Shown here piece after piece: positions 1 through 64,000 of a stretch of DNA of 64,000 nt. Origin of the DNA: an uncultured Clostridia bacterium. Its GTDB lineage: Bacteria > Bacillota > Clostridia > Oscillospirales > Acutalibacteraceae. A model generated the notes under the pieces. The model was not told the origin of the DNA and ran no database searches. It saw nothing but the letters and a program-made list of their open reading frames with translations. A program made the translations under genes and the position numbers. Position 1 is the stretch's first letter. Each line of letters opens with the position of its first letter. Where the stretch lies: the NCBI GenBank assembly GCA_946500295.1, contig CAMMVF010000012.1:1-64000 (forward strand), read 5' to 3'.

Positions 1-721
1 GCCGTTTGTCGGGCGAATATTGTCGCACCTCGCATGAGGTGCGTGAGTAGAAATCTTCACGGGCGAAACAACCCGCTCCGTCTGTTTTGTCGCACCTCGC
101 ATGAGGTGCGTGAGTAGAAATTACACAAAAATAAATTCATTTCTTTGTGCAACATGTCGCACCTCGCATGAGGTGCGTGAGTAGAAATTGATTCCGACAA
201 ATCTGCATCGGTTAACAATTCAGTCGCACCTCGCATGAGGTGCGTGAGTAGAAATGAATTTCCGTGATATCGGTATTTAACCATACGGAGTCGCACCTCG
301 CATGAGGTGCGTGAGTAGAAATATCCAGTCCGCTTGTGTCGGCAAATGCATTGGTGTCGCACCTCGCATGAGGTGCGTGAGTAGAAATGATATTCCCCCT
401 GTCATCGTAGCCCTCATACACGTCGCACCTCGCATGAGGTGCGTGAGTAGAAATGCCCTTTATGCGTGCCGTTTGTCGGGCGAATATTGTCGCACCTCGC
501 ATGAGGTGCGTGAGTAGAAATCCTGATTTATGTAATGGTTGATATCTACATCAAGTCGCACCTCGCATGAGGTGCGTGAGTAGAAATGAGATTCACTATA
601 TCGTCGGTGACAACTATATCGGGTCGCACCTCGCATGAGGTGCGTGAGTAGAAATTGTTAAAATCGAATTGAATAGCTTATACGCTGCTGTCGCACCTCG
701 CATGAGGTGCGTGAGTAAAAT
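1..721 (+). CRISPR. CRISPR array, trailer end (11 repeats in window, array continues left of base 1); repeat GTCGCACCTCGCATGAGGTGCGTGAGTAGAAAT, 33 bp, spacers 33-35 bp
   Basis: Repeats start at 22, 89, 156, 223, 290, 356, 422, 489, 555, 623 and 690. The last copy (690-721) is degenerate (GAGTAAAAT), so the distal end is on the right. The repeat resembles type I-C repeats (GTCGCACC..GGTGCGTG palindrome). Confidence 0.98.
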
Positions 722-738
722 AGTTATATCCTCCTAAC

Positions 739-770
739 GGCAGCGGTGCAGTGGCAGGCTCACCGCTGCC
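739..770. other. Perfect 10-bp inverted repeat (GGCAGCGGTG/CACCGCTGCC) just beyond the CRISPR array
   Basis: Read directly; no adjacent T-run on either strand. Confidence 0.6.
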
Positions 771-861
771 AAAGTCAAACAAGATAATTTACAAAAACAG
801 GTAAGATTATATTGCGTTTTTGTGAAAATTATGCTACACTATGGCTAAAGGAGGAATTAAT

Positions 862-1365
862 ATGAGCGGTAGAATTGTTAAGGCTATGTCACTCTTGCTT
901 TGTGCGGTGGTGGTTGCTGGGTGCTGTCTTGTGGGGTGTGAGCAAGATAAAAGACCAACTGATTACAACGAAATAACCAAGCAGGATATATATGACGCAT
1001 TTAAGGAACTCTATCCTGATGCAGAATTGAATGCCGAGGAGCATAAGCTATATTTGAATAAAGATGGTGAATATCCCATCATCGGGAATTACTGGCTGGA
1101 TTTAGACAGCGTGGCTATTCCCGAGGAGTTCAGTTTTAACATTAAATCAGCTGAAGATGTTGAGACAATATTAAATTGTTATATGAAGCTGTTTTATGAT
1201 GATTGGACAGATGATAACATGGAAGAGTTTTTCGAATTCTATACCATTACTGACGACAGCGTAGAAGATAATTACAGTGAAGACTATGAATTTCATGGTT
1301 GGACATTTAGTGTTTTTTATGATGACCGTGACAGTGAAATATTTATATATTTACCGAATTTATAA
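862..1365 (+). CDS. Putative lipoprotein, unknown function
   Basis: Signal sequence with lipobox-like LVGC; AAAGGAGG upstream of ATG at 862. Confidence 0.75.
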   Translation: MSGRIVKAMSLLLCAVVVAGCCLVGCEQDKRPTDYNEITKQDIYDAFKELYPDAELNAEEHKLYLNKDGEYPIIGNYWLDLDSVAIPEEFSFNIKSAEDVETILNCYMKLFYDDWTDDNMEEFFEFYTITDDSVEDNYSEDYEFHGWTFSVFYDDRDSEIFIYLPNL

Positions 1366-1392
1366 TATTGTATATTTATTTTGATATCGAAC

Positions 1393-1420
1393 AAAGCATC
1401 TACTTAGTAGGTGCTTTTTA
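1393..1420 (+). terminator. Rho-independent terminator after the lipoprotein gene
   Basis: AAAGCATCTAC-TTA-GTAGGTGCTTTTT. Confidence 0.75.
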
Positions 1421-1798
1421 TATTACCTTAATTTAACGAAATGGAGGAATTTTAATGGCTGATGAAATCAATGTAGGTAGGCTTGTAGCCGAAATTATTC
1501 CGGGAATAACAATGAATAATATGTAATAGAACAAAACAACAAAATTTAGGTCTTAAACTAACAAATAAGAATTATTTCTAAATTTAAGTAAAATATTAAT
1601 TTTAATACTGTCTTTTTCAGCCTGCTTCAAAACTCGAAACAGGCTTATTTTCGCAAATTATCAGAATATTCTGTGAATATATACCAGTAATGCCCTGCCA
1701 TACTTAAACAAACTGCACAAAGCAATGAAGTTTTTGATTTTACTTAGATTTCATTGACAATTTTTAGGCTTTCGACTATTATAATTAATATAACAATA

Positions 1799-1829
1799 TA
1801 AACACTGTTTAATAAACGAACACCGTTTA
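1799..1829 (+). promoter_or_regulatory. Candidate TetR operators: two adjacent inverted repeats
   Basis: TAAACA-C-TGTTTA (1799-1811) and TAAACG-AACAC-CGTTTA (1813-1829), directly upstream of the TetR gene. Confidence 0.55.
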
Positions 1830-1835
1830 ATTATT

Positions 1836-2441
1836 ATGATTATTATGAAGGGAGCAAGCGCTTTGGGGCGTGAAAGACAGATACAAAAAAACAACGAAAC
1901 CAGAAAAGCTATAATAGACGCCGCTGTTTCTATCGGCCTTGAAGAGGGATTTGACGAGCTTTCAATCCGCAAGATAACCGACAGGCTCGGCTATTCCGCA
2001 GGGATAGTCTATCATTATTTTAAAGATAAGCAGGAAATACTCGACATTATTCATAATCAAACCAGCCTTGAACTCAAGGATGCAGTTGAGGCTTGCATTA
2101 GCCCCGAACGCAGCTTTGAAGAAAATACAAAGGTAGTTTTTAAGATGGTCTGTGAGATGATGAAGTGCAACCCCGACACATTCAAACTTATATTGGTTAA
2201 CAGAGGCTCTCGCAGCAGTGAGTCGATTGACCTGTGGCTCGACATGGTAAAACGGTGCATCGACATGGGTATAGAAAGCGGCGAACTAAGAGATGTTGAC
2301 AGTGAGATAACCGCTCACACCCTGCTAAACACAATTTTGGTGGCCCATATGATAATAAGCGACAGGAAAACCGAAAAGTCAAAAATCGAGGATATATTTA
2401 ACACTGAGCTTGATATAATTTTGCATGGGATATTAAAATAA
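1836..2441 (+). CDS. TetR/AcrR family transcriptional regulator
   Basis: N-terminal HTH: RKAIIDAAVSIGLEEGFDELSIRKITDRLGYSAGIVYHYFKDKQEIL. Start may be 1845. Confidence 0.92.
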   Translation: MIIMKGASALGRERQIQKNNETRKAIIDAAVSIGLEEGFDELSIRKITDRLGYSAGIVYHYFKDKQEILDIIHNQTSLELKDAVEACISPERSFEENTKVVFKMVCEMMKCNPDTFKLILVNRGSRSSESIDLWLDMVKRCIDMGIESGELRDVDSEITAHTLLNTILVAHMIISDRKTEKSKIEDIFNTELDIILHGILK

Positions 2442-2465
2442 TTTATTTTAGTAGGAGGAATTTAT

Positions 2466-3425
2466 ATGCCCTGGTATTTGATTGTCATTTTAATAATTCT
2501 GGGAGTGGTAATATTGTCGGTAATATTTTGGCATCTATTAGCTAGATACTTTTTCAATAAAACTATCCTGCGAAAAGAAAACCAGATTACAATCGAGGAA
2601 GCCGACAAAATGATGGGCACCCACTGGGGTCAGTTTACCGAGCTTATGAGCGAAAGGAAAAAATGGTTTGACGCTCAGAGCTTTGAGACCGTATCTATAC
2701 AATCTGACGATGGCTTAAAGCTTGTCGGTCACTACCTTGAAAGCGACCCAAGCTCCAAAAAAATAGTAATTGCCTTTCACGGATACTCGAGTAAGGGAAT
2801 GAGCGACCACTGCGCCACCGCAAACCTGTATTACAGGCTTGGAATAAATACGTTGATAGTCGATGAGAGAGCACACGGAGAAAGCGAGGGAAAGTACGTA
2901 GGCTTCGGAGTTTTGGACAGATATGACGCTTTGAAGTGGATTGAATATGTAATTAACCGCTTTGGCAGCGACTGCACAATCATTCTTCACGGAATTTCAA
3001 TGGGCGGCGCTACCGTATTGATGACTGCAGGACTTAATCCGCCGAAGAACGTCAAGGCTATTATCGCAGACTGCGCCTTCACCTCTGCATATGACGTATT
3101 TTCCCACGTTCTTAAAACTTGGTATCACATACCGAGCGGCCCTATTTTGAAAATCACAGAGAAAATGGGGCGCAAGGAGGCAGGCTACGGCTATAAGGAC
3201 TGCTCAACACTTGACGCAGTAGCTAAAACCGACATTCCGATTTTATTTATCCACGGCGGCAAGGATACCTTTGTTCCCACATGGATGAGCAGAGAAAACT
3301 ACAAGGCGTGCGCCTCACCGAAAGAGCTTGTAATTGTTGAAAACGCCGCCCACGGCGAGAGCTTCTTTATGGACAATGCTAAATGTGAAAAAGCGATTTC
3401 AGACTTTATCGGCAAATACTGCTGA
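2466..3425 (+). CDS. Membrane-anchored alpha/beta hydrolase
   Basis: N-terminal TM segment; nucleophile elbow GISMGG; late Asp/His in GGKDTFVP..NAAHGES. Confidence 0.88.
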   Translation: MPWYLIVILIILGVVILSVIFWHLLARYFFNKTILRKENQITIEEADKMMGTHWGQFTELMSERKKWFDAQSFETVSIQSDDGLKLVGHYLESDPSSKKIVIAFHGYSSKGMSDHCATANLYYRLGINTLIVDERAHGESEGKYVGFGVLDRYDALKWIEYVINRFGSDCTIILHGISMGGATVLMTAGLNPPKNVKAIIADCAFTSAYDVFSHVLKTWYHIPSGPILKITEKMGRKEAGYGYKDCSTLDAVAKTDIPILFIHGGKDTFVPTWMSRENYKACASPKELVIVENAAHGESFFMDNAKCEKAISDFIGKYC

Positions 3426-3475
3426 TGAAGGTTTTGAATACATAAAAACCAAGTAAATTAAAAGGAGATTTTAAA

Positions 3476-4855
3476 ATGTCGGTAAAGTACTATCCAATCA
3501 CAAACGCACAGAAAATTCACTTCTTCACCCAGACTGTTTGCCCCAAAAAACAGCTTCTCAACATTGGCGTAAGCGTAACCATTGAGCTTGATGTTGACTT
3601 TGATGCATTGAAGCAGTCAATTTACGAGGCTTATGACAGAAACGAATCTATGAGAATCCGCTTTCACCTCACCAAAGACAACGAGACGGTTCAGTACATA
3701 GCACCCAAAGAAGATAGGGATATCCAATACTTTGACTTCAGACATTGGAAGGAGGAGGACGCCGCTGACGAAATGCGCCGCTGGACAGAGATTCCCTTTG
3801 AGCGCTATGACTCGCCAATGAACAAAATTGTAATGATAGATATGCCGCAGGGCTACAAAGGTCTTTACTTTCTTGTTGACCATATGACCGCCGACGCTCA
3901 GTCGCTGATTGTCTTTCTTGAGGATATCATCAGAATCTACTGTGCAAAAAAATATGACGAGGAATATCCGAAGCCGCTTAAATCCTATGTTGAGCAGCTC
4001 AAGAAGGATTTGGAGTATGAAAACAACTCAAAGCAGCTTTTAAGGGACAGAGAGGCCTGGACGAACGAAATCAAAAATTCCGAACCGATTTATGCGGATA
4101 TCTTTGGAAATCATGCTCTGCAAAGGGAAAGATTCACAAAGAATAATCCTAAGCTCAGAGCTGCAACCAGCGTGACAACGGACGTCACCGCAGGCATCAA
4201 AACCTTCCATCTCGAGGCTGACGCTTCAAAGCGGCTTATGGACTTCTGCGCTGAATATCATGTTCCGCCGGTTTGCCTTTTGCTGATGGGACTTAGAACC
4301 TATATTTCAAAGGTGAACAACAAGCAGTCTGACATTTCAATTCAGTCCACCATTTCCCGCCGTGCAACCCTGCTTGAGAAAAAATCCGGCGGCACAAGAA
4401 TCCACTTCTTCCCCTGCCGCACCATTGTAAACACCGAGGACTCCTTCCTCGACGGACTTGAGAAAATGCGTGAGGCTCAGAACAAAAACTTCAGACATTC
4501 AAACTTCAATCCGCTTGAGGTCTTTGCTATCAGACAGAAAATTTACAATCTTGAGCCGGGTCAGGGATACGAGCCGCTGTCGCTTACATATCAGCCATTG
4601 TCAAGAAAGAGCGAGGATATGCCGGATGTAAGGTACAAGTCAAACTGGTATTCAAACGGCGTAGCAGCTCAGGCTTTATACCTCACGGTTATGCACCGCC
4701 CCGAGGACGACGGGCTTGACTTCGATTTTGAGTATCAGAAGATCAAGGTTACTCCCGACCAGCTGGAGCTTATATACTACTATCTGTGCAAGATTATGTT
4801 CTACGGAATTGAGCATCCCTACGCTTCAGTCGGCGAGATTATTGACGCAGTTTAA
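3476..4855 (+). CDS. Stand-alone condensation-domain-like acyltransferase
   Basis: NRPS C-domain/CoA-dependent acyltransferase-like layout; LVDHMTADAQS corresponds to HHxxxDG with the second His and the Asp retained. Confidence 0.75.
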   Translation: MSVKYYPITNAQKIHFFTQTVCPKKQLLNIGVSVTIELDVDFDALKQSIYEAYDRNESMRIRFHLTKDNETVQYIAPKEDRDIQYFDFRHWKEEDAADEMRRWTEIPFERYDSPMNKIVMIDMPQGYKGLYFLVDHMTADAQSLIVFLEDIIRIYCAKKYDEEYPKPLKSYVEQLKKDLEYENNSKQLLRDREAWTNEIKNSEPIYADIFGNHALQRERFTKNNPKLRAATSVTTDVTAGIKTFHLEADASKRLMDFCAEYHVPPVCLLLMGLRTYISKVNNKQSDISIQSTISRRATLLEKKSGGTRIHFFPCRTIVNTEDSFLDGLEKMREAQNKNFRHSNFNPLEVFAIRQKIYNLEPGQGYEPLSLTYQPLSRKSEDMPDVRYKSNWYSNGVAAQALYLTVMHRPEDDGLDFDFEYQKIKVTPDQLELIYYYLCKIMFYGIEHPYASVGEIIDAV

Positions 4856-4905
4856 TTTTACTTGTAAAGCAGTCTTAAAATAAATATTACAGAGGAGATA
4901 TTAAA

Positions 4906-5142
4906 ATGACATTGGATATAAAATCTTTTACAGACATTATGGCAGAGTATGTTGACCTTGACGGGAAGGAGGTAAGTGAGGATTCTCGCTTTATTGAGGA
5001 TCTTGGCTTCAACTCCTACGACTTCATGAGCCTGCTCGGAGAACTTGAGGATAAATACGACGTTGAGGTTGACGAGCGTGAGGTAACTAAATTCCGTACC
5101 GTCGGCGAGGCAATGGAGTACATAAACTCTCTCGGTGAATAA
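4906..5142 (+). CDS. Acyl/peptidyl carrier protein
   Basis: 78 aa; phosphopantetheine-site-like DLGFNSYDFMSLLGELEDKYDVEV. Confidence 0.88.
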   Translation: MTLDIKSFTDIMAEYVDLDGKEVSEDSRFIEDLGFNSYDFMSLLGELEDKYDVEVDEREVTKFRTVGEAMEYINSLGE

Positions 5143-5152
5143 GGAGGATAAA

Positions 5153-6706
5153 ATGGATACAAGTATGATTCGTCCCACCAAGCGCTACGAAAACCTCAAG
5201 GAGCTTGTGGCTGACGCCGCCCGCAAATACGGTGATTGCGATGCTTACCGCTACAAGAAAAACAAGGAGATTGTCAGCAAAACCTACAACGATTTGCTCG
5301 CTGATACTCAGGCGTTTTCACGTGCTTTAGACGCCATGGGACTGCTCGGCAAGCACATTGCCGTGGTCGGAGCGTCAAGCTACGAGTGGATAGTAACCTA
5401 CTTTGGCACAGTCAACAGCGGCGGTGTCATAGTCCCCATTGACAAGGAGCTGGGCGGAGACGACATTGCAGAGCTGTTAAATCGCGCCGATGTAGAGGCT
5501 GTAGTATATGACACTCTGCTCTATGACAGAATCGAGCGCATCAGGGAGCTGTGCCCGAACATTCGTTTCTTTATTGATTCCACGCTTGAGCTCGACGGCG
5601 AAAACGCCCTGTCCTTTGAAAAACTCATTGAAGCAAACCGAGGAAGCTTTGACACGGAGATTGACAGAGAAAAAATGTGCGCCATTCTATTTACCTCGGG
5701 TACTACAGGCAAGAGCAAGGGCGTAATGCTCACTCATAAAAGTCTGACCGACAACGCCACCTGTATGGATATGGAAGAGCCCGAGGGTTCAATAATGCTT
5801 TCCGTCCTCCCCATCCACCACGCCTACTGCTTTACCTGCGATATCCTTGCAGGAATGTGCACGGGAGCCGTAGTTTGCTTTAACGATTCCATCATGCGTC
5901 TTGCAAAAAATATCGGCATCTTTAAGCCGAATATTGTTTTGCTTGTACCGATGATAATCGAGTCTGTTTTTTACAAGCTTCAGGAGGCGGCTAAGGCTTA
6001 TCCGGATGTACCGAAGCCGATGCTTGCAAAGAAGATATTCGGGGAAAATCTACGCACAATATACAGCGGCGGAGCTTACTTAAACCCGAAGCTGGTAGTC
6101 GCTTTTGACGAGTTTGGAATTGAGCTTATTCAAGGCTACGGAATGACGGAATTTTCTCCTCGAATCAGCGCCAATATGCGCCGTTGCAGCAAGCTCGGCT
6201 CTGTAGGAATACTCATTCCGGGTTGCGAAGCTAAGGTAGTAGAAGGCGAGCTGTGCGTAAGAGGCGACAGCATGATGCTCGGTTACTACAAAGACGAAAA
6301 GACTACAAACGAAACCATAATAGACGGCTGGCTTCACACCGGCGATTTGGCTTATGTTGACGAGGATAACTTCGTATTCATCACAGGCAGAAAGAAAAAC
6401 CTGATTATCCTCGCAAATGGCGAGAATGTATCTCCCGAGGAGCTTGAAAACAAGTTCAGCGGCTGGCTTCCGGCAAAGGAACTTATGGTTTACTCCGATG
6501 AGGGAAAGATAGTTTTAGAGGTTTATCCAAACTCTGAAGTACTCGCCGCCATGAATATTACCGATTTTAAGAGCGTTGCCGAGCAAAAGGTTGCTGAAAT
6601 AAACAGTGATCTACCCCTTTACAAACAGATTCATCATGTTATAATCAGGGAGGAAGAGTTTGAAAAAACCTCTTCGAGAAAAATCAAACGCAGAAATAAC
6701 ACCTGA
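5153..6706 (+). CDS. AMP-dependent acyl ligase/synthetase (adenylate-forming)
   Basis: P-loop LFTSGTTGKSKGVMLTH, GYGMTE, GWLHTGDLAYVDEDNF, C-terminal KTSSRKIKR. RBS AAGGAGG precedes ATG at 5153. Confidence 0.93.
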   Translation: MDTSMIRPTKRYENLKELVADAARKYGDCDAYRYKKNKEIVSKTYNDLLADTQAFSRALDAMGLLGKHIAVVGASSYEWIVTYFGTVNSGGVIVPIDKELGGDDIAELLNRADVEAVVYDTLLYDRIERIRELCPNIRFFIDSTLELDGENALSFEKLIEANRGSFDTEIDREKMCAILFTSGTTGKSKGVMLTHKSLTDNATCMDMEEPEGSIMLSVLPIHHAYCFTCDILAGMCTGAVVCFNDSIMRLAKNIGIFKPNIVLLVPMIIESVFYKLQEAAKAYPDVPKPMLAKKIFGENLRTIYSGGAYLNPKLVVAFDEFGIELIQGYGMTEFSPRISANMRRCSKLGSVGILIPGCEAKVVEGELCVRGDSMMLGYYKDEKTTNETIIDGWLHTGDLAYVDEDNFVFITGRKKNLIILANGENVSPEELENKFSGWLPAKELMVYSDEGKIVLEVYPNSEVLAAMNITDFKSVAEQKVAEINSDLPLYKQIHHVIIREEEFEKTSSRKIKRRNNT

Positions 6707-6718
6707 GGAGGAACGTGT

Positions 6719-7045
6719 ATGACATTTCAAGAAGCTTTTGCCGAGGTAAAGGAAATTATTTCAAAGGCTGACGTGAGCAAGTACAACGGAGGGCATATAG
6801 CCTTTCAGGTAAATCTGAGAGGAGAGGGCGAGGGCGCTTTCTATGTAGAGCTTGACAACGGATTTGTAGATGTTCAGCCCTACGAATATTACGACAGAGA
6901 CGTTATATTCACCGTAGGAACTAAGGATTTTCTGAAGATTATGAAGGGCAAGCTCGACCCGGTGCTGGCTTTTACAATAGGAAAGCTGAAAGTTGACGGA
7001 GACATCGGCAAGGCTCTTGAAATTCAAAAGCTGATTAAGAGCTGA
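6719..7045 (+). CDS. SCP2 sterol-binding domain-like protein
   Basis: 108 aa; ..FYVELDNGFVDVQPYEYYDRDVIFTVGTKDFLKIMKGKLDPVLAFTIGKLKVDGDIGKALEIQKLI. Confidence 0.85.
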   Translation: MTFQEAFAEVKEIISKADVSKYNGGHIAFQVNLRGEGEGAFYVELDNGFVDVQPYEYYDRDVIFTVGTKDFLKIMKGKLDPVLAFTIGKLKVDGDIGKALEIQKLIKS

Positions 7046-7060
7046 GTTTATTTAAGACAG

Positions 7061-7099
7061 AACAGGCTGTATCGCAATGTGTGATACAGCCTGTTTTAT
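7061..7099 (+). terminator. Operon terminator
   Basis: AACAGGCTGTATC..GATACAGCCTGTTTTAT. Confidence 0.85.
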
Positions 7100-7153
7100 A
7101 TTGAAATATCTATTTGAACTCATGCAGAACTTACACAGAATTTCTGATATATA

Positions 7154-8086
7154 TCACTCATACAAGTCCGTTGACAGATAACGCTCGCCCGAGTCAGGGA
7201 GTACGGTGACTATGGTCTTTCCGCTGTTTTCCTCCATCATTGTAAGCTTATGTACGGCACACAAGGCAGCTCCCGAGGAAATACCGACCAGAAGCCCCTC
7301 ACTGTCTGCAAAGGCACGGGCGTAGGCATAGGCTTCCTCGTCCTTTACTGTGATTACGGCGTCGCAGATATCGAGGTTTAACGTATCGGGAATAAAGCCT
7401 GCCCCTATCCCCTGTATCTTATGAGCTCCGCTTTTGCCCTTTGAAATTATCGGGGAGGAGTGTGGTTCTACTGCTATATTTTTAATTCTCGGGTTTTTGG
7501 TTTTGAGATAACCTCCTACCCCGCTGAATGTACCACCTGTACCGACAGCCGAAACAAAGATATCCACCTCGCCCTCGCTGTCACGCCAAATTTCCGGACC
7601 CGTTGTCTCAAAATGCGCCCGTGGATTGGCAGCGTTTTCAAACTGCCCCAAAATCACGGAGCCGTCGATTTGCTTGTGCAGGAGATTTGCCATATCTATA
7701 GCTCCCTGCATCCCCTTTGAACCATCTGTAAGCACTATTTCTGCACCGTAGGATTTGAGCAGCTTTCTTCTCTCCTCCGACATGGTTTCGGGCATAGTGA
7801 GAATAGTCTTATAACCCATTACTCTGGCAACTGCTGCTATTCCGATGCCCGTATTTCCACTGGTGGCCTCTATTATAGTTGCTCCCGGACGGAGCGCACC
7901 GCTGCGCTGGGCGTCATCTATCATATACATAGCAACCCTATCCTTTACACTTCCGGCGGGGTTGAAGCACTCGAGCTTTACCAGCAGCTTTGCGTTTTTT
8001 ATTTTATATTTCTCTTGAAACCGCCGAGGTCTGAACATAGGGGTGTTGCCGATAAGCTCGAGCAGCGAGTTTTTGACATTTGACAT
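7154..8086 (-). CDS. cysK: Cysteine synthase A
   Basis: IGNTPM, FNPAGSVKDR, EATSGNTGIG, VGTGGT motifs. Confidence 0.95.
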   Translation of the reverse strand: MSNVKNSLLELIGNTPMFRPRRFQEKYKIKNAKLLVKLECFNPAGSVKDRVAMYMIDDAQRSGALRPGATIIEATSGNTGIGIAAVARVMGYKTILTMPETMSEERRKLLKSYGAEIVLTDGSKGMQGAIDMANLLHKQIDGSVILGQFENAANPRAHFETTGPEIWRDSEGEVDIFVSAVGTGGTFSGVGGYLKTKNPRIKNIAVEPHSSPIISKGKSGAHKIQGIGAGFIPDTLNLDICDAVITVKDEEAYAYARAFADSEGLLVGISSGAALCAVHKLTMMEENSGKTIVTVLPDSGERYLSTDLYE

Positions 8087-8133
8087 GAATCTATCATCCC
8101 TTCCCCTGCCGAAAACTCGGCAGAATATATGTT

Positions 8134-8167
8134 AAAAAAGCGCCATACAAGCTGTACGGCGCCTTTT
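8134..8167 (-). terminator. Terminator downstream of the 8181-8597 gene
   Basis: Minus-strand AAAAGGCGCCGTACAGCTTGTATGGCGCTTTTTT. Confidence 0.7.
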
Positions 8168-8180
8168 ATCGTTAAATAAA

Positions 8181-8597
8181 TCAGAGCAGCTTGCTGTAGC
8201 TCATGAGCTCATCGGGAAGCTCGGAAGCGTCAGCCGAAATCAGAAGAGTGATCTTTGTTTCAGCCTTTTCTGCAAGGCTGCTGAGCATTTTTACGAGCTG
8301 GCTCAGCTTTGAGAAATCCTTGCCGCAGATTTTGAAGGTTGAATCAACAAAGATATCAGTTACGTCGTAGTTACCTGCACAAATTCCGCAGACAAAGCCG
8401 TAGAGAACATCATAGCCCTGTACGCCGTACTGGTCTGTATCAATAAGTCTGGCCTTGTGTGTAACGTCGAAGGTAAGCTTAGCGCCCTTTTCAATTACTA
8501 CAACATTGCCGGAGGAGGTAGCAACCGCCTCGTTGGCCAGAGAAATTAACTTTTTGGTTTTTCCTGTACCTTTTTTTCCTATAAGTAAAGTTACCAT
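8181..8597 (-). CDS. P-loop (Walker A) protein of unknown function
   Basis: MVTLLIGKKGTGKTKKL Walker A; 138 aa. Confidence 0.75.
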   Translation of the reverse strand: MVTLLIGKKGTGKTKKLISLANEAVATSSGNVVVIEKGAKLTFDVTHKARLIDTDQYGVQGYDVLYGFVCGICAGNYDVTDIFVDSTFKICGKDFSKLSQLVKMLSSLAEKAETKITLLISADASELPDELMSYSKLL

Positions 8598-8647
8598 GGG
8601 ATTTGCCTCCTTATATATTACCGCTGTGCGGTTAATTCCTTATTTAA

Positions 8648-9982
8648 TTAAAGTCTTGCCTCAAGAGCTTCCTTCTGCTCCTCATAGCCAGGTTTTCCGA
8701 GCAGAGCGAACATATTCTTCTTGTAGCTCTCAACTCCGGGCTGGTTGAACGGGTTAACACCGAGGAGATATCCGCTGATAGCGCATGCCTTCTCAAAGAA
8801 GTAGATAAGATAACCGAGCTCAGCTTCGTCCATTCTCTCAGCAGTAAGTACAACATTCGGTACTCCACCGTCATTATGAGCGAGCACTGTTCCCTGGAAA
8901 GCCTTTTTGTTTACATAGTCAACAGTCTTTCCTGAAAGGAAGTTGAGACCGTCAACATTCTCGGGGTCTGTGCCGATAGTGATAGTTCTCTTAGGCTCGT
9001 TGAAGAGGACAACCGTCTCAAACAGAGATCTTCTGCCGTCCTGGATGTACTGACCCATTGAGTGCAGGTCAGTTGAGAAGGTAACAGACGCTGGGAATAT
9101 TCCCTTGTTGTCCTTGCCCTCACTCTCACCGAAGAGTTGCTTATACCACTCGCTCATCATGGTGAAGGCGGGCTCATAGCTCACCAAAATTTCTGTGGTG
9201 TAACCCTTTGCATAGAGGATATTTCTGATTGCAGCGTACTTGTAGCAATCGTTTGTGCTGAGGTCATCATTATCAAAATCAGACTGAGCTTTTGCAGCGC
9301 CAGCCATGAGTGCGTCGATATCCGCACCTGAAACTGCAATCGGAAGAAGTCCTACGGCTGTTAACACTGAAAAGCGTCCGCCTACGTCGTCAGGTACTAC
9401 GAAGGTTTCGTAACCCTCCTTATCGGCGAGTGCCTTCAGAGTGCCCTTTTCCTTATCGGTGGTGCAGAATATTCTCTCCTTTGCCCCGTCTTTACCGTAC
9501 TTGTTCTCGAGCAGTTCTCTGAACACACGGAAGGCGATCGCTGGCTCTGTGGTTGTACCTGATTTTGAAATCATATTTATAGATATGTCCTTACCCTCGC
9601 AGATGTCGATAAGCTCTGCAAGCGCTGTGGAACTGATGCTGTTACCGGTATAATAAATATCCGGTGTGTCCTTCTTCATCGCATTGTAGTTGGGCGACTT
9701 AATAAAATCTATTGCCGCTCTTGCACCAAGGTACGAGCCGCCGATGCCGATAACGATAAACACATCGGAATTTTTCTTGATTTTTTCAGCTGCTGCTTTA
9801 ATACGAGCGAATTCGTCTTTGTCATAATCACTCGGCAGAGTAAGCCAGCCGAGAAAATCATTACCAAGACCTGATTTATCATGTAGTGTTTTGTGAGCTG
9901 TTTTAACCTGTTCCTTTATTGCAACATACTCATCCTCGCTGACAAAAGCCTGAAGATGCTTGTCACTTAATTTAGTTGCCAT
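8648..9982 (-). CDS. pgi: Glucose-6-phosphate isomerase
   Basis: [50 protein letters not shown] upstream of ATG at 9982. Confidence 0.96.
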
Positions 9983-10089
9983 TGTAATATCCTCCTTGCG
10001 TTCGGTCAACTGACCGATGTTACTGATATTATTTTACAATATCTCTACAATTTTTGCAAGGTAATATTGTTACTTTTTTCTGAACACAG

Positions 10090-11241
10090 TCAAAAGTGCA
10101 CGAGGTATGAAAACAAAAGCTGAAAAACCGCCCCGAAACTTATCTCTTCAGCGCTTTCAGCGGCTGTAATTTCGTACTCGCCCAAGAGCTTATCATTAAG
10201 ATAATACTGCACCTTTCCAACGCTGTCGCCCTTATTGACCGGAGCGGTTATCTCCTCGTTCATAGTGGTTTTTGAGATCACCTCTCCCTCCTTACCCTTT
10301 TCAACTAGGAAGCTTCCGTTTAAATTAAGCTCTACCGGCAGCTCTGAACTCATGGCACCGCTCACCTCAACTAATGACGGTAAATCATCGGGCTTTTGGG
10401 GGCTGACGCTTGCATAGCCTGCAAAAGCAAAATCCAAAAGCGCAGCCGCATCGTTGAAGCGCTCTTTTCCGGTGGCAGCTCCTAAAACTACGGCTATCGG
10501 CTTTAACCCGTCCCTCTCGGCAGTTGCAGTAATGCAGCAGCCTGCATCATCGGTAGTGCCGGTTTTCAGCCCTGTAATGCCGTTATAGGTTTTGAGCAAC
10601 TTATTCGTATTTACTATCTGGGTTGCTCCGTCTCTGAGGGTATCCATCCAAATGGTACAGTAGTTAAAAATCTCATCGTGCTTTATAAGCTCCCTTGACA
10701 TAACAGCCACGTCATAGGCAGAAGTAATGTGTCCGTCCTCGTCAAGTCCGTTGCAGTTTTTGAAGGTCGTGTCGTTCATTTTTAATTCTTTAGCCCTTTG
10801 ATTCATCTGCTCGACAAAGGCTTCCTCGCTACCGCTTATATGCTCGGCAAGGGCAACTGCGGCGTCGTTTGCGCTGGCGACAGTCGTAGCCTTTATCAAA
10901 TCATCCACGCTCATTACCTCGCCCTCTTCAAGCCAGATATCGCTGCCGCCCATTGAGGCGGCATGAGCGCTGGCGCTGACCATATCATCCATTGAAATCT
11001 TCCCGTTGTCGATAGCTTCAAACACCAGCAGTAAGGTCATGACCTTGGTTATTGAGGCGCAGGGGCGTTTGCCGTGGCTGTCCTTTTCAAACAAAATCTG
11101 GCCGCTGGCGCTGTCCATTAAGACAGCCGAGGGCGCCGTAATAGACTCGGCTGACAGAGCCTGTACCGGAGTAAATGCAGAGATTGTGAACATCAGAGCT
11201 GTAATGCAGAGGATTGAAATTACTGTTCTTAGTTTTTTCAA
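10090..11241 (-). CDS. dacF: D-alanyl-D-alanine carboxypeptidase (S11 family)
   Basis: Signal peptide; ASITKVMT (SxxK), SAND (SxN), KTGTT (KTG). Confidence 0.93.
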   Translation of the reverse strand: MKKLRTVISILCITALMFTISAFTPVQALSAESITAPSAVLMDSASGQILFEKDSHGKRPCASITKVMTLLLVFEAIDNGKISMDDMVSASAHAASMGGSDIWLEEGEVMSVDDLIKATTVASANDAAVALAEHISGSEEAFVEQMNQRAKELKMNDTTFKNCNGLDEDGHITSAYDVAVMSRELIKHDEIFNYCTIWMDTLRDGATQIVNTNKLLKTYNGITGLKTGTTDDAGCCITATAERDGLKPIAVVLGAATGKERFNDAAALLDFAFAGYASVSPQKPDDLPSLVEVSGAMSSELPVELNLNGSFLVEKGKEGEVISKTTMNEEITAPVNKGDSVGKVQYYLNDKLLGEYEITAAESAEEISFGAVFQLLFSYLVHF

Positions 11242-11342
11242 GTTACCATTTCCCTTCCGTAAGCCGTAGAATTTGTATTAATTTATATGACGAAGGGTAA
11301 GAGTATATGAACAGCCTCTGCATAGAAATAATCTGTAAAAAA

Positions 11343-12254
11343 TTATGGCAAGGTGTTTCCGGCTGCCTTATATATATCGTACCATTGACTGCGAGTAAGC
11401 TCTATATTTGCTCCGCTGCAAATTTCTTTGAGCCTTTCAGGGTTTGTTGTGCCTGAAACAAGCTGAATTTTAGCCGGGTGGCGCAATATCCATGCGGCAA
11501 CTATGGAGTTCTTGGTAACAGCGTACAAATCGGCAAGGTCTTGCAAGCAGGAATTAAGCACGGGGAATTTGGGGTTACCAACGAATACTCCCTCGAAAAA
11601 GCCGTACTGAAACGGCGACCATGCCTGAACGGTGATTCCGTTTAGTCTGCAATAATCCAGCGTCATACCGTCTCTGTCGCAGGCATTTTCGTTTTTCATA
11701 TTGGTATTCATGGCAAAGTCAATCATTCCTGTAAACATGGGTCCGAACTGGAGCTGGTTTACAACTATTGGTAAGCTTGTCCATTTCCTCAAAAGCTCAA
11801 GCTGCATGGAGTTGAAGTTGCTAACTCCAAAAGCGCCGACCTTGCCCTGCTCGTGCAAGGTAGAAAAAGCCTGAGCTATTTCTTCAGGTTCCAGCAATGC
11901 GTCCGGGCGATGCAGCAGCAAGATATCCAGTCGGTCAATATTGAGCCTTTTCAGGCTTCCTTCCACACTCTCGATAATATGCTCCTTTGACAAATCATAA
12001 TATCCGCTGCAAATACCGCACTTGCTCTGGATAATCATTTTACTGCGCTTTTCTGGAAAGAGGCTAAGATATTTGCCGAATACTTTCTCGCATTCTCCGT
12101 CTCCGTAAATATCGGCATGGTCAAAATAATTTATACCGCTATCAAGGGCAGTATCAATAAGAGAAAACGCCTTATCCTCATCAAGCTGATTGAGCCTCAT
12201 ACAGCCCATAATTACAGATGACGCCGAGTAATCGGCAAGGTGTTGATATTTCAT
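11343..12254 (-). CDS. Aldo/keto reductase
   Basis: NYFDHADIYGDGECEKVFG, LDILLLHRPD, GVSNFN. Confidence 0.94.
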   Translation of the reverse strand: MKYQHLADYSASSVIMGCMRLNQLDEDKAFSLIDTALDSGINYFDHADIYGDGECEKVFGKYLSLFPEKRSKMIIQSKCGICSGYYDLSKEHIIESVEGSLKRLNIDRLDILLLHRPDALLEPEEIAQAFSTLHEQGKVGAFGVSNFNSMQLELLRKWTSLPIVVNQLQFGPMFTGMIDFAMNTNMKNENACDRDGMTLDYCRLNGITVQAWSPFQYGFFEGVFVGNPKFPVLNSCLQDLADLYAVTKNSIVAAWILRHPAKIQLVSGTTNPERLKEICSGANIELTRSQWYDIYKAAGNTLP

Positions 12255-12402
12255 AATCCCACTCCTTGTATAATTTTTTATTAATGATTAAATTATTCGC
12301 TTAATAAAAGCTGTGCGGCTATATTCGTTACATCAAATAGCCAACAAAACTTCAATAGCTTTTATTAGCTGTATTCTAACATTTTAATTAAATATATGCA
12401 AG

Positions 12403-12438
12403 AAAAAGCCGCTAAACTGTGCAACATCAGTTTAGCGG
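12403..12438 (-). terminator. Terminator downstream of sortase gene
   Basis: Minus-strand CCGCTAAACTG..CAGTTTAGCGGCTTTTT. Confidence 0.8.
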
Positions 12439-12450
12439 TATTAAAACTTA

Positions 12451-13344
12451 TTATACTTTTTGGTCGGAAACCAGCACTCCGCAGACTAAATAGCGGTTTT
12501 CGGAATTGCTGCCGTCGCAGGTGCTGAGGGTGACTATTTTGTCATCGGTCGTGACCTCTACCCCGTCTCTCACATTTGCAATCGAGGACTGCGGGTTCAT
12601 AGCTTCATTCAAAAAGCTTTGGTATTCATTAGGCTGAGTAAAGTCGAAGGCATACATAATATGCCTGTCGTCATACTGAAATGCTGAGAAAATCTCGTAG
12701 GTGAGAACTCTGTCCTCAGTGAAGATATAGAAATAGGGATTTTTGTTAAAATACTCTGCATCCTCGTAATAGTGGAGATTTTGAAACATCGAGCCGTTTA
12801 ACATTTCGTGGCCGTAAATTAATGTGTTGGGGTCGCTGAAGTCCTTGGAGTTACATTTTTCAGTGTAGATAGTTCCGTATATGGAATAATTCTTGTAAAT
12901 ATCATGGGTGAGGTAGAAGGAGTCATCCTGCTCGGAAGCTTGCGCTATCGGATAGTCAACCTGTGTACCGGGTATATAAATCCAGGCATAAAGGTCGCTG
13001 TTGATCTCCCTCATATTGTCAAAGCTTACAGGGATTGAGGTGTAATTATAGTACTCGTTCCCGTCAGCATCGTACTCTATTACATACTCGCTTGTGACAT
13101 TATCGTTGTCAACGGTAGGATTAGTCTGATTAACGTCGGAAACAGGCTCGGTGACCTGAGTGTCACTTTGCTCAGTTGCAGGTATAGTCTGAGGCTGTGA
13201 TGAAGATGGGTTTTTAAATATATCTGTGTCGGGTGGTCCTGCACAAAAATTATAAGCCAAAACCGCAGTAAAAACCGCTACAATCACTGCCAGAGTAATC
13301 AAAACCGTTAAAACTTTTTTTCCGCTTTTCTTGCTCTTTGACAC
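12451..13344 (-). CDS. Class B-type sortase
   Basis: Single N-terminal TM; YPIAQ, LIYGHEM, VTLSTCD catalytic Cys motif, and a downstream Arg. Confidence 0.88.
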   Translation of the reverse strand: MSKSKKSGKKVLTVLITLAVIVAVFTAVLAYNFCAGPPDTDIFKNPSSSQPQTIPATEQSDTQVTEPVSDVNQTNPTVDNDNVTSEYVIEYDADGNEYYNYTSIPVSFDNMREINSDLYAWIYIPGTQVDYPIAQASEQDDSFYLTHDIYKNYSIYGTIYTEKCNSKDFSDPNTLIYGHEMLNGSMFQNLHYYEDAEYFNKNPYFYIFTEDRVLTYEIFSAFQYDDRHIMYAFDFTQPNEYQSFLNEAMNPQSSIANVRDGVEVTTDDKIVTLSTCDGSNSENRYLVCGVLVSDQKV

Positions 13345-13403
13345 CGGATTACCTCCAATTCACTTAAGAATAGATTTCGTCCTCAAATACCCTCAAGCAG
13401 TAA

Positions 13404-14045
13404 TCATCCAACTATCTCACAGATATCCAAAAGTGAATCCACAACAAGCGCTCCTGTCGAAGACAAATCCTCCCTGCTCTGGTGTCCGGCTGAGAGCAAA
13501 ACACACTCGGCTCCCAAAGCCTGCGACACCATATAATCCTGAACGCAGTCACCTATGACCAAAATGTCATCACTTCTCAAGTCATAGCTTTTGGCTATAG
13601 CCTGCGCTCTGCCGACCTTACTGTGTACATAGTGGTCGTCAGCTCCCGAGATCACATCAAAATAATCATAAAGCCCGTAGCGTCGAGCTCCGTTTTCAAT
13701 TACAGATTGCTGAGAACCGGAGACAAGAGCCTGAATCTTGTTTCTTTTGGAGAAATATTCAAGCAACTCCTGTGCCCCGTCCATTACGGGATTATCCCCT
13801 ATATGTTTCTGATAGCCCTGTTGAAACTCATGGGCTATGGTATCAAAGGAAATCTCATTTAGGTCAAAAATGTGCTCGTAGAACTTTGAAATAGGGGTAT
13901 CTATATAGCTTTTGTACTGCTGTAGATTTATCAGTGGCAGGCTGCGCTTTCGGAGCATGTCGTTGACAGACTCCAAAGCTACCTCGACGTCGTCAATCAG
14001 AGTACCGTTATAATCCCAAAATATACAGCTTGAATTAAGCCTCAT
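13404..14045 (-). CDS. HAD-superfamily hydrolase
   Basis: FWDYNGTLIDD, VIGDCVQD. Start taken at MRLNSSCIFW (14045). Confidence 0.9.
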   Translation of the reverse strand: MRLNSSCIFWDYNGTLIDDVEVALESVNDMLRKRSLPLINLQQYKSYIDTPISKFYEHIFDLNEISFDTIAHEFQQGYQKHIGDNPVMDGAQELLEYFSKRNKIQALVSGSQQSVIENGARRYGLYDYFDVISGADDHYVHSKVGRAQAIAKSYDLRSDDILVIGDCVQDYMVSQALGAECVLLSAGHQSREDLSSTGALVVDSLLDICEIVG

Positions 14046-14046
14046 C

Positions 14047-14583
14047 TCACTGCTCCATACCGATTTTAATTGCCTTTTTGTTGAGCTCCAACATATTTGC
14101 CTTGCGAGCTGGAACACATTTTTCTATAGCCTTGTAAAGTGATTCCTCGCTGCAAAAGCCGAGCTCCTTAAAGAGCTTTCCGACTAAGATAATGTTTGCA
14201 AGTCCCTTCAGTCCGTTTTCCTCGGCAAGCTTTGTAGCAGGCACATAGAAGGCTTTAACGTCCTCCCTGTCCACCTTTTTATCTATTAAAAAGCTGTCAA
14301 CAACCACTGTGCCGCCGGGAACTACTGTGTCGATAAATTTATCAAACGAGGGCAGGTTCATTGCGATTAAGGCATTCGGAGCAGTAACCAGCGGAGAGCC
14401 TATCGCCTTATCTGAAATACATACGCTGCAGTTTGCGGTACCGCCTCTCATCTCAGGACCGTAGGATGGTAGCCATGAGATTTCCTTATCCTCCATAAGT
14501 CCGGCGTAGGCTATTACCTTTCCGGCAAAGAGGATTCCCTGTCCGCCGAAGCCTGCTAAAATCATATTGTAATTTGTGCTCAT
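14047..14583 (-). CDS. korC: 2-oxoacid:ferredoxin oxidoreductase, gamma subunit
   Basis: [28 protein letters not shown]. Confidence 0.9.
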
Positions 14584-15335
14584 TTCAGCCTTGCCCCCTT
14601 TTCTTCGTCCTTATATACTCCCAAGGGATAGTAGGGTATCATCTTTTCTCTGAGCCAGTCGAGAGCTTCAACCGGACTTAAACCCCAGTTGGTAGGACAG
14701 GTAGAGAGAACCTCAACAATAGAGAAGCCCTTTCCGTCTATCTGATTTTGGAAGGCCTTTTTGATGGCCTTTTTAGCGACGTTTATGTTCTTTACACAAT
14801 CTACAGCTACTCTCTGAGCCAGTGCTACTCCGTCAAGAGTGGAAAGCATCTCGCAAACTCTGACAGGATAACCTGCCGTATTTACGTCACGACCATAGGG
14901 AGTGGTCTGAGTCACCTGACCCGGAAGTGAGGTCGGTGCCATTTGACCGCCTGTCATGCCGTATATGGTGTTGTTTACAAATATAACTGTTATATTTTCG
15001 CCTCTGGTAGCGCTGTGCACCGTCTCAGCGGTACCAATAGCGGCAAGGTCGCCGTCACCCTGATACGTGAAGATTACGTTGTCGGGCTTAGCTCTTTTCA
15101 GTCCCGTGGCTACAGCCGGCGCTCTGCCGTGGGGAGCCTCTACCATATCGCAATTAAAATAATCATAATTCATTACGGCGCAGCCAACAGGCGACACGCC
15201 AACAGTTTTGCCCTCTACGCCGAGCTCGTCAATAACCTCTGCTACAAGACGATGAATAATACCGTGAGTGCAGCCGGGACAATAGTGGAAGGGAGCTGAG
15301 GTGAGAGCGTGCGGCTTTTCAAATACAACTGCCAT
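14580..15335 (-). CDS. korB: 2-oxoacid:ferredoxin oxidoreductase, beta (TPP-binding) subunit
   Basis: HYCPGCTHGIIHR, GDGDLAAIG, NNTIYGMTGGQ. Confidence 0.93.
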   Translation of the reverse strand: MAVVFEKPHALTSAPFHYCPGCTHGIIHRLVAEVIDELGVEGKTVGVSPVGCAVMNYDYFNCDMVEAPHGRAPAVATGLKRAKPDNVIFTYQGDGDLAAIGTAETVHSATRGENITVIFVNNTIYGMTGGQMAPTSLPGQVTQTTPYGRDVNTAGYPVRVCEMLSTLDGVALAQRVAVDCVKNINVAKKAIKKAFQNQIDGKGFSIVEVLSTCPTNWGLSPVEALDWLREKMIPYYPLGVYKDEEKGARLK

Positions 15336-16396
15336 TATTTTTCGCCTCCAAGCTTGATAATTTCATCCAGTACCTCTTCGGGAGTGGGTATCATTCCGCC
15401 TGTTCTGCCGTAAAATGCTACAGGCTTTGAGCAATTAATCGAAAGCTTTACATCATCAATCATCTGTCCCATGGACATTTCTACGCAGAGGAACTTCTTC
15501 GCAGTCTGAGCTGCCTTCTGAAGTGCATCTGTTGGGAAAGGCCAGAGAGTGATCGGACGGATAAGTCCCGCACGGATTCCCTGCGCTCTGGCAAGATCCA
15601 CTGCGCTGTGGGAAACTCTTGCGGAGGCGCCATAGGCTACTACGATGATATCCGCATCCTCTGTGAGGTACTCCTCAGCCATTTGCTCATTTTTCTTGAT
15701 TATCTCGTATCTTTCAAATCTTTCTTTTACGAGCTTTTCGAGCGCTTGAGGTGTGAGATAGAGCGAATTGATAATGTTGTGCTCTCTTTTGTTTTGGTGG
15801 CCGTTGGTAGCCCAAGGCTTTTCGGGAAGCTTTAAATCACTGCCGTCGGGAATCTCAACCGGCTCCATCATCTGACCGAGCATACCGTCTGCCAGTATCA
15901 TCGCCGGCATTCTGTACTTATCGCCGAGGTCAAACGCCTTACCGACCAGATTTACCATTTCCTGAACAGTCGCAGGAGCAAAAACCAAAATCTGAAAGTC
16001 GCCGTGGCCTGTAGCCTTTGTTGCCTGCCAATAATCAGCCTGCGAGGGCTGGATTCCACCGAGACCCGGACCGCCTCTCTGTACATTTATTATCAGAGCA
16101 GGCACGTCTGAGCCTGCCATATATGAAATTGCCTCAGTCTTAAGGCTTATTCCCGGTGAGCTTGAGGAGGTCATTGCACGGCATCCGGCGCTGGAGCAGC
16201 CCAAAACCATGTTGGCAGCTGCAAGCTCGGACTCTGCCTGTAAATATGTACCACCGACTTTCGGCATTCTCTTTGACATATATGCCGCAAGCTCTGTCTG
16301 AGGAGTTATGGGGTAACCGAAGAAATGGCGGCAACCTGCCTGAATAGCTGCCTCGGCAAGAGCCTCGTTACCCTTCATCAAAAATCTTTCTCCCAT
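15335..16396 (-). CDS. korA: 2-oxoacid:ferredoxin oxidoreductase, alpha subunit
   Basis: GNEALAEAAIQAGCRHFFGYPITPQTE, TSSSSPGISLKTEAI. Confidence 0.93.
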   Translation of the reverse strand: MGERFLMKGNEALAEAAIQAGCRHFFGYPITPQTELAAYMSKRMPKVGGTYLQAESELAAANMVLGCSSAGCRAMTSSSSPGISLKTEAISYMAGSDVPALIINVQRGGPGLGGIQPSQADYWQATKATGHGDFQILVFAPATVQEMVNLVGKAFDLGDKYRMPAMILADGMLGQMMEPVEIPDGSDLKLPEKPWATNGHQNKREHNIINSLYLTPQALEKLVKERFERYEIIKKNEQMAEEYLTEDADIIVVAYGASARVSHSAVDLARAQGIRAGLIRPITLWPFPTDALQKAAQTAKKFLCVEMSMGQMIDDVKLSINCSKPVAFYGRTGGMIPTPEEVLDEIIKLGGEK

Positions 16397-16417
16397 TTTC
16401 TCTTATCCTTTCTTAAC

Positions 16418-16624
16418 TTATCTTTCAACGGTTATTGCAAGATCGGGACACATTATTGCGCAGGATTTACATCCGATACACTTTTCCTCATCTATGAGTG
16501 AAGCCGGATGATAGCCTTTTGCATTTATTACATCGAGCTTTAATGCTATGATATGCTTCGGACAGGCATTCACACACAGCTCGCAGCCCTTGCAAAGGTT
16601 TTCATTGACCGTTATTCTGGGCAT
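16418..16624 (-). CDS. korD: 4Fe-4S ferredoxin-type subunit (delta)
   Basis: Two CxxCxxC clusters (CKGCELCVNACP, CIGCKSCAIMCP); RBS before ATG at 16624. Confidence 0.92.
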   Translation of the reverse strand: MPRITVNENLCKGCELCVNACPKHIIALKLDVINAKGYHPASLIDEEKCIGCKSCAIMCPDLAITVER

Positions 16625-16651
16625 TTTCTTTCCTCCTATCAAATTAAATAA

Positions 16652-16821
16652 TTTAAATCTTCGCCCGCGTGACAAGCTCGCTTGATCACGTCAGCGACGA
16701 TTGCAACCGTCGCCGGGGAGCTTTGCTCCTCAGGGTTTCGGTGGGGGATTATAACCCCCACCGAAAGACTGAATGGAACCCGCCGCCTACAGAGGCGGGG
16801 GACATCGGCGACTTGGTTATA
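16652..16821 (+). repeat. Copy A of interspersed multi-hairpin repeat (full length, about 170 bp)
   Basis: ATTTAAATCTTCGCC...GGCGACTTGGTTATA; shared with 43249-43368, 44733-44811, 53532-53601, 54759-54926 and 60677-60845. Confidence 0.95.
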
Positions 16822-16825
16822 TTTT

Positions 16826-17494
16826 TCAAAACGGAGGCTTAACTATTCGCTTGACCCCATAAAGGTTCGGCAAGTTAAGTTCGTTTATAAGCCTATTTTC
16901 CACCGCCGTAAACTTCAGCGGCAAACCGAGAAGACGAGCAGTCTGCTCGGCAAAGTCAACCGAGGAGATTATATCCTCGGTTGTGGTTAAGCCTTGGAGA
17001 TGTGAGTTGTTTATCACCGCTGTGGCCCTTATTCTGGAGGCGGACTCTATCTCCCTCAGGATTTGGGCGCACTCCTCCGGCGTAGAGGTTAAACTGCGAA
17101 ATCTGTTGATTACATAGCAGATTTCTTTATCCTCTATAGAGTTGATTTTTGCGCTGTACCTGCCGAGCGCAAAGGCGCCTGCATCATCTCCGCCCACGTC
17201 GCAGACGACATGGTCATCTCCAGGCTCAAAGATAGTATCCATCGCCGCCGGGAGGGAGGGATTGTCGAGGTTTGTCGAGACAAATATCGGCGCAGCCACC
17301 CTAATCCCTCGGCTTTGCAACAGCTCCTTATAATCACCGGTTCTGAAATACGGATTTACCACGTCCATGTCGGCTATGGTGACGCTCTCGCCACGGGAGG
17401 CTAAATCCAAAGCGATATTAAGCGAGAGGTTGGTCTTACCGCAGCCGTAGTGGCCGAGGATTATCGTTAAGCGTTTAAATTCAGTCATATTCAC
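16826..17494 (-). CDS. MinD/ParA-like P-loop ATPase
   Basis: LTIILGHYGCGKTNLSLNIALDLASRGESVTIADMDVVNPYFRT. Confidence 0.85.
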   Translation of the reverse strand: MNMTEFKRLTIILGHYGCGKTNLSLNIALDLASRGESVTIADMDVVNPYFRTGDYKELLQSRGIRVAAPIFVSTNLDNPSLPAAMDTIFEPGDDHVVCDVGGDDAGAFALGRYSAKINSIEDKEICYVINRFRSLTSTPEECAQILREIESASRIRATAVINNSHLQGLTTTEDIISSVDFAEQTARLLGLPLKFTAVENRLINELNLPNLYGVKRIVKPPF

Positions 17495-17503
17495 ACTTCA
17501 CAG

Positions 17504-18775
17504 TTATATTTGGTCGAGAGCCTGCTTAAAGTCGGCAAGCAAATCGTCAATGTCCTCCAGTCCGACTGACAATCTAATCATATCCGGACTAACTCCGCAG
17601 TCCTCAAGCTGCTCGTCGGTCATTTGGCGATGAGTAGTGCTTGCCGGGTGCAAAACGCTGGTTCTTAAATCTGCGACATGGATAACCATAGCTGCGAGCT
17701 TTAAAGACTCCATCAGCTTAGCCGCCTTCTCTCTGCCGCCCTTTACTCCGAAGGAAACAACTCCGCTGGTGCCGTTCGGCATATATTTTTTAGCAAGCTC
17801 ATAATACTTGTTGCTTTCAAGTCCCGGATAATTTACCCATGCGATTTTGTCGCTGCTCTCTAGGAATTTTGCAAGTGCAAGAGCATTTGCACAGTGGCGA
17901 GGAACTCTCAGGTGGAGAGTTTCAAGTCCTAAATTGAGCAAAAACGCATTCATAGGCGCAGCCTGCGCACCCATATCTCTCATAAGATGGGTTCTCGCCT
18001 TGGTTATATACGCCGCCTTGCCGAAAGCTTCGGTATATACAGTGCCGTGATAGGTTTCATCAGGCTCGGTGAGCATCGGGAAGTTGCCACTGTTCCAGTC
18101 GAAGTTTCCGCTGTCAACTATAGCTCCGCCGAGAGCCACAGCATGACCGTCCATATATTTTGAGGTAGAATGAGTGACAATATCAGCTCCGAACTCAAAG
18201 GGACGGCAGTTTATCGGCGTCGGGAAGGTATTATCCACTATTAACGGAACATTATGAGAATGAGCACAGCGCGCGTACATCTCTATATCCGTAACTACCA
18301 GAGAAGCATTGGTCAGTGTCTCGGTAAACACAGCCTTGGTATTTGGCTTGAACGCAGCCATAACCTCCTCCTCAGTAGCAGAGGGCTTCATAAAGGTGAA
18401 GTCGATGCCAAGCTCTCTAAGTGTTTTGTGGAACAAATTGAAGGTGCCACCGTAGATTGCACTGGCGCAGACTACGTGATCACCTGCGCGGCAGATATTC
18501 GTAATTGCCATCATTGACGCCGCTTGACCCGACGAGGTGAGCATAGCACCCACTCCGCCCTCGAGCGCCGCTATCTTCTTCTCTACTGCATCGAGAGTCG
18601 GGTTTGCAAGTCGAGTATAGAAAAATCCCGAAGCTTGAAGGTCGAACAGCTTGCCTAATGTTTCGGCGCTGTTGTATTTGAATGTTGTGCTTTGGACTAT
18701 TGGTACTACCCTTGCTTCGCCGTCACCCGGCTCATAGCAACCCTGCACGCAGATTGTATCCAATCCTTTACTCAT
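17504..18775 (-). CDS. metY: O-acetylhomoserine aminocarboxypropyltransferase / Cys-Met PLP enzyme
   Basis: PIVQSTTFKY..FFYTRLANPTLDAVEKKIAALEGG, HSTSKYMDGHAVALGG, RLSVGLEDIDDL. Confidence 0.92.
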   Translation of the reverse strand: MSKGLDTICVQGCYEPGDGEARVVPIVQSTTFKYNSAETLGKLFDLQASGFFYTRLANPTLDAVEKKIAALEGGVGAMLTSSGQAASMMAITNICRAGDHVVCASAIYGGTFNLFHKTLRELGIDFTFMKPSATEEEVMAAFKPNTKAVFTETLTNASLVVTDIEMYARCAHSHNVPLIVDNTFPTPINCRPFEFGADIVTHSTSKYMDGHAVALGGAIVDSGNFDWNSGNFPMLTEPDETYHGTVYTEAFGKAAYITKARTHLMRDMGAQAAPMNAFLLNLGLETLHLRVPRHCANALALAKFLESSDKIAWVNYPGLESNKYYELAKKYMPNGTSGVVSFGVKGGREKAAKLMESLKLAAMVIHVADLRTSVLHPASTTHRQMTDEQLEDCGVSPDMIRLSVGLEDIDDLLADFKQALDQI

Positions 18776-18799
18776 AAACATCACTCTTTCATAAGTTTA

Positions 18800-19300
18800 T
18801 TAAACAAATAAATCTTTTATTATTGCGGTCACTGCGTCCACTCCCATAATTACGAGTGCAACTACAAGTATCAGCAATATTATCGAAATTATTCTTACAA
18901 ACATTCGCTTGCGGGGAGACATATCCTCAAATTCATCCTCATTTTGCTCCGTCGCTTCATCGGCAGCTTCCAAATCCTCCTTAGCGGGGTTGATAGCGTT
19001 TATTCCGACCAGAACGTCAATCGCCTTGCCGTAGTAGGAATATGGAACTTCAATTCGGTATTTTGCATTATCAATTCCTGTAACTGCGTCTGCTGAGATT
19101 TCTTTTTTCTCCGCTCTGGATGCAAAAGGAATATTTTCATCACTCAAAGCAGCCGTTATTCTGTCCCTTTCAAAACCTGACGCAGACACAACGGCAACCG
19201 GAGTCGAGGGCTTTACACCCTTTTGCAACGGTTTTTTGCAGTTGGGGCAGACATCAATATCATCATAGAGTCGATGACAGCGGTTGCAGTAATTTTTCAC
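18800..19300 (-). CDS. Zinc-ribbon membrane protein, unknown function
   Basis: CNRCHRLYDDIDVCPNCKK; C-terminal TM. Confidence 0.75.
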   Translation of the reverse strand: MKNYCNRCHRLYDDIDVCPNCKKPLQKGVKPSTPVAVVSASGFERDRITAALSDENIPFASRAEKKEISADAVTGIDNAKYRIEVPYSYYGKAIDVLVGINAINPAKEDLEAADEATEQNEDEFEDMSPRKRMFVRIISIILLILVVALVIMGVDAVTAIIKDLFV

Positions 19301-19370
19301 GGGATAACCTCCTTAACTCATTACGCCTTTATATTATATCAGCACTAAACTCATATTGCAAATTATGACA

Positions 19371-20069
19371 TTATTTTTTTATGCTTCTCAACTGAGAATA
19401 CACGAGGTCCTCTACCTCATGCCGAGTTTTTCTGCCTCGAACCAACATGACTATAACAAAGGTTAAAATCACTACGGAACTGAGTGCAAGCAGAATGATC
19501 AAAACCGTATTCATATCCAAAACAGCATACACACCGGCATAAATGCACAAAGCGAGAAGAATAGCACTGGGAGTGAGAATTTGAAAAAGATAGTGTATAT
19601 ATCCGAGCCTGATACCGCCGATATTCGGAAGGTAGCCTACCTCCTGAGTCAAAATAACTCCGTTGGTTTCAATAGAAAGTACAGGAAAGATATATTGACA
19701 CTTTACAACATCGAAACTGCTGTTTTTAAATTCAAAGCTGAGCTGTCCAGTTTCAGGCGAGGAAGGCTTAAAAATCACCTTCTTTTTAATCTTAAACGGA
19801 GAGATATTTTCAAACCAACGCCCCTTATCAAATACGAGAAAAAATAAAATAGAGGTGATGATCTCCTTCAATATAAAAAATATCCAGCCCGACAGCTTCA
19901 TCATAGTATTTTGAGGAAGATACTCAACAGCCGCACGGCAGTTTACTGCCTCCCCGCAGTCAAAAGAGGTGTTTGTAGAAAAGCTGTCTACCACCCTCCG
20001 CTTGCCGTCACACTGTATTACAAAGGTATCACCCTTTTCAGGATTTTTAGCTGATACGTGTAAAAACAT
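19371..20069 (-). CDS. Membrane protein, unknown function
   Basis: Several hydrophobic segments; in the minus-strand gene run. Confidence 0.65.
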   Translation of the reverse strand: MFLHVSAKNPEKGDTFVIQCDGKRRVVDSFSTNTSFDCGEAVNCRAAVEYLPQNTMMKLSGWIFFILKEIITSILFFLVFDKGRWFENISPFKIKKKVIFKPSSPETGQLSFEFKNSSFDVVKCQYIFPVLSIETNGVILTQEVGYLPNIGGIRLGYIHYLFQILTPSAILLALCIYAGVYAVLDMNTVLIILLALSSVVILTFVIVMLVRGRKTRHEVEDLVYSQLRSIKK

Positions 20070-20078
20070 ATTGTCACC

Positions 20079-20732
20079 TCAATTTGTATCGTTTACTTCT
20101 CTGTTGGCTATGTAAATGATCGCCGCTGATTTCTTTACACTGACTCTTGCCGAGTCAGAGATTATTATGTTACTGACCCCAAGGGGGAAGTCCGCACTTA
20201 GATTATAGTCTGATAAGGGATAATAAAAGCCCTCAAGAGTGACAACGCAGGAGGAACCAGCAAAAGGAAAAATAGAAAAGCTCTTCCCGTTAAGCCCCAA
20301 AAGCTCAGTTTCTTCATTTTCAAGAATGAAAACCTTACTGTTCTTAGTCAGAATTTTTCCGGTACATTTCCTGTGCTTCAAGTACAATAACGCAGAGTAA
20401 TTGGCGTAGCTGTGATCCTCTCTGCCACCGGAAGCCGCTAAGAGCACAAAGTCGTCATAGCCTCTCGATATGCCCTGTTTAATTGCATAGATTGTGTCGG
20501 TATCGTCCTTTTCTGTCGGGAGAGCTATCGTCGGAACATCAGTATCCGGCATAGTTGAGGAGTCGAAATCTCCGACTATAAGCTGAGGCTTAATTCCAAA
20601 CCGCTGTGCATAAATATATCCCCCATCAGCGCAGATGACGAAATCATCATCCGAAAGCTCGGACTTAAAAAAGCTCAGGTCGCTGTTTGGCGCAGCCGAG
20701 ATTATAACACATCGTCTCACTTCATTTCCCAT
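20079..20732 (-). CDS. thiN: Thiamine pyrophosphokinase
   Basis: ICADGGYIYAQRFGIKPQLIVGDFDS, KDDTD, GGREDH. Confidence 0.92.
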   Translation of the reverse strand: MGNEVRRCVIISAAPNSDLSFFKSELSDDDFVICADGGYIYAQRFGIKPQLIVGDFDSSTMPDTDVPTIALPTEKDDTDTIYAIKQGISRGYDDFVLLAASGGREDHSYANYSALLYLKHRKCTGKILTKNSKVFILENEETELLGLNGKSFSIFPFAGSSCVVTLEGFYYPLSDYNLSADFPLGVSNIIISDSARVSVKKSAAIIYIANREVNDTN

Positions 20733-21619
20733 TCCTTTAAATCCTTTACCTCGTTATACATTGCAACATAGCTTAAATGTCTTGATTTTTCTATCTTACC
20801 CTCATTCACAGCCTCAAGCACAGCACACCCAAGCTCAGAAGTATGTGAACAGGAGGTGAACCGGCAATTACCCAGATATGGCTCAAACTCGGGAAAGCAA
20901 TACGGGAGCTCGTCTTTTTTTATAAGCTCGTATCTTTGCAAATCTACGGTGGAAAAACCGGGGGTATCTGCAACATATCCAAGCTCGGTTTTATATAATT
21001 CGACTGCCCTCGTGGTATGTCTGCCCCTGCCAAGCTTACGACTTATATCCCCTGTTTCAAGTTGAAGTTCTGGAAACATAGAGTTCAGAAGCGTTGATTT
21101 TCCTACGCCCGAATTTCCGGTAAAAGCCGTAATACCACTTGTCAAAATCTCCTCTCGCAGTTGCTTTTGATCAAAGCTCTTGGATGAAAAGCAGAGAGTA
21201 TTTATTCCGGAGTTTTTGTATATTCGGCACAGCTCATCGGGTGAGTCCAAATCTGTTTTGCTTATCACCAGCATTGGCTGAATATCCTTTTTGACTGCTG
21301 TAGCTATCATCTTATCTATAACCAGCGTATTTGGAGTCGGGTTTACTACGGACGTAACGATAATCAAGCGATCAATGTTCGACAGTGCCGGCCGCACAAG
21401 ACTGTTTTTTCTCGGATAAACCTTTTCTATGGCGCAGTAGCCGTCGGTCGGAACTGTAATTTCGACCCGGTCGCCTACACACGGAGCATTTCCCTTGAGG
21501 CGAAACACACCCCTGGCTTTACACTCATATATCCGTTCGGCGGCTTCTACATAATAGAAGCCGCCGATTAATTTTGTTATAATCCCTTTTTCTTTTATCA
21601 CTAAATCACCCATGATCAT
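20717..21619 (-). CDS. rsgA: Ribosome small subunit-dependent GTPase A
   Basis: GNSGVGKSTLLN, DTPGFSTVDL, C-terminal Cys/His zinc motif. Confidence 0.95.
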   Translation of the reverse strand: MIMGDLVIKEKGIITKLIGGFYYVEAAERIYECKARGVFRLKGNAPCVGDRVEITVPTDGYCAIEKVYPRKNSLVRPALSNIDRLIIVTSVVNPTPNTLVIDKMIATAVKKDIQPMLVISKTDLDSPDELCRIYKNSGINTLCFSSKSFDQKQLREEILTSGITAFTGNSGVGKSTLLNSMFPELQLETGDISRKLGRGRHTTRAVELYKTELGYVADTPGFSTVDLQRYELIKKDELPYCFPEFEPYLGNCRFTSCSHTSELGCAVLEAVNEGKIEKSRHLSYVAMYNEVKDLKEWEMK

Positions 21620-21651
21620 TATAAGCTCAATTCAAGATTATTCGGATAAGA

Positions 21652-23733
21652 TTACCAGTAATATTCATCACCTGAATCAACTGGATCTGTCGTCGCTTCA
21701 TCGCCCGAAGAAGTTGTAGAGTCGTCATCATCACTGGAGGTATCCTCCGTTGGAGTTTCTGTCACAGGCTCTGTAGGCTCTACATAGTCATACTTCTGAA
21801 CATAGATGATTTTTCCTTCTGTGAAGTCAATGGTATATTCCCTGTACAGGCTGTCGTCAAGCTCAATCTGTACATAAACCTCGCCTTCACCCGTGAGCTG
21901 AATCTCATAGGTACTGTTATAAGCAGGAATTACTGTCTGAGAATACTCCTCGTTTACAATTCCATCTACTGTAACTCTAACAAATACTTCGTTCTCGATA
22001 TCCTCCGGAAGATCAACATTCAAAACGCAGGTTCTCGACTTATCAAGTCCCTTTGCTACCAATAGCTTGATCTTGTATCCGGATTCAACCTCAACATCAT
22101 ATCCGGGGCTTTGAGCCAGTACGGTGTCTGCCGGCTTGTCAACTTCCTCGTTGTACTCATAATCGACTTCAAAACCCAGGCTTTCAAGAGTATATACGGC
22201 GTCATTCAAATTTTGTCCGACAACATTTGGAATTGTGACAGTATCATCTTTTTCTTCGCCGGAGACAAACACCTTAACCACGGAGTCAACCTCTATCTCA
22301 GAACCTGGCTTCGGAGAGGTATCTATAACCATATCAAGGGCAGTGTCACTATCTGCGACATAAACGACCTCAGCCTTGAGATTTTTGTCGCTTATCTTCG
22401 TCATTGCGTTTTCATACGGAATACCCTGAACACTGGGAACGGATACCACTGTGCTCGTGCTGTTGATGGTGAGGGTGATAGTAGAACCTTCCTTAATCTG
22501 CTTTGAGCCGGCTTCCGGCGACTGTTTCAGTATTGTGCCTATTGCCTGATTCGGGTCAAATGAGTTAACCGTATCGAAATCAAAATTGTAGCTGTCGTTG
22601 TTTATAACATCATCGGCGTTCATGCCGACAAAGTTAGGTATGTCCACAGAGTCGGCGCTTTGGCTTTGGCAGGCCTGAAATGCGCCGAGTATGCAGCAAA
22701 CTATTGCTACCAGAACGAAAGCAGTAATAATTCCGGTGATTATTGAGCCTGCTGGAGACTTAGGCTTTTCAGCCTCTTCGGCATACTTGCCATAATCATC
22801 ACTGTACGGGTCGGCGTTTGCCGAGCTTCTGAACTCTATATCATTGCCCGATTCATCATCAGTGCGGTTCGGCGCCATGTATTTATAGTCAAAGACAATA
22901 GAGGGGTTTTGCTTGAACAGCTCGATGTCATCAAGCATCTCTTTTGCGCTTTGATAACGCAGCTTGGGATCCTTTTGCATAGCCTTCATCGTTATCTCAG
23001 CTATACCCTCAGGCACCTCAGGTCTGATATCCCTTATGGGTTTTGGAGCTTCCTGAAGCTGCATAATAGCCACCGAAACAGCATTGTCGGCCTCAAACGG
23101 CAGCCTGCCTGCAAGCATCTCATAGAGCATTACACCGACAGAATAAATATCGGTCTTGCCGTCGGTAAGCTCTCCCTTTGCCTGCTCCGGCGCTATATAG
23201 TGAACAGAACCTATCGCCTTATCGGTCATGGTTCTTGTTTCTACACTGCTGAAACGGGCAATACCAAAGTCCGTGACCTTGATTGTGCCGTCCTGTAAAA
23301 GCATGATGTTCTGAGGCTTGATATCCCTGTGAACTATCCCTTTGCTGTGAGCGTGCTCCAAAGCCTGAAGGATTTGAGTGGTAAATAGCACCGCTTCCTT
23401 CCAACTTATATTGTTGTGTTGCAGCTCCATATATTCCTTGAGAGTTATTCCGTCAATGTATTCCATGACAATATATTGAATAACGTCTCCGAAACTTACG
23501 TCGTAAACCTTTACAATATTTGGATGATTTAAAACAGCTATCGCCTTTGACTCATTTTTAAAACGGCGAATAAATTCGTCATTAGCCGAAAACTCATCCT
23601 TGAGTATCTTTATTGCAACGGTTCTGTCATCAAGCGTATCATAGGCTCTGTACACCATCGCCATTCCGCCGGTACCTATCAGTTCATGTATTTCGTATCG
23701 TCCGTCGAGCTTCTTTCCCGAATATTTATCCAT
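21652..23733 (-). CDS. prkC: PASTA-domain Ser/Thr protein kinase
   Basis: HRDIKPQNIML, DFGIAR; TM segment; PASTA repeats (VPNFVG.., VPSVQG.., IPNVVG..). Confidence 0.95.
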   Translation of the reverse strand: MDKYSGKKLDGRYEIHELIGTGGMAMVYRAYDTLDDRTVAIKILKDEFSANDEFIRRFKNESKAIAVLNHPNIVKVYDVSFGDVIQYIVMEYIDGITLKEYMELQHNNISWKEAVLFTTQILQALEHAHSKGIVHRDIKPQNIMLLQDGTIKVTDFGIARFSSVETRTMTDKAIGSVHYIAPEQAKGELTDGKTDIYSVGVMLYEMLAGRLPFEADNAVSVAIMQLQEAPKPIRDIRPEVPEGIAEITMKAMQKDPKLRYQSAKEMLDDIELFKQNPSIVFDYKYMAPNRTDDESGNDIEFRSSANADPYSDDYGKYAEEAEKPKSPAGSIITGIITAFVLVAIVCCILGAFQACQSQSADSVDIPNFVGMNADDVINNDSYNFDFDTVNSFDPNQAIGTILKQSPEAGSKQIKEGSTITLTINSTSTVVSVPSVQGIPYENAMTKISDKNLKAEVVYVADSDTALDMVIDTSPKPGSEIEVDSVVKVFVSGEEKDDTVTIPNVVGQNLNDAVYTLESLGFEVDYEYNEEVDKPADTVLAQSPGYDVEVESGYKIKLLVAKGLDKSRTCVLNVDLPEDIENEVFVRVTVDGIVNEEYSQTVIPAYNSTYEIQLTGEGEVYVQIELDDSLYREYTIDFTEGKIIYVQKYDYVEPTEPVTETPTEDTSSDDDDSTTSSGDEATTDPVDSGDEYYW

Positions 23734-23735
23734 TC

Positions 23736-24485
23736 TTAATTCACTCCCATATCAGATGAATCTGCTATTACCGCAACGGTAATATTATCGCTGCCGCCCA
23801 TTTCCTTGGCAGTATCAACCAGAGTTTGCGTGTAATCTTCACCTGAGTGCACCCTGGACATTCTTACAAAATCGGCGGGTTCTATATAATTTGACAGCCC
23901 GTCCGTACATATTATTACAAAATCGTCATGCTGAAACTCACATTCTATATAATCTAGTCGGATTTCTGGAGCTATACCCAAAGCCCTCGTTATAATATTT
24001 TTATTTGGGTGCGCCATTGCCTGTTCCTTAGTAATTTCACCCTTTGTGACCATCTCTTGAACCACGGAGTGATCTATTGTAAGCTGCTTAATTTTCCTGC
24101 CTCTGACTGAGTACACACGACTGTCACCTGCATGAACAACGTGAACCTTTCCTCGCTTGACAAGAACAAGCTCCACCGTAGTGCCCATACCCCTGAGCTG
24201 CTCGTCGTTCTTTTGGATTTTATACAGCTTGCTGTTAGCCTTTTGGACGATTTCAGTCAGCAAATCCACTATCTCATCATCGCTCAGGCTGTCCCTGTAT
24301 CCTCTTTTTAACCTCCGTGAAATCTCCTTAACTGCTACGGAGCTGGCTATATTGCCGCCATTGGCACCGCCCATTCCGTCACAGACTACAGCCCAGGCAG
24401 CATCCCCCGAAAACACTCCGCCCGTACAGGCGTCCTGATTCGTGGATCTAATCAAGCCGATATCGCTTTTTAAAAATACTTCCAA
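23736..24485 (-). CDS. prpC: PP2C-family Ser/Thr phosphatase
   Basis: DIGLIRSTNQDACT, VCDGMGGANGG, HAGDSRVY, CTDGLSNY. Confidence 0.95.
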   Translation of the reverse strand: MEVFLKSDIGLIRSTNQDACTGGVFSGDAAWAVVCDGMGGANGGNIASSVAVKEISRRLKRGYRDSLSDDEIVDLLTEIVQKANSKLYKIQKNDEQLRGMGTTVELVLVKRGKVHVVHAGDSRVYSVRGRKIKQLTIDHSVVQEMVTKGEITKEQAMAHPNKNIITRALGIAPEIRLDYIECEFQHDDFVIICTDGLSNYIEPADFVRMSRVHSGEDYTQTLVDTAKEMGGSDNITVAVIADSSDMGVN

Positions 24486-24503
24486 GCTGCTTCCTCCCCT
24501 TGG

Positions 24504-25538
24504 TTAAAATTTGTGCTCGCCCCGAAGCTGTCCGCATGAGGCGTTTATATCCGAGCCGAGAGTTCGGCGGATTGTTGCCGGAATTCCGTGGGAATTGAGA
24601 TAATCACAAAATTCCCTGAGGCTTTGTTTTGAGCTTTTACGATAGTGAGTCTCTTTGACTTCGTTTACGGGTATCAAGTTTACATGGCACAACATACCCT
24701 TGAGCCTTGATACAAGCTCACACGCACACTCATGGGTATCGTTGAGTCCGCTAATCATGGCATACTCAAAGCTCACCCTCCTGCCGGTTGTTTTGGCATA
24801 AGCCCTGCACTGTCTTAAAAGCTCATCTACAGGGAATCGCCGGTTGACAGGCATGGTTTTGTTTCTTATTTCATCATTTGGAGCGTGGAGTGAAACAGAA
24901 AGGGTAAGCTGCAATCTGAGTTTTGCAAGCTCAGCTATCTTATCGGCAAGCCCGCAGGTGGAAAGAGTAATGTGGCGCATACCTATGTTCATTCCGTCAC
25001 TGCTTGATACCAAGGACAAAAATCTTATGACATTGTCGTAATTATCCAGCGGCTCGCCCATACCCATCAAAACTATGTTTGATATTCTTACATTTTGGTC
25101 TGATTCCATAGCCTGAAGCTGGGATATCATCTCCCCGGCGGTGAGGTTTCGGCGAAATCCTCCCCTGCCGGTTGCGCAGAAGGTACAGCCCATTTTACAG
25201 CCCGCCTGAGTGGAAATACAGGCGCTATAACCGTGGCGGTAGCTCATCAGTACCGCTTCTACACACTCCCCATCATCAAATGAAAAAAGATATTTTACTG
25301 TACTATCATAACAAGAAATCAACTTTTTTTCAATACTTGAATGGGATATGTAATAAATTTCTTTTAGTTTTTTGCGCAATTCCTTTGAAATATTGAGCAT
25401 TTCATCGAAAGTTTGTACATTTTTTTGGTGAATCCATGTAAAAATTTGTTTTGCCCTGAATTTTGACTCACCTAGATTTGAAAGCTCTGCCTCGAGAGCT
25501 TTTATATCAAGCGACTTAATATCTCGCAATTTATTCAC
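24504..25538 (-). CDS. rlmN: 23S rRNA/tRNA adenine methyltransferase
   Basis: CISTQAGCKMGCTFCATGRGGFRRNLTAGE radical SAM motif; GEPLDNYDNV. Confidence 0.96.
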   Translation of the reverse strand: MNKLRDIKSLDIKALEAELSNLGESKFRAKQIFTWIHQKNVQTFDEMLNISKELRKKLKEIYYISHSSIEKKLISCYDSTVKYLFSFDDGECVEAVLMSYRHGYSACISTQAGCKMGCTFCATGRGGFRRNLTAGEMISQLQAMESDQNVRISNIVLMGMGEPLDNYDNVIRFLSLVSSSDGMNIGMRHITLSTCGLADKIAELAKLRLQLTLSVSLHAPNDEIRNKTMPVNRRFPVDELLRQCRAYAKTTGRRVSFEYAMISGLNDTHECACELVSRLKGMLCHVNLIPVNEVKETHYRKSSKQSLREFCDYLNSHGIPATIRRTLGSDINASCGQLRGEHKF

Positions 25539-26865
25539 ACCTTACAAAAGCGCTGACGAAAAATCCGTCTGTTCCGTGAACATTCGGGAAAAGCGTCAGG
25601 CAATTTTCCTCTTCTTCTATTGCACGGCTCAAACCCTCAGGCAAAATGAGTCCCAGCGGTTTGAAACTTTTATTTTCTGAAAGAAATCTCCGAGCTATCT
25701 CATTGTTCTCGTGCTTGTTTAAAGTACAGGTAGAGTATAATAATACTCCGCCTCTATTAACAAGCTGTGAAGATTCTGTGAGTATTTTGTATTGAAGCGG
25801 CGGCAGCTCGCTGAGCGCCGGCAACGCTCTGTATCTTATCTCCGGCTTTCGGCGCAAAACGCCCAGCCCCGAACAGGGTACGTCGCAGATAACCTTGTCC
25901 GCTTGCAGTTTTTCCCCGCCGCTTAAAGCGTCTCGGACCTCGGCTTTGATTATATTTATCCCAAGTCTGTGCGCAGTTTTTGATATCAGACTTATCTTGT
26001 GCGGGTACAAATCATAAGAAAACACTCTGCCCGCATTTTCCATCATAATTGCTGACTTAAAGCTCTTTCCACCCGGGGCGGCACACACGTCAATAACGCT
26101 CTCCCCTTTTTGAGGATTTAAAAGCTCTACGGCTATCTGCGAGGCTTCGTCTTGAATATAGAGCTCTCCGTTTTTAAATGATTTTAATTCCTCTACACTG
26201 CCTGTGGATGAAAGGTTCAGACCATTCTTGGCATAAGCTGTACTCACGGCCTGCACGCCCTCGGCTTTTAGCTTTTCTATCAGCTCATCCTTGCTGATTT
26301 TCAGCGTATTTACAGACGCTGTAACAGGAGGCCTACCTATTAATGAACGCAAAATTTCCTCGCTCATCTGCTCGCCGTACGATGAGATGAAAACCTCGAT
26401 TATCTCTTTCGGGCAGGAGTAAAGCACGCTTAAATACGCTAATTTATCCTTATTTTCATCAGGGAGAGCATATCGCTTTTCTGAACGCAGAAAAGAGCGC
26501 AACAACCCGTTTATATATCCTGACGACTTTGAAAGTCTTAGGTTTTTAGCCAGGCTCACGGCCTCGTTTACCGCCGCGCTGTCGGGAATCTTGTCCATAT
26601 AGAGAAGCTGATACAGAGCCTGCTCTAGTATTATCAGCACTTTGTCCTCAATTTTTCTGAGTGGAATTGACGAATACTGTTTGATTATATTTTGCAGTGT
26701 CAGCCGTCTCTCCAGCACCCCGTAAAATATCGCAGAAGCAAGCGCAGCGTCACGGCGGTCAAGCTGTGACGCTTTTATGGCTCTGTTTATTTCCAAGTTT
26801 GAATAAGCATCGTTATAAAGCACGTTATACAGCGCCTTAAACGAGGTTTTTCTGCTGTTGCCCAT
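25531..26865 (-). CDS. rsmB: 16S rRNA cytosine methyltransferase
   Basis: NusB-like N-terminus; DVCAAPGGKSF, CDVPCSGLGVLRRKPE, YSTCTLNKHENN. Confidence 0.94.
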   Translation of the reverse strand: MGNSRKTSFKALYNVLYNDAYSNLEINRAIKASQLDRRDAALASAIFYGVLERRLTLQNIIKQYSSIPLRKIEDKVLIILEQALYQLLYMDKIPDSAAVNEAVSLAKNLRLSKSSGYINGLLRSFLRSEKRYALPDENKDKLAYLSVLYSCPKEIIEVFISSYGEQMSEEILRSLIGRPPVTASVNTLKISKDELIEKLKAEGVQAVSTAYAKNGLNLSSTGSVEELKSFKNGELYIQDEASQIAVELLNPQKGESVIDVCAAPGGKSFKSAIMMENAGRVFSYDLYPHKISLISKTAHRLGINIIKAEVRDALSGGEKLQADKVICDVPCSGLGVLRRKPEIRYRALPALSELPPLQYKILTESSQLVNRGGVLLYSTCTLNKHENNEIARRFLSENKSFKPLGLILPEGLSRAIEEEENCLTLFPNVHGTDGFFVSAFVRCE

Positions 26866-26866
26866 A

Positions 26867-27574
26867 TTATCTCCTTCTTCTTCCGGCGATGACGAGCAGG
26901 CGCAAAAGGTTCATTATAGCTGAAAAAGCTGCAGCTACATAGGTCATCGCCGCAGCGGTTAAAACCTTCCTCGCTCCAGAATATTCGTCCTCGGCGGTGA
27001 GCATATTTGTGCTTTTCAAGGTTTGCAGCGCCCTTTTACTTGCGTTGAACTCAACCGGAAGGGTTACGAGTGAAAACAAGACAGACAGAGAAAAGAATGC
27101 TATACCTATATACAAAACAATCTCGTACTGCACCGGTAGCAGCAAGCCTATCAAAATTAAAATCCACGAAAGCTTGGAGCCGATATTTACCAGCGGCACT
27201 ATCGCCCCTCTGATTTTATTCGGCACATAGCCGGTTGCGTGCTGGACGGCATGACCTGCTTCATGAGCGGCTACACCGACAGCGGCGATTGTCGAGCAGT
27301 TGTAAACCGTATCGGAAAGCCGGATCGTATTTGTCCTGGGGTCGAAGTGGTCGGTCATGCTGCCCTTTACATGCTCAATCTTTACGTTGGTTATACCGTG
27401 TGTAACAAGCACGTTGTATGCCGCCTGAGAGCCTGTAAGCCCCCGTCTGTTTTGAATTTTTGAATATTTACTAAACGAAGATTTTACCCATATCGATGCC
27501 AAAAGCGAAAACAGAATTGCCGGAACTATGAAGTAGATATAGGTGTAGTCTATATAAAACATTCCAAATGGCAT
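26867..27574 (-). CDS. Zinc metallopeptidase, YugP family
   Basis: VAAHEAGHAVQH; multi-TM. Confidence 0.9.
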   Translation of the reverse strand: MPFGMFYIDYTYIYFIVPAILFSLLASIWVKSSFSKYSKIQNRRGLTGSQAAYNVLVTHGITNVKIEHVKGSMTDHFDPRTNTIRLSDTVYNCSTIAAVGVAAHEAGHAVQHATGYVPNKIRGAIVPLVNIGSKLSWILILIGLLLPVQYEIVLYIGIAFFSLSVLFSLVTLPVEFNASKRALQTLKSTNMLTAEDEYSGARKVLTAAAMTYVAAAFSAIMNLLRLLVIAGRRRR

Positions 27575-27585
27575 AAGCGCACCTC

Positions 27586-28512
27586 TTATTCAAATTTATC
27601 GAAAACTCTCAGGCTGTGACCGTTTAAAAACGCAGCCGCATCCATTCTCTTTTTTCCCTCAAGCTGAAGCTCCAGCAGGACAACGCTGCCCTGTCCGCAG
27701 GCAACGGTAAGCGGGGACAGTGAGATTACCTCGCCGGGAGCTCCGCTGTCGGAGTTGAGCTTGGTTGAGAATATCTTCACTCTTTTTCCGTTTAAGCTTG
27801 ACGCAGCGACCGGCCAGGGATTAAGCCCCCTGACCTTATTATGAATCTCGAGGTTTGATTTAGTCCAGTCGATCTTACACAGGGTTTTATCAAGCATCGG
27901 CGAGTAGCAGCTCAGATTGTCGTCCTGCTTTTCCCTTTTGGCTGTGCCGTTTTCCACAGCTGCAAGTGTTTCGACTATGAGCTGTGCTCCCATTTCAGAA
28001 AGCTTGTCGTGGAGCTGCCCGGCAGTCATGTTTTCGTCTATAGGGCATGATTTTTTCATTATCATATCGCCTGTATCAAGCCCCGCATCCATATACATGG
28101 TGGTAACTCCGCTTTCGGTTTCGCCGTTTATTACACTCCACTGAATCGGAGCTGCTCCACGGTATTTCGGCAAGAGAGAGGCATGGACATTTATACAGCC
28201 AAAAGGTGGAAGGTTTAAGATATCCTCCGGCAAAATCTTGCCGTATGCCACAACGACTATACAATCGGGATTTAGCTTCTTGAGAATTTCATAAGCTTCT
28301 CCATCTCTAAGTTTTGCCGGCTGGTACACGGGGATATCATACTGTTCAGCCTTTACCTTTACTGGAGGAGGCGTAAGCGTATAACCCCTGCCCTTCGGTT
28401 TATCGGGCTGAGTGAACACCCCGACCACGTTGTGACCTGCATTTACAATACTCTCAAGGCAGGGGACTGCAAAGTCGGGCGTACCCATAAATACTATTTT
28501 CATTGAGCTCAC
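27586..28512 (-). CDS. fmt: Methionyl-tRNA formyltransferase
   Basis: [41 protein letters not shown]. Confidence 0.97.
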
Positions 28513-28979
28513 TTCCTCTCGAGCTGCTCGGGCGTCACCCTTTTGATTATATACTTAGTAAATAAAATACCGTCTAAGTGGTCACATTCATGGCAGAAAG
28601 CCTTGGCGAGCAAGCCCTCGCCGTCCATTATGAACTCCTCACCGTTTCTGTTTTGCGCCTTGACGGTGACAAACATAGGACGGTTTGTAACTCCCCAGAT
28701 ATCAGGGCAGGACAGGCAGCCCTCAATCGACTGCTGGTGTCCCTTAGTCTTGATAATCTCAGGATTTATCAATTCAACCGCTCCGCCGCCGACGTCAATG
28801 ACTACCACCCTTTTTAGCACGCCTACCTGAGGAGCTGCCAGTCCGACACCGCCCGACTGAGCAAGGGTTTCCTTCATATCGTCCAAAAGCTCGAAAAGTC
28901 TGTCATCGAACTTTTCAACTCGTCTGCATTTTTTTGTCAGGACACTGTCGCCCTGCTTAACTATATTTCTTATTGCCAT
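28509..28979 (-). CDS. def: Peptide deformylase
   Basis: [26 protein letters not shown] (HExxH with His-to-Cys at the first position as read). Confidence 0.94.
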
Positions 28980-28992
28980 AACAATCCCTCTC

Positions 28993-31443
28993 TTATAGTA
29001 TGGATTCCGGGTTTACATCTACATACGCCGTAACTGAATTGTAGCGACTGAGTTTGCCAAATTCTATGAGTACCGCTGAGAGCAAGGCTCTGAACTCTCT
29101 GCTGTTTTTGTATTTCAGTACGGTTTTATATCGGAATTTATTGCTTACCTTTTTCACCGTCGCCGATGTCGGACCGAGCACACGCAGCGGGAGGCTCGGA
29201 TAATCTCTCCTTGCGGTTTCACATAAAAGCTTTGTACATTCACGGGCGGCGTTGGCGGTTTTCAACTCATCAGTACCGACAAAGCCTATCATACAGATAT
29301 CCGAAAACGGCGGATAGAGCAAAGCCCGTCTCATAGATATCTCAGTGTTGTAAAAAGCAATATAGTCCTGCTGCGAAGCAAGGTATATAACGTGGCTGTC
29401 GGGGGTGAAGGTCTGGATAACAGCCGAACCGGGATTTGAACCTCGTCCCGCCCTGCCCACAACCTGTGTAAGCAGAGAAAAGCTCCTCTCAAAGCTGCGG
29501 TAGTCGTCGCTGTACAAAAGCTGGTCTGCTGACAGCACACCTACCAAGGTGACATTTGGAAAATCAAGTCCCTTCGCCACCATCTGAGTTCCCACCAATA
29601 TATCATATTCGCCGTTTTTAAAGGCATTTAGCAGTCTCTCATGTGAATTTTTCCTCATGGTTGCATCTGCATCGAGTCTCAGTACTCTGGCGTTTGGCAG
29701 TAGAGTGCTAAGGGTTTCCTCCGCCTTTTGTGTACCCGTACCCGAAAAGCGAAGCCCGTGCTCGTGACAGTTCGGACATTCATCCGTAAGAGCTATTGAG
29801 TACCCGCAGTAGTGGCACATCAAGCGGTTATTCGCCGAGTGGAAGGTCAGCGAGATCGAGCAGTTGGGGCAGGTGACAACCTCCTTGCAGTGTCGGCAAG
29901 CGACAAAGGTATTATACCCACGTCTGTTTAAAAGAAGTATGGACTGCCTGCCTTCATCTAAATTATCCTGAAGGCTTTTCAGCAAGGCCGAGGAGATGAG
30001 AGTCCTATTCCCCTGCTCCTGCTCAATATTCATATCAGCAACCATAACAGGCGGCAGAGTAGCCGAGCCGTAACGGTGATTAAGGGTGAAAAGTGAGTAT
30101 ATGCCACGGCGAGCCTTGTAGTAGCTTTCAATACTCGGCGTTGCCGAGCACAAAAGCAACATACAGGAATTTTCCTTACAGCGGAATTTCGCTACCTCTT
30201 TGGCATGATAGCGAGGCGTATTTTCTGATTTATAAGTATATTCCTGCTCCTCGTCCATTACAATAAGCCCGAGGTTTTGAACAGGGGCGAAAACTGCGCT
30301 TCGTGTGCCTATGGCTATCATAGCCCTGCCCGACCTCACTCTTTTCCACTCGTTAAGCCTTTCCCCCAGCGACAGTGCGCTGTGAAAAACGGCTACACCG
30401 CTGCCCCAGCGAGACTTGAAAAGGGATATCATCTGCGGAGTAAGGGCTATTTCGGGAACCATGACAATTACTCCCCTGTCCTCAGCTACAGCCTTATCGA
30501 CAAGCTTCATAAAAACCGAGGTTTTACCCGAGCCCGTAACTCCATGAAGCAATGAAACACAGGGCTTGCCCTCGTCATATTTTTTGCACAAGCCCATAAA
30601 GGCTCTGTTTTGCTCTTCTGTAAGTGTAATTTCACCTACCTGCGGCTGAGGCTCGTCCTCTGTGCTCAAAATCACCTCACGCTCATAATAGCAGGCGATG
30701 TTTTTCTTAACCAGAGCGTCAACCACAGCCTTCGTATAGCCGGTGAAGTAAATTATCTCCTTTAAGGACACCTCCCCAGCCATTTTCAGCAGCTTAACCA
30801 CCTCAGCCTGCTTCGGGCTCAGGTTTTGTTCGTCGCAATCGGAGCAGAGACCGACCATTTTCTCACTTGCGTCCTTGATTTTACGCACTGCGTTTTCGCA
30901 GGTAACTAAAGCGCCGATTTCACAGAGATTTTTTATTATCGGGCTGTCCTGAGAAAGCTCAAACGCCGAGCAAAGCTCTCGAATATAAATCGGCTTGCCG
31001 CGCTTTTTTAAAAAAAGCAAAATCGCCTGCTCGGTATCGCCGAGGATATCAAAGTCGTTGAATCCCGGATTTAGCGAGCAACTCTCCTCGATTTTATAAT
31101 TAAAGCCTGCCGGGAGCATTGCCTTTACAGCTTCATAGTAGGTGCAGAAAAACTGCTTTTTCATAAAGCCCGCAAGGGCTAAAAGCTCACGGGAGAGCAA
31201 AGGCTCGCTGTCGAGCACGGATATAATTCCCTTGAGCTTTACGCCCTCCGCTTCATCCAACCTTCCGTATGAAAACACTATGCCCTGTCTGGGTCTTTTA
31301 CCTCTGCCAAAAGGGACTAACACACGGCAGCCGACTAAGGCTTCTCCCTGTCCGGGCTTAGCTTCATAATCAAAAAGCTTATCAAATCCAAAGGCGGCGT
31401 TTTCAACCGCCACCTTGAAAATTTTTCTGCTATTATCAGTCAT
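28993..31443 (-). CDS. priA: Primosomal protein N' (replication restart helicase)
   Basis: [38 protein letters not shown] zinc motifs, [14 protein letters not shown]. Confidence 0.96.
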
Positions 31444-31645
31444 TTACGTCCGGTTCAAGAATACTGTAGCGGTGCTGTTTGAAATCCTCAATAGCGAGAA
31501 GCACCGGCTTTTTGTCAGTTACGATTTTATCTCTTTCAAACTCGGCTGCAATCTCTCTCGCTCTTTTTGCCACTGCAACTACCAAAGCGTATCTTGTAGT
31601 TCTGTTTGCAAGCATATCTTCAATCGAGGGTCTTATCATGTTCAT
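31436..31645 (-). CDS. rpoZ: RNA polymerase omega subunit
   Basis: MIRPSIEDMLANRTTRYALVVAVAKRAREI. Confidence 0.93.
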   Translation of the reverse strand: MNMIRPSIEDMLANRTTRYALVVAVAKRAREIAAEFERDKIVTDKKPVLLAIEDFKQHRYSILEPDVND

Positions 31646-31647
31646 AA

Positions 31648-32250
31648 TCAAAAATTCTCCTTTATATATTCACTCATATTTTTACTTTTCAGCTTGTCGG
31701 TATCTATTATACTGAAAATATCACTGACACATTTACTCATTTCACCGCAGACAACCACATAGTCGTATTCGGGAGCGTATTCAAGCTCCTGCTGAGCCTG
31801 CTCCAATCTTTGAAGGATGACCTCCTCTGCCTCGGTACCTCTGCCGCGAAGCCTCTTTTCCAAGGACTCCTTATTCGGCGGAATTAAAAAGATAGAAACT
31901 GCATCCTCAATGATTTTTTCCACCTGAGCTCCGCCCTGAACATCGATTTCGAGGATGATATCATCGCCATTTTCGGTACAGCGCTCGACATAGTCTTTTG
32001 GCGTACCGTAATAATTGCCGCAGTAGCAGGCATATTCAAGCATCTCGCCGTTTTTAACCTTTGACTCGAACTCATCCTTAGTCAGGAAAAAATAATTCTT
32101 TCCGTCAACCTCGCCCGGTCTGGGGGCTCTGGTGGTGGCAGAGATTGAAAGCTTAAGCTCAGGTCTTTCCTTCAGCATAGCCTCAACCGTAGTTCCCTTG
32201 CCCGAACCTGACGGACCGGAGATAACTATAACGCTTCCCTTTTTATTCAT
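31648..32250 (-). CDS. gmk: Guanylate kinase
   Basis: [37 protein letters not shown]. Confidence 0.96.
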
Positions 32251-32497
32251 CCTTCTCCTCCTTGACTTTTGCGCTCTTATTCTCAAAGCTTTCAGCCGTC
32301 TTTGCCGAAAGAACTATCATATTGCTGTCCGTGATTATGACCGCCTTGGTCTTTCTTCCGTAGGTGGCGTCAACCACACTGCCTCTGTCCTTTGCGTCCT
32401 GAACCATTCGCTTTATCGGCGCAGAATCGGGGGAGACTATGGCAACTATCTTTTCAGCATTTACGAGGTTTCCGAAGCCTATGTTTAAAAGTCTCAT
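32243..32497 (-). CDS. remA: RemA/DUF370 family regulator
   Basis: [53 protein letters not shown]. Confidence 0.92.
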
Positions 32498-32508
32498 ACC
32501 ATCAACCT

Positions 32509-33387
32509 TTATTCAATATTCTGAATCTGCTCTCTAATTTTTTCAAGCTCGCCCTTTATCTCCACTACCGTATGTGCAAGCTGGGCATCCTGAACCTTAG
32601 AGCCTATGGTGTTTGCCTCACGGTTCATCTCCTGGAGTATGAAGTCGAGCTTTCTGCCCACCTGACCGTCGCTGTTAAGCATTATGTGCATCTGGTCGAT
32701 ATGGCTTCTGAGCCTGACGGTTTCCTCAGCTACGGCGACCTTGTCGGCAAAAATTGCCGCCTCGGTGAGGATTCTCTGCGGGTCGATATTTACCCCCTGC
32801 AAAACCTCCTTCAGCCTTTCCTCAAGCTTTGTGCGGTATCTATCGACTGTCTCGGGGGATTTTTTCTCGACAAATGATACAAGCGAAAGGACCTCGCGGC
32901 TGCGGTTTAAAATATCCTCCTTGAGCTTCTCGCCCTCTATCTCCCTCATAGAGATAAAGCCCTCTAAAGCCCCATCGAGTACTTCCCGCACACTCTCCCA
33001 AACCTTTTCCTCGTCCTCGGGTTGCTTGTGTACGGTGAAGATATCGTTGAATCTGGTGAGATCGCTCAGCATAATCTCACCGCCAAGGTCGTAAGTTTGC
33101 TTTAATTCCCTCAGCGCTGCGGCATAGCCGCCTGCTAAGGAGTGATTTACAGACACCTGTACTTGTTCATCCTCTTTGTCGGAAATTGAGACGTAAACGT
33201 CTATCTTCCCTCTGGAGACACAGCCTTGAATATGGGATTTAAGCCTTTCCTCCAAAAAGGAAAAGCCACGTGAGATTCGGCTGTTGAATTCAAAGTATCT
33301 GTGATTTACCGACTTTATCTCAACGGTGATTTCACGGCCGTCGAGCTTGCGCTCACATCGGCCGAAGCCGGTCATGCTTTTTATCAT
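32509..33387 (-). CDS. yicC: YicC family protein
   Basis: [45 protein letters not shown]. Confidence 0.95.
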
Positions 33388-33502
33388 TTCATCATCCCTA
33401 TCAAATTGGCAAAGTACGCCAGTTTATATGTATTTATATTCTATCATTCTTTTTAGTCAAATGCAAGACGGCGGAGGGATAATTTCAGTATGAAATTTTA
33501 TG

Positions 33503-33531
33503 TTGACACGCGGAGACCAGAATAATATAAT
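33503..33531 (+). promoter_or_regulatory. Consensus sigma-A-type promoter for PadR gene
   Basis: TTGACA (33503-33508), 17 bp, TATAAT (33526-33531). Confidence 0.85.
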
Positions 33532-33535
33532 TATA

Positions 33536-33548
33536 TTACTATTAGTAA
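33536..33548 (+). promoter_or_regulatory. Candidate PadR operator palindrome
   Basis: TTACTA-T-TAGTAA directly after the -10 element. Confidence 0.5.
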
Positions 33549-33558
33549 CACATGGTAG

Positions 33559-34107
33559 GTGAACAACACGGACAAGATAATCCTCGGTCTGCTCATGCTT
33601 CAGAGCAGGACGATATACACCCTGAGAGAAAGAATCGGCAAAGGACTTAATCTGATGTACAGCAGCAGCACAGGAAGTATTCAAGCGGCGCTGAAAAAGC
33701 TGCTCGCAGGCGGATACATAAAATCGCACCAAAAAACTGAAGGCGGTCGAAAGAAAAGGTACTATTGTATTACCGACTTGGGCAGAGAGCGTTTTCTTGA
33801 ATGGGTAAACTCCCCCATGGACGGTGAGAACTTCAAAAACCCCGAGCTTGCTAAGCTTTATTTCATGGGTATGTCCGACAAGGCGGCGAGAATCAGAAAC
33901 ATAAGAGATTATATTCAAAAGCTTGAACAGAAGCACGAGGAGCTAAGGCGGATATGCGAATTTGGCGAAAGCTATGAGCCGCCCTCAGGCGGCGAGGAAA
34001 TAGCAAAGTTTCAGCTTCTGAGCGCACGCTATGGTAGAGATATGATTAAGTTCAACATAGACTGGTTCCAAAAGCTCTGCGATGAAATGGAGGAAGAAAA
34101 TGATTGA
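33559..34107 (+). CDS. PadR family transcriptional regulator
   Basis: GTG start; LGLLMLQSRTIYTLRERIGKGLNLMYSSSTGSIQAALKKLLAGGYI, GGRKKRYYCITDLGRERF. Confidence 0.9.
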   Translation: MNNTDKIILGLLMLQSRTIYTLRERIGKGLNLMYSSSTGSIQAALKKLLAGGYIKSHQKTEGGRKKRYYCITDLGRERFLEWVNSPMDGENFKNPELAKLYFMGMSDKAARIRNIRDYIQKLEQKHEELRRICEFGESYEPPSGGEEIAKFQLLSARYGRDMIKFNIDWFQKLCDEMEEEND

Positions 34108-34885
34108 GAAACGACTCGACAGCTCGCCGATAGTTTACTATACTGACGGCTGTGATTCCAGCGAGTGGGTATTGTTTTTACACGCCGCATTTGTAAATCA
34201 CGAGATGTTCAAAAAGCAGTTTGAATATTTCAAAGGGAGAGTAAATATACTCGCTATTGATATTATAGGTCACGGAAAATCAACCGATGCAGGCAAGAAC
34301 GACAGTATAGAGAGAATGTCCGAATGGATTAGCTCAATTTTAAAGGCAGAAAAAATCAAGAAGCTTCATATAGTCGGGATTTCCCTCGGCTCGGTGCTCG
34401 CTCAGGACTTCGCAAATAAGTATCCAGAGGCTGTAGCCTCGCTCGCCTGCTTCGGAGGATACGATATTAATAATTTTGATTCCAAAATGCAAAGGGGCAA
34501 CGGCTTAGCCCAGCTGAAAATGATAATCAAGGGGCTGATATCCGTAAAATGGTTTGCAAAGGATAACAAAAAAATATCAGCATATACGCAGGCGGCTCAA
34601 GAAGAATTTTATGAGATGAATATCAAATTTAAAAAGCGGTCGTTTATGTATTTGTCTTCGCTCGGCTCTATGGTAAATAATTACAAAACCGAAGCGAGAG
34701 CTTATCCTCTGCTGATAGGCTGCGGTGAGCACGACATCCCGATGGAGCACGAGGCTGTGAAGCAATGGGCACAAGGAGAGCCAGGCTCTGAAACAGTGGT
34801 TTTCAAGGGAGCAGGACATTGCGTAAACATGGATAAACCCGAGGCGTTTAATCAATATATGGAAAGCTTTTGGAAAACAGTGTAA
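34100..34885 (+). CDS. Alpha/beta hydrolase
   Basis: VGISLGSVLAQDFA nucleophile elbow, GAGHCVNMDKPEAFN; start overlaps PadR stop. Confidence 0.9.
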   Translation: MIEKRLDSSPIVYYTDGCDSSEWVLFLHAAFVNHEMFKKQFEYFKGRVNILAIDIIGHGKSTDAGKNDSIERMSEWISSILKAEKIKKLHIVGISLGSVLAQDFANKYPEAVASLACFGGYDINNFDSKMQRGNGLAQLKMIIKGLISVKWFAKDNKKISAYTQAAQEEFYEMNIKFKKRSFMYLSSLGSMVNNYKTEARAYPLLIGCGEHDIPMEHEAVKQWAQGEPGSETVVFKGAGHCVNMDKPEAFNQYMESFWKTV

Positions 34886-34980
34886 AGCTTAATTATAATG
34901 ATTAAGAAATGCGGCAGGACATATTACACGGAGAAGAAAGCAAGATATTAATAGGTAAGCTTATAACTCGGAGGTAATTG

Positions 34981-35955
34981 ATGAAAAAGATATTATTGAT
35001 AACAACCGGAGGAACGATTTCCTGCGACAGCACCCAAAGCGGGCTTGCGCCGCAGCTTGACGGAGAACGGCTGCTCAGCTTTATAAGTATTGATAATGAC
35101 GTTCAAGTTGAGGTGGACGACCTTCTGCTTTTGGACAGCACTGCGATTAAGCCGGAGCACTGGGTGAGGATAGCTGAGAAAATAAAAAGCTCAGAAGAAG
35201 AATACGACGGCTTTGTAGTCACGCACGGTACGGACACCATGTCGTACACCGCCGCTATGCTATCGTTTTTGCTCCTCGGCTTTAGCAAGAGCGTGATAAT
35301 CACAGGCTCTATGAAAGCGATGATTGAGGATAACAGCGACGCCACTGTAAACCTTGAAAACGCAGTAAGAGCGGCTAAAAAAGCTCCAAGAGGAGTATTC
35401 GTGCTATTTGGCAGCAGGATAATGAGGGGAATAGATTCATACAAGCTCAGCACAGAGGATTTTGACGGGTTTATCTCCCCCAAGAGCAATTATGCAGGGG
35501 CAGTGAAGGACGGTGAGCCTGAATTTTTCCCGCTTGAGAATATTGATGATTGTGAAATTGAAAGTGCGGTCACAAAGCTCAGCGCCAAGGTGGGCGCTGT
35601 GATGATGCTGCCCGGAGAGGGCTGTGAAATCATAAAAAAATATACCGAGCTTAGATATGACGGAATAATTGTTATCGCCTACGGCACGGGAGGCTTGCCC
35701 GACAAGGAATGGGAAACAGCGCTTAAGGGGGCAAGTCAGGCAGGTATCTGCCTTGCTATGGTGTCGCAGTGCAGGCGCGGAAGAATTGATACGGACAGAT
35801 ATTCGGTTGGCGGCGGACTGCAAGAGCTCGGGATTATATCCTGCCGCGACATGGGACTTGAAACGGCTTACTGCAAGCTTTTGTGGCTTTTGAGCCGTTT
35901 TGATGATACCGCCAAGATAAAAAGGCTGTTTTCCCTGAGCCTGTGCGGAGAGTAA
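34981..35955 (+). CDS. ansA: L-asparaginase (type I)
   Basis: ILLITTGGTISC, VVTHGTDTMSYTAAM. Confidence 0.93.
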   Translation: MKKILLITTGGTISCDSTQSGLAPQLDGERLLSFISIDNDVQVEVDDLLLLDSTAIKPEHWVRIAEKIKSSEEEYDGFVVTHGTDTMSYTAAMLSFLLLGFSKSVIITGSMKAMIEDNSDATVNLENAVRAAKKAPRGVFVLFGSRIMRGIDSYKLSTEDFDGFISPKSNYAGAVKDGEPEFFPLENIDDCEIESAVTKLSAKVGAVMMLPGEGCEIIKKYTELRYDGIIVIAYGTGGLPDKEWETALKGASQAGICLAMVSQCRRGRIDTDRYSVGGGLQELGIISCRDMGLETAYCKLLWLLSRFDDTAKIKRLFSLSLCGE

Positions 35956-36001
35956 GGAATTTACTATCTTGTCTAGGACAGCTCGTGCTTTGCTCCGGTA
36001 C

Positions 36002-36118
36002 GGGGAAGCTCCTGCGCAGCCGGATGTGGGAATATACTAATCACGGCTGTGCAGCGGTTCTCCGTCACGACAGGAATTTTTAAAGCGCAGTTGTACTCCG
36101 CCGGAGAACCGCTTCCCC
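36002..36118. other. Complex nested inverted-repeat element; candidate structured RNA or palindromic element
   Basis: Outer GGGGAAGC (36002-36009)/GCTTCCCC (36111-36118); TGCGCAGCCG/CGGCTGTGCA hairpin; GCGGTTCTCCG (36054-36064)/CGGAGAACCGC (36102-36112). Confidence 0.6.
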
Positions 36119-36242
36119 CTTCTCTGACTTTCGCAAAAGCCTGATGCGCCAAATTAACGCCGCAAACTTGCAAAGAAAGATGAAATATGCTAGAATGAAA
36201 TGTACAACATGAAACAAGACAGATTCGGGAGGAAAAATTTTT

Positions 36243-36977
36243 ATGTCTGGACATAATAAATGGAGTACCATTAAACAGAAAAAGGGCAAAAACGACGCCG
36301 CCAGAGCCAAGATTTTCACCAAGATAGGCAGAGAGCTTGCCGTGGCTGTTCGTGACGGCGGAAGCGCAGACCCGAGTGTAAACTCGAAGCTTCGCGACTG
36401 CATAGCCAAGGCAAAGGCAAACAACGTGCCCAACGACAACATTGAGAGAATCATCAAGAAGGCCTCCGGCGAGGGCAACACAAACAACTACGAGGCTATT
36501 ACATACGAGGGCTACGGTCCGGGCGGAATCGCGGTAATCGTAGAAACCCTTACAGACAATAAAAACCGCACAGCTGGAGACGTTCGCCACTACTTTGATA
36601 AAAACGGCGGAAACATGGGTACACCTGGATGCGTAACATTTATGTTCGAGAAAAAGGGCGTATTGATTATTGACCGTGAGGAAACCGAACTTGACGAGGA
36701 CAAGGTCATGGAGGACGCTTTAGAGGCGGGAGCTTCCGACTTCCAAGCTGACGACGATGTATTTGAAATCTACACCGAGCCCGAGGACTTCTCGGCAATT
36801 AACGAGGATCTCACCTCAAAGGGCTACACCTTTGCCTCCGCTGAGGTGGAGATGGTTCCGAGCACATACACAAAGCTTACTGACGAGGAACAGCAGACCA
36901 AAATGCAGAAGCTTCTCGACATGCTTGAAGACAACGATGACGTTCAAAACGTCTGGCACAACTGGGAAATGGAGTAA
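36243..36977 (+). CDS. yebC: YebC/PmpR family (TACO1-like) protein
   Basis: [31 protein letters not shown]. Confidence 0.96.
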
Positions 36978-37021
36978 ACTTTACGGGGCGGGCGCTAAGC
37001 GCTCGCCCCTTTGGGTAGATT

Positions 37022-38011
37022 ATGAGAGAGATAATTATAGAAAAAAACGACGCAGGTCAGCGGCTGGACAAGTTTCTTTTCAAACGCTTCCCCACCCTGC
37101 CTAAGTCTATGGCGTATATGTACATAAGGAAAAAGTGCATAAAGGTTAACGGCAAAAAGCCCGACATAGAGCAAAAGCTGAAGCAGGGCGACGTCATAAG
37201 GCTGTATATCAAGGACGAGTTTTTTAACGCTCCAAAAAGTCAGCCGCATTACGACTTTTTAAAAGCCCCTAAGTCGCTCAACATTGTATATGAGGATGAA
37301 AACCTGATTATTATTGACAAGCCGCAGGGGCTTATCGTCCACCCCGACTCGAACTATCACTTTGACAGCTTGGTATCGAGACTAAAGCATTATCTGTACG
37401 ACAAGGGCGAATACGACCCTAAGCAGGAGCAGAGCTTCGCCCCGGCTTTGGCAAACAGGATCGACCGCAACACAGGCGGACTTGTAATAGGAGCAAAAAA
37501 CGCCGAGGCTCTGCGAGAGCTTAATCTTAAAATCAAGCAGAGAGAAATCCAAAAGCTCTACCTGTGCATAGCTCACGGCCGCTTTAAATCCAATGAAGGC
37601 ACGCTGGTTTCCTACATGACCAAAAACGAGAAAAAGAACAAGGTCACGCTCTCCGACAAGCCCTCCCCCGGTGCGAAGCAGGCTGTGACAAAATATAGAG
37701 TGATGAAGTCGGTAGAATTTGTAGAAGAATTTAAAGATACAAGCGTTTTAGAGATTGAGTTAATAACGGGCAGAACCCACCAGATAAGGGCGCAACTGGC
37801 GCAAATCGGACATCCGCTTTGCGGAGACATAAAGTACGGTAAGCATGAAAACCAAAAAACCGAGTTTAAGTACCAGGCTCTTTACTCGTATGCATTAAAG
37901 CTTAAAGAAACTGAGAGGGAAAATATCCTCTCCTACCTGGAGGGCAGAGAGTTCAAGTTGGACTGCTTGTACCTTGCGATGAAAGACGGTATTCTTGGTT
38001 TGCATTTGTAG
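37022..38011 (+). CDS. RluA family pseudouridine synthase
   Basis: S4-like N-terminus; ANRIDRNTGGLVIGAK, GRTHQIRAQLAQIGHPLCGD. Confidence 0.94.
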   Translation: MREIIIEKNDAGQRLDKFLFKRFPTLPKSMAYMYIRKKCIKVNGKKPDIEQKLKQGDVIRLYIKDEFFNAPKSQPHYDFLKAPKSLNIVYEDENLIIIDKPQGLIVHPDSNYHFDSLVSRLKHYLYDKGEYDPKQEQSFAPALANRIDRNTGGLVIGAKNAEALRELNLKIKQREIQKLYLCIAHGRFKSNEGTLVSYMTKNEKKNKVTLSDKPSPGAKQAVTKYRVMKSVEFVEEFKDTSVLEIELITGRTHQIRAQLAQIGHPLCGDIKYGKHENQKTEFKYQALYSYALKLKETERENILSYLEGREFKLDCLYLAMKDGILGLHL

Positions 38012-38075
38012 CCCATGCAATGTCAATTTTATCTTACACAACGGCTGCTGTATTACATTGATACAGCAGCTATTT

Positions 38076-39119
38076 TCAGCTCATCGCCTGAGCAAAGGTA
38101 TATTTTGTCTTATCCCAGTTCAGAGCAATATCAAAATACTTGTTATAGTCGTAGAGATTCATGCTTTCGGTTACACTGTCGGTACGAACAAGCTCAATGC
38201 ACAATCCCGGCTTACCCGAATAATAACGAAACCAGTTTTCCAGTCCACCTCCGTACTCATTAACATCAGTAGTGGCGGAACACAGGTAGTAGCCACAGTT
38301 ATCACGAAGCCCTGACGCGAGCTCATAGTCACCGCTGACTGCTCCATTAGCGCTGTCTTTCCAATAGATGCAGTTTCCGACAATGTGCATATCCAAAAGC
38401 CACTCGAAATTATTATCCCTGCAAAGCCGAATTATATTTTTCGTCTCCATTTCACTTTCTGCAAACTCTCCCTTCTCCCTTGATTTATCTGTTATACTGT
38501 TCCAGTAAAACGGGAAATTCGCATTCAAATTAACGCCGTTGGCGTTTCCTCTGTAATAATATCTGTCAATATAACCGGACGAGTTTATCGGGAGCTCATT
38601 GTTATTGCAGATGTCGGTTCCGTCTGGATTCGCCATGGGAATGATATATAGAGTATATTCGCTCAACAGTTCCTTAATATTGTAATCTCCGTAATATCCT
38701 GAGCTTGAATAGCAGGCTTTGCAGTATTCCTCAACACTCAGCAGAGTAAAATTTATAGTGACGCCTTCACGCCCGTGTATTCCTGCAACAATGCAGGCTT
38801 TTTTTCTCCCGTTACCCAGCTCAATCAAAGGAATATTCTTTTCCCTCTTGCTTTTGCCGATGGACGAAACCTTTATCAAATCAGGATAGCTTTTGGCAAG
38901 TAGGGATATATCCTTTTCCACCTGTTCAGAGGTGTAAAATCTATTCCTGTTTATTATAGCTGCCGACTCCTTACCACCAACACTCACGCCGCTGTATGCT
39001 GTAATTGAAGATAAATCGGATATCACTCTTTCTGATTGAGCTAATTTCTCCGCCGAGGGTGAAACAGCCAACTGACAGATCAATAGTATCACCAACACCG
39101 ATAAAAGCTTTTTTCTCAT
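38076..39119 (-). CDS. Secreted M14 zinc carboxypeptidase
   Basis: Signal peptide; IVAGIHGREGVT, PMANPDGTD, LDMHIVGN. Confidence 0.87.
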   Translation of the reverse strand: MRKKLLSVLVILLICQLAVSPSAEKLAQSERVISDLSSITAYSGVSVGGKESAAIINRNRFYTSEQVEKDISLLAKSYPDLIKVSSIGKSKREKNIPLIELGNGRKKACIVAGIHGREGVTINFTLLSVEEYCKACYSSSGYYGDYNIKELLSEYTLYIIPMANPDGTDICNNNELPINSSGYIDRYYYRGNANGVNLNANFPFYWNSITDKSREKGEFAESEMETKNIIRLCRDNNFEWLLDMHIVGNCIYWKDSANGAVSGDYELASGLRDNCGYYLCSATTDVNEYGGGLENWFRYYSGKPGLCIELVRTDSVTESMNLYDYNKYFDIALNWDKTKYTFAQAMS

Positions 39120-39321
39120 TTTTACACATCCCGCAGATTTTAAGCCCGCCGAGGTTTAGCTCACCCGACTTCAAGATTGGTACAAATATTTTGCCCAGAA
39201 TAAAGATAATTTTTCATTTGGTGTTTCATTTTTATTACACTAAAAATGAAACAGAACAAATTTTCTAAATAGTCTTGACCAAGAGAGAGTGCGAAAATAT
39301 AATTTTTTTGAGGTGATAAAT

Positions 39322-40602
39322 TTGGATACTGCTTTATTGATTATAACGGCTGTTATGTCAGTTTTTTGTCTTGGCTGTCTTATTGTATTAATTCTAAAAT
39401 TCAACCAAAAAAACAAAACAAACGATCAAGGCAAGGCTTTGGAGAAAATTGAAAGCCGTCTCGATTTGATAGAGAAGTCAAGCTCTGAACTGAGGCAGGA
39501 AGTTTCATCCATTATTCAAATTAGCATAAAAAATATGGGCGATATCCTGTCCCAAAGCCAAAGGGTGGGAGACGAGGGGCAGCTGCAGCGGCTGAGCCAG
39601 CTGGAAAACCGACTAAAGACCTTCTCACTCGAAAACGAGCAAAAGCTCGAAAACATCAGACAGAGTATGGAGCTCAGGCTTACAGAGATTAAGCGTGAAA
39701 GCTCGGATTCTCTTGAAAGAATGAGAAAAACCGTAGATGAAAACCTTCAAAAAACTCTGGAGGAAAAGATGACCCGTTCCTTCGCTTTGGTAAATGAAAG
39801 ATTAGAGCAGGTGTACAAGGGCTTAGGCGAAATGCAAAGCCTCGCCACTGGCGTCGGAGATTTAAAGAAGGCTCTGACCAATGTAAAAACAAGGGGTGTA
39901 ATCGGCGAATTACAGCTCGGAGCAATTTTGCGCGAGGTACTCTCCCCTGAGCAGTACGAGGAAAACGCTGTTACCAAAAAGGGCAGTAAAAATTATGTAG
40001 AATTTGCCGTCAAGCTTCCATCAGACGACGGAGATTTTATATATCTGCCGATAGACTCAAAATTCCCCGGAGATACATATTCATCACTTATGGAGGCATA
40101 CGAAAGCGCCGACAAGGAAAAAATTGAAACTGCCAGAAAGCGGCTTATATCAATCCTTAGCAGTGAGGCTAAGGATATAAATGAAAAGTACATTGACCCG
40201 CCAAACACAACAGATTTTGCCATTATGTTCCTGCCCTTTGAAGGGCTGTATGCTGAGGCAATAAACAGCGGAGCGGTGGAAACTCTGCAAAGGAAATACA
40301 AGGTCAATATCGCAGGTCCAAGCACAATGGCAGCACTTTTAAACAGCCTGCAGATGGGCTTTAAAACCTTAGCCGTGCAGAAGCAGAGCGCTCAGGTATG
40401 GAAGATATTAGGCAGTGTGAAAACCGAATTTGACAAATTTAATGATATACTCCTTCTCACTCAGCAGAGAATTGAGCAGGCAAACGCCGAGCTTGATAAG
40501 CTTGTTGGAGTGCGCACCCGACAAATACAGAGAAGTCTGGCGCAGCTTTCAAATATTGACGAGATAGCAGAAGGGAACAAGAACAGCAAAACAGAAAAGT
40601 AA
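39322..40602 (+). CDS. rmuC: DNA recombination protein RmuC
   Basis: N-terminal TM, coiled coil, RGVIGELQLGAILREVLSPEQYEENAVTKKGS, PIDSKFPGDTY. TTG start at 39322 with RBS GAGGTG. Confidence 0.92.
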   Translation: MDTALLIITAVMSVFCLGCLIVLILKFNQKNKTNDQGKALEKIESRLDLIEKSSSELRQEVSSIIQISIKNMGDILSQSQRVGDEGQLQRLSQLENRLKTFSLENEQKLENIRQSMELRLTEIKRESSDSLERMRKTVDENLQKTLEEKMTRSFALVNERLEQVYKGLGEMQSLATGVGDLKKALTNVKTRGVIGELQLGAILREVLSPEQYEENAVTKKGSKNYVEFAVKLPSDDGDFIYLPIDSKFPGDTYSSLMEAYESADKEKIETARKRLISILSSEAKDINEKYIDPPNTTDFAIMFLPFEGLYAEAINSGAVETLQRKYKVNIAGPSTMAALLNSLQMGFKTLAVQKQSAQVWKILGSVKTEFDKFNDILLLTQQRIEQANAELDKLVGVRTRQIQRSLAQLSNIDEIAEGNKNSKTEK

Positions 40603-40620
40603 AACCGAATAGATGAATTT

Positions 40621-40665
40621 ATCCCCCCAATCAGGCAATACTCATAGTAAAGCCTTAGGGGGGAT
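40621..40665 (+). promoter_or_regulatory. Leader hairpin overlapping the sigG ribosome-binding site
   Basis: ATCCCCCC (40621-40628)/GGGGGGAT (40658-40665) with inner AGGC/GCCT; sigG ATG at 40670. Confidence 0.65.
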
Positions 40666-40669
40666 TTTT

Positions 40670-41455
40670 ATGCAGTACAAAAAGGTTGAGATCTGCGGTG
40701 TTAATACAGGCAAAATCAAGGTACTGAAGGAAGAAAAAAAGCGCGAGCTTTTGGGCATAATCAAAAACGGCACAAAGCAGGAGAGAGCCAAGGCAAGGGA
40801 TGAAATGATAAACGGGAATCTCCGGTTGGTACTCAGCGTTATTCAGCGTTTTACTAACAGGGGTGAAAATCTTGACGATTTATTTCAGGTCGGCTGTATC
40901 GGACTTATAAAAGCAATAGACAATTTCAACTGCGAGCTGGATGTTCGTTTTTCCACCTACGCCGTACCCATGATTATCGGCGAAGTAAGAAGATACCTCA
41001 GAGACCACAGCTTTATCAGGGTGAGCCGCAGTATCAGAGATACCGCCTACAGGGCGATGCAGGCTAAGGAAAGGCTCACCTGTGAAAACAACCGTGAGCC
41101 GAGCGTCGAAGAAATTGCCAAAGAGCTTGATTTGCCGAAGGAAAGCGTTGTGCTCGCTTTAGAGGCGGTTGTCGAACCCGTATCATTATATGAACCTGTA
41201 TTTTCGGACGGCAGCGACACCATCTGCGTTATGGATCAGATAGGCGACAACAACGACGACAAAAGCTGGCTTGAAGAAATATCCATAAAACAGGCGCTCA
41301 ACGACCTATCTGAGAGAGAAAAAGCGATAATCGGACTTCGGTTTTTCAAGGGAAAAACCCAGATGGAGGTAGCCGCTGAAATCGGCATATCCCAAGCTCA
41401 GGTAAGCCGAATAGAAAAGGGTGCGCTTTCAAGGATCAAGGCTTCAACGCAATGA
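40670..41455 (+). CDS. sigG: Sporulation sigma factor SigG
   Basis: KVEICGVNTGKIKVL N-terminal signature; DDLFQVGCIGLIKAIDNF; sigma-70 regions 2-4. Confidence 0.93.
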   Translation: MQYKKVEICGVNTGKIKVLKEEKKRELLGIIKNGTKQERAKARDEMINGNLRLVLSVIQRFTNRGENLDDLFQVGCIGLIKAIDNFNCELDVRFSTYAVPMIIGEVRRYLRDHSFIRVSRSIRDTAYRAMQAKERLTCENNREPSVEEIAKELDLPKESVVLALEAVVEPVSLYEPVFSDGSDTICVMDQIGDNNDDKSWLEEISIKQALNDLSEREKAIIGLRFFKGKTQMEVAAEIGISQAQVSRIEKGALSRIKASTQ

Positions 41456-42410
41456 GTGAACAAAGCCGTCGCTTTTCATTCTCGTTTATAAATGCGGAGT
41501 TGACGGAATTCATCAGCAGCCGCTCCTTGGGAAATTCGGGCATTATCTCAGTGAACAAATCAAGTTCTCTCTTTATAGTGGTATCGGACACCGTCATATT
41601 GTCGGTGTTGATTGTGGCGTTGATACCCAACTGTAAAAAACGCTTGATCGGGTGCTGCTTTAGATTACGCACCGCCCTGGTTTGAAGATTGCTGCTTAAA
41701 CAACACTCAATTGATATACCATAATCCTTGATTTTCTTTAAAAGTCCATCGTCCTCAACAGCAGCCACACCGTGACCTATTCTTCGTGCGCCAAAATCTA
41801 CGGCTGTCCTTACGCTGTCCGCTCCTGCCGCTTCCCCAGCATGGATGGTAAAGGGCAGGCTTAATTTTGCGGCAAGCTCGAAAAGCTCACGGTACATAGA
41901 CGTACTGTACACAGCCTCAGCTCCCGCCAGGTCAACGGCACAAACCCCGCCGCCCAAAAACTCGGACGCAAGGTTAACCGTCAGTATATTGGCTTCACTT
42001 GAACCGCCCCTCATGTCGCAGAGGATAAGATTAGACCGTGTATTAAAATCCCTCTCTCCCCTCTCTACGCCCTTTATGGCAGCTTTGATTATCTTCTGCT
42101 GAGTACATCCGTTTTCCGTATGCAGCTGAGGAGCAAAACGGATTTCGCTGTAGATTATCCCCTGAGAATCAAGCTCTCTTATCAACTCATACACGGCATA
42201 TTCAACAGCCGTTTCACTTTGCAAAAGCTTTAGCGGAAGATCAAAGCAACGGAGATACTCGTTAAGGCTCGATGTTTTTTCTCCGGCGGCGAGATAAGTC
42301 TTGAGCTCCTCGGGCTTTTCCGATGGAAGAGATATTCCCTGTATCTTGGCAAGATTAATAACAGTATTGATCGACAGTGAACCGTCAAGGTGAAGATGCA
42401 GATCAATCAT
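41436..42410 (-). CDS. add: Adenosine deaminase
   Basis: DLHLHLDGSL, HAGEAAGADSVRTAVDFGARRIGHG, NTDNMTVSDTT. Confidence 0.93.
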   Translation of the reverse strand: MIDLHLHLDGSLSINTVINLAKIQGISLPSEKPEELKTYLAAGEKTSSLNEYLRCFDLPLKLLQSETAVEYAVYELIRELDSQGIIYSEIRFAPQLHTENGCTQQKIIKAAIKGVERGERDFNTRSNLILCDMRGGSSEANILTVNLASEFLGGGVCAVDLAGAEAVYSTSMYRELFELAAKLSLPFTIHAGEAAGADSVRTAVDFGARRIGHGVAAVEDDGLLKKIKDYGISIECCLSSNLQTRAVRNLKQHPIKRFLQLGINATINTDNMTVSDTTIKRELDLFTEIMPEFPKERLLMNSVNSAFINENEKRRLCSLIALKP

Positions 42411-43233
42411 TTTTTCCCACCTCCGCTATTATTTCCTTAACCAAAGCTGAGAGGGTATCCCCTGCCTCTTTTGCGACAAGCTGAACTTCCTCATGGTTTA
42501 GCGGAACACTTGAAATTCCCGCCGCCGGGTTCGTTATCAAGCTCAGCCCCAAGACTGAAACCCCCATGTGCGCCGCCGCCATTGCCTCGACCGCCGTACT
42601 CATTCCGACTGCGGAGGCTCCGAGAGCTGAGTACATTCTTATCTCCGCCGGAGTTTCATAATTCGGACCTGTGGTTTGCAGATAAACCCCACTTTTCAGT
42701 TCGATATTAAGTCTTCGGGCACAGGCCAGAGCAATCTCGGAAAGTTTGCTTGAATACACCCGTGACATATCGGGAAAGCGAGTTCCAAGACTTGAGATAT
42801 TTTCTCCAATCAGCGGAGAGGGTACAAAGCTCGAAATGTGGTCGGTAATCAGCATTATATCTCCTGGAGAAAACGCTTTATCTATTCCGCCTGCTGCATT
42901 TGTGAGTATAAGCGCAGACGCACCAAGCATGAGCATGAGCCGAACCCCCCTGACTACCTCTGCCGAACCGTAGCCCTCATAGATATGGACTCTGCCCTGC
43001 ATTGCAACAATCGGTACACCCGCTAAATCGGCAAAAATAAATCTTCCCCTGTGTCCCTCCACGGTTGAGAGTGGGAAGCTATCAAGCTCCGAGTAATCAA
43101 GTTGTGAGATAATATTCTCCTCCCCGATTATTCCACCGAGGCCTGAACCTAAGACCAAGGCCGCCTTCGGGATAAATGGAGCTTTCATTTTTAAAGTTTT
43201 AAAGTTCAATTTCAAAAGTGTTTTTTCATCCAT
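42403..43233 (-). CDS. punA: Purine nucleoside phosphorylase
   Basis: ALVLGSGLGG, GRVHIYEGYG, LTNAAGGI, TGPNYETPAEIRMYSALGASAVGMSTAVEAMAA. Confidence 0.95.
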   Translation of the reverse strand: MDEKTLLKLNFKTLKMKAPFIPKAALVLGSGLGGIIGEENIISQLDYSELDSFPLSTVEGHRGRFIFADLAGVPIVAMQGRVHIYEGYGSAEVVRGVRLMLMLGASALILTNAAGGIDKAFSPGDIMLITDHISSFVPSPLIGENISSLGTRFPDMSRVYSSKLSEIALACARRLNIELKSGVYLQTTGPNYETPAEIRMYSALGASAVGMSTAVEAMAAAHMGVSVLGLSLITNPAAGISSVPLNHEEVQLVAKEAGDTLSALVKEIIAEVGKND

Positions 43234-43248
43234 ACTGACAACTCCTCG

Positions 43249-43368
43249 TATAACCAAGTCGCCGATGTCCTCCCGCCTCTGTGGCGGCGGGGAGATTCAG
43301 TCTTTCGGTGGGGGTATAATCCCCCGCCGAAGCCCCGAGAAGCAAAGCTCCCCGGCGACGATTTAAAT
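43249..43368 (-). repeat. Copy B of the interspersed repeat (inverted, distal hairpins deleted)
   Basis: TATAACCAAGTCGCCGATGTCC..CCCCGGCGACGATTTAAAT. Confidence 0.93.
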
Positions 43369-43421
43369 ATTTCTGGTACAAAAAAATCCACAGGATAGCC
43401 TGCGGACTTTATTCTTGCATT

Positions 43422-43625
43422 TTATTTATTGCTTTTCTTTCCAATGATAACTAAAATCACTACCACTATGGCAGCCGCTGCTAAAATCCCGACTATCAGC
43501 AGAACGTTAGTATCATCGCCTGTAGTGATTGCTGTTGTATTCTCTCCGACTGCGCCTGTCGAGATTAGGGAAAAAACACACATAAGTGCAAAAAACAAAA
43601 GGGAGTATAGTTTATTTTTCATCAT
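43422..43625 (-). CDS. Mini secreted protein: signal peptide plus cell-wall-sorting-like tail
   Basis: MMKNKLYSLLFFALMCVFSLISTGAVGENTTAITTGDDTNVLLIVGILAAAAIVVVILVIIGKKSNK. Confidence 0.65.
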   Translation of the reverse strand: MMKNKLYSLLFFALMCVFSLISTGAVGENTTAITTGDDTNVLLIVGILAAAAIVVVILVIIGKKSNK

Positions 43626-43736
43626 TGTCTGTCCTCCATTCACTATGAGAGTATTATATCATCGGCTTTATAAAATTTCAACTAAAATCAAGTCTATATC
43701 ACCTAGAAATTATAAGTATAAGCCGAGGTAATTTCC

Positions 43737-43765
43737 TTGACATTTGCATATAACAGAAGTAGAAT
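43737..43765 (+). promoter_or_regulatory. Promoter of mntP
   Basis: TTGACA, 17 bp, TAGAAT. Confidence 0.7.
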
Positions 43766-43804
43766 AAAATTCAACTTTAATATAACACTTAGGGGACGGT
43801 AGAT

Positions 43805-44371
43805 TTGAGCATCATAGAGCTGTTTTTAATCGCCTTCGGCCTTTCAATGGACGCCTTTGCGGTGGCTGTCTGTAAGGGTTTGGCGCTTAAAAGCGTCAGT
43901 CTGCGACATTCTGTTAAGGCGGGTCTTTGGTTCGGCGGATTTCAGGCGCTGATGCCGCTAATCGGATACTTCTGCGGCTACTGGTTTCGAAACTACATAT
44001 CCGCCTTTGACCACTGGATTGCCTTTGCACTGCTAAGCATACTCGGAATCAAGATGATAAAGGAAGCTCTCTCTCACGAGGAGGAGGAAACCGACAGCGC
44101 GATGGACTTCAAAAATATGCTGATTCTGGCTGTGGCTACGAGTATAGACGCTCTCGCCGCAGGAATAAGCTTTGCATTCTTGGACGTCAACATTTGGTGG
44201 GCTATAGGCTTCATCGGCTGTATAACCTTTATCCTCTCAGCGCTGGGGATTAAGATAGGAAGTATATTCGGCGCAAAATTCAAATCAAAAGCAGAGATTT
44301 TAGGAGGTCTGATTCTCATATTCATGGGTGTCAAAATTCTCCTTGAGCATTTAGGCGTATTTTCCCCTTAA
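43805..44371 (+). CDS. mntP: Manganese efflux pump MntP family
   Basis: TTG start; [40 protein letters not shown]. Confidence 0.93.
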
Positions 44372-44456
44372 AAAATATGGCCTCAGACAAAGGCTGAAGT
44401 GCATAAAGAAGTATTGCAAAATACAAACCTATGCCAATTGAACGGAAAAATAAGAA

Positions 44457-44496
44457 AGCTCTATGCGGATGGGCTATCCATTTGCATAGAGTTTTT
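44457..44496 (+). terminator. Intrinsic-terminator-like hairpin
   Basis: CTCTATGC..GCATAGAGTTTTT. Confidence 0.65.
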
Positions 44497-44732
44497 CCTT
44501 TGCTTATTTCAAATTTTCGACGTGCGAAGTATGCATGGCTGTCACCGAAGGTGGTAATCTCGGGGACGCTATCCCTCAACAAGCGTTTTTGTCCGATGAA
44601 ATCCGGTTAAAATTGCAAACATGTACATATTTGCATTGCTTGCCGGTCAATCGTAATTTTATGCTTCTCATAGCTTATCAGAAGTTCTGAGCGAAATGCT
44701 CCGCTTGACAGTAAGCGCAAAGAAAAATAAAA

Positions 44733-44811
44733 TATAACCAAGTCGCCGATGTCCCCCGTCTCTGTAGGCGGCGTGATCAAACGAGCTTGTCACGCGGGCG
44801 AAGATTTAAAT
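44733..44811 (-). repeat. Copy C of the interspersed repeat (inverted, core deleted, 79 bp)
   Basis: Both ends kept: TATAACCAAGTCGCCGATGTCC..GTGATCAAACGAGCTTGTCACGCGGGCGAAGATTTAAAT. Confidence 0.93.
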
Positions 44812-44824
44812 TGTTTAAGCTTTA

Positions 44825-45079
44825 TCATTTGTTTTCGCTAAGATATTTTTCGAGCGCCCTAGCAAGCTGATCCGGACATGAGGTGCCTTTCGTTCCGCAT
44901 TGTATTCCTTCGCAGCGGTCGATAACCTGCTGAGCTGTCATTCCCTGAACTAATGACGCTATGCCCTTGAGATTGCCGTTACAGCCTCCGTAAAATTTTA
45001 CGTTCTTAATTTTGTCTCCGTCCATCTCAAGCTCTATGCTCTTTGAACATACTCCTTTGGGAGCGTACTCATACTTCAT
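44825..45079 (-). CDS. TSCPD domain protein
   Basis: MKYEYAPKGVCSKSIELEMDGDKIKNVKFYGGCNGNLKGI..GTSCPDQLARAL. Confidence 0.88.
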   Translation of the reverse strand: MKYEYAPKGVCSKSIELEMDGDKIKNVKFYGGCNGNLKGIASLVQGMTAQQVIDRCEGIQCGTKGTSCPDQLARALEKYLSENK

Positions 45080-45917
45080 TATTCTTCCTCCTTTTATTTT
45101 TCAAAGTCTTAAGCCTCATAAGTCCTTCATCATCGGTCGTACAAGTGCCTATCGGGTGAACCTGGCTGGTACTGCCGCCGTGGAAATCCGTACCGCCGGT
45201 ACGGATTAAGTCGTAGTTTTCAGCTATCTCCATCAATATTTTATCCTCTCCCTCACGTCTTCTCGGAAAATTATATTCAACTCCGTCAAGACCCTTTTCC
45301 GCTAGCTCAGGGAGCAAGTCAATTGAATTGTAAACCGAGGGATGAGCTAAAACCGCTATTCCGCCTGCCTCATGGATTTTGTCTAAAATCATAAAACAGT
45401 CGGGATACTCGATATTGGTCGGAGCTATACCAGTCTTTTTATTGAAAAGCCTACTGAACAGCTCGCCGTAAATTCTGTCTGTATATCCAGCATCGAGGAG
45501 AGTTTGCATTATATGCTGCTTAAAGAGGGTAACGCTGCCGCTTGATCTTCGCTCTACCATTTCCTCAGTAATCGGGTACAGCTTCATTATCTTTTCAAGT
45601 GATGCTCTTCCCTCACGATAGCGACTTTGGGCGATTTTAGAAAATATATCATTAAAGCTTTCGGGAAAGTCAGGGTAGTAGCAGAGAATATGAACAAGCC
45701 TTTTTCTCTTGTTGTCATAGCAAGAAATCTCGGCTCCGGGTATAACCTCCAGCCCTATTTCGTTTCCCAGACTAATTGCCTTTGATACCCCTGCGAAGGT
45801 GTCATGGTCTGTAAGGGCTATTGCGCTAAGTCCGCTGCCCTTTGCAAGCTGTACCAGTTCGCCGACATCAGTGCTGCCGTCGGACAGCCTTGTATGGCAG
45901 TGTAAATCTGCAGACAT
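45069..45917 (-). CDS. PHP-domain phosphoesterase
   Basis: ADLHCHTRLSDGS, ALTDHDTFAGV, AHPSVYN, GGTDFHG. Confidence 0.92.
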   Translation of the reverse strand: MSADLHCHTRLSDGSTDVGELVQLAKGSGLSAIALTDHDTFAGVSKAISLGNEIGLEVIPGAEISCYDNKRKRLVHILCYYPDFPESFNDIFSKIAQSRYREGRASLEKIMKLYPITEEMVERRSSGSVTLFKQHIMQTLLDAGYTDRIYGELFSRLFNKKTGIAPTNIEYPDCFMILDKIHEAGGIAVLAHPSVYNSIDLLPELAEKGLDGVEYNFPRRREGEDKILMEIAENYDLIRTGGTDFHGGSTSQVHPIGTCTTDDEGLMRLKTLKNKRRKNNEV

Positions 45918-45948
45918 ATTATAAAAACCTCCTGACAGCAAAAAATTG

Positions 45949-46021
45949 AGCGGATGATGAGGCGCAAACTTACTATCGCCACCTTGGCAAGGTGTCGCTC
46001 TACCGGATGAGCTGCATCCGC
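45949..46021 (-). tRNA. tRNA-Gly(GCC)-like gene with degenerate T-arm (atypical or pseudo-tRNA)
   Basis: GCGGATG/CATCCGC acceptor 7/7; D-stem GCTC/GAGC; anticodon loop TTGCCAA; T-loop TTTGCGC instead of TTCRANY; no encoded CCA. Confidence 0.65.
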
Positions 46022-46039
46022 AAGTAACGTTTGAGTATC

Positions 46040-46068
46040 ATTATAGTTTTTCCGATAAAAAAAGTCAA
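46040..46068 (-). promoter_or_regulatory. Strong promoter upstream of the tRNA-like gene
   Basis: Minus strand TTGACT, 17 bp, TATAAT. Confidence 0.75.
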
Positions 46069-46187
46069 GCTCACCCGGCAATAATAGACAAGCTTTGTTT
46101 GACAGCCGTGTAATTTAAGTGTATAGTTATTACGTAAAAATTTTGAGAGCGAAAGATAGAATTCTGCTTATTGAAAGGACGTAGAAG

Positions 46188-47102
46188 ATGAAATTTTGCA
46201 GCAACTGCTACTCGCCGCTAAAGGATGATGAATTATTTTGCTCAAATTGCGGCGCTCGGGTAAGCGGACATAATGGGACAACTGCACAAGGTCACGACAA
46301 ACCGGAGCACGAACACCTTGAACCAACTCAAAGCCATGACAATCCGGAGCATGAACATCTTGAACCGAATCAAGATCCGACAGATTATGGAGATAATTTT
46401 GAACAGGGGCAACCGGATAACTCTACAGACTCAAACTACGATGCCCCTGAAAACAATATATACAGTCACAGTGAACAATCCTCATCTGAGGTTGATGCTG
46501 CAACCGCTGAAGGAGCTGGCATAAAAAAGGTCTGTCCAAATTGCAACCAACCGCTTGAGCACGGCAGCAGCGTCTGTCCCTACTGTGGCTACGACGTAGC
46601 AAGATATAACGATGGTTTTGATTCTCCAATAGATGATGAATACATCCCGCCGACCGCTTCCGCCGGTACTCACTCTGTTCAGGGAACTACTAAAAACAAG
46701 AAGAAAAAGGACAAGGGCAAGACTGCTATTATTGTCACTGCAATAATAGCCGCTCTGGTCATTGTCACTGCTGCAGTGATGATATTTGTAGTACCTCAGC
46801 TCGGCGGCTTCGGGAACACTGAGGAAACACGCCCCAGCGAAACACAGGCAGCAACAGAACCTGCCACCGAGGAAACCGAACCTGAAACCGAAACACCGAC
46901 AGAGGTTTACACCGAAGCCCCGACAGAACCTCCTACACCCGCTCCAACAGAACCGCCCACCGAGCCGCCGACAGAACCACCTACCGCACCTCCGACAGAA
47001 CCTCCTACACCCGCTCCGACGGAAGCTCCAACCGAAGCTCCCACTGACGCTCCACCCGAGCCTGAGACAGAGCCAAACTTTCCTCAGGCTGACATCGAGT
47101 AA
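46188..47102 (+). CDS. Double zinc-ribbon membrane protein with Thr/Pro/Glu-repeat extracytoplasmic tail
   Basis: CSNCYSPLKDDELFCSNCG, CPNCNQPLEHGSSVCPYCG, one TM, then TEPPTEPPTEPPT.. repeats. Confidence 0.85.
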   Translation: MKFCSNCYSPLKDDELFCSNCGARVSGHNGTTAQGHDKPEHEHLEPTQSHDNPEHEHLEPNQDPTDYGDNFEQGQPDNSTDSNYDAPENNIYSHSEQSSSEVDAATAEGAGIKKVCPNCNQPLEHGSSVCPYCGYDVARYNDGFDSPIDDEYIPPTASAGTHSVQGTTKNKKKKDKGKTAIIVTAIIAALVIVTAAVMIFVVPQLGGFGNTEETRPSETQAATEPATEETEPETETPTEVYTEAPTEPPTPAPTEPPTEPPTEPPTAPPTEPPTPAPTEAPTEAPTDAPPEPETEPNFPQADIE

Positions 47103-47132
47103 AGTCTGTCACTTAAAAGAGGTAAACACAGA

Positions 47133-47504
47133 ATGAAAAATCAGAGATTTCAATTTTTAATTCTGACTATTATTATTTTTATAGTGGGATTTTTCCTTTT
47201 TGGAATCTTAGGAATAATTATTCCTTTAAACAACGCGTCAACTTATGTAACTGACAATCCTTTTTTATGTTGGCTTTTTCTCTCTTTTTGGGGTGGTTAT
47301 TATTTTTTCAGCATATTGTCAGGACTATTTTTTACAGTAAAATGGCTTTCCAAGAAATCTTTTGTAATTAAAATCTTGATGACAGTTGTTTTCGTTATTC
47401 CTATATACGTAGTAATGGCAGGCGTGTTTTACAGCATTCCTTATTGGATATATAACCTTATTCAATATAAAAGAATTGCTGATAAAGCTCCGACACATGT
47501 ATAA
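47133..47504 (+). CDS. Small membrane protein, unknown function
   Basis: Three or more hydrophobic segments. Confidence 0.65.
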   Translation: MKNQRFQFLILTIIIFIVGFFLFGILGIIIPLNNASTYVTDNPFLCWLFLSFWGGYYFFSILSGLFFTVKWLSKKSFVIKILMTVVFVIPIYVVMAGVFYSIPYWIYNLIQYKRIADKAPTHV

Positions 47505-47506
47505 TT

Positions 47507-47552
47507 TAAACTCCCTGAGTTAGAGCTGTGCTTTAACTCAGGGAGTTTTATT
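47507..47552. terminator. Bidirectional terminator between convergent genes
   Basis: AACTCCCTGAGTTA..TAACTCAGGGAGTTTT. Confidence 0.85.
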
Positions 47553-47557
47553 GTCTT

Positions 47558-48259
47558 TCAAATAAATTGAGCGAATATAGAAGCCCCGCCAACAGTAAGT
47601 ATGCCCGAAACGGCTATTGAGAGGCTGCTCATGGCGCCCTCGACCTCGCCCATTTCCATTGCCTTGGTCGTGCCGACCGCATGCGATGAGGTACCGATAG
47701 CTATTCCCTTTGCCACAGGATTCTTTATTCTAAAGAGCTTACAGATAAACGGAGCAATTACATTGCCCAAAACCCCGGTGATTACTATAACTGCCACCGA
47801 AATTGTGACGTAACCGCCAAGCTCCTCTGATACACCCATGCCGATTGCCGTTGTAATTGACTTAGGCAGCATAGTAACATACTCTGTATGACTCAGCCCA
47901 AATGCAAGAGCCATCAGAAAAACACAGACAAGGCTTGTGAGAACTCCGGAGACTATACCCAGTATTATCGCCGCAAAGTTCTTACGCAACAGGCTGAGCT
48001 GCTCATAAAGGGGAACAGCAAGGGCGACAGTAGCCGGTGTTAGAAACCAGTTTAAATATTCAGCGCCCTCGTTATAGGCGTCATAATCTATATTCAGCAG
48101 CAAGAGCGCTGCCACTGTGATAATTATCGAAATGAGAAGAGGATTAAAAATAGCGAGTTTAAATTTTTTCTTTAAAAGAAAACCCAATCCGTAGGCGCTG
48201 ATGCTTATCAGCACCCCGAAGAAAGCAGAGTCCGACAAAACCTCACTCATCGTCCTCAC
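47558..48259 (-). CDS. lrgB: LrgB/CidB family membrane protein
   Basis: MLPKSITTAIGMGVSEELGG, GTSSHAVGTTKAMEMGEVEGAMSSLSI. Confidence 0.93.
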   Translation of the reverse strand: MRTMSEVLSDSAFFGVLISISAYGLGFLLKKKFKLAIFNPLLISIIITVAALLLLNIDYDAYNEGAEYLNWFLTPATVALAVPLYEQLSLLRKNFAAIILGIVSGVLTSLVCVFLMALAFGLSHTEYVTMLPKSITTAIGMGVSEELGGYVTISVAVIVITGVLGNVIAPFICKLFRIKNPVAKGIAIGTSSHAVGTTKAMEMGEVEGAMSSLSIAVSGILTVGGASIFAQFI

Positions 48260-48614
48260 CGTCCCTTTTGGTACTGCGATTGATCACAGCCTGAGTAACT
48301 CTTCCGGAGACCGCCATTACCGCCACTGTTGATACAACCGTTATAACGGCAACGGGCAAAAAAATAGGCCTCAGTACATCCCAGGATTTAAGCAGCCCTA
48401 CCCCGGCAGGAATAAACATAAGCGGCATTATTTCTATTAAAAGCTTAGACGCAGAGCCTACCGCCGACAACCGCACTACCCCTGTACAAAGTAAAATAAG
48501 CAGGATAACAAGTCCATAAATGCTCGCCGGAATCGGCAGCGGTACTACGGCGTTTAAAATCTCTCCAACAAACGATATGGCAAGAATTATTCCGAATTGC
48601 TTTACATATTTCAT
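48243..48614 (-). CDS. lrgA: LrgA/CidA family membrane protein
   Basis: VPLPIPASIYGLVILLILL, LIEIMPLMFIPAGVGL. Confidence 0.93.
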   Translation of the reverse strand: MKYVKQFGIILAISFVGEILNAVVPLPIPASIYGLVILLILLCTGVVRLSAVGSASKLLIEIMPLMFIPAGVGLLKSWDVLRPIFLPVAVITVVSTVAVMAVSGRVTQAVINRSTKRDGEDDE

Positions 48615-48633
48615 TTTACACCCCTCAAAAAGC

Positions 48634-49152
48634 TCAGCCGTGTGCCAAAAATATATTCTTACACAGCCTTGTGCCGCTTTCTGTTTTAAACACCTTATCT
48701 ATACAGCTTTTTATCGCTTCATTACTCAAGCAGTCCTCCTCCATATTCACTATGAGGTCTGCTTCAACCAAAATCTGATAATCCATACCGTCGATATTAT
48801 TGTAGGTATGGTGATGTGCTACAAGATAGCTCACCCTGGATATAACCTCGCTCGGGAAATCGAGATTAGTCAGCATTTTCTCCGCTACCGGAGGTCCCTC
48901 CAGCTCCTGCTGCTTGCCTGTGCAACTGCCGTATTTTTTCTCAGAGGGCTTTATTCCTATATCGTGAACCAAAGCGGCAGTCCTGAGAATAAACAGCTCA
49001 TTTTCATCAAGCTGCTCCAAGCCTCCGATCATACCTGCCAAAGTAAAAACCTTGGTAAAGTGGAAAATTCTCTTTTTATCCCCCTGAAAATAGTCTGTCA
49101 TGCTGTCAAATAATTTATTAATATCTTTTTCTCTGCACATAGCTTCCTCCAT
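48634..49152 (-). CDS. HD-domain hydrolase
   Basis: ALVHDIGIKPSEKKYG, AHHHTYNNI. Confidence 0.88.
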   Translation of the reverse strand: MEEAMCREKDINKLFDSMTDYFQGDKKRIFHFTKVFTLAGMIGGLEQLDENELFILRTAALVHDIGIKPSEKKYGSCTGKQQELEGPPVAEKMLTNLDFPSEVISRVSYLVAHHHTYNNIDGMDYQILVEADLIVNMEEDCLSNEAIKSCIDKVFKTESGTRLCKNIFLAHG

Positions 49153-49154
49153 AA

Positions 49155-49181
49155 AAAAGAGGCTGCCTGACGACAGCCTCT
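49155..49181 (-). terminator. Terminator downstream of ftsZ
   Basis: Minus strand GCAGAGGCTG..CAGCCTCTTTTTT. Confidence 0.75.
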
Positions 49182-49195
49182 GCGCACTTTAAAAT

Positions 49196-50335
49196 TTACT
49201 TGCGGTTAAAAATTGACATAATCTGGAAATATGAATCATCGTCATCGTCATCAACAACATCAACCGCAGGCTTCTTAGGAGCTTCCTTAGCGGGAGCTGA
49301 TGAAGACGCAGCTCTGAACGCCTCTCTGGCAGTAGATCTTGTTCTGCTTCTCGGGTCACGGACTGTCGGCTCGTTACCGCCGTTAAATCCTGTGGCGATA
49401 ACTGTAACACTCATTTCGTCCTCCATATTCTCATCCAGAACAGCACCCCAAATGATGTTTGCATCCGGGTCAGCCTGCTCGGTGATCATTGCGGAGGCGG
49501 TGTCAATCTCGTCAAGTCCGATATCAGGAGAAGCTGTGATGTTGACGATAACGCCCTTAGCGCCGCCGATGGATGTCTCAAGCAAGGGGCTGGTGATAGC
49601 CATTCTTGCTGCCTCGTCCGCCTTGTCCTTTCCTGTTGCATAACCGATACCCATGTGAGCATAACCTGCATTCTGCATGATGGCAGTTACATCGGCAAAG
49701 TCAAGGTTTACAAGACCCGGGATGAGGATGAGATCGGAGATACTCTGAACACCCTGACGAAGCACATCGTCTGCAAGCTCAAAGGCGTTTTTCAGGGTTA
49801 TTCTCTGCTCACTGGCATATTTAAGTCGCTCGTTAGGTACAACGATGAGGGAGTCAACATTCTCTCTTAATGCTGCAATTCCTGCCTCAGCCTGCTCCAT
49901 TCTCTTCTTGCCCTCAAATGCAAAAGGCTTAGTAACGATAGCGGTTGTCAAAATTCCCATTGACTTTGCAATCTCTGCTACTATCGGAGCGGCTCCGGTA
50001 CCTGTACCGCCGCCCATTCCTGCAGTAATGAATACCATATCGGTATCCTTAAGCACTGCCTCGATTTCCTCTCTGTTTTCCTCGGCTGCCTGTCTGCCGA
50101 CCTCGGGCTTTGAACCTGCGCCCTTACCGTGTGTGATCTTCTCACCGATCTTAATTTTTGTTCCGGCGCTGGAGAACTGAAGAACGTGGTCATCTGTATT
50201 AACTGCGACAAATTCTACACACTGTACACCCATTTTTACCATTCGATTTACGGCGTTTCCACCGCCGCCGCCAACACCTATTACCTTTATAACAGGAATA
50301 TCGTTGCCAAACTCTTTTTCAATCTCAAATGCCAT
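49196..50335 (-). CDS. ftsZ: Cell division protein FtsZ
   Basis: VIGVGGGGGNAVNRM, GMGGGTGTGAAP, NLDFADV. Confidence 0.98.
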   Translation of the reverse strand: MAFEIEKEFGNDIPVIKVIGVGGGGGNAVNRMVKMGVQCVEFVAVNTDDHVLQFSSAGTKIKIGEKITHGKGAGSKPEVGRQAAEENREEIEAVLKDTDMVFITAGMGGGTGTGAAPIVAEIAKSMGILTTAIVTKPFAFEGKKRMEQAEAGIAALRENVDSLIVVPNERLKYASEQRITLKNAFELADDVLRQGVQSISDLILIPGLVNLDFADVTAIMQNAGYAHMGIGYATGKDKADEAARMAITSPLLETSIGGAKGVIVNITASPDIGLDEIDTASAMITEQADPDANIIWGAVLDENMEDEMSVTVIATGFNGGNEPTVRDPRSRTRSTAREAFRAASSSAPAKEAPKKPAVDVVDDDDDDSYFQIMSIFNRK

Positions 50336-50570
50336 TTAAACTTCCTCCTAAGCGTCGTATATACGACCATCAAATAATATTTATACAAATCAATTTCAAA
50401 ACGTATATGCTGGCAGCTACTATACTGCTACCTTATAAATTTAACACATTGGTGTTAAAATTTCAATAGAGATTTTCAGATTTTTTTCTATTTTTCGCAA
50501 ATATATAAACAAAGTCTTATTATCTCTATTTTTTCATTTATTTTTCTACAGCCGACGAATCGACAAAAAC

Positions 50571-52070
50571 TTAATACACTCCCTCGCCGCCGTTCTGCGC
50601 AGAATAGTCATCTGCATTGTCATCTACAGAGGTATCCGAGGAATCGTAGAGTATATTGCCGTAGGCATCGGTGGGTAAAGTATTGCGGGGAACACCGCCG
50701 GAATAATCGTCAGAGGCGGCAGCACTATCACTTGGTACTGTATCCTGAGATACCGCCTCTGTGGTCTGCTGCGTAGGCGGTTCGGTAGAAGGCTGCGTAC
50801 TTTGGGTAATATCCTCCTGCTCGATTTTATCGAGATACAAATCAGAAATGGGCTTGAAGTACGACGCCTTATTTCCTTCTTTACAGCCTGACACATCGAG
50901 CCGACCTCTGTCGCTTTCGCTGAGTTTTTCATCTATTATGATTTTTGCAGTTTTGAGCTTATAGCTGACATCCTCCGGCAGACCAATGATGATTTTGATT
51001 CGGTTTGAATAATTTAAGCTTATCGACGCAGTGTTTGTAAGATCAATCTCCTTTATGCCCGAAAACTCATTTTCTTTCAACGCCTGATCCACGCTCTGCA
51101 TTATAGATAAAATCCCGCCCTCGTTGAACTCCACCAATTGACCAGGCTGAGCGGTTTTTATCGTACATCCCAAAATCATGGGTACATCGTAATTATCTAC
51201 TGAGCCGCTGACCTTCTCGAGCACCTTTCCCTCAGCGTTTAAAATAGCGTATTCATCGCCATTTTGCACGATAAAGGAAGGCTCGCTTTCGGTAACGGTA
51301 ATTACTATTGTATTGGGAATTCTAATGGAAATATCAGCCTGCTCTATATACGGAAGCTCCAGTTCGATATTTTCTTCCCCTGTTTTTTTATCGGACAGAA
51401 ATAGGTTTTCCCCCAAGGTCATACCGCTTGCGTCTATAATATCCTGAGCAGAGTAATGCTCAGCTCCTTCTACGGTAAATTCCTCAGTGCGGAAAAACAC
51501 CGTAAGTGAAAGCACAATGCCTATAGTAAGGATAATTGTAACTATCACCGCCGCAATACCTATGTTTTTAATCTTCCTGCTGCGATGAGACATCGGCCGC
51601 TTATCAAGGTCAATCTGCGGCAGATTTTCTTCCCGTCCGTGCCGCTGTCTCGACCTCCTTCTCTTAAGTTCAAGCTCATCCGTATAAAACTCGTCTCCGT
51701 AATCTTTGCGGCTCAATACGACGGGTTTATTAGATTTTTTTGCAGTTGAATTCTGTCTTCGGTTTTTGTTTTGGGGGTAGCTCTTACTTTGAGATGAGTC
51801 GCTACGATTTTTTCGCTTTTGGGGCTTATCAGTCTCAGCTGAGCTGCGAAGCGCTTCGGATTTTTGTAAGCCGCTGCTATTACTGCGGCGGCGCTTACCT
51901 CCACCGTCTTTCGGCATTTGCCTGCGAGGAGCGCTGCGCTCATTGTCGAAACTTTGGCGGCGCACGTTTGAGTTATTTCTTTGGGCTCTCTGTTTTTTCC
52001 CCTCAGCTGCGCCTGATTTACTTTCGCCCCTTTTTTTGGCTTCAGTTTCATTTTTCATATTGTTTTTCAT
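50571..52070 (-). CDS. ftsQ: FtsQ/DivIB-type protein with long basic N-terminal tail
   Basis: TM after about 165 basic residues, POTRA-like FFRTEEFTVEGAEHYSAQDIIDASGMTLGENLF. Confidence 0.85.
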   Translation of the reverse strand: MKNNMKNETEAKKRGESKSGAAEGKKQRAQRNNSNVRRQSFDNERSAPRRQMPKDGGGKRRRSNSSGLQKSEALRSSAETDKPQKRKNRSDSSQSKSYPQNKNRRQNSTAKKSNKPVVLSRKDYGDEFYTDELELKRRRSRQRHGREENLPQIDLDKRPMSHRSRKIKNIGIAAVIVTIILTIGIVLSLTVFFRTEEFTVEGAEHYSAQDIIDASGMTLGENLFLSDKKTGEENIELELPYIEQADISIRIPNTIVITVTESEPSFIVQNGDEYAILNAEGKVLEKVSGSVDNYDVPMILGCTIKTAQPGQLVEFNEGGILSIMQSVDQALKENEFSGIKEIDLTNTASISLNYSNRIKIIIGLPEDVSYKLKTAKIIIDEKLSESDRGRLDVSGCKEGNKASYFKPISDLYLDKIEQEDITQSTQPSTEPPTQQTTEAVSQDTVPSDSAAASDDYSGGVPRNTLPTDAYGNILYDSSDTSVDDNADDYSAQNGGEGVY

Positions 52071-52106
52071 TGCTTCTTCCCTACTTTTTCTTCCCTGACA
52101 GTTAAA

Positions 52107-53369
52107 CTATATCTTCTTAATAGAAGCGCCAAGCTCTGAAAGAACAAGCTCAATGTCTTCATAGCCTCGCTCAATAAAATTAACCCCTGTAATCTCGGTC
52201 ACGCCACTCGCTCTCAGTCCGGCGACTACCAGAGCCGCTCCGCCTCTGAGGTCGGGCGCTGCAACTTTGGCTGCGTACAGCTCAGGCACTCCCTCTACAA
52301 CGGCAACCTTACCTTCAAGATGAATTTTTGCTCCCATTCTCTCGAGAGCGCAGACGTGTTTATATCTGCTTTCAAATATGTTCTCTACAAAAATCCCTGT
52401 GCCTCTGGCAGTGGCGAGCATTGCCATTATCGGCGGCTGTGCGTCAGTAGGAAAGCCGGGATACGGCATCGTCCGCAAAAAGCTGACTGCGTGCAGCCTT
52501 GTGGGTGCATCGAGCAAAATTGCATTTCCCCTCTGGCTTACGGTACAGCCGCTCTCTTCAAACACCGGGATTATGCTGCCCAGATGCGATGGGATCACAT
52601 GATCGAGCAGAACTCTTCCTCCTGTGGCTGCGACTGCCGCCATATAGCTTGCCGCCGCTATCCTGTCGGGAATAATAGTGTGCATCGTCCCCGAGAGGCG
52701 TTCAACTCCGTCTATGATCACCACTCCCTCACCCGCTCCGGTGATTCTGGCTCCAAAGGCGTTGAGACAGTCGGCAAGATCAACAATCTCCGGTTCTCTG
52801 GCAGCATTGGTGATTATGGTAGTTCCCTTTGCCATGCAGGCGGCAAGGATGATGTTCTCGGTAGCTCCAACGCTCGGAAATGAAAGAGATATCTTCGCTC
52901 CGTGAAGCCCGTCGGGAACACTGCACTCCAGCACCCCATGTTTTTCAGATATTTCAACACCGAGCAGCCTGAGCGCCATTATGTGCAGATCAATCGGCCT
53001 CGGACCCAACTCACAACCGCCGGGGAAGGTAAGTCTCGCCCTTCCGAAACGTGAAATCATCGGTCCCAAAAAAATTATAGATGAACGCATTGCGTGCATA
53101 AGCTCATCGGGTATGTCGTACTTATCGGCACATTTGCTGTCCACATACACCGTGGCTCCGTCCTTTTTAACCTCACAGCCCATATATCTCAGAATATTCA
53201 GCGTGATATTCACATCCGACAGATTCGGACAATTATGTATCACACTGCTGTCCCCTGTCAAGAGGGTCGCCGCCAAAATCGGCAGTGCACTGTTTTTGGC
53301 GCCCTGAACCTCAATTTTTCCACACAGTCGTTTTCCACCCTCTATTATCAGCTTCGACACAGAGAACAC
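52107..53369 (-). CDS. murA: UDP-N-acetylglucosamine 1-carboxyvinyltransferase
   Basis: EVQGAKNSALPILAATLLT, PGGCELGPRPIDLH, PYPGFPTDAQ. Confidence 0.95.
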   Translation of the reverse strand: MFSVSKLIIEGGKRLCGKIEVQGAKNSALPILAATLLTGDSSVIHNCPNLSDVNITLNILRYMGCEVKKDGATVYVDSKCADKYDIPDELMHAMRSSIIFLGPMISRFGRARLTFPGGCELGPRPIDLHIMALRLLGVEISEKHGVLECSVPDGLHGAKISLSFPSVGATENIILAACMAKGTTIITNAAREPEIVDLADCLNAFGARITGAGEGVVIIDGVERLSGTMHTIIPDRIAAASYMAAVAATGGRVLLDHVIPSHLGSIIPVFEESGCTVSQRGNAILLDAPTRLHAVSFLRTMPYPGFPTDAQPPIMAMLATARGTGIFVENIFESRYKHVCALERMGAKIHLEGKVAVVEGVPELYAAKVAAPDLRGGAALVVAGLRASGVTEITGVNFIERGYEDIELVLSELGASIKKI

Positions 53370-53531
53370 CCCTTATTCTAATATATAAAAGCAATCAGGT
53401 AAAGTCTTAATCCTTAATATATTATGAATAATGGCGGTTGTGCGTGAGAGCATAGGCGACGAATAGAGATTGTTTGACAGGTGCAATGTCACATTTGGTT
53501 AGTAAATATTTCACTACACCAACGGCATAAT

Positions 53532-53601
53532 CTCCCCTGCGACGGTTGCAATCGTCGCAGGCATGATCAAACGAGCTTGTCACTCGGGCGAAGATTTAAA
53601 T
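53532..53601 (-). repeat. Copy D of the interspersed repeat (partial, 70 bp)
   Basis: GCGACGGTTGCAATCGTCGC..GATCAAACGAGCTTGTCACTCGGGCGAAGATTTAAAT; abuts murG stop codon. Confidence 0.9.
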
Positions 53602-54731
53602 TATTTTTTGGCTGTACCGTTTAACACTGTACGAATAACGGAGTATATCCTGTCATTAGCATCTACAATAGCCATCTTTCCTGCGTTTTGAGAGTATTCC
53701 TTCAGTCTCTCCTTGTCGCTTAAAATCTCATCGACAAGCTTTATAACCTTTTCTCCGTCAAGCTCGCTTTCCTCTATTATAAACGCCGCTTTTGCCTTTA
53801 CCATTGACATGGCATTATGGTACTGATGATTTTCGGCGACATTTGGAGACGGAATTAAAATTGCCGGCTTGCCCTGAACCTGGAGCTCACTTAAAGTTAT
53901 AGCTCCCGCTCGGCAGATGACCAGGTCGGCTGCCGCAAGACATACAGGCATATTGTTGATATACTCTCTGATATCGAGGTTGGGACATTTGTCCGGCTCA
54001 ATGCCCTTTTGACGAAGAAGATCCGGAAACCATTTTCCGTATTGACCATAGGCGTGAATAATCTGGTATTTTCCGTCCTTGCCGCTTCTGGCTATCAAGT
54101 CGGCAACTCCCTCATTTATTTTTCTCGCACCGAGGCTGCCTCCAAAAGAAAGAATGACCGGTCTATCATCAAGTCCCAGCGCCTTCCTGGAGGTCTCCCT
54201 GCCCGCTGTGATAATTTCCCCTCTTACAGGATTTCCGGTGGTAACAAAGTGACAAGAATCACTCAGATAATTTTTCGCATAGGGATTTGCAAGCATTACC
54301 TTTTGCACCTTTTTTGAAAGCATCTTTGTAGTGACGCCCGGGAAAGCGTTTTGCTCGTGAATAACAGCCGGGATGCCGAGCTTTACTGCAGCTCTGATTA
54401 CAGGGCCGCTGACATATCCGCCAGTACCTATACAGATATCCGGCTTAAACTCTTTGATTATTTTTTTTGCATCCGCTGTGGAGGAAATAGCTCTTTTCAG
54501 CGTGATGATGTTATCCTTTATTGCACCAGGAGAAAGACTTCTTCTGAAACCAGATATCTTTATTGTTTTCAGCTCATATCCCGCTTGGGCTACAAGCCGC
54601 TCCTCCATTCCTCCCTTCGCTCCTACATAGAGGATTTCACATTTCGGATCCTTATCCTTCAGATATCCGGCTATGGCAAGAGCCGGATTAATGTGGCCGG
54701 CTGTTCCGCCGCCGGCAAAAATAACGCGCAT
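53601..54731 (-). CDS. murG: UDP-GlcNAc:undecaprenyl-PP-MurNAc-pentapeptide GlcNAc transferase
   Basis: FAGGGTAGHINPALAIA, FGGSLGARKINE, SELQVQGKPAILIPSP. Confidence 0.96.
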   Translation of the reverse strand: MRVIFAGGGTAGHINPALAIAGYLKDKDPKCEILYVGAKGGMEERLVAQAGYELKTIKISGFRRSLSPGAIKDNIITLKRAISSTADAKKIIKEFKPDICIGTGGYVSGPVIRAAVKLGIPAVIHEQNAFPGVTTKMLSKKVQKVMLANPYAKNYLSDSCHFVTTGNPVRGEIITAGRETSRKALGLDDRPVILSFGGSLGARKINEGVADLIARSGKDGKYQIIHAYGQYGKWFPDLLRQKGIEPDKCPNLDIREYINNMPVCLAAADLVICRAGAITLSELQVQGKPAILIPSPNVAENHQYHNAMSMVKAKAAFIIEESELDGEKVIKLVDEILSDKERLKEYSQNAGKMAIVDANDRIYSVIRTVLNGTAKK

Positions 54732-54758
54732 GATTATCCCCCTTATCCTTCTTTATGT

Positions 54759-54926
54759 ATTTAAATCTTCGCCTGCGTGACACGCTCGTTTGATCACGTC
54801 TGCGACGATTGCAACCGTCGCCGGGGAGCTTTGCTCCTCAGGGTTTCGGTGGGGATTATAACTCCCGCCGAAGCCCTGAATATCCCCGCCGCCTACAGGG
54901 GCGAGGACATCGGCGACTTGGTTATA
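54759..54926 (+). repeat. Copy E of the interspersed repeat (full length)
   Basis: Same end motifs and five-hairpin order as copy A. Confidence 0.95.
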
Positions 54927-54937
54927 CTTCCTGCTTA

Positions 54938-56227
54938 TCAAGCTTTATTCATATTTGCACTCCTCGATACTGACAAAACTATGCCCATTTGCATAAGAAT
55001 CATTATAAGTGATGAACCGCCGTAGCTGAAAAACGGCAGGCTGATACCTGTGTTCGGCAGCCAGTCGGTAATAACAAAGATGTTGAGGACCACCTGAATT
55101 CCAACCTGAGCCGTAAGGCCCGCAGCAAGCAAGGTGCCAAAGCGATCCTTAGCTCTCATAGCGATTACAAATCCTCTCCAGACAAGCAGTCCGAAAAGAA
55201 TCAATATTATTATTGCACCGACAAGACCCAACTCCTCACAGACTATAGCAAAAACGAAGTCGTTTTGAGGTTCCGGAAGATAGAGGTACTTTTGCCTCGA
55301 CTGTCCGAGTCCAAGCCCCAAAAGTCCGCCTGAGCCAATGGCATAAAGGGAGTTTCTCGTCTGCCAGGTATCCTGCCACATTGAGTCATCTACATATTCC
55401 AGCGCTTTGCCCCAGCCGTCCATTCTCTCCATAGCATAGCCGAGTTTATCAGTGACCGCCAAAACCAACACTACGCCTACCAAAACTCCTCCGATTATGA
55501 GAAACCATCTGAGCTTTCCTCCATAGAGTAAAACCATCAGAGCCGTCAGAATTCCGATGATAACTATGCCGGAATAGTGAGGCTCAAGGTACAAGAGCAC
55601 AGCCGTAACTCCAAAAATAACCAACGGAGGAAGCGCGCCGTACTTAAAAGTTTGCACTCTCTTGTGCTGGTAAGCTCCCCAGTGGGCAAGAAAGATGATA
55701 ATAGCAAACTTCATAATCTCCGACGGCTGAATATTGAAACTGCCGACCCCTATCCAACGCTTTACACCGGTACCGGTTGCAGACGGCAAAATCAGCACCA
55801 CTATCATCGCGAGGATTCCCAGCGGAAGTATTATGAGCGACAGCTTTTTTAAGTATTCGTAATTCAGATAAGACATAAAGAACATTACGCCTATTCCTAC
55901 AGTGGCAAAAATCAGCTGACGAATAAGATAATAGTAGCTGTTGCTCTCACTGTAATAGGCTACGGGGTAGCTGGCGGAAAACATCATTATTATTCCACAC
56001 ACGAGCAACACAAGCACCAAAATTAAAAACGGCATATCCAAGCCGATTCCTATTCTGAATGCCTTGGTTTTACTTTTTGAACGCTCACGCACTCGGGTTT
56101 GGGACAACCGCCTGTGCTGAATATCCTCAATCGGGATTGCATATTTGTCCGGCATATCTGCCGATGCCTTTTTAATACGCCCGTTAGGCTGCTTCTTCCT
56201 GTAGTTTTTGGAGCGTAACAAATCCAT
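54938..56227 (-). CDS. ftsW: SEDS-family lipid II polymerase FtsW/SpoVE
   Basis: MFSASYPVAYY, GVKRWIGVGSFNIQPSEIMKFA, PLPNTGISLPFFSYGGSS-like segment. Confidence 0.94.
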   Translation of the reverse strand: MDLLRSKNYRKKQPNGRIKKASADMPDKYAIPIEDIQHRRLSQTRVRERSKSKTKAFRIGIGLDMPFLILVLVLLVCGIIMMFSASYPVAYYSESNSYYYLIRQLIFATVGIGVMFFMSYLNYEYLKKLSLIILPLGILAMIVVLILPSATGTGVKRWIGVGSFNIQPSEIMKFAIIIFLAHWGAYQHKRVQTFKYGALPPLVIFGVTAVLLYLEPHYSGIVIIGILTALMVLLYGGKLRWFLIIGGVLVGVVLVLAVTDKLGYAMERMDGWGKALEYVDDSMWQDTWQTRNSLYAIGSGGLLGLGLGQSRQKYLYLPEPQNDFVFAIVCEELGLVGAIIILILFGLLVWRGFVIAMRAKDRFGTLLAAGLTAQVGIQVVLNIFVITDWLPNTGISLPFFSYGGSSLIMILMQMGIVLSVSRSANMNKA

Positions 56228-56254
56228 TATAACACCACCGTAGTTTAATATTAC

Positions 56255-57262
56255 TTATGCTATTTGACTTAATCCGAACAAGGTTATCAGCACCGCAAAA
56301 ATCCCGCACACAGCTGTAGCAACGCTGAAAACCACAACAATTCTGACCTCTGACCAGCCGCACTTCTCGAAATGATGGTGAATGGGACTCATTTTGAAAA
56401 GCCGCTTACCATTGGTCAGTTTAAAGTATGTAACCTGTATGACTACAGATAGCATTTCAAGTATAAACGGAGCTGCCGCTACCAGCAGCAAAAGCGGAAG
56501 GTCGATTGAAAAAGCGAGCGAACAGAGATAACCTCCGAGGAAAAGAGAGCCGACATCTCCCATGACAACCTTTGCAGGGTGGAGATTCCACAGCAAAAAG
56601 CCCAAACAACCGCCTGCTAAAGCCGATGCTGCTATCCCCGTACACTGCGTCTTCATTATAGCTGCCAGCAGCATAAACGTGAGGCAGCAAAAAAATGACA
56701 TAGTTCCCACAAGTCCGTCTGTCCCGTCGCTAATACCTACTGCGTTGACGACAGCCACGATACCTATAGCTGAAAGTATCCAGTAAAAAACACCCAAATC
56801 GTAAATACCGAAATACGGAACAACTATGTTGCTGGTTACTCCTAATAAGTACAGAACTAAAAGATAAGCAGAGGCTACAAAAAATTGAAGAATAAGCTTG
56901 TGTTTAACTTTGAGCCCGTGCTCTCTTTTCTTTTTTACCTTTATATAATCATCGGCAAAGCCTATTCCACCAAAGGCGAGCGCCATTGCAAGACCTGCCA
57001 CTACCTTTAGAGTATCCTTGTCATAGCTTTCAAAATAAGAAAACAAAAACACGCACACTATTGAGGTTACAACACTGGCAAGTATAAATATCAGTCCGCC
57101 CATAGTCGGGATTCCCTGTTTGTTATGATGCCATGTAGAACCTTCCCCTTGAATTGTCTGTACGAAGCCGCGGCTTCTCAGCTTCGGCACGAGCCAGCGT
57201 CCGAAAAACGCCGATATTATAAACGAGGCCACTGCGCTGCCAAGCACCCAACCTGTATTCAT
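56255..57262 (-). CDS. mraY: MraY paralog 2 (divergent active-site motifs)
   Basis: GIPTMGGLIF, DDYIKVKKKREHGL, NAVGISDGTDG, PAKVVMGDVGSL, MSPIHHHFEKCGW. Confidence 0.9.
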   Translation of the reverse strand: MNTGWVLGSAVASFIISAFFGRWLVPKLRSRGFVQTIQGEGSTWHHNKQGIPTMGGLIFILASVVTSIVCVFLFSYFESYDKDTLKVVAGLAMALAFGGIGFADDYIKVKKKREHGLKVKHKLILQFFVASAYLLVLYLLGVTSNIVVPYFGIYDLGVFYWILSAIGIVAVVNAVGISDGTDGLVGTMSFFCCLTFMLLAAIMKTQCTGIAASALAGGCLGFLLWNLHPAKVVMGDVGSLFLGGYLCSLAFSIDLPLLLLVAAAPFILEMLSVVIQVTYFKLTNGKRLFKMSPIHHHFEKCGWSEVRIVVVFSVATAVCGIFAVLITLFGLSQIA

Positions 57263-57320
57263 CTTTCTACCTCCGATATCTTTACGTTACCCTGCCCGGT
57301 AAAGCAGACAAAACATTATG

Positions 57321-58343
57321 TTATACAAATGTAATTCCAAATCCGAATATAACAATTAAAACCGAAGCAATGGCGCAAATCCCGGTAAATAAGCCGAACA
57401 CTATTACTATCTTTACCTCTGACCAGCCGCACATCTCGAAGTGGTGGTGAATTGGGCTCATTTTAAACAGGCGCTTACCGTGGGTCAGCTTAAAGTAGGT
57501 CACCTGAAGTACAACTGAGAGCATTTCAATAAGATAAGGCAGAGCTATCAAGATCAAAATAATCGGTTTGTTCATTGCATAAGCGAGCGCACAAATATAA
57601 CCTCCGAGATAAAGTGAGCCTGTGTCGCCCATGAACACCTTGGCAGGGTGGAAATTCCAAATTAAAAAACCTAAACAGCCACCCGCCAATGCAGATGCCA
57701 TGATACCGCTGCACTGCATTTGCAAAACCGAGGACAAAAGCATAAATCCGAGTGCAACGAAAAATGACTCAGAACCGACCAGTCCGTCAATTCCATCGGA
57801 AAGATTCACTGCGTTTACAACACCGACAATAGCGATGGCCGAGAGTATCCAATAAAAGACTCCCAGGTCAAAACCGCCGATAAACGGAATCTCTATGACG
57901 CTGCTGCCACCGAGAATATAAAGAGTAAGAAGATATGCGGCCGCTATGGCAAATTGAAGCACAAGCTTTTGCTTGGCAGTGAGTCCCAGGTTTCTCTTCT
58001 TGACAACCTTAATATAATCGTCAATAAATCCTACAGCTCCATATGCCACAGCCATAAAAACTCCTGCTATTACTCTGCCCATGTCGCCGAGCGCAGTCGG
58101 ACTGCCTCCTGCCGTGAGATAGAATAAAATGACACAGATAAGAGTAGTGACTACCGAACCCAAAATGAACATGAACCCGCCCATAGTCGGCGTACCCTGC
58201 TTTTTTTCATGCCACTTGGGACCATCCTCAAGTATCGTCTGACCGAAGTGAACCTTTTTCAGAAAAGGAACAAGCCACTTTCCAAATAAGGCTGCTATCG
58301 CAAAGGAAGCCACCGCGCTTCCGAGTACCCATCCTACATTCAT
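57321..58343 (-). CDS. mraY: Phospho-N-acetylmuramoyl-pentapeptide transferase (canonical copy)
   Basis: GTPTMGGFMF, DDYIKVVKKRNLGLTAKQK, NAVNLSDGIDG, PAKVFMGDTGSL, MSPIHHHFEMCGW. Confidence 0.96.
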   Translation of the reverse strand: MNVGWVLGSAVASFAIAALFGKWLVPFLKKVHFGQTILEDGPKWHEKKQGTPTMGGFMFILGSVVTTLICVILFYLTAGGSPTALGDMGRVIAGVFMAVAYGAVGFIDDYIKVVKKRNLGLTAKQKLVLQFAIAAAYLLTLYILGGSSVIEIPFIGGFDLGVFYWILSAIAIVGVVNAVNLSDGIDGLVGSESFFVALGFMLLSSVLQMQCSGIMASALAGGCLGFLIWNFHPAKVFMGDTGSLYLGGYICALAYAMNKPIILILIALPYLIEMLSVVLQVTYFKLTHGKRLFKMSPIHHHFEMCGWSEVKIVIVFGLFTGICAIASVLIVIFGFGITFV

Positions 58344-58384
58344 CTTTTGTACCTCCATACTTTTAATTTCAAGTAATATTAATC

Positions 58385-60637
58385 TTACATAACCGCATTA
58401 TTTCCGTAGTTTGCAGAGGTGGTAAAGGTAAGGGTTATAACTGTTCCTTCAGCTACCGTCTCGCCTGCTGCCACACTCTGATTGAGCACTACTCCCTCGC
58501 TTGCTCCTGAAATACCGGAGACGCTGATGTTGAGGTTATATGCCGCTGCAACCGAATTCGCCTCAGCAAGTGTGTAGCCAGAGAAGTCCGGCACCTCTAC
58601 CGACGTGTTACTTACCTCATCCAGGCTGGTGTAGAGAACCACTGTACCGCCCTGAGGTATTCTCGTGGAGGCGGCGGGAATCTGAGCCTCGACAGTATCA
58701 CCGTCACCTTTGACAATGCAGGTATAGCCGTCGGATTCCACCTTTGACTTTGCCTCGTCCACTCCAAGTGCCAAATAGGAATTTGCAGTGGTATCCATCT
58801 GTGCTATCTCCTCGTCTGTATATTGTGTACTGACCTCGAGATAGGGCATTACCTCGCTCATAATCTGAGAGAAAACGGGGGCAGCAACCGCCGAGCCGTA
58901 GTAGTTATTTCCAAGCGGAGTATCAAAGTAAACCAGAAGGCAAACCTCCGGGTCATCGGCCGGAGCAAATCCACAGAATGAAGCGATGTAGTCGTCTATT
59001 CCGTCATCATTTGCATCATATAGCTTCTCTGACGTACCGGTCTTGCCCGCTACCCTGTAACCAGCTACATAGCTGTTTTTAGCCGAACCTTCTTTTGCAT
59101 TAAGCTCCAGTATCTCACTGAGTTTTTCACAGGTTTCCTCTGATACCACCTGACGCTTAACCATCTTGTCAGTGGATTTTACGACATTGCCGTCGGCATC
59201 TAAAACCTGCTTTACAACATAGGGCTGCAAAAGCTCTCCGCCGTTGGCTACTGCTGAAATAGCTGCAACCATTTGTATAGGAGTTACTGATACACCCTGA
59301 CCGAAGGAAGCTACTGCCAAGTCCAAGTCAGTCATCTCTCCATCAGAATTAAAAAATAAACCGCTCGCCTCGCCGGGTAAATCAATACCAGTTGTTGTGT
59401 TAAATCCAAAGGCTTGGAAATATTTCCAGAAATTCTGCTTACCTATTCCGGCTCCTATCTGCATGAAGGCAGGGTTGCATGAATTACATACTGCTTGGGC
59501 AAAGGTTTGAGTCCCGTGTCCGCTTGTGTTGTGACATCTAATGACACCTGCATTTTCAACCGGTTTGTATGAACCTGTGCAGGTGAAGGTGGACTCATCA
59601 TTTACAGTATTTTCCTCCAATGCCATAGCCGCAGTTATAACTTTGAAAACCGAGCCGGGATAGTAGGTATCGCTGACCGCCTTATTTCTCCACTGAGAAG
59701 ATTGGGCCTCGTACTCGGCGTTTTGCTTTTCTGTACCTACAAGTAAATCAATCTGCGCCCGTGTTTGGTCATCAGCTATGGTATAAGGATCGTTCAAGTC
59801 GTATCCACCCTCGACCGCCATGCCGAGAATAGCTCCCGTATCTACGTCCATCATAATTGCAACAGCCCTGTTAGCAACTTTATTTTCAAGTATTCCCTGC
59901 TCAAGATACTTTTCCATAATGTGCTGTATAGTTTCATCAATTGTGAGCACCAGACTGTTTCCATCCACGGCGTCAACCTTTTGCTCGTAATTAAACGGCA
60001 TCTCCACACCGTAGGGACCCTTTGCCGTGACAAGTCTTCCGGGCGTTCCGGTCAGCTCATCATCATATTCATACTCAAGCCCCGAAAGTCCCTGATCCTC
60101 GCTGCCGGTAAAACCGATAACAGCTGAGGCAAAATCGTTGTACGGATAGTAGCGCTTATAGTCCTCAAGCAAATCTATGACTCCGCTAATTCCGTGTTCT
60201 TCTTCTATTGTATCCATAAATTCCAAAATCTCATCTCGGGTGTCGCTTTCGATCTGACGCTTTACGACCGAGTAGTAGGAATTTTCCTTGGTCTTTTCAT
60301 ATACGCTTTCCTGGTCAAGCCCCAGTATTTCGGACAGTCCTTTTGAAACTATGGTTCTATCTGCGTCGCTTTCAAAGCTGTTTGGTGAGAGCACTACCTT
60401 CCACACCGTAGCGCTTTGCGCCAAAACCTTACCGTTGGTATCATAGATAGTTCCCCTTCGCGCGCTGATAGTGGTATCGTTAAGCTGCTGTTCAACAGCG
60501 GCCTGCTGTAGAGTCTCACCCTCTACGATAGTTAACTGCGACAATCGAAAGGCAACCGTACCAAAACCGAGCACCAAAATACACAGCATTATTACCATAC
60601 ATCGGCGCATCAACTTTGATTTAGAACTGCTGGACAT
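58385..60637 (-). CDS. PASTA-containing penicillin-binding transpeptidase (PBP2/SpoVD type)
   Basis: PGSVFKVITA (SxxK), SCNPAFM (SCN), GKTGTSEK (KTGT), C-terminal PASTA-like repeats. ATG at 60637. Confidence 0.94.
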   Translation of the reverse strand: MSSSSKSKLMRRCMVIMLCILVLGFGTVAFRLSQLTIVEGETLQQAAVEQQLNDTTISARRGTIYDTNGKVLAQSATVWKVVLSPNSFESDADRTIVSKGLSEILGLDQESVYEKTKENSYYSVVKRQIESDTRDEILEFMDTIEEEHGISGVIDLLEDYKRYYPYNDFASAVIGFTGSEDQGLSGLEYEYDDELTGTPGRLVTAKGPYGVEMPFNYEQKVDAVDGNSLVLTIDETIQHIMEKYLEQGILENKVANRAVAIMMDVDTGAILGMAVEGGYDLNDPYTIADDQTRAQIDLLVGTEKQNAEYEAQSSQWRNKAVSDTYYPGSVFKVITAAMALEENTVNDESTFTCTGSYKPVENAGVIRCHNTSGHGTQTFAQAVCNSCNPAFMQIGAGIGKQNFWKYFQAFGFNTTTGIDLPGEASGLFFNSDGEMTDLDLAVASFGQGVSVTPIQMVAAISAVANGGELLQPYVVKQVLDADGNVVKSTDKMVKRQVVSEETCEKLSEILELNAKEGSAKNSYVAGYRVAGKTGTSEKLYDANDDGIDDYIASFCGFAPADDPEVCLLVYFDTPLGNNYYGSAVAAPVFSQIMSEVMPYLEVSTQYTDEEIAQMDTTANSYLALGVDEAKSKVESDGYTCIVKGDGDTVEAQIPAASTRIPQGGTVVLYTSLDEVSNTSVEVPDFSGYTLAEANSVAAAYNLNISVSGISGASEGVVLNQSVAAGETVAEGTVITLTFTTSANYGNNAVM

Positions 60638-60676
60638 TGTATTTCCCCTTTCACAATTAGTTCCCTTAAGCTTCTT

Positions 60677-60845
60677 ATTTAAATCTTCGCCTGCGTGACA
60701 AGCTCGTTTGATCACGCCTGCGATGATTGCAACCGTCGCCGGGGAGCTTTGCTCCTCAGGATTTCGGCGGGGAATTAAACCTCACCGAAAGACTGAATGG
60801 AATCCGCCGCCTACTAAGGCGGGGAACATCGGCGACTTGGTTATA
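60677..60845 (+). repeat. Copy F of the interspersed repeat (full length)
   Basis: ATTTAAATCTTCGCCTGCGTGACAAGCTCG..CATCGGCGACTTGGTTATA. Confidence 0.95.
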
Positions 60846-61162
60846 TATATGAAGGGAGGGTAGATTGACAACTGTTTTTCCTATATTATATGTATATAAA
60901 TACAGACTCCTCGCATATTCTCAATTCGTTCAAAAGCGATTTATCTCAAGCTTTTATCGACTGATTTCAAAACCAATATTCATAAGCAAGCCTCGACACT
61001 GTTGAGCAAAATGCGACAATAGCCATAAACAGCAAAAAAGGTTGCAACAACACAAACCAGCGACAAATAGAGTTTTTCAATTTCTGCCACTGATTTGCTC
61101 GGGGTAAGCCCCGTGTTACAACCGCTTGTTTTTCACTTAATTTATTTTGTACCCAAAACGGA

Positions 61163-61675
61163 TTAAGACCACAAGCCCGCAATAGCCTGTGCGATGGACT
61201 CAAAAATATTTGAGCTCTGATCCCCGCTTACCTCAGCCTTATCTCCATCTGAAAGCTTTATGTACTCCTTTTGATAGCTGTCAGCTTTGGTCATGCCAAG
61301 CTGAGACTCAGCATACTGCTCTACCTTATCGGTTGAAAGCTTAGAGTCAATCTTCATTTGTAACTGAGTGTACAGGCTCTCCTGATCAGAAAGTGCAGTA
61401 CTGGCATTGCTTATCTGCTGGTTAAGCTCGGTAAGCTGCACCTGCCCATGGATAATAACGGCAACTGTCACGGTGATTACCGCTCCCATTACCACACCGG
61501 TAAAAATCTTCACAGGATTGCGCTTAGATCTTCTGTTTTTTATTAAATCCTCTTCAGGTAAACTGACAACATTATGTTTTCTTCTATAAACTCTTCTTTG
61601 CTCTTCAGCTCTTTGTTCAGCCGTCGTTTCAAAGAGGCTGATATCGTAGGCCACGCTTCTTCCGTTTAAAGCCAT
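61163..61675 (-). CDS. ftsL: FtsL-like division protein
   Basis: Basic N-terminus, one TM, coiled coil, position after rsmH in dcw cluster. Confidence 0.8.
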   Translation of the reverse strand: MALNGRSVAYDISLFETTAEQRAEEQRRVYRRKHNVVSLPEEDLIKNRRSKRNPVKIFTGVVMGAVITVTVAVIIHGQVQLTELNQQISNASTALSDQESLYTQLQMKIDSKLSTDKVEQYAESQLGMTKADSYQKEYIKLSDGDKAEVSGDQSSNIFESIAQAIAGLWS

Positions 61676-61952
61676 TTTTTACACCTCTAAATAAATAACC
61701 CGAAAACTCCAACTTTCCAGTGGAATTTTAATTGTAATTAAATTGTTAATGTTGATAATAATTATACCGGCCCGAAACACTCTGGAACTATAAAAACGCC
61801 GAATTAAAGCTAAAATACCGTTTTAACAGCAAGTAACAAAATCGTAATAATTGTAACCAATCCAAATCAATCGGCATTTTAGACAATTTTTTCATTATTC
61901 ACTATATCTTGGAGTGAAATTTCTAAAATTTAGCCTTAATTTCACTATATAT

Positions 61953-61981
61953 AGTTTACTACTTTCCATAGTAAATGTCAA
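61953..61981 (-). promoter_or_regulatory. Candidate promoter of ftsL
   Basis: Minus strand TTGACA, 17 bp, TAAACT. Confidence 0.5.
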
Positions 61982-62010
61982 AGCCTTTTTTAGTACAATT
62001 TACAATATTG

Positions 62011-62937
62011 TTACATTTTCTCAAAACACCTTAATTTAGCGCTTCTGCTGCGAGGATTTTTGTCTAATTCCTCTACAGAAGCTTCCACCGGCTTTCTAAG
62101 TATAAGTCTCCCCTTGGGTTTATTCCCGCAAACACAAACAGGAAAGTCCTTCGGACAAGTGCAACCGGTACACCACGACGCCATCTTCTGCTTTGTTATC
62201 CTGTCCTCCAGAGAATGAAAGGTTATCACTGCAAGTCTTCCTTTGGAAGCCAGTAAAGAGAAAGCGGCGTCAAGCCCCTTTTCGAGCACGTCGAGCTCGC
62301 CGTTTACGGCTATTCTCAACGCCTGAAATGTTTTTCTTGCCGGGTGTCCGTCACGTCTTTTAGCAGCCGGAACTGACGCTTTGATTATTTCAGCCAAATG
62401 CAAAGTTGTTTCGATTCTTCCCTTTTCTCTTTCCTTGACAATATGGGATGCTATTGAGGAGGCAAATTTTTCTTCCCCGTACAGGGATATTATTCTCGCC
62501 AACTCCTTATAGCTCAGTTCATTGACCAAATCCGCCGCAGTTTTTCCACTTTGACTCATCCTCATATCCAGCGGTGCGTCATAATGAAAGGAAAAACCTC
62601 TTTCTGGTGTGTCAAGCTGAACTGAGGATACCCCGATATCCAGTAAGATACCGTTCACACTGTCAATGCCAAGATCTTTGGCAATCTCTTCCATCCGACT
62701 AAAGTTAGACTGAACAATTACACAGCGGTTGTCATTTTGAAAACGCTTTGTTACAGCGTCTATCGCTGTAGGATCCTGGTCGATTGAAATTAGTCTTCCG
62801 TCAGGACCGAGATTTTTAAGTATCTCCGCCGAATGTCCTCCGCCGCCTGCCGTGCCGTCAATATATACGCCGTCAGGGCGAATATTAAGGGCGTCAACGG
62901 CCTCATGAAGCAACACCGGAATGTGAGAAAACTCCAT
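62011..62937 (-). CDS. rsmH: 16S rRNA m4C1402 methyltransferase
   Basis: HIPVLLHEAVDAL, DGTAGGGGHS, DIGVSSVQLDTPERGFSF. Confidence 0.97.
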   Translation of the reverse strand: MEFSHIPVLLHEAVDALNIRPDGVYIDGTAGGGGHSAEILKNLGPDGRLISIDQDPTAIDAVTKRFQNDNRCVIVQSNFSRMEEIAKDLGIDSVNGILLDIGVSSVQLDTPERGFSFHYDAPLDMRMSQSGKTAADLVNELSYKELARIISLYGEEKFASSIASHIVKEREKGRIETTLHLAEIIKASVPAAKRRDGHPARKTFQALRIAVNGELDVLEKGLDAAFSLLASKGRLAVITFHSLEDRITKQKMASWCTGCTCPKDFPVCVCGNKPKGRLILRKPVEASVEELDKNPRSRSAKLRCFEKM

Positions 62938-62947
62938 CGGACTCCTC

Positions 62948-63367
62948 CTAAAATGTGATATTCTGCATCAGCTGAGCAATATCCTGCTCTTCGGACGCTC
63001 TGGTTATTTCGTCCCACTTTTCGCTGCTCCAGATTTCCACGTGCTTTCCTGTGCCGACGATTGCGACCTCCTTGTCAATTCCTGCATGTTTTCTCAACTC
63101 GTCGGGGATTACAAACCTGCCCTGAGCATTCGGTACCGCTTCATCTGCACCTGCGCAGAAAAAACGCTGAAGCGCCTGTGCCTCGGGCATTGGCCGCGAC
63201 TCTATCTGGTTTAAAAGCGACTCCCATTTGTCGGCAGGCATAGCCAAAAGACAGCCTCCCAGTCCTTTTGTGACAAAGAAGCTGTCGCCAAGCTCCTGGC
63301 GGAACTTAGCAGGCATTATTATTCTGTTTTTAGGGTCCAAATTATGTTTAAACGTCCCTATAAACAT
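62948..63367 (-). CDS. mraZ: Transcriptional regulator MraZ
   Basis: GTFKHNLDPKNRIIMPAKFRQELGD. Confidence 0.95.
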   Translation of the reverse strand: MFIGTFKHNLDPKNRIIMPAKFRQELGDSFFVTKGLGGCLLAMPADKWESLLNQIESRPMPEAQALQRFFCAGADEAVPNAQGRFVIPDELRKHAGIDKEVAIVGTGKHVEIWSSEKWDEITRASEEQDIAQLMQNITF

Positions 63368-63407
63368 AACGCCACTTCCATGTCATAATTTTATCTTATA
63401 CGCTAAT

Positions 63408-63437
63408 TTGTGTCACCAAGTGACATCTTGTGTCACC
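63408..63437 (-). promoter_or_regulatory. Direct repeats upstream of mraZ (candidate MraZ boxes)
   Basis: TTGTGTCACC at 63408-63417 and 63428-63437 (20-bp period), with inverted AAGTGACA between. Confidence 0.5.
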
Positions 63438-63748
63438 CGATGAACTTATTATATGACATCGTTCGGCATTTTGCAAGTACATTTTATAGATTTCAGGATA
63501 CAAAATTGTAATAATCTGTAGCTACTGCCCAAATATTTCCAATACAATATATTGAAATCGCACCTTCAATTCACCACAATATATCACTTTTAGTTCAAAA
63601 TAGGAAATAAGAGTCGAGGATTTCGTGGTGATAATTCAATCCTTTGAAAAAATTTAAATAAATACTTCGTGATTTTTCACAAGAGTATTTTGATACGATT
63701 TGTATATCTCAGCAATAACTATACTATAAGTTATATTACAGATATAAA

Positions 63749-63775
63749 AAAAGCGCACAAGCTCGTGCGCTTTTG
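63749..63775 (-). terminator. Terminator of the 63786 gene
   Basis: Minus strand AAAAGCGCACGAGCTTGTGCGCTTTTTTT. Confidence 0.85.
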
Positions 63776-63785
63776 TAACGGACTG

Positions 63786-64000
63786 TCAGTTGCCGCTTCT
63801 CTGTGAATTTTTAAGTCCGGCTCTCGCCTTTTTCAGCTCATTGACCTGTGCAGTCATAAGCTCATCAGTTCTCGCCATAAGGTCGTCAATATATGAGTTT
63901 GCAGCCTTGCGAAGCTCCTTTGACTTTGCATGAGCATCATTTATAATATCGTTTGCCTCAGCCTGAGCCAAGCGTACAATTTCATTTTGATTTACGAGGG
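63786..64000 (-). CDS. Coiled-coil protein, C-terminal part only (continues past window)
   Basis: NEIVRLAQAEANDIINDAHAKSKELRKAANSYIDDLMARTDEL; open to the window edge. Confidence 0.7.
   Translation of the reverse strand, partial: LVNQNEIVRLAQAEANDIINDAHAKSKELRKAANSYIDDLMARTDELMTAQVNELKKARAGLKNSQRSGN

Follow-up and report, generated by a model that had tools for sequence, protein, structure and literature searches.

Results

The operon and its gene calls

The window analyzed here is a 64,000-nt stretch of an uncultured Clostridia bacterium genome (contig CAMMVF010000012.1). An open reading frame (ORF) check of the window revealed six closely packed ORFs on the + strand, the products of which all scored above the curated cut-offs in a Pfam profile search. 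The first encodes a TetR-family repressor (1863–2441; PF00440, E = 6.5e-12) and is followed by genes for a membrane-anchored alpha/beta serine hydrolase of 319 residues (2466–3425; PF12146, E = 3.8e-16), a stand-alone condensation (C) protein of the fatty-acid-amide (FAA) type, 459 residues long and bearing the motif DHMTADA (3476–4855; PF00668, E = 6.7e-36), a 78-residue acyl carrier protein (ACP) whose modifiable serine, Ser37, lies in the motif DLGFNS (4906–5142; PF00550, E = 2.7e-11), a 517-residue adenylate-forming acyl ligase predicted to transfer fatty acid to the ACP (5153–6706; PF00501, E = 1e-62) and an SCP2-like lipid carrier of 108 residues (6719–7045; PF02036, E = 2.3e-15). From TetR to SCP2, the intergenic gaps measure 24, 50, 50, 10 and 12 nt. 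RNA folding located a strong, intrinsic-terminator-like hairpin of 39 nt 3′ of the SCP2 gene (7059–7097, + strand), the segment 7046–7110 folding at −29.2 kcal/mol (z = −8.0 versus shuffles); a simple terminator scan of the region did not call this hairpin. ORFs, Pfam matches and fold energy thus agree with the preliminary description of the locus, which had reported six co-directional, tightly spaced genes with one terminator. The ORF positions that it gave also held, but two of its gene starts were revised. The TetR ORF opens at 1836; its start is likely TTG 1863 rather than ATG 1836 because the relatives of the protein mostly begin with M/L/V-(G/S)-R-(E/D)-R-Q, and the sequence AAGGGAG precedes this TTG at 1846–1852. 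For the ligase, ATG 5153, located 10 nt past the stop codon of the ACP gene, was preferred over GTG 5135.

The C protein, ACP and ligase

A C-domain match for the 3476–4855 product had been set beforehand as a check on which the reading of the locus could fail, and was found: PF00668 covers residues 5–448 of the protein, that is, a full condensation domain. The best relative of solved structure was OaaC of Coprococcus eutactus (12kh_A; E = 8.9e-114 over residues 3–458, with ~39–40% identity), the next solved-structure match lying at 8.9e-07. OaaC is an amide synthase, characterized both biochemically and structurally, that joins an ACP-borne acyl chain to a small free amine; oleoyl-CoA is not used, the acyl donor being carried on a free-standing ACP (PMC13142362). 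The DHMTADA motif of the window protein satisfies the FAA-type pattern DHxxxDA, the published FAA motif being (D/H)HxxxD(S/A), with mostly S or A in last place, as opposed to HHxxxDG (PMC13142362). Among 91 hydrolase-type C proteins, this last position was occupied by A in 66, by S in 24 and by G in none. In a rooted tree, a 100/100 branch separated the window C protein and OaaC from NRPS C domains, and the lineage of OaaC was sister to the larger clade containing the window protein (86/90 and 89/97 for the two branches). The lead given in the preliminary description, namely that A/T/C clusters of gut Clostridia fuse fatty acids to amines, thus pointed to the right family, the C protein being closest to OaaC.

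The window C protein contains the only condensation domain encoded in the genome, which hence offers no NRPS partner with an acceptor PCP. Canonical NRPS architecture is also absent, C, ACP and ligase being separate short proteins instead of fused modules. Ser37 is kept in all 48 cassette ACPs compared, and the ACP further matches TIGR00517 at 5.3e-17, just under the cut-off of that model. The closest NCBIfam model of the ligase is the long-chain-fatty-acid--CoA ligase PRK06187 (2.4e-73, below cut-off), and its adenylation motif TSGTTG-S-KG is conserved among cassette ligases. Elsewhere in the genome, on contig C35, one PF01648 protein of ~210 residues (E = 1.1e-14) is the predicted PPTase available for making holo-ACP. 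On the strength of the OaaC similarity, the motif, the tree, the ACP serine, the ligase motifs and the PPTase, membership of the operon in the FAA (or "CTA") kind is well supported by sequence. A search of a plasmid collection returned only weak NRPS matches (<25% identity) and thus gave no sign of plasmid carriage there.

Recurrence of the cassette across Clostridia

Scanning named genomes with a four-sequence alignment yielded 80 related loci, a sample biased to hydrolase-type C proteins. Within it, the hydrolase gene lies directly upstream of that of the C protein wherever the contig extends that far, SCP2 is present in most loci, and a divergent TetR gene followed by SCP2-hydrolase-C-ACP-ligase is the commonest order (45/80), the TetR-hydrolase-C-ACP-ligase-SCP2 order of the window occurring in six. 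The order C-ACP-ligase is preserved in nearly all relatives. Together with other searches, the scan provided 84 well-flanked loci (at least 3 kb on either side of C), which are biased in turn because hydrolase-type proteins had supplied the search patterns; the hydrolase gene immediately precedes that of the C protein in 71 of them, while 53 have an SCP2 gene in the cassette, 47 a TetR gene and six a PPTase gene. A more even sample was obtained by searching 391 Clostridia genomes with a mixed profile for stand-alone FAA-like C proteins at E <= 3.3e-95. Twenty genomes encoded one; the hydrolase adjoined it in 12 of the 20, and SCP2 was found in the cassette in two. The hydrolase is absent from the OaaC-type loci L151–L154 and from an L156-type lineage, and SCP2 is missing from the hydrolase-type cassette of the nearest relative of the window, L020.

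The co-occurrence of orthologs across genomes that the preliminary description had called for was accordingly observed, and since dozens of other Clostridia carry the gene set as well, the six-gene arrangement reflects more than chance. The related proposal of a distinct subfamily characterized by SCP2, hydrolase and TetR was largely borne out by the recurrence of these partners, except that SCP2 is often absent. As SCP2 is lacking from 18 of the 71 hydrolase-type cassettes and also occurs as lone genes elsewhere, it is not obligatory. SCP2 and the hydrolase look recruited into the cassette rather than exclusive to it.

The regulator and its predicted operator

The best promoter-like site of the region is TTGACA-N17-TATTAT at 1754–1782 (+ strand), a predicted sigma-70-type promoter identified by consensus match only (11 of 12 positions). 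It is followed at 1798–1830 (+ strand) by a predicted tandem TetR operator consisting of two 15-bp palindromes of the type TTRAACNNNGTTYAA (1798–1812 and 1816–1830), 18 bp apart centre to centre. With TTG 1863 as the TetR start, the leader contains both elements. The core of the candidate operator, AACNNNGTT-N9-AACNNNGTT (1801–1827), is the sole perfect match in the 2.18-Mb genome, and the score of the window operator was reached by none of 200 shuffles. The 18-bp pair scored best in eight of nine window-type promoters and was weak in L020. The candidate operator is thus conserved, unique in the genome and located at the promoter of TetR itself, with an HTH protein encoded beside it. A spacing of 21 bp was also tried, but 18 bp was preferred. 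The idea of a wider TetR regulon was rejected, one-mismatch operator matches being no more numerous than those of a reversed control.

TetR orthologs head the cassettes of L020–L027. Loci with a divergent TetR gene carry a different tandem palindrome, TTGACCNNNGGTCGAAAA, the GACCNNNGGTC core sites of which are perfect in 41 of 47, with 35 pairs spaced exactly 44 bp. Clostridium loci have a MerR gene at their head and a PPTase gene between those of the ACP and ligase, and the regulator of L156 is a MarR protein. The attachment of different regulators to the same core suggests that inducible control of the core is under selection, and fits the toxicity of free fatty acids to CTA-bearing Blautia (PMC13060934). 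The candidate operator and the occurrence of the core with other regulators are additions to the preliminary description.

The membrane hydrolase

A candidate catalytic triad, Ser178-Asp267-His296, is invariant in all 33 hydrolases compared. The AlphaFold model of the window protein (pLDDT 94.2) displays a single N-terminal helix (residues 3–33), which is followed by positive charges in 30 of the 33 members. By the positive-inside rule, this suggests that the catalytic domain is cytoplasmic, making a secreted dietary lipase less likely. The best Foldseek match was the Pyrococcus esterase Pf2001, and the thioesterase DcsB and monoglyceride lipases were also found among the neighbors. The enzyme would most likely act at the inner membrane face as an esterase freeing acyl chains for the ligase. 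Alternatively, it could cleave the amide product or mis-loaded acyl-ACP in an editing or recycling capacity, a role in line with its apparently cytoplasmic catalytic domain, the presence of DcsB among its fold neighbors and its fixed place upstream of C, where a 4-nt overlap of the two genes in several loci points to coupling to the C step. The nearest sequence and fold matches being esterases and monoglyceride lipases, we regard editing as a serious, if somewhat improbable, alternative to the supply of fatty acids. The idea that the hydrolase might be exclusive to the cassette was rejected, the family being common outside cassettes (99 of 391 genomes).

Discussion

Proposed pathway

The locus is probably a TetR-controlled, lipid-inducible FAA operon in which conjugation would be performed by the ligase, ACP and C protein, with the hydrolase and SCP2 as partners. 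From the gene content, protein families, motifs, linkage, operator sequence and phylogeny observed, we infer its substrate, amine and inducer as well as the roles of the hydrolase and SCP2 as follows. Using ATP, the ligase would activate a long-chain fatty acid, which it would then load onto holo-ACP; from there, the C protein would transfer the acyl chain to a freely diffusing small amine to yield an N-acyl amine. SCP2 may serve as a shuttle linking the membrane to the soluble enzymes, its cargo being either the hydrophobic substrate or the product. TetR would sit on the tandem operator, at the start of transcription, until a lipid or fatty-acyl ligand, presumably a fatty acid or acyl derivative, displaces it, so that an ample supply of free fatty acids would turn the pathway on. 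Such induction by fat is plausible, given that free fatty acids are toxic to CTA-bearing Blautia and that amines rescue these bacteria (PMC13060934).

The distance between the window C protein and OaaC, in terms of both identity (~39–40%) and sister lineages, means that the class of acceptor could differ between them. Ester formation is possible for C domains, and the acceptor site is not readable from sequence here. Fatty acids might thus be conjugated to give an O-acyl ester, an N-acyl amino acid or an acylated larger lipid, with the separate lineage of the window protein leaving room for such a product; we nevertheless deem this unlikely, given that small free amines are the acceptors of the closest characterized enzyme and of the motif class (PMC13142362).

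The SCP2 protein and Blautia hominis

The model of the operon SCP2 protein (pLDDT 90.1) adopts the SCP2 fold, its profile and Foldseek matches are SCP2 proteins, one of them fatty-acid-bound, and it is the only PF02036 protein of the genome. Exclusivity of SCP2 to the cassette was considered and rejected, lone SCP2 homologs being found in other Clostridia. A related protein has been described in another setting: in Blautia hominis HA2291, the gene of the SCP2-like protein RS03310 is induced by cholesterol, the recombinant protein bound cholesterol and displayed a low NAD+-dependent activity, and its association with a nearby condensation protein, RS03300, was predicted (PMC13029680). The two locus tags are two apart, leaving room for one gene as in SCP2-hydrolase-C, the order seen in the Blautia-labelled loci of our scan, and the pocket residues named in that paper occur in register in cassette SCP2 proteins at up to 6 of 11 positions (L028, L033). 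Based on this tag spacing and on the named residues, RS03310 is probably the SCP2 of an FAA cassette, unlike its published reading as part of a cholesterol-transforming pathway (PMC13029680).

Extended to the window, that reading would have SCP2 bind or oxidize cholesterol and the C protein modify sterols. It draws on the cholesterol binding, NAD+-dependent activity and cholesterol-responsive expression reported for RS03310 (PMC13029680), but we find it very unlikely: the three core proteins fit the FAA pathway, the ligands of SCP2 proteins include fatty acids besides sterols (as in the solved fatty-acid-bound SCP2), many cassettes have no SCP2, and the activity reported for RS03310 is small and unusual for an SCP2 protein. 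That only C, ACP and ligase truly belong together, as they stand alone in OaaC-type loci and as SCP2 adjoins just 2 of the 12 hydrolase-type cassettes of the even sample would allow, is hardly credible when two changes suffice for the hydrolase label on a 52-protein tree of C proteins, versus 14.5 for shuffled labels, and when hydrolase and SCP2 recur in differing gene orders; judging from these sequence comparisons, the two are recurring partners of the pathway and not accidental neighbors.

More tentatively, and with appreciable doubt, the FAA reading may be extended to hydrolase-type Clostridia at large. In these, FAA synthesis would depend on a larger inducible cassette instead of the published three-gene CTA unit: a ligand-sensing TetR would switch on a membrane-tethered hydrolase, a dedicated lipid carrier and the C-ACP-ligase core, such that acyl chains drawn from the membrane would be conjugated and the resulting amides passed on. 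The "cholesterol" SCP2 of Blautia would be part of one such system.

Comparison with known systems

The products of gene sets of this kind are hormone-like lipids. Human receptors activated by bacterial fatty-acid amides include GPR119 (PMC13142362, PMC13060934). The recurring partners and the two predicted operator classes provide direct, testable handles on the induction of the pathway, the source of its fatty acids and the release of its greasy product from the enzymes. Our results also extend the FAA pathway beyond Lachnospiraceae, and suggest that the published cholesterol-binding SCP2 of Blautia merits re-examination as an FAA component.

The pathway for oleoyl aminovaleric acid (OAA) was reportedly first described by Chang et al. 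in 2021 (Nat Microbiol 6:792). The OaaA-OaaACP-OaaC system of C. eutactus resembles the window operon in its stand-alone C protein, ACP and ligase and in its (D/H)HxxxD(S/A) motif. It differs from it by a C protein of ~39–40% identity that belongs to a sister lineage, and by the lack of hydrolase, SCP2 and TetR genes in the cassettes of the OaaC-type relatives L151–L154. OaaC-type operons function without the hydrolase and SCP2. A text search of the literature combining SCP2 and fatty acid amides retrieved one relevant paper, that on B. hominis (PMC13029680); Chang et al. might mention accessory genes. The CTA acyl-amine operon of Blautia wexlerae and other Lachnospiraceae (PMC13060934) has the three core genes in common with the window, and the Blautia-labelled loci L049, L080, L083, L084 and L095 are of the SCP2-hydrolase-C-ACP-ligase form. 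In contrast to the window operon, it was described as consisting of three genes and, among the isolates of that study, was confined to Lachnospiraceae (PMC13060934), whereas the relatives found here include Clostridium genomes and genomes labelled Ruminococcus or Oscillospiraceae; the positions of TetR and SCP2 also differ from those in the window. Thus, the conjugation chemistry is known, and it is the regulated, extended cassette that appears to be new.

Phosphopantetheinyl transferases and regulators of the FAA loci

In the window's own genome, a single PF01648 protein was detected: an Sfp-like phosphopantetheinyl transferase (PPTase) of ~210 aa, located on contig C35 (8509-8802; locus L100). 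No separate AcpS was detected in that genome. Among the related loci from other Clostridia, the Clostridium cassettes L029, L030 and L032 were headed by a MerR regulator and carried a dedicated PPTase gene placed between those for the ACP and the ligase. Inspection of the divergent-TetR loci, whose TetR differs in type from that of the window, revealed palindromes TTGACCNNNGGTCGAAAA arranged in tandem close to the SCP2 start (L034, L037, L051-L053 and other loci of this group) at a nearly constant spacing of 44 bp; these are likely to be the operator of this second TetR type. Finally, a stand-alone FAA-type C protein was encoded at 8435-9799 of L155, with neither an ACP nor a ligase gene nearby.

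Other features of the window

Positions 1-720 hold a CRISPR array that continues past the contig start and in which the 33-nt repeat GTCGCACCTCGCATGAGGTGCGTGAGTAGAAAT occurs 11 times at a period of 66-68 bp. The final repeat was degenerate, and identical spacers preceded copies 1 and 8. Within a cell-wall/division gene cluster, two paralogous genes with closely similar N-termini were located side by side on the reverse strand (56255-57262 and 57321-58358), and both look like MraY.
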